The notes below the pieces were generated by a model. It was not told the DNA's origin. It worked only from the letters and a program-made list of their open reading frames with translations, and ran no database searches. The position numbers and the translations under genes were made by a program. A stretch of DNA of 8,606 nt from Pseudonocardiaceae bacterium (GTDB lineage: Bacteria; Actinomycetota; Actinomycetes; Mycobacteriales; Pseudonocardiaceae). The stretch spans positions 1-8,606 of the forward strand of contig JAICSB010000123.1 in assembly GCA_025937115.1 (NCBI GenBank), written 5' to 3'. Of this stretch, positions 1 through 8,606 are shown in pieces; positions within the stretch are counted from its first letter, which is position 1; the number at the start of each line of letters is the position of its first letter.

Positions 1-1
1 C

Positions 2-1630
2 GGGAGGGACGCGCTAGTCGGTGAGGCGACGGTGATTGACATCGGGACCTCGATGGGCGACGGAGCCCAGCTGGGTCATACCTCCTCGCTGCACACCGGG
101 CAGGCCGTGCCCGACGGCGAGCGCTGGCACGGGTCCCCAGCGCAGCGAACCGAGGTGGACTACCGGGCGGTCGACCCCACCGACTGCGGCGCCCTGAGAA
201 GGGCCCTGTTCCCCGTCGTGCAGTTGTTGGGGATGCTGGTCCTGTCCGTGCCGCTGGCGGTCGGCGGTGTGACCATGCTTGCTGAGGTCCCACAGCTCGC
301 CACGATCCTGGACCCGGGGACGCTGGCCGTCACGAGCTGGACATTCTACGGCGAGGCCCTGGCTGCCTCTTTCTTGCTCTTCTTCGGCTCTGTGCTGCTC
401 GGCCTGCTCGTTGTGTCCACTGTCCCTCGCGTGCTCAGCCTCGCCATCAAGCCGGACAAGGTCTATCGCTTGTATGGCGTCCACTACTGGATCCACCGGG
501 TGATCGCGCGCATGACCAATATACGGTTCTACACGCGCCTGTTCGGTGACAGCTCCTATATCGTCCACTATTTGCGTGGCCTCGGGTACGGCCTTTACCA
601 GGTCGAGCAGACCGGGTCGAACTTCGGCACGGAAGTGAAACACGAGACCCCGTACCTGAGCTCGGTCGGTAGCGGAACGGTGGTAGCTGACGGGCTGTCG
701 ATCATCAATGCCGATTTCTCGAGCACGTCTTTCCGGGTGTCCCGAGCGTCAATCGGGTCACACAACTTCCTCGGGAACAGGATTGCCTATCCCTCGCAGG
801 GCCGGACGGGTGACAACTGCCTCCTCGCGACGAAGGTCATGGTTCCCCTCGACGGGGAGGTCCGTGAGGGTGTCGGGCTTCTGGGCTCGCCCAGCTTCGA
901 GATTCCGCGATCGGTCGAACGTGACAACAGGTTAGACGTGACGAGCACGGATGAACTGCGCCGGCGACTCACCGCCAAGAACAAGCACAATGCCGTCACC
1001 ATCGGGTTGTACCTGCTGGTGCAGTGGATCTATCTCTTCGCGGTCACCGTGCTCGCTTTAGGCGCCATGGACCTCTACCCCTCGTTCGGTACGTGGGTGG
1101 TCGCGCTGGCCGAGGTACTTGTCCTCCTGTTCACCACCGTCTACTTCGTGCTGGTGGATCGTGCTGTCAGGGTACTTCAGGCCTTGCGGCCGCAGGGCTG
1201 CTCGATCTACGACCACGCCTTCTGGCGGCACGAACGTTTCTGGAAGCTGTGTGCGGATTCGTACCTCACGGTCTTCAACGGCACCCCGTTCAAGAACGTC
1301 ATCTGGCGGCTACTGGGTGTTCGGCTCGGCAGCAGGGTCTTCGACGACGGCGTCTTTTTAACGGAGAGGTCGTTCGTCACCATCGGTGACGGCTGCACAC
1401 TCAATGCGGGGACCGTTATCCAGTGCCACTCGCAAGAGGACGGCGCCTTCAAATCTGACCGCACCGCGATCGGTGTCGGCTGCACTCTCGGGGTCGGCGC
1501 CTTCGTCCACTACGGCGTGACGATGGGCGAGGGCGCGGTGCTTGCGCCCGACTCCTTTCTCATGAAGGGCGAGGAGATCCCACAGCGCGCGCAATGGGAG
1601 GGAAATCCGGCCAGGGAGGTTCAAAAATGA
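2..1630 (+). CDS. Pls/PosA-type membrane synthetase, C-terminal part (5' end outside window)
   Basis: The reading frame is open to the left edge, so the gene starts upstream; the GTG at 32 lies inside a hexapeptide repeat and is not a credible start. In the 542 visible residues I read: the tail of a left-handed beta-helix (hexapeptide) domain (1-52); membrane helices near 69-93 and 119-142; a second soluble domain (about 145-325) with the family-like segments GDSSYIVHYLRGLGY, QTGSNFGTEVKHE and SIINADFSSTSFR; membrane helices near 331-356 and 365-386; and a third soluble domain (about 387-542) ending in hexapeptide repeats. This matches the end of epsilon-poly-lysine synthetase (Pls), where an A-T portion is followed by six membrane helices and three acyltransferase-like domains that form isopeptide bonds at the membrane. 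Whether this protein has its own A-T domains cannot be seen. It carries three TTA codons (932, 1058, 1358) and overlaps the next gene by 4 bp. Family assignment is firm; substrate is unknown. Confidence 0.9.
   Translation, partial: GRDALVGEATVIDIGTSMGDGAQLGHTSSLHTGQAVPDGERWHGSPAQRTEVDYRAVDPTDCGALRRALFPVVQLLGMLVLSVPLAVGGVTMLAEVPQLATILDPGTLAVTSWTFYGEALAASFLLFFGSVLLGLLVVSTVPRVLSLAIKPDKVYRLYGVHYWIHRVIARMTNIRFYTRLFGDSSYIVHYLRGLGYGLYQVEQTGSNFGTEVKHETPYLSSVGSGTVVADGLSIINADFSSTSFRVSRASIGSHNFLGNRIAYPSQGRTGDNCLLATKVMVPLDGEVREGVGLLGSPSFEIPRSVERDNRLDVTSTDELRRRLTAKNKHNAVTIGLYLLVQWIYLFAVTVLALGAMDLYPSFGTWVVALAEVLVLLFTTVYFVLVDRAVRVLQALRPQGCSIYDHAFWRHERFWKLCADSYLTVFNGTPFKNVIWRLLGVRLGSRVFDDGVFLTERSFVTIGDGCTLNAGTVIQCHSQEDGAFKSDRTAIGVGCTLGVGAFVHYGVTMGEGAVLAPDSFLMKGEEIPQRAQWEGNPAREVQK
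1613..1620 (+). promoter_or_regulatory. Strong ribosome binding site deciding the A-T gene start
   Basis: AGGGAGGT lies 6 nt before the ATG at 1627, whose last two bases begin the upstream stop codon (ATGA). A longer start at ATG 1594 sits deep inside the preceding gene without such a site. This makes 1627 the preferred start and indicates translational coupling. Confidence 0.8.
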
Positions 1631-4239
1631 ACCCACAGGAGTTTGGCGAGACAGTCGAGACATCCGTGGCGTGGTCACCGGGGAATAGCACCGTGGCAAC
1701 AGTGAATGGAAGGGACGATCCGATGGGGATGCGAGTGGATGCTGGCCGGGAGTTTTGGCGCGGTGTGCTGGTCGCCGGCGGCTTCAGCGCGATCCCGCGG
1801 TGGACCCGCGATCCGGTGACGGGCGTTGGGGAGCACGAGGCGACGATCCCCGACGACCTCGTGGCGGCGTTGCGCCGGCTGGCCGACGAGGTGGCGGTGC
1901 CGCTGCGCTCGGTGCTGCTGGCCGCGCACGCCAAGGTGCTCGCCGCGCTGTCCGGCGAGCGCGAGGTAGCGACCGGCTACGTCACCGCCGATGGCGGCCG
2001 GTCGTTGCCCTGCCGGCTGACGACCCAACCCGACTCGTGGCGGACGTTGCTGCGCGCCACCCATCGGGCCGAGTCGGAACTGCTGTCGCACAAGGACTTT
2101 CCGGTCGATGATCTCAGGCGCGAGCTGGGCCTGACTGGACCGTCGTTCGAGACGGTGTTCGATCCGACCGGCAACGGCGGCGATCTCGCCGAGGACACCG
2201 TGCTGTGGGTGGGAATCTCGCAACGCGGCGGCCAACTCGTGCTGCGGCTGCGCTACCGGAGCGACGCGCTCGACGCGGAGTGCGCCGCCAGGATCGCCGG
2301 CTATCACGTCACCGCACTCGCACTGATCGCCGCCGATCCGGACGCCGAGCACGGGCGGCAGAGCCTGCTGTCCACCGAGGAACTCCACTTCCAGCTTGAC
2401 GGGCTCGCCGGACCGCGCCGCGAGCTGCCGGACCTTCGGTTCCACGAGCTGTTCGAGCAACGGGTGGCGGCGCACCCGGACGCCGTCGCGGCCGTGCACG
2501 GCGACCGGCAGTGGAGCTACCGGGAGCTCAACGTCCGCGCCAACCGGCTGGGACGGGCCCTGTTGGCGCGGGGGCTGCGCCGCGAAGGTGTCGTCGCGGT
2601 GGTGACCGAGCGCAACCTGGACTGGATGGCTGCCGTCCTCGCGATCTTCAAGGCCGGTGGCGTGTACCTGCCCATCGAGCCGCATTTCCCAGCCGATCGC
2701 ATCGCGACCACGATCTCGCGTGCCCAGTGCAGGCTCGTGCTGACCGAACCCGGCAGCACCACCACCCTCGGCCAAGCCCTCGACTCGCTGTCCGGAGTCC
2801 AGACGCTGTTCATCGACGCGGCTTACGAGGAGGACCACGCCGACGGTGATCTCGGCGTCGGCGTCGCGGAAGACCAGCTCGCCTACATTTACTTCACCTC
2901 CGGTTCCACCGGTGAGCCCAAGGGTGCGATGTGCGAGCACGCGGGCATGCTCAACCACCTCTACGCCAAGATCGACGACCTAGAAATCGGCGAGCGAGAG
3001 GTGGTCGCCCAGACCGCACCCCAGTGCTTTGACATCTCGCTGTGGCAACTGGTCTCCGCGCTCCTGGTCGGTGGACGGACCCTGCTGGTCGAGCAGGAGG
3101 TGATCCTGGACGTCCAGCGGTTCGTCGACAAGATCGTCGACGGACGGGTCGCCGTGCTGCAGGTCGTGCCGTCATACCTCGAAGTCGTGCTCTCCTATCT
3201 CGCGAGGCACCCCCGCGCACTGTCGGACCTGCGGTGCGTATCGGTCACTGGCGAGGCGCTGAAGAAGGAGCTCGCGCAGCGCTGGTTCGCGGCCGAGCCT
3301 GAGATCAAGCTGGTCAACGCGTACGGGCTGACCGAGACCTCGGACGACACCAACCACGAAGTCATGGACCGGGTACCGGACTCCGAACTGGTCCCACTCG
3401 GTCCCCCCGTCAACAACGTGCACGTCTACGTCGTCGACGAGCACCTGTCGCCGGTGCCGCTCGGCGCCCCCGGTGCGATCGTCTTCTCCGGGGTCTGCGT
3501 CGGCCGCGGGTACATCAACGACCCCGAGCGCACCCGGCTGGCCTACCTGGCCGATCCGCACCGCGAGGGCCAGCGACTCTACCGGGGCGGAGACTACGGC
3601 CGCTGGCAGCCCGGGGGCAAGCTGGAGTTCCTCGGCCGCCGGGATACCCAGGTCAAGATTTCTGGCTTCCGGATCGAGATCGGCGAGATCGAGAACACCC
3701 TGTTGCGGGTGCCCGGTGTCCGCGACGGTGCGGTGGTGGTCGCCGATCGGGCCAACCGCAGCAAGTACCTGGTGGCCTTCTACTCCGGCGAGCGGCCACT
3801 CGAGGTCGACGTCCTGCGCGGCCGGCTGGGTGAGTCGCTGCCCGGGTACATGGTCCCGGCGGCCTTCCACTGGCGGGAAAGTCTGCCGCTCACCGCCAAC
3901 AGCAAGATCGATAGGAAAACGCTGACAGCGCTCGCCGGAGAGCTCGCCAGCGGTGACGTCACTGAGCAGCGCTACCACGCGCCGAGCACGCCGACCGAGC
4001 AGCGGCTGGCGATTGCCTGGGCGAAGGTACTCGGCATCCCGCAGGACCAGATCGGCCGGTCGGACCACTTCTTCGACCGGGGCGGGACGTCGCTGTCGGC
4101 TGTGAAGCTGGCGATCACCCTGGACCGTGCGGTGTCCCTCAAGGATCTCATCTGTCACCCGGTCCTCGCCGATCTGGCCGGGCTGGTCGATGGCAGGTCC
4201 GAGCGGCTGCCCGCCGCCGCATTGTTGGCTTCTGCTTGA
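1627..4239 (+). CDS. NRPS adenylation-thiolation protein with N-terminal half condensation domain
   Basis: This 870-residue protein activates an amino acid as its adenylate and loads it on a phosphopantetheine arm. Residues about 40-250 resemble the C-terminal half of a condensation domain: a C5-like SLPCRLTT stretch, a C6-like HKDFP (H155) and a C7-like segment. The first half, with the catalytic HHxxxDG, is absent. The adenylation domain spans about 272-775, with YFTSGSTGEPKG (422-433), FDISLW (D469), NAYGLTE, GRRDTQVKISGFRIEIGE and the terminal NSKIDRK with catalytic K760. The thiolation domain (about 785-860) has FFDRGGTSL with the carrier serine at 822. No thioesterase or downstream condensation domain follows, so the loaded residue must be passed to a partner in trans, most simply the membrane synthetase encoded just upstream. 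My by-eye specificity code is D-I-W-Q-S-T-A-D-D-K; the acidic pair could suit a diamino acid such as Dap, but the substrate is not established. ATG 1723 is a possible alternative start; it would cost 32 residues and no domain. Confidence 0.93.
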   Translation: MNPQEFGETVETSVAWSPGNSTVATVNGRDDPMGMRVDAGREFWRGVLVAGGFSAIPRWTRDPVTGVGEHEATIPDDLVAALRRLADEVAVPLRSVLLAAHAKVLAALSGEREVATGYVTADGGRSLPCRLTTQPDSWRTLLRATHRAESELLSHKDFPVDDLRRELGLTGPSFETVFDPTGNGGDLAEDTVLWVGISQRGGQLVLRLRYRSDALDAECAARIAGYHVTALALIAADPDAEHGRQSLLSTEELHFQLDGLAGPRRELPDLRFHELFEQRVAAHPDAVAAVHGDRQWSYRELNVRANRLGRALLARGLRREGVVAVVTERNLDWMAAVLAIFKAGGVYLPIEPHFPADRIATTISRAQCRLVLTEPGSTTTLGQALDSLSGVQTLFIDAAYEEDHADGDLGVGVAEDQLAYIYFTSGSTGEPKGAMCEHAGMLNHLYAKIDDLEIGEREVVAQTAPQCFDISLWQLVSALLVGGRTLLVEQEVILDVQRFVDKIVDGRVAVLQVVPSYLEVVLSYLARHPRALSDLRCVSVTGEALKKELAQRWFAAEPEIKLVNAYGLTETSDDTNHEVMDRVPDSELVPLGPPVNNVHVYVVDEHLSPVPLGAPGAIVFSGVCVGRGYINDPERTRLAYLADPHREGQRLYRGGDYGRWQPGGKLEFLGRRDTQVKISGFRIEIGEIENTLLRVPGVRDGAVVVADRANRSKYLVAFYSGERPLEVDVLRGRLGESLPGYMVPAAFHWRESLPLTANSKIDRKTLTALAGELASGDVTEQRYHAPSTPTEQRLAIAWAKVLGIPQDQIGRSDHFFDRGGTSLSAVKLAITLDRAVSLKDLICHPVLADLAGLVDGRSERLPAAALLASA

Positions 4240-4249
4240 TTGGCTCTCC

Positions 4250-4282
4250 TTAAGTAGACATTTAGTAGGCATTAAGTAGGCA
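4250..4282 (+). repeat. Three tandem 11-bp direct repeats upstream of the dioxygenase gene
   Basis: The 59-bp gap between the A-T gene and the dioxygenase gene contains three head-to-tail 11-mers: TTAAGTAGACA, TTTAGTAGGCA and TTAAGTAGGCA. They are AT-rich in otherwise very GC-rich DNA and repeat at about one helical turn. A 7-bp core plus 4-bp spacer at 11-bp period is the layout of operators bound by SARP-type activators, although the core is not the common TCGAGC-like SARP heptamer. They end 16 bp before the ATG, so a promoter -10 just downstream would overlap the ribosome binding site. A leader or mRNA-level role, or chance slippage duplication, is possible. The repeats are certain; the function is inferred. 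Confidence 0.75.
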
Positions 4283-4298
4283 CTGAAAGGAAACCACG

Positions 4299-5303
4299 AT
4301 GTCGTTCTCATTCCCGGCGTCACTGCTCAACGTGGAGCTGCAACCCGGCAAACCCCCGATACTGCGGGCCGAGGCCCCCGGCGACGCGCCGAGCTGGACG
4401 GCCGAGCACCGGGACGCGCTGCGCACCGCCGTCGCCGAGCACGGTTCGGTCCTGGTCCGCGGCCTCGGGCTGCGCGACTCGACCGAGGTCGGTGCGGTCT
4501 TTGCGCGGCTGGCCACCGGTCTGATGACCGAGAAGGAAGCCTTCGCGTCCCGACGGACCTACTCCGCGGGCGTGTACTCCTCATCGAAGTGGCCGTCGAA
4601 CCAACCGATGTGCATGCACCACGAACTGAGCTACACGCTTGAGTTCCCCGGCCTGATGCTGTTCGCGTGCCTGCGCGCACCCACCGACGGCGGCGCGACC
4701 GCGGTCGCCGACTCGCCGACCGTGCTCGACGCGCTGCCCACTGAGTTGATCGAGCGGTTCGAGCGGGAGGGCTGGCTGCTCACCCGCAACTACAACGACG
4801 AGATCGGGGCATCCTTCGCCGAGGCGTTCGGCACCGAGGACCGTGGTGCCGTGGAGAGCTACTGCCGCGCCAACGCGATCGAGTTCCAGTGGCAACCCGA
4901 CGGTGGACTGCGCACCAGGCAGCGCCGCAGCGCCGTAGTGCGTCACCCGGTCACCGGGGCGCGCTGCTGGTTCAACCAGATCGCATTCCTCAACGAGTGG
5001 ACGATCGATCCCGAGGTGCGCGAGTTCCTGGTGGACATTTACGGCGCCGACGGGCTGCCGTTCAATACCCGCTTCGGCAACGGCGACCCGATCGGCGAGG
5101 ACGTCGTGGCGCTCCTCAACAGGGTCTATGAGGCCAACACTGCACGCGAGCAGTGGCAGGCCGGCGACCTGATGCTCGTCGACAACGTCCGCACCGCGCA
5201 CAGCAGGGAACCCTTCGAGGGACCGCGCGAAGTCCTTGTCGCGATGGCCGACGCGGTACGCCTGACCGACTGCTCGCCGCTCGTCGAGGTGACTTCCCGA
5301 TGA
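4299..5303 (+). CDS. TauD/TfdA-family (SyrP-like) Fe(II)/2-oxoglutarate dioxygenase
   Basis: This 334-residue protein has the expected size for a TauD/SyrP-type oxygenase, which uses Fe(II), O2 and 2-oxoglutarate to hydroxylate amino acids, often while they are bound to an NRPS carrier. The iron facial triad is readable: H107-H-E109 in MHHELSYTLEFPG (family form HxE/D...SY) and distal H301 in DNVRTAHSREPFEGPREVL. R310, or possibly R303, is the likely 2-oxoglutarate-binding arginine. The ATG at 4299 has GAAAGGA 7 nt upstream. It lies directly behind the A-T gene and overlaps the SbnB-like gene by 4 bp, so it probably acts on the residue carried by the A-T protein or on a related free amino acid. 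The SyrP group includes aspartyl and glutamyl beta-hydroxylases, but residue, position and stereochemistry cannot be read here, and desaturation is also possible in this fold. Confidence 0.9.
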   Translation: MSFSFPASLLNVELQPGKPPILRAEAPGDAPSWTAEHRDALRTAVAEHGSVLVRGLGLRDSTEVGAVFARLATGLMTEKEAFASRRTYSAGVYSSSKWPSNQPMCMHHELSYTLEFPGLMLFACLRAPTDGGATAVADSPTVLDALPTELIERFEREGWLLTRNYNDEIGASFAEAFGTEDRGAVESYCRANAIEFQWQPDGGLRTRQRRSAVVRHPVTGARCWFNQIAFLNEWTIDPEVREFLVDIYGADGLPFNTRFGNGDPIGEDVVALLNRVYEANTAREQWQAGDLMLVDNVRTAHSREPFEGPREVLVAMADAVRLTDCSPLVEVTSR

Positions 5304-6370
5304 CCACCGTCCGTTCGACCGCCGCGGAGTCCGCCATGTCCGAGCCGCTCACCGTGCCATCGTTCGCGGTGATCTCCGGTGCCCAGGTCCAGCACGCGCT
5401 GCACGGGCGCGAAAACCAAATCCTGGAGTTGGTCGAGGCCACCTACCGGCTGCACGGCGCCGGTGATTCGGTGAACCCGCCGTCCTACTTCCTGCGTTTC
5501 CCCGACCGCCCGTCCGCACGGATCATCGCGCTGCCCGCCTCGATCGGCGGGCAGGTGCGGGTGGATGGCCTGAAGTGGATCTCCAGTTTCCCGGAGAACG
5601 TGGCGGCAGGCATCCCGAGGGCGTCGGCCGTGCTGATCCTCAACGACCACGACACCGGCTACCCGTTCGCCTGCCTGGAATGCTCGATCATCAGCGCCGC
5701 TAGAACGGCCGCGTCGGCGGCGTTGGCAGCTGACTGGCTCAGCCGCGGCAGGCGGCGCCCGACGCGCGTCGGGTTCTTCGGGGTGGGCCTGATCGCCCGC
5801 TATATCCACACCTTCCTGACCGCCACCGGCTGGTCGTTCGACGAGATCGGCGTGCACGACCTGTCCACCGACAGTGCGGCCGGCTTCCGCGATTACCTGG
5901 AGCACTCGGGCACCGCCAGCGCGATCACCGTGCACGACAGCGCCGAGCAGTTGATCCGCTCCAGCGACCTGGTGGTCTTCGCCACCGTCGCCGCTGCGCC
6001 ACATGTCAGCGACCTGTCGTGGTTCGAACACAATCCGGTGGTGCTGCACGTGTCGCTGCGCGACCTCGCGCCGGAGATCGTGCTCGCCTCGACCAACATC
6101 GTCGACGACATCGAGCACTGTATGAAGGCCAACACCTCGCCGCATCTGGCCGAGCAGCTCACGGGCAACCGGGACTTCCTGCACGGCACGTTGGACGACG
6201 TGATGTCCGGGCGAGTGTCGGTGCCGACGGACCGGCCGCTGGTGTTCTCGCCCTTCGGCCTCGGGGTGCTCGACCTCGCGGTCGGCAAGTACGTTTACGA
6301 CGAGGTGCTCCGCTCCGGCGACTTGCACGTCGTCGACGACTTCTTCCACGAGCTGCGCCGGTACGGATGA
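5300..6370 (+). CDS. sbnB: SbnB-like 2,3-diaminopropionate biosynthesis dehydrogenase
   Basis: This 356-residue protein belongs to the ornithine cyclodeaminase/mu-crystallin superfamily, SbnB branch. In the known pathway SbnA joins O-phosphoserine and glutamate to N-(1-amino-1-carboxyl-2-ethyl)-glutamate, and SbnB oxidises this with NAD+ to release L-2,3-diaminopropionate and 2-oxoglutarate. Visible support: GLKWISSFPEN with the conserved superfamily lysine (K92), the stretch LNDHDTGYPFACLECSIISA followed by RTAASAALAA, and a Rossmann nucleotide-binding turn G158-F-F-G161-V-G163-L-I-A. The ATG at 5300 overlaps the dioxygenase stop (ATGA) and has GAGGTGA 7 nt upstream; ATG 5336 with a nearby GGAG is a weaker alternative. 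No SbnA homologue is in the window, so it must lie elsewhere if the pathway is complete. A true ornithine cyclodeaminase or another amino-acid dehydrogenase is the main alternative. Confidence 0.9.
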   Translation: MTTVRSTAAESAMSEPLTVPSFAVISGAQVQHALHGRENQILELVEATYRLHGAGDSVNPPSYFLRFPDRPSARIIALPASIGGQVRVDGLKWISSFPENVAAGIPRASAVLILNDHDTGYPFACLECSIISAARTAASAALAADWLSRGRRRPTRVGFFGVGLIARYIHTFLTATGWSFDEIGVHDLSTDSAAGFRDYLEHSGTASAITVHDSAEQLIRSSDLVVFATVAAAPHVSDLSWFEHNPVVLHVSLRDLAPEIVLASTNIVDDIEHCMKANTSPHLAEQLTGNRDFLHGTLDDVMSGRVSVPTDRPLVFSPFGLGVLDLAVGKYVYDEVLRSGDLHVVDDFFHELRRYG

Positions 6371-6401
6371 GTGGCCGAGGTCGGGGCACGCCAAGCCGTC
6401 A

Positions 6402-6418
6402 TGGCCCCGCCGGGGTCA
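6402..6418. terminator. Probable bidirectional terminator hairpin between convergent genes
   Basis: A 7-bp GC-rich stem (TGGCCCC / GGGGTCA, one G-T pair) with a 3-nt loop lies 31 bp after the SbnB-like stop and overlaps the stop codon of the opposing small gene. There is no T-tract, which is common in actinomycetes. The position between converging genes supports termination in both directions; the activity is inferred. Confidence 0.45.
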
Positions 6419-6658
6419 GATCGCTTCGAGTAGCACGTGACCGCGTGGAGTGAGCTGCACGGGGCCTGGGCGAGAGTCAGGAGTGGCAATCAATCCAGCG
6501 CTCGCAAATCGAGAGCCCGCGAGCTGATCGGAGTAGAACAGACCGTCGATGAGTAGGGAGATTCCGACGTCTCCGGACACTACGCAGCGACCCGCGGCGA
6601 CCGCCCGGAGAACGGCACGGTCCCGATCGCTCAATCCACCCTCGGTCGTTGTGGACAT
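6416..6658 (-). CDS. Small hypothetical protein, about 80 residues
   Basis: The ATG at 6658 gives an 80-residue protein beginning MSTTTEGGLSDRDRAVLRAV. The segment LSDRDRAVLRAVAAGRC, then LLIDGLFYSDQLA, then ASAGLIATP and VQLTPRGHVLL, reads like a small winged-helix-like fold: helices followed by a short strand pair before 'LTPxGxxLL'. I recognise the general pattern from short conserved actinomycete proteins of unknown function but cannot name the family. A longer form from TTG 6715 adds 19 residues without a clear start signal. The upstream sequence has only a weak GGGAC-like ribosome site. It ends at the hairpin shared with the convergent biosynthetic operon and is probably unrelated to it. 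A DNA-binding role is a guess. Confidence 0.65.
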   Translation of the reverse strand: MSTTTEGGLSDRDRAVLRAVAAGRCVVSGDVGISLLIDGLFYSDQLAGSRFASAGLIATPDSRPGPVQLTPRGHVLLEAI

Positions 6659-6772
6659 GATCGCTGTCCCGGGCCATCGGGTCGTCCATATGGGAGTCGG
6701 GGGTAAACCCGCCAATCCGAGTAGGAACGGCCCTAGCGGTCTTGCCCAGGGACAGCGCCCGGGACCGTGTGA
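6659..6772. other. Intergenic gap between two minus-strand genes
   Basis: This 114-bp gap lies downstream of the Hsp70-propeller gene and upstream of the small gene. It holds an imperfect inverted repeat (CGGTC at 6737-6741 against GACCG at 6763-6767), a weak terminator candidate for the larger gene. On the minus strand a TTGGCG and a TATGGA sit 19 bp apart, a poor promoter match for the small gene. Nothing else is convincing here. Confidence 0.3.
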
Positions 6773-8605
6773 TCAGTCAGCGAGCTCCAGGACGGTCACT
6801 GTTCCAGTGTCGAGGTTGGCCACATAGGCCTCCATGCCGCTGGGCAGCACCGCGATACTGCTCGGGCTGCCCCCGGTGGGAATGGTAGCGGTGACCTGGT
6901 TGGTGCCGGCGTCAATGACGGAAATGTTATTGCTGCCCTCATTCACCACGTAGGCGAACCGTCCATCCGGAGCCCAGACGATGTCCCGGGGGTTCTTCCC
7001 GACCGGGATGGTCGCAACGACCTTGAGGGTGTTGGTGTCAATCACCGACACGGAACTGGCGTCGTAATTCACGTTAGCGACTAGGGGCCGGTTGGGGTGT
7101 ACGGCGATGCTATGTGGGCTGGTCCCGACCGGGATGGTCGCAACAACTGTGCGGGTGGCAGTGTCGATCACTGAGACCAGGTTGGACTCGTGGTTGGCTG
7201 TGTAGGCGCGGCTGCCGTCACGGGAAAACGCGACCCAATGGGGGTTGGGGGCGACCTTGATCTGGCCGACGACGGTATTGTCGGCGGTGGAGACCACCGA
7301 CACGGACGCAATGTCGTGGTTCGGAACGTAGAGCAGTTTGCCATCCGAGGCGACCGCCGGGAGGAACGGGCGCGCGGGTTGCGGGATCGTTGCGACCACG
7401 GTATTCGACGTGGTGTCGATCACGTCGATTACATGTATTGTCCGCTGATCGTTGTAGATGGTGACATAGAGCGTGCGACCGTTCGGTGCGAAAGCGAGGA
7501 ACTGGGGTGGGCCCGCTGGGATGGGGATCGTCGCGGTCACCTTGTCGACCGCAGTATCCAGAACGGTGATCACCTGAATGTCCCGATTTGCGATGTAGGC
7601 GTGCCGACCGTTCGGGGAGACCGCGACGAAGCCTGGGGTCTTCCCCACTTGGATGGTGGCACCGATAGCGGGTATCGCGACTTCCGGGCCGTTGTTCGGC
7701 TCCGCGATGGGAGCGGGCTCGGGGAGCGTTGAGTCTGACGGTAATTGGTTAGCGACTACGGCCAAGACGAGCGCAATCGTCCCGGCCAGCACCAGTCCCA
7801 CGATAGCGATCAGGACCCATCCCCGGCGTCCAACACCGGTGACTGCGGCCAGCAGCGAGCGGCCGGAAGAGATGAGGGTAGGGACCCAGGTGGGGGCGGT
7901 AGTTTCGGGCGCGATTCCCGTACGAGGCTGGGTCGGCCCGCCCCCCGATCCGGCCGCACGGTTGTCCGATAGCGGGGTGCTGAGTGGCGGAGAAGGTTGC
8001 GCGAGTCGCGGTTGCGCCGCCGGAGCCGGGATCCTGACGGACCTCGTATCCGGGCGGGTTGCGCCGACCCCGAGCGGGCTGCGGGTGGGGACGGCCGTCG
8101 CCTCGCGGTCTGGTGTGCGCTGCGCCGGGATCGCCATGACCAGACCATTCGACGACATCGGCGTCTGACCATTTTGTTTCTGGTCATCTCGTTGTTGATG
8201 ACGGGTACCGAAGACTGTGTCCGCCGTCGGCATTGGGACCGGGGCCGCGTCAGCGGCCAGTGTGGCGGCACCGAGGGCGACAGCGTATTTGGGATGGGTG
8301 TCCACTACCGTGGGGCGTCCCAGCTCGGCTGCCACCATCTGTGCGACTAACGGGATGCGCGAGGATCCGCCTACCAGCAGCACCGCGCTGAGGTCGGTGG
8401 GTTGCACCTGAGCTGACTGAAGGGTCCGCGAGAGTGCTCCGATGGTGGACTCGATCGGGGCTCGTACCATGTCCTCGAAGTCCGACCGAGTGATGCGCAC
8501 GTCGAAGTGCCGGCCGGGGAGAAGGACCGGGAGGACCGTCTCGGTGTCCACCGAGAGAGCCTCCTTGGCCAGGATGCAGTCCTGCCGCAGCCGGGCGAGC
8601 GCGAC
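6773..8605 (-). CDS. Hsp70-like ATPase fused to transmembrane helix and YVTN beta-propeller (5' end outside window)
   Basis: The frame is open to the right edge, so the N-terminus is missing; GTG 8551 is internal, because the residues before it (ARLRQDCILAKEALS) are typical Hsp70 ATPase sequence. In the 610 visible residues: the end of an Hsp70/DnaK-type actin-fold domain (1-about 130) with AKEALSVDTET, ITRSDFEDMVR and the nucleotide-binding LLVGGSSRIP; a Pro/Thr/Arg-rich low-complexity linker (about 130-255); one membrane helix (about W263-287); a short Pro-rich spacer; and seven repeats of about 42 residues (315-610) of the YVTN type, such as SVIDTATRTVVATIPVG. The ATPase should be cytoplasmic and the propeller outside the membrane. 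Membrane-anchored Hsp70-like proteins with varied C-termini occur in actinomycetes; the role here is unknown. It seems independent of the biosynthetic genes. Confidence 0.88.
   Translation of the reverse strand, partial: VALARLRQDCILAKEALSVDTETVLPVLLPGRHFDVRITRSDFEDMVRAPIESTIGALSRTLQSAQVQPTDLSAVLLVGGSSRIPLVAQMVAAELGRPTVVDTHPKYAVALGAATLAADAAPVPMPTADTVFGTRHQQRDDQKQNGQTPMSSNGLVMAIPAQRTPDREATAVPTRSPLGVGATRPDTRSVRIPAPAAQPRLAQPSPPLSTPLSDNRAAGSGGGPTQPRTGIAPETTAPTWVPTLISSGRSLLAAVTGVGRRGWVLIAIVGLVLAGTIALVLAVVANQLPSDSTLPEPAPIAEPNNGPEVAIPAIGATIQVGKTPGFVAVSPNGRHAYIANRDIQVITVLDTAVDKVTATIPIPAGPPQFLAFAPNGRTLYVTIYNDQRTIHVIDVIDTTSNTVVATIPQPARPFLPAVASDGKLLYVPNHDIASVSVVSTADNTVVGQIKVAPNPHWVAFSRDGSRAYTANHESNLVSVIDTATRTVVATIPVGTSPHSIAVHPNRPLVANVNYDASSVSVIDTNTLKVVATIPVGKNPRDIVWAPDGRFAYVVNEGSNNISVIDAGTNQVTATIPTGGSPSSIAVLPSGMEAYVANLDTGTVTVLELAD
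6776..7663 (-). repeat. Seven tandem YVTN beta-propeller repeats (coding)
   Basis: Seven units averaging about 42 codons encode the pattern 'G-x-x-P-x-x-(I/V)-A-(V/F)-x-P-x-G-x-x-(A/L)-Y-V-x-N-...-(V/I)-(S/T)-V-(I/L)-D-...-V-x-A-T-I-P'. Seven blades are enough for a closed propeller, with GATIQVG at the N-terminal end probably supplying the strand that closes the ring. A 22-nt stretch is identical at 6997-7018 and 7123-7144, exactly 126 bp (one 42-codon unit) apart, which points to recent duplication or gene conversion between neighbouring blades. Confidence 0.85.
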
Positions 8606-8606
8606 G

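Follow-up and report, generated by a model that had tools for sequence, protein, structure and literature searches.

A probable split Pls-type synthetase for 2,3-diaminopropionate, fed in trans and marked by complementary domain losses

Several described systems resemble the locus reported here. The epsilon-poly-lysine synthetase Pls/PosA has the same membrane polymerisation domain (TIGR02353) and, unlike the relatives of the synthetase considered below, a complete adenylation (A) domain in cis (PMC10522769). The PDAP synthetase of Streptomyces albulus PD-1 shares a Pls-type C-terminal domain and, probably, the monomer 2,3-diaminopropionate (Dap), but it carries a complete cis A domain and a carrier in one polypeptide and has its Dap genes elsewhere, whereas here TauD and SbnB adjoin a distinct protein that bears the A domain (PMC4668381). 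In capreomycin biosynthesis one A domain, CmnA-A1, charges L-Dap to its own thiolation (T) domain and, in trans, to the A-less protein CmnI (PMC12400406). The logic would be the same here, an A domain loading Dap both onto the T of its own protein and, in trans, onto an A-less carrier protein, and by analogy we regard CmnA-A1/CmnI as a demonstrated precedent for trans-loading of Dap. CmnI has a C-terminal condensation (C) domain and no Pls domain is described for it in the available part of the source, whereas here the carrier is coupled to a Pls polymerisation domain (PMC12400406). A search of open-licence literature (listings and the starts of abstracts) found no description of a Pls-type synthetase without an A domain, which is weak evidence, and no such layout appears in the available portions of PMC4668381, PMC10522769, PMC9606270, PMC12283262 and PMC12400406.

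The window, by which we mean the whole 8,606-nucleotide stretch of DNA that was analysed, holds the end of a Pls-family gene followed by A-T, TauD and SbnB frames, all in the same direction (Table 1). A preliminary description had joined the end of a Pls-family membrane synthetase to a separate A-T protein by an ATGA overlap, and this is confirmed by the TIGR02353 match and by the frames at 2-1630 and 1627-4239: the TGA stop of the Pls frame is 1628-1630 and the candidate ATG of the A-T frame is 1627-1629. An alternative A-T start is possible at 1723, with AGGGA 5' of it. The Pls frame matches the "Pls/PosA family" profile with 589.3 bits (cut-off 423.1) over positions 164-695 of 695; about 160 profile positions and all N-terminal parts of the protein lie outside the window. 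Genome contigs were scanned with the A-T protein, and the best 80 of 528 confirmed loci were compared; the content upstream of Pls was taken from these relatives, the window's own Pls N-terminus being off the contig. A gene for an Hsp70 part and a beta-propeller resembling that at the right end of the window also adjoins the cluster of locus L001 (16540-19071, minus strand).

Table 1. Features of the window, with the basis of each assignment.
Feature	Position	Strand	Basis and remarks
Pls/PosA-family membrane synthetase, C-terminal 542 aa (polymerisation domain)	2..1630	+	TIGR02353; frame open at left window end
AGGGAGG, predicted ribosome-binding-site-like sequence 5' of the ATGA overlap	1613..1619	+	sequence reading
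Stand-alone A-T protein, 870 aa	1627..4239	+	open frame and profile search
Condensation domain, C-terminal half; N-lobe missing	1735..2424	+	PF00668, predicted model, Foldseek
Adenylation domain, complete; code read DIWQSTADDK; A10 lysine K760 at 3904-3906	2452..3927	+	AMP-binding and AMP-binding_C
Thiolation (carrier) domain, Ser822 at 4090-4092	4003..4185	+	PP-binding
TauD/TfdA Fe(II)/2-oxoglutarate dioxygenase	4299..5303	+	PF02668, 153 bits
SbnB, 2,3-diaminopropionate biosynthesis	5300..6370	+	TIGR03944, 426.4 bits vs cut-off 326.9
Hsp70/DnaK-like part and YVTN/YncE-type beta-propeller in one protein; exceeds right window end	6773-8605	-	profile search

The A-T protein was described at the outset as having neither a complete C domain nor a release domain, which is correct for the window: a profile search found AMP-binding (260.6 bits), AMP-binding_C and PP-binding, a Condensation match below threshold (positions 194-280 of 456, 27.6 bits, cut-off 30.6) and no thioesterase. 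Over this protein's N-terminal part, 45 of 45 aligned members match PF00668 at E<=0.01, and the window's piece alone scores 35.1 bits. AlphaFold modelled the entire protein poorly (pLDDT 50.7), and that model was set aside; the N-terminal 230 residues, modelled separately, gave a pLDDT of 89.5 and a best Foldseek match to Txo1 C-A (E 2.5e-14). Judged by profile and predicted fold, this part is the C-terminal lobe of a condensation domain. The HHxxxDG motif of full condensation domains sits in the N-lobe. HHxxxD strings in L060 and L067 were considered as that motif and rejected, since they are located at the window's SHKDFPVDD stretch, in the C-lobe and away from the catalytic position. In L118, L119 and L123 the match to the A-T protein begins only near residue 183-189, and there the half C domain appears to be mostly gone too.

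The catalytic residues of the A-T protein are intact. For residues we use the A1-A10 motif names and the D235/K517 numbering, which we take to apply here. Equivalents of the A3 lysine, D235, the A7 aspartate and K517 (the A10 lysine) are found in all 81 A-T proteins compared (the window's and those of the best 80 of 528 loci), and the carrier serine in 80 of the 81, the exception, L051, being cut by a contig end. The absence of a release domain is not general. In the same set, 48 of 81 proteins exceed 1000 aa and so have an extension the size of a thioesterase, with a G-x-S-x-G motif in 46 of the 48; in L003, the one scanned, the extension was identified as PF00975. The other 33, among them the window's protein and the truncated L051, are without it.

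What precedes the Pls domain was read through the relatives. The Pls proteins of L001 and L002 are nearly full-length TIGR02353 matches (797 and 783 bits) in which PP-binding is also detected, and a T motif stands before the Pls domain in 71 of the 78 Pls frames among the best 80 of 528 loci. Five of the remaining seven are cut by contig ends; L011 carries a variant T motif, LCANS, and in L075 the Pls matches fall in two frames. Sixty-six loci from the best 80 have at least 1.5 kb readable 5' of the T motif; the 12 Pls-bearing loci outside this set comprise ten that are short of upstream sequence, L011 (because of its T motif pattern) and L075. No A-like tblastn match was found upstream of the T motif, in any frame, in 60 of the 66 loci, which encode T-Pls only. 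An in-frame relic of an A domain, ending before the A10 lysine, is present in four (L001, L002, L038 and L041, all Pseudonocardiales by title), and L057 and L068 gave weak A-like matches on the opposite strand only. A complete A domain ahead of Pls in the same polypeptide was found in none of them. A-less Pls frames with a visible 5' stop measure 830-960 aa in 52 of 64 cases, so the length filter of 1100-1800 aa used for the similarity network of these synthetases in a published survey (PMC10522769) would exclude most of them.

Closest to the window's Pls among the matches listed is P0133 (1223 aa; 99.1% identity over 542 aa), whose A domain carries an internal deletion, lacks the C-terminal subdomain and is followed by two T motifs. 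Because the window's Pls N-terminus is off the contig, the conclusion for its strain rests on such near-identical relatives, and by them its own synthetase would likewise be without a working cis A. The split layout proposed at first is supported, with one correction: in relatives the cis A has been lost from the Pls side, but the Pls protein keeps a T domain of its own, and some keep two or three. Tandem T motifs, two or three, precede the Pls domain in P0121, P0124, P0125, P0133, P0139, P0143 and others, and in L038, L041, L053 and L056.

Relics were surveyed by querying proteins with the N-terminal region of the L002 synthetase. From 7646 matches the best 120 carry the labels P0121-P0240, and P0121-P0179 were compared. 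Retrieval used the relic A-T region of L002, so the frequency of relics is biased. In a tree of the Pls domain with 135 tips, the synthetase clade below can_L095 (support 0.81) contains 114 tips, made up of 73 loci, 40 P-proteins and the window. No A was seen in 70 of these, a relic in 44 and an intact A in none. Among the 70, the window, L014, L028, L051, L052 and L078 exceed contig ends, and L076 is counted here since its A follows Pls; two pairs of tips in the clade are the same protein twice (L001/P0131 and L002/P0122). Outside the clade the A10 lysine is kept by 18 of 21 tips (17 by alignment and can_L090 by motif), the neighbouring branch can_L095 (Amycolatopsis decaplanina) has an intact A, and P0127-P0129, on another branch, have a full-length A in which the A10 lysine is replaced by threonine. 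P0134, P0136, P0151, P0156 and P0173, with a Pls part that is short or unmatched, are not in the tree; by alignment P0136 and P0151 are without the A10 lysine and P0173 has it. The alternative layout in the preliminary description, a synthetase with its own working A to which a second A-T adds a residue, is not supported, there being no intact cis A in the clade examined.

The lesions in the relics vary: the C-terminal subdomain is lost, there is an internal deletion (the same one in P0155 and P0133), or the domain is full length and without equivalents of D235 and K517 (P0153 and P0164). They are unlike even among the close relatives P0123, P0124, P0133 and P0135, the relic of P0123 extending to A7 only. 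That relics are not confined to a single branch (P0125, P0153, P0164 and the main Pseudonocardiales group) speaks for repeated, independent decay of an ancestral A. Support is 0.99 for the main Pseudonocardiales relic group and 0.02-0.52 for the deep branches within the clade, and because of this low support we claim no number of losses. Many relics retain Asp-Phe-Glu at code positions 1-3, and thus Phe at position 2, the type of the Dap/Dab polymer synthetases PDAP and PDAB (PMC10522769). The pocket code kept in many of them (DFECLSVVT and near variants), together with a dN/dS that is still below 1 (0.52, one pair), would be expected if the relic A of Pseudonocardiales synthetases still worked, either unaided or with the C-terminal subdomain of the A-T protein as its complement. 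We think this very unlikely, given that the relics have no A10 lysine, that lesions differ between close relatives and that 60 of the 66 loci have no A at all. Between L001 and L002, the one pair compared, dN/dS is 0.52 for the relic A, 0.30 for T and 0.39 for Pls, as against 0.22 for the A domain of the A-T protein, 0.27 for TauD and 0.17 for SbnB. In absolute terms the relic A has a dN of 0.069, below the 0.123 of Pls, since dS is likewise low in the relic. For this pair, the values fit relaxed constraint on the relic A.

If the cis A has gone, the Pls carrier would draw on another A domain. In relatives, an A-less, T-bearing protein and a separate, apparently intact A occur in the same cluster; the corresponding T side of the window is off the contig. 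Nineteen hand-picked genomes were checked for other Pls-family frames over cut-off. In eight (G005, G007, G038, G071, G591, G596, G597 and G599) the only Pls-family frames are shorter than 1000 aa, too short for A-T-Pls, so that no other Pls could supply an A. The exclusion argument fails in the other 11: nine have Pls-family frames beyond that length, contig ends interrupt G598, and in G001 the sole Pls-family frame is the L001 relic. In L076 (7199-14362, plus strand), from a metagenome-assembled genome titled Acidimicrobiaceae, T-Pls and half-C-A-T share a single open frame of 2388 aa, which supports the view that Pls and the A-T protein are a functional pair.

Loading of the Pls carrier by the A-T protein is something we infer, and the further long-frame Pls-family genes in nine of the 19 genomes leave room for a different arrangement, in which the A-T protein charges its own T only, the Pls T is charged by another A in the genome and the genes are separate modules. 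This seems unlikely in view of the eight genomes whose Pls frames are all too short to include a cis A, the L076 fusion and the absence, from a crude count of gene families over the best 80 of 528 loci, of any other NRPS gene that recurs beside the cluster. The preliminary description named one finding that would refute its own proposal, a complete, conserved A-T in the upstream part together with an A-T gene serving another NRPS. As far as could be seen this is not the case: the upstream A is absent or a relic, and no other NRPS gene recurs in that crude count. We consider it likely that the locus encodes a split Pls-type synthetase for Dap that is fed in trans, with complementary losses, of A from Pls and of half of C from the A-T protein. 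Counting against this reading are two loci without an adjacent Pls (L059 and L121), the 11 genomes noted above, the position of the window's N-terminus off the contig, the biased sample of relics, the low support of deep branches inside the clade and the single pair behind the dN/dS values.

The gene content of the cluster bears on the substrate. Pls is present in 78 of the best 80 of 528 loci, TauD in 77, SbnB in 73 and SbnA in 66, with many of the absences on short contigs. Gene order in related genomes, a comparison proposed in the preliminary description, bears the cluster out: Pls, A-T, TauD and SbnB lie together in most of these 80 loci, and no other gene family occurs in more than eight of them (crude gene caller and family count). 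SbnA is absent from the window and is found 5' of the Pls gene in L001 (389.6 bits, cut-off 349.95). TauD has four solved relatives by sequence, the best being At3g21360, with clavaminate synthases weaker. Of the 81 A-T proteins from the window and the best 80 of 528 loci, 70 have the specificity code DIWQSTADDK and the other 11 have DIWQSTTDDK. A Dab code served as a lead. DVWQMIGDDK is the code of a beta-OH Dab domain and two Dap codes are 80% identical to Dab codes, while DIWQ is absent from the available text of the same paper (PMC12283262). Because SbnA and SbnB are in the cluster and the code resembles Dab and Dap codes, the substrate of the A-T protein is likely to be Dap. A similar cluster may exist in S. 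albulus PD-1, for which PMC4668381 (Table 1 and text) gives accession EXU92121.1 for njxB, the Dap gene, and EXU92123.1 for an NRPS left unstudied; the closeness of these accession numbers suggests that njxB belongs to a cluster like the window's.

A mechanism can be proposed on this basis. L-Dap would be made by SbnA and SbnB; the A domain of the stand-alone protein would activate it, charge its own T domain and charge, in trans, the T domain or domains that precede the Pls membrane domain, whose own A is deleted or decayed. Amide bonds would be formed by the Pls domain, replacing the condensation domain half lost from the A-T protein, and a Dap unit would probably be oxidised by TauD. The chain may be released by the thioesterase fused to the A-T protein in many relatives and absent from the window's. 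With two T domains available, a mixed or modified product is possible. The fuller reading, that these two-protein Pls machines form a widespread family in which a single Dap-specific A supplies a carrier on each of the two proteins, Pls stands in for the lost C, and a TauD-modified or mixed Dap oligomer or polymer results, we hold tentatively, at a little under an even chance. A branched Dap-Dap polymer is said to have been reported by Takehara in 2021, and a cluster of this kind might conceivably be its source.

The product could instead be a defined short peptide, with Dap on T-Pls and Dap, possibly TauD-modified, on the A-T protein being joined by Pls and the di- or oligopeptide released by the fused thioesterase. 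The placing of T domains on two proteins, the frequent extension (48 of the 81 A-T proteins, 46 of these with G-x-S-x-G, and PF00975 in L003) and the presence of TauD in 77 of the best 80 loci agree with such a peptide. We rate it possible, if rather doubtful, since 33 of the 81 A-T proteins, including the window's (and L051, cut by a contig end), are without the extension and the described Pls-family enzymes are polymerases (PMC4668381, PMC10522769). Should the trans-fed synthetase be borne out, the Pls polymerisation domain would be separable from its own activating domain and open to feeding in trans, which would bear on substrate use and selection by the membrane domain and would offer a natural design for polycationic polymers of new kinds. 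In that case the graded decay of the cis A would document the move of a module from cis to trans activation.

The layout occurs in many soil bacteria. Among 199 sampled Streptomyces genomes, 80 have a relative of the A-T protein at E<=1e-200; for 396 genomes of the same phylum the number is 8, six of these eight coming from the 199-genome sample. The product may accordingly be a common yet overlooked compound. Some of these relatives are only 49-60% identical, and a Pls match adjoins the A-T gene in five of the six neighbourhoods fetched, L121 being the exception. L059 and L121 have A-T, TauD, SbnB and SbnA without an adjacent Pls, and both genomes have other, short Pls frames elsewhere. Such a distribution is hard to reconcile with a decaying, non-functional cluster, which the two eroded domains might suggest; the purifying selection on A-T, TauD and SbnB (dN/dS 0.17-0.27, one pair) and the catalytic residues of the A-T protein's A domain, invariant in all 81 proteins, also speak against it, and we regard it as extremely improbable. 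A plasmid search returned nine records, none covering 80% of the query and with H1 unannotated there. One of them, a Streptomyces decoyicus plasmid (record H5; L124, NZ_CP108348.1 49516-68394), carries a different Dap cluster, in which SbnB-SbnA lie near an "amino acid adenylation" protein of about 524 aa (a stand-alone A), MbtH, TauD and a tryptophan halogenase.
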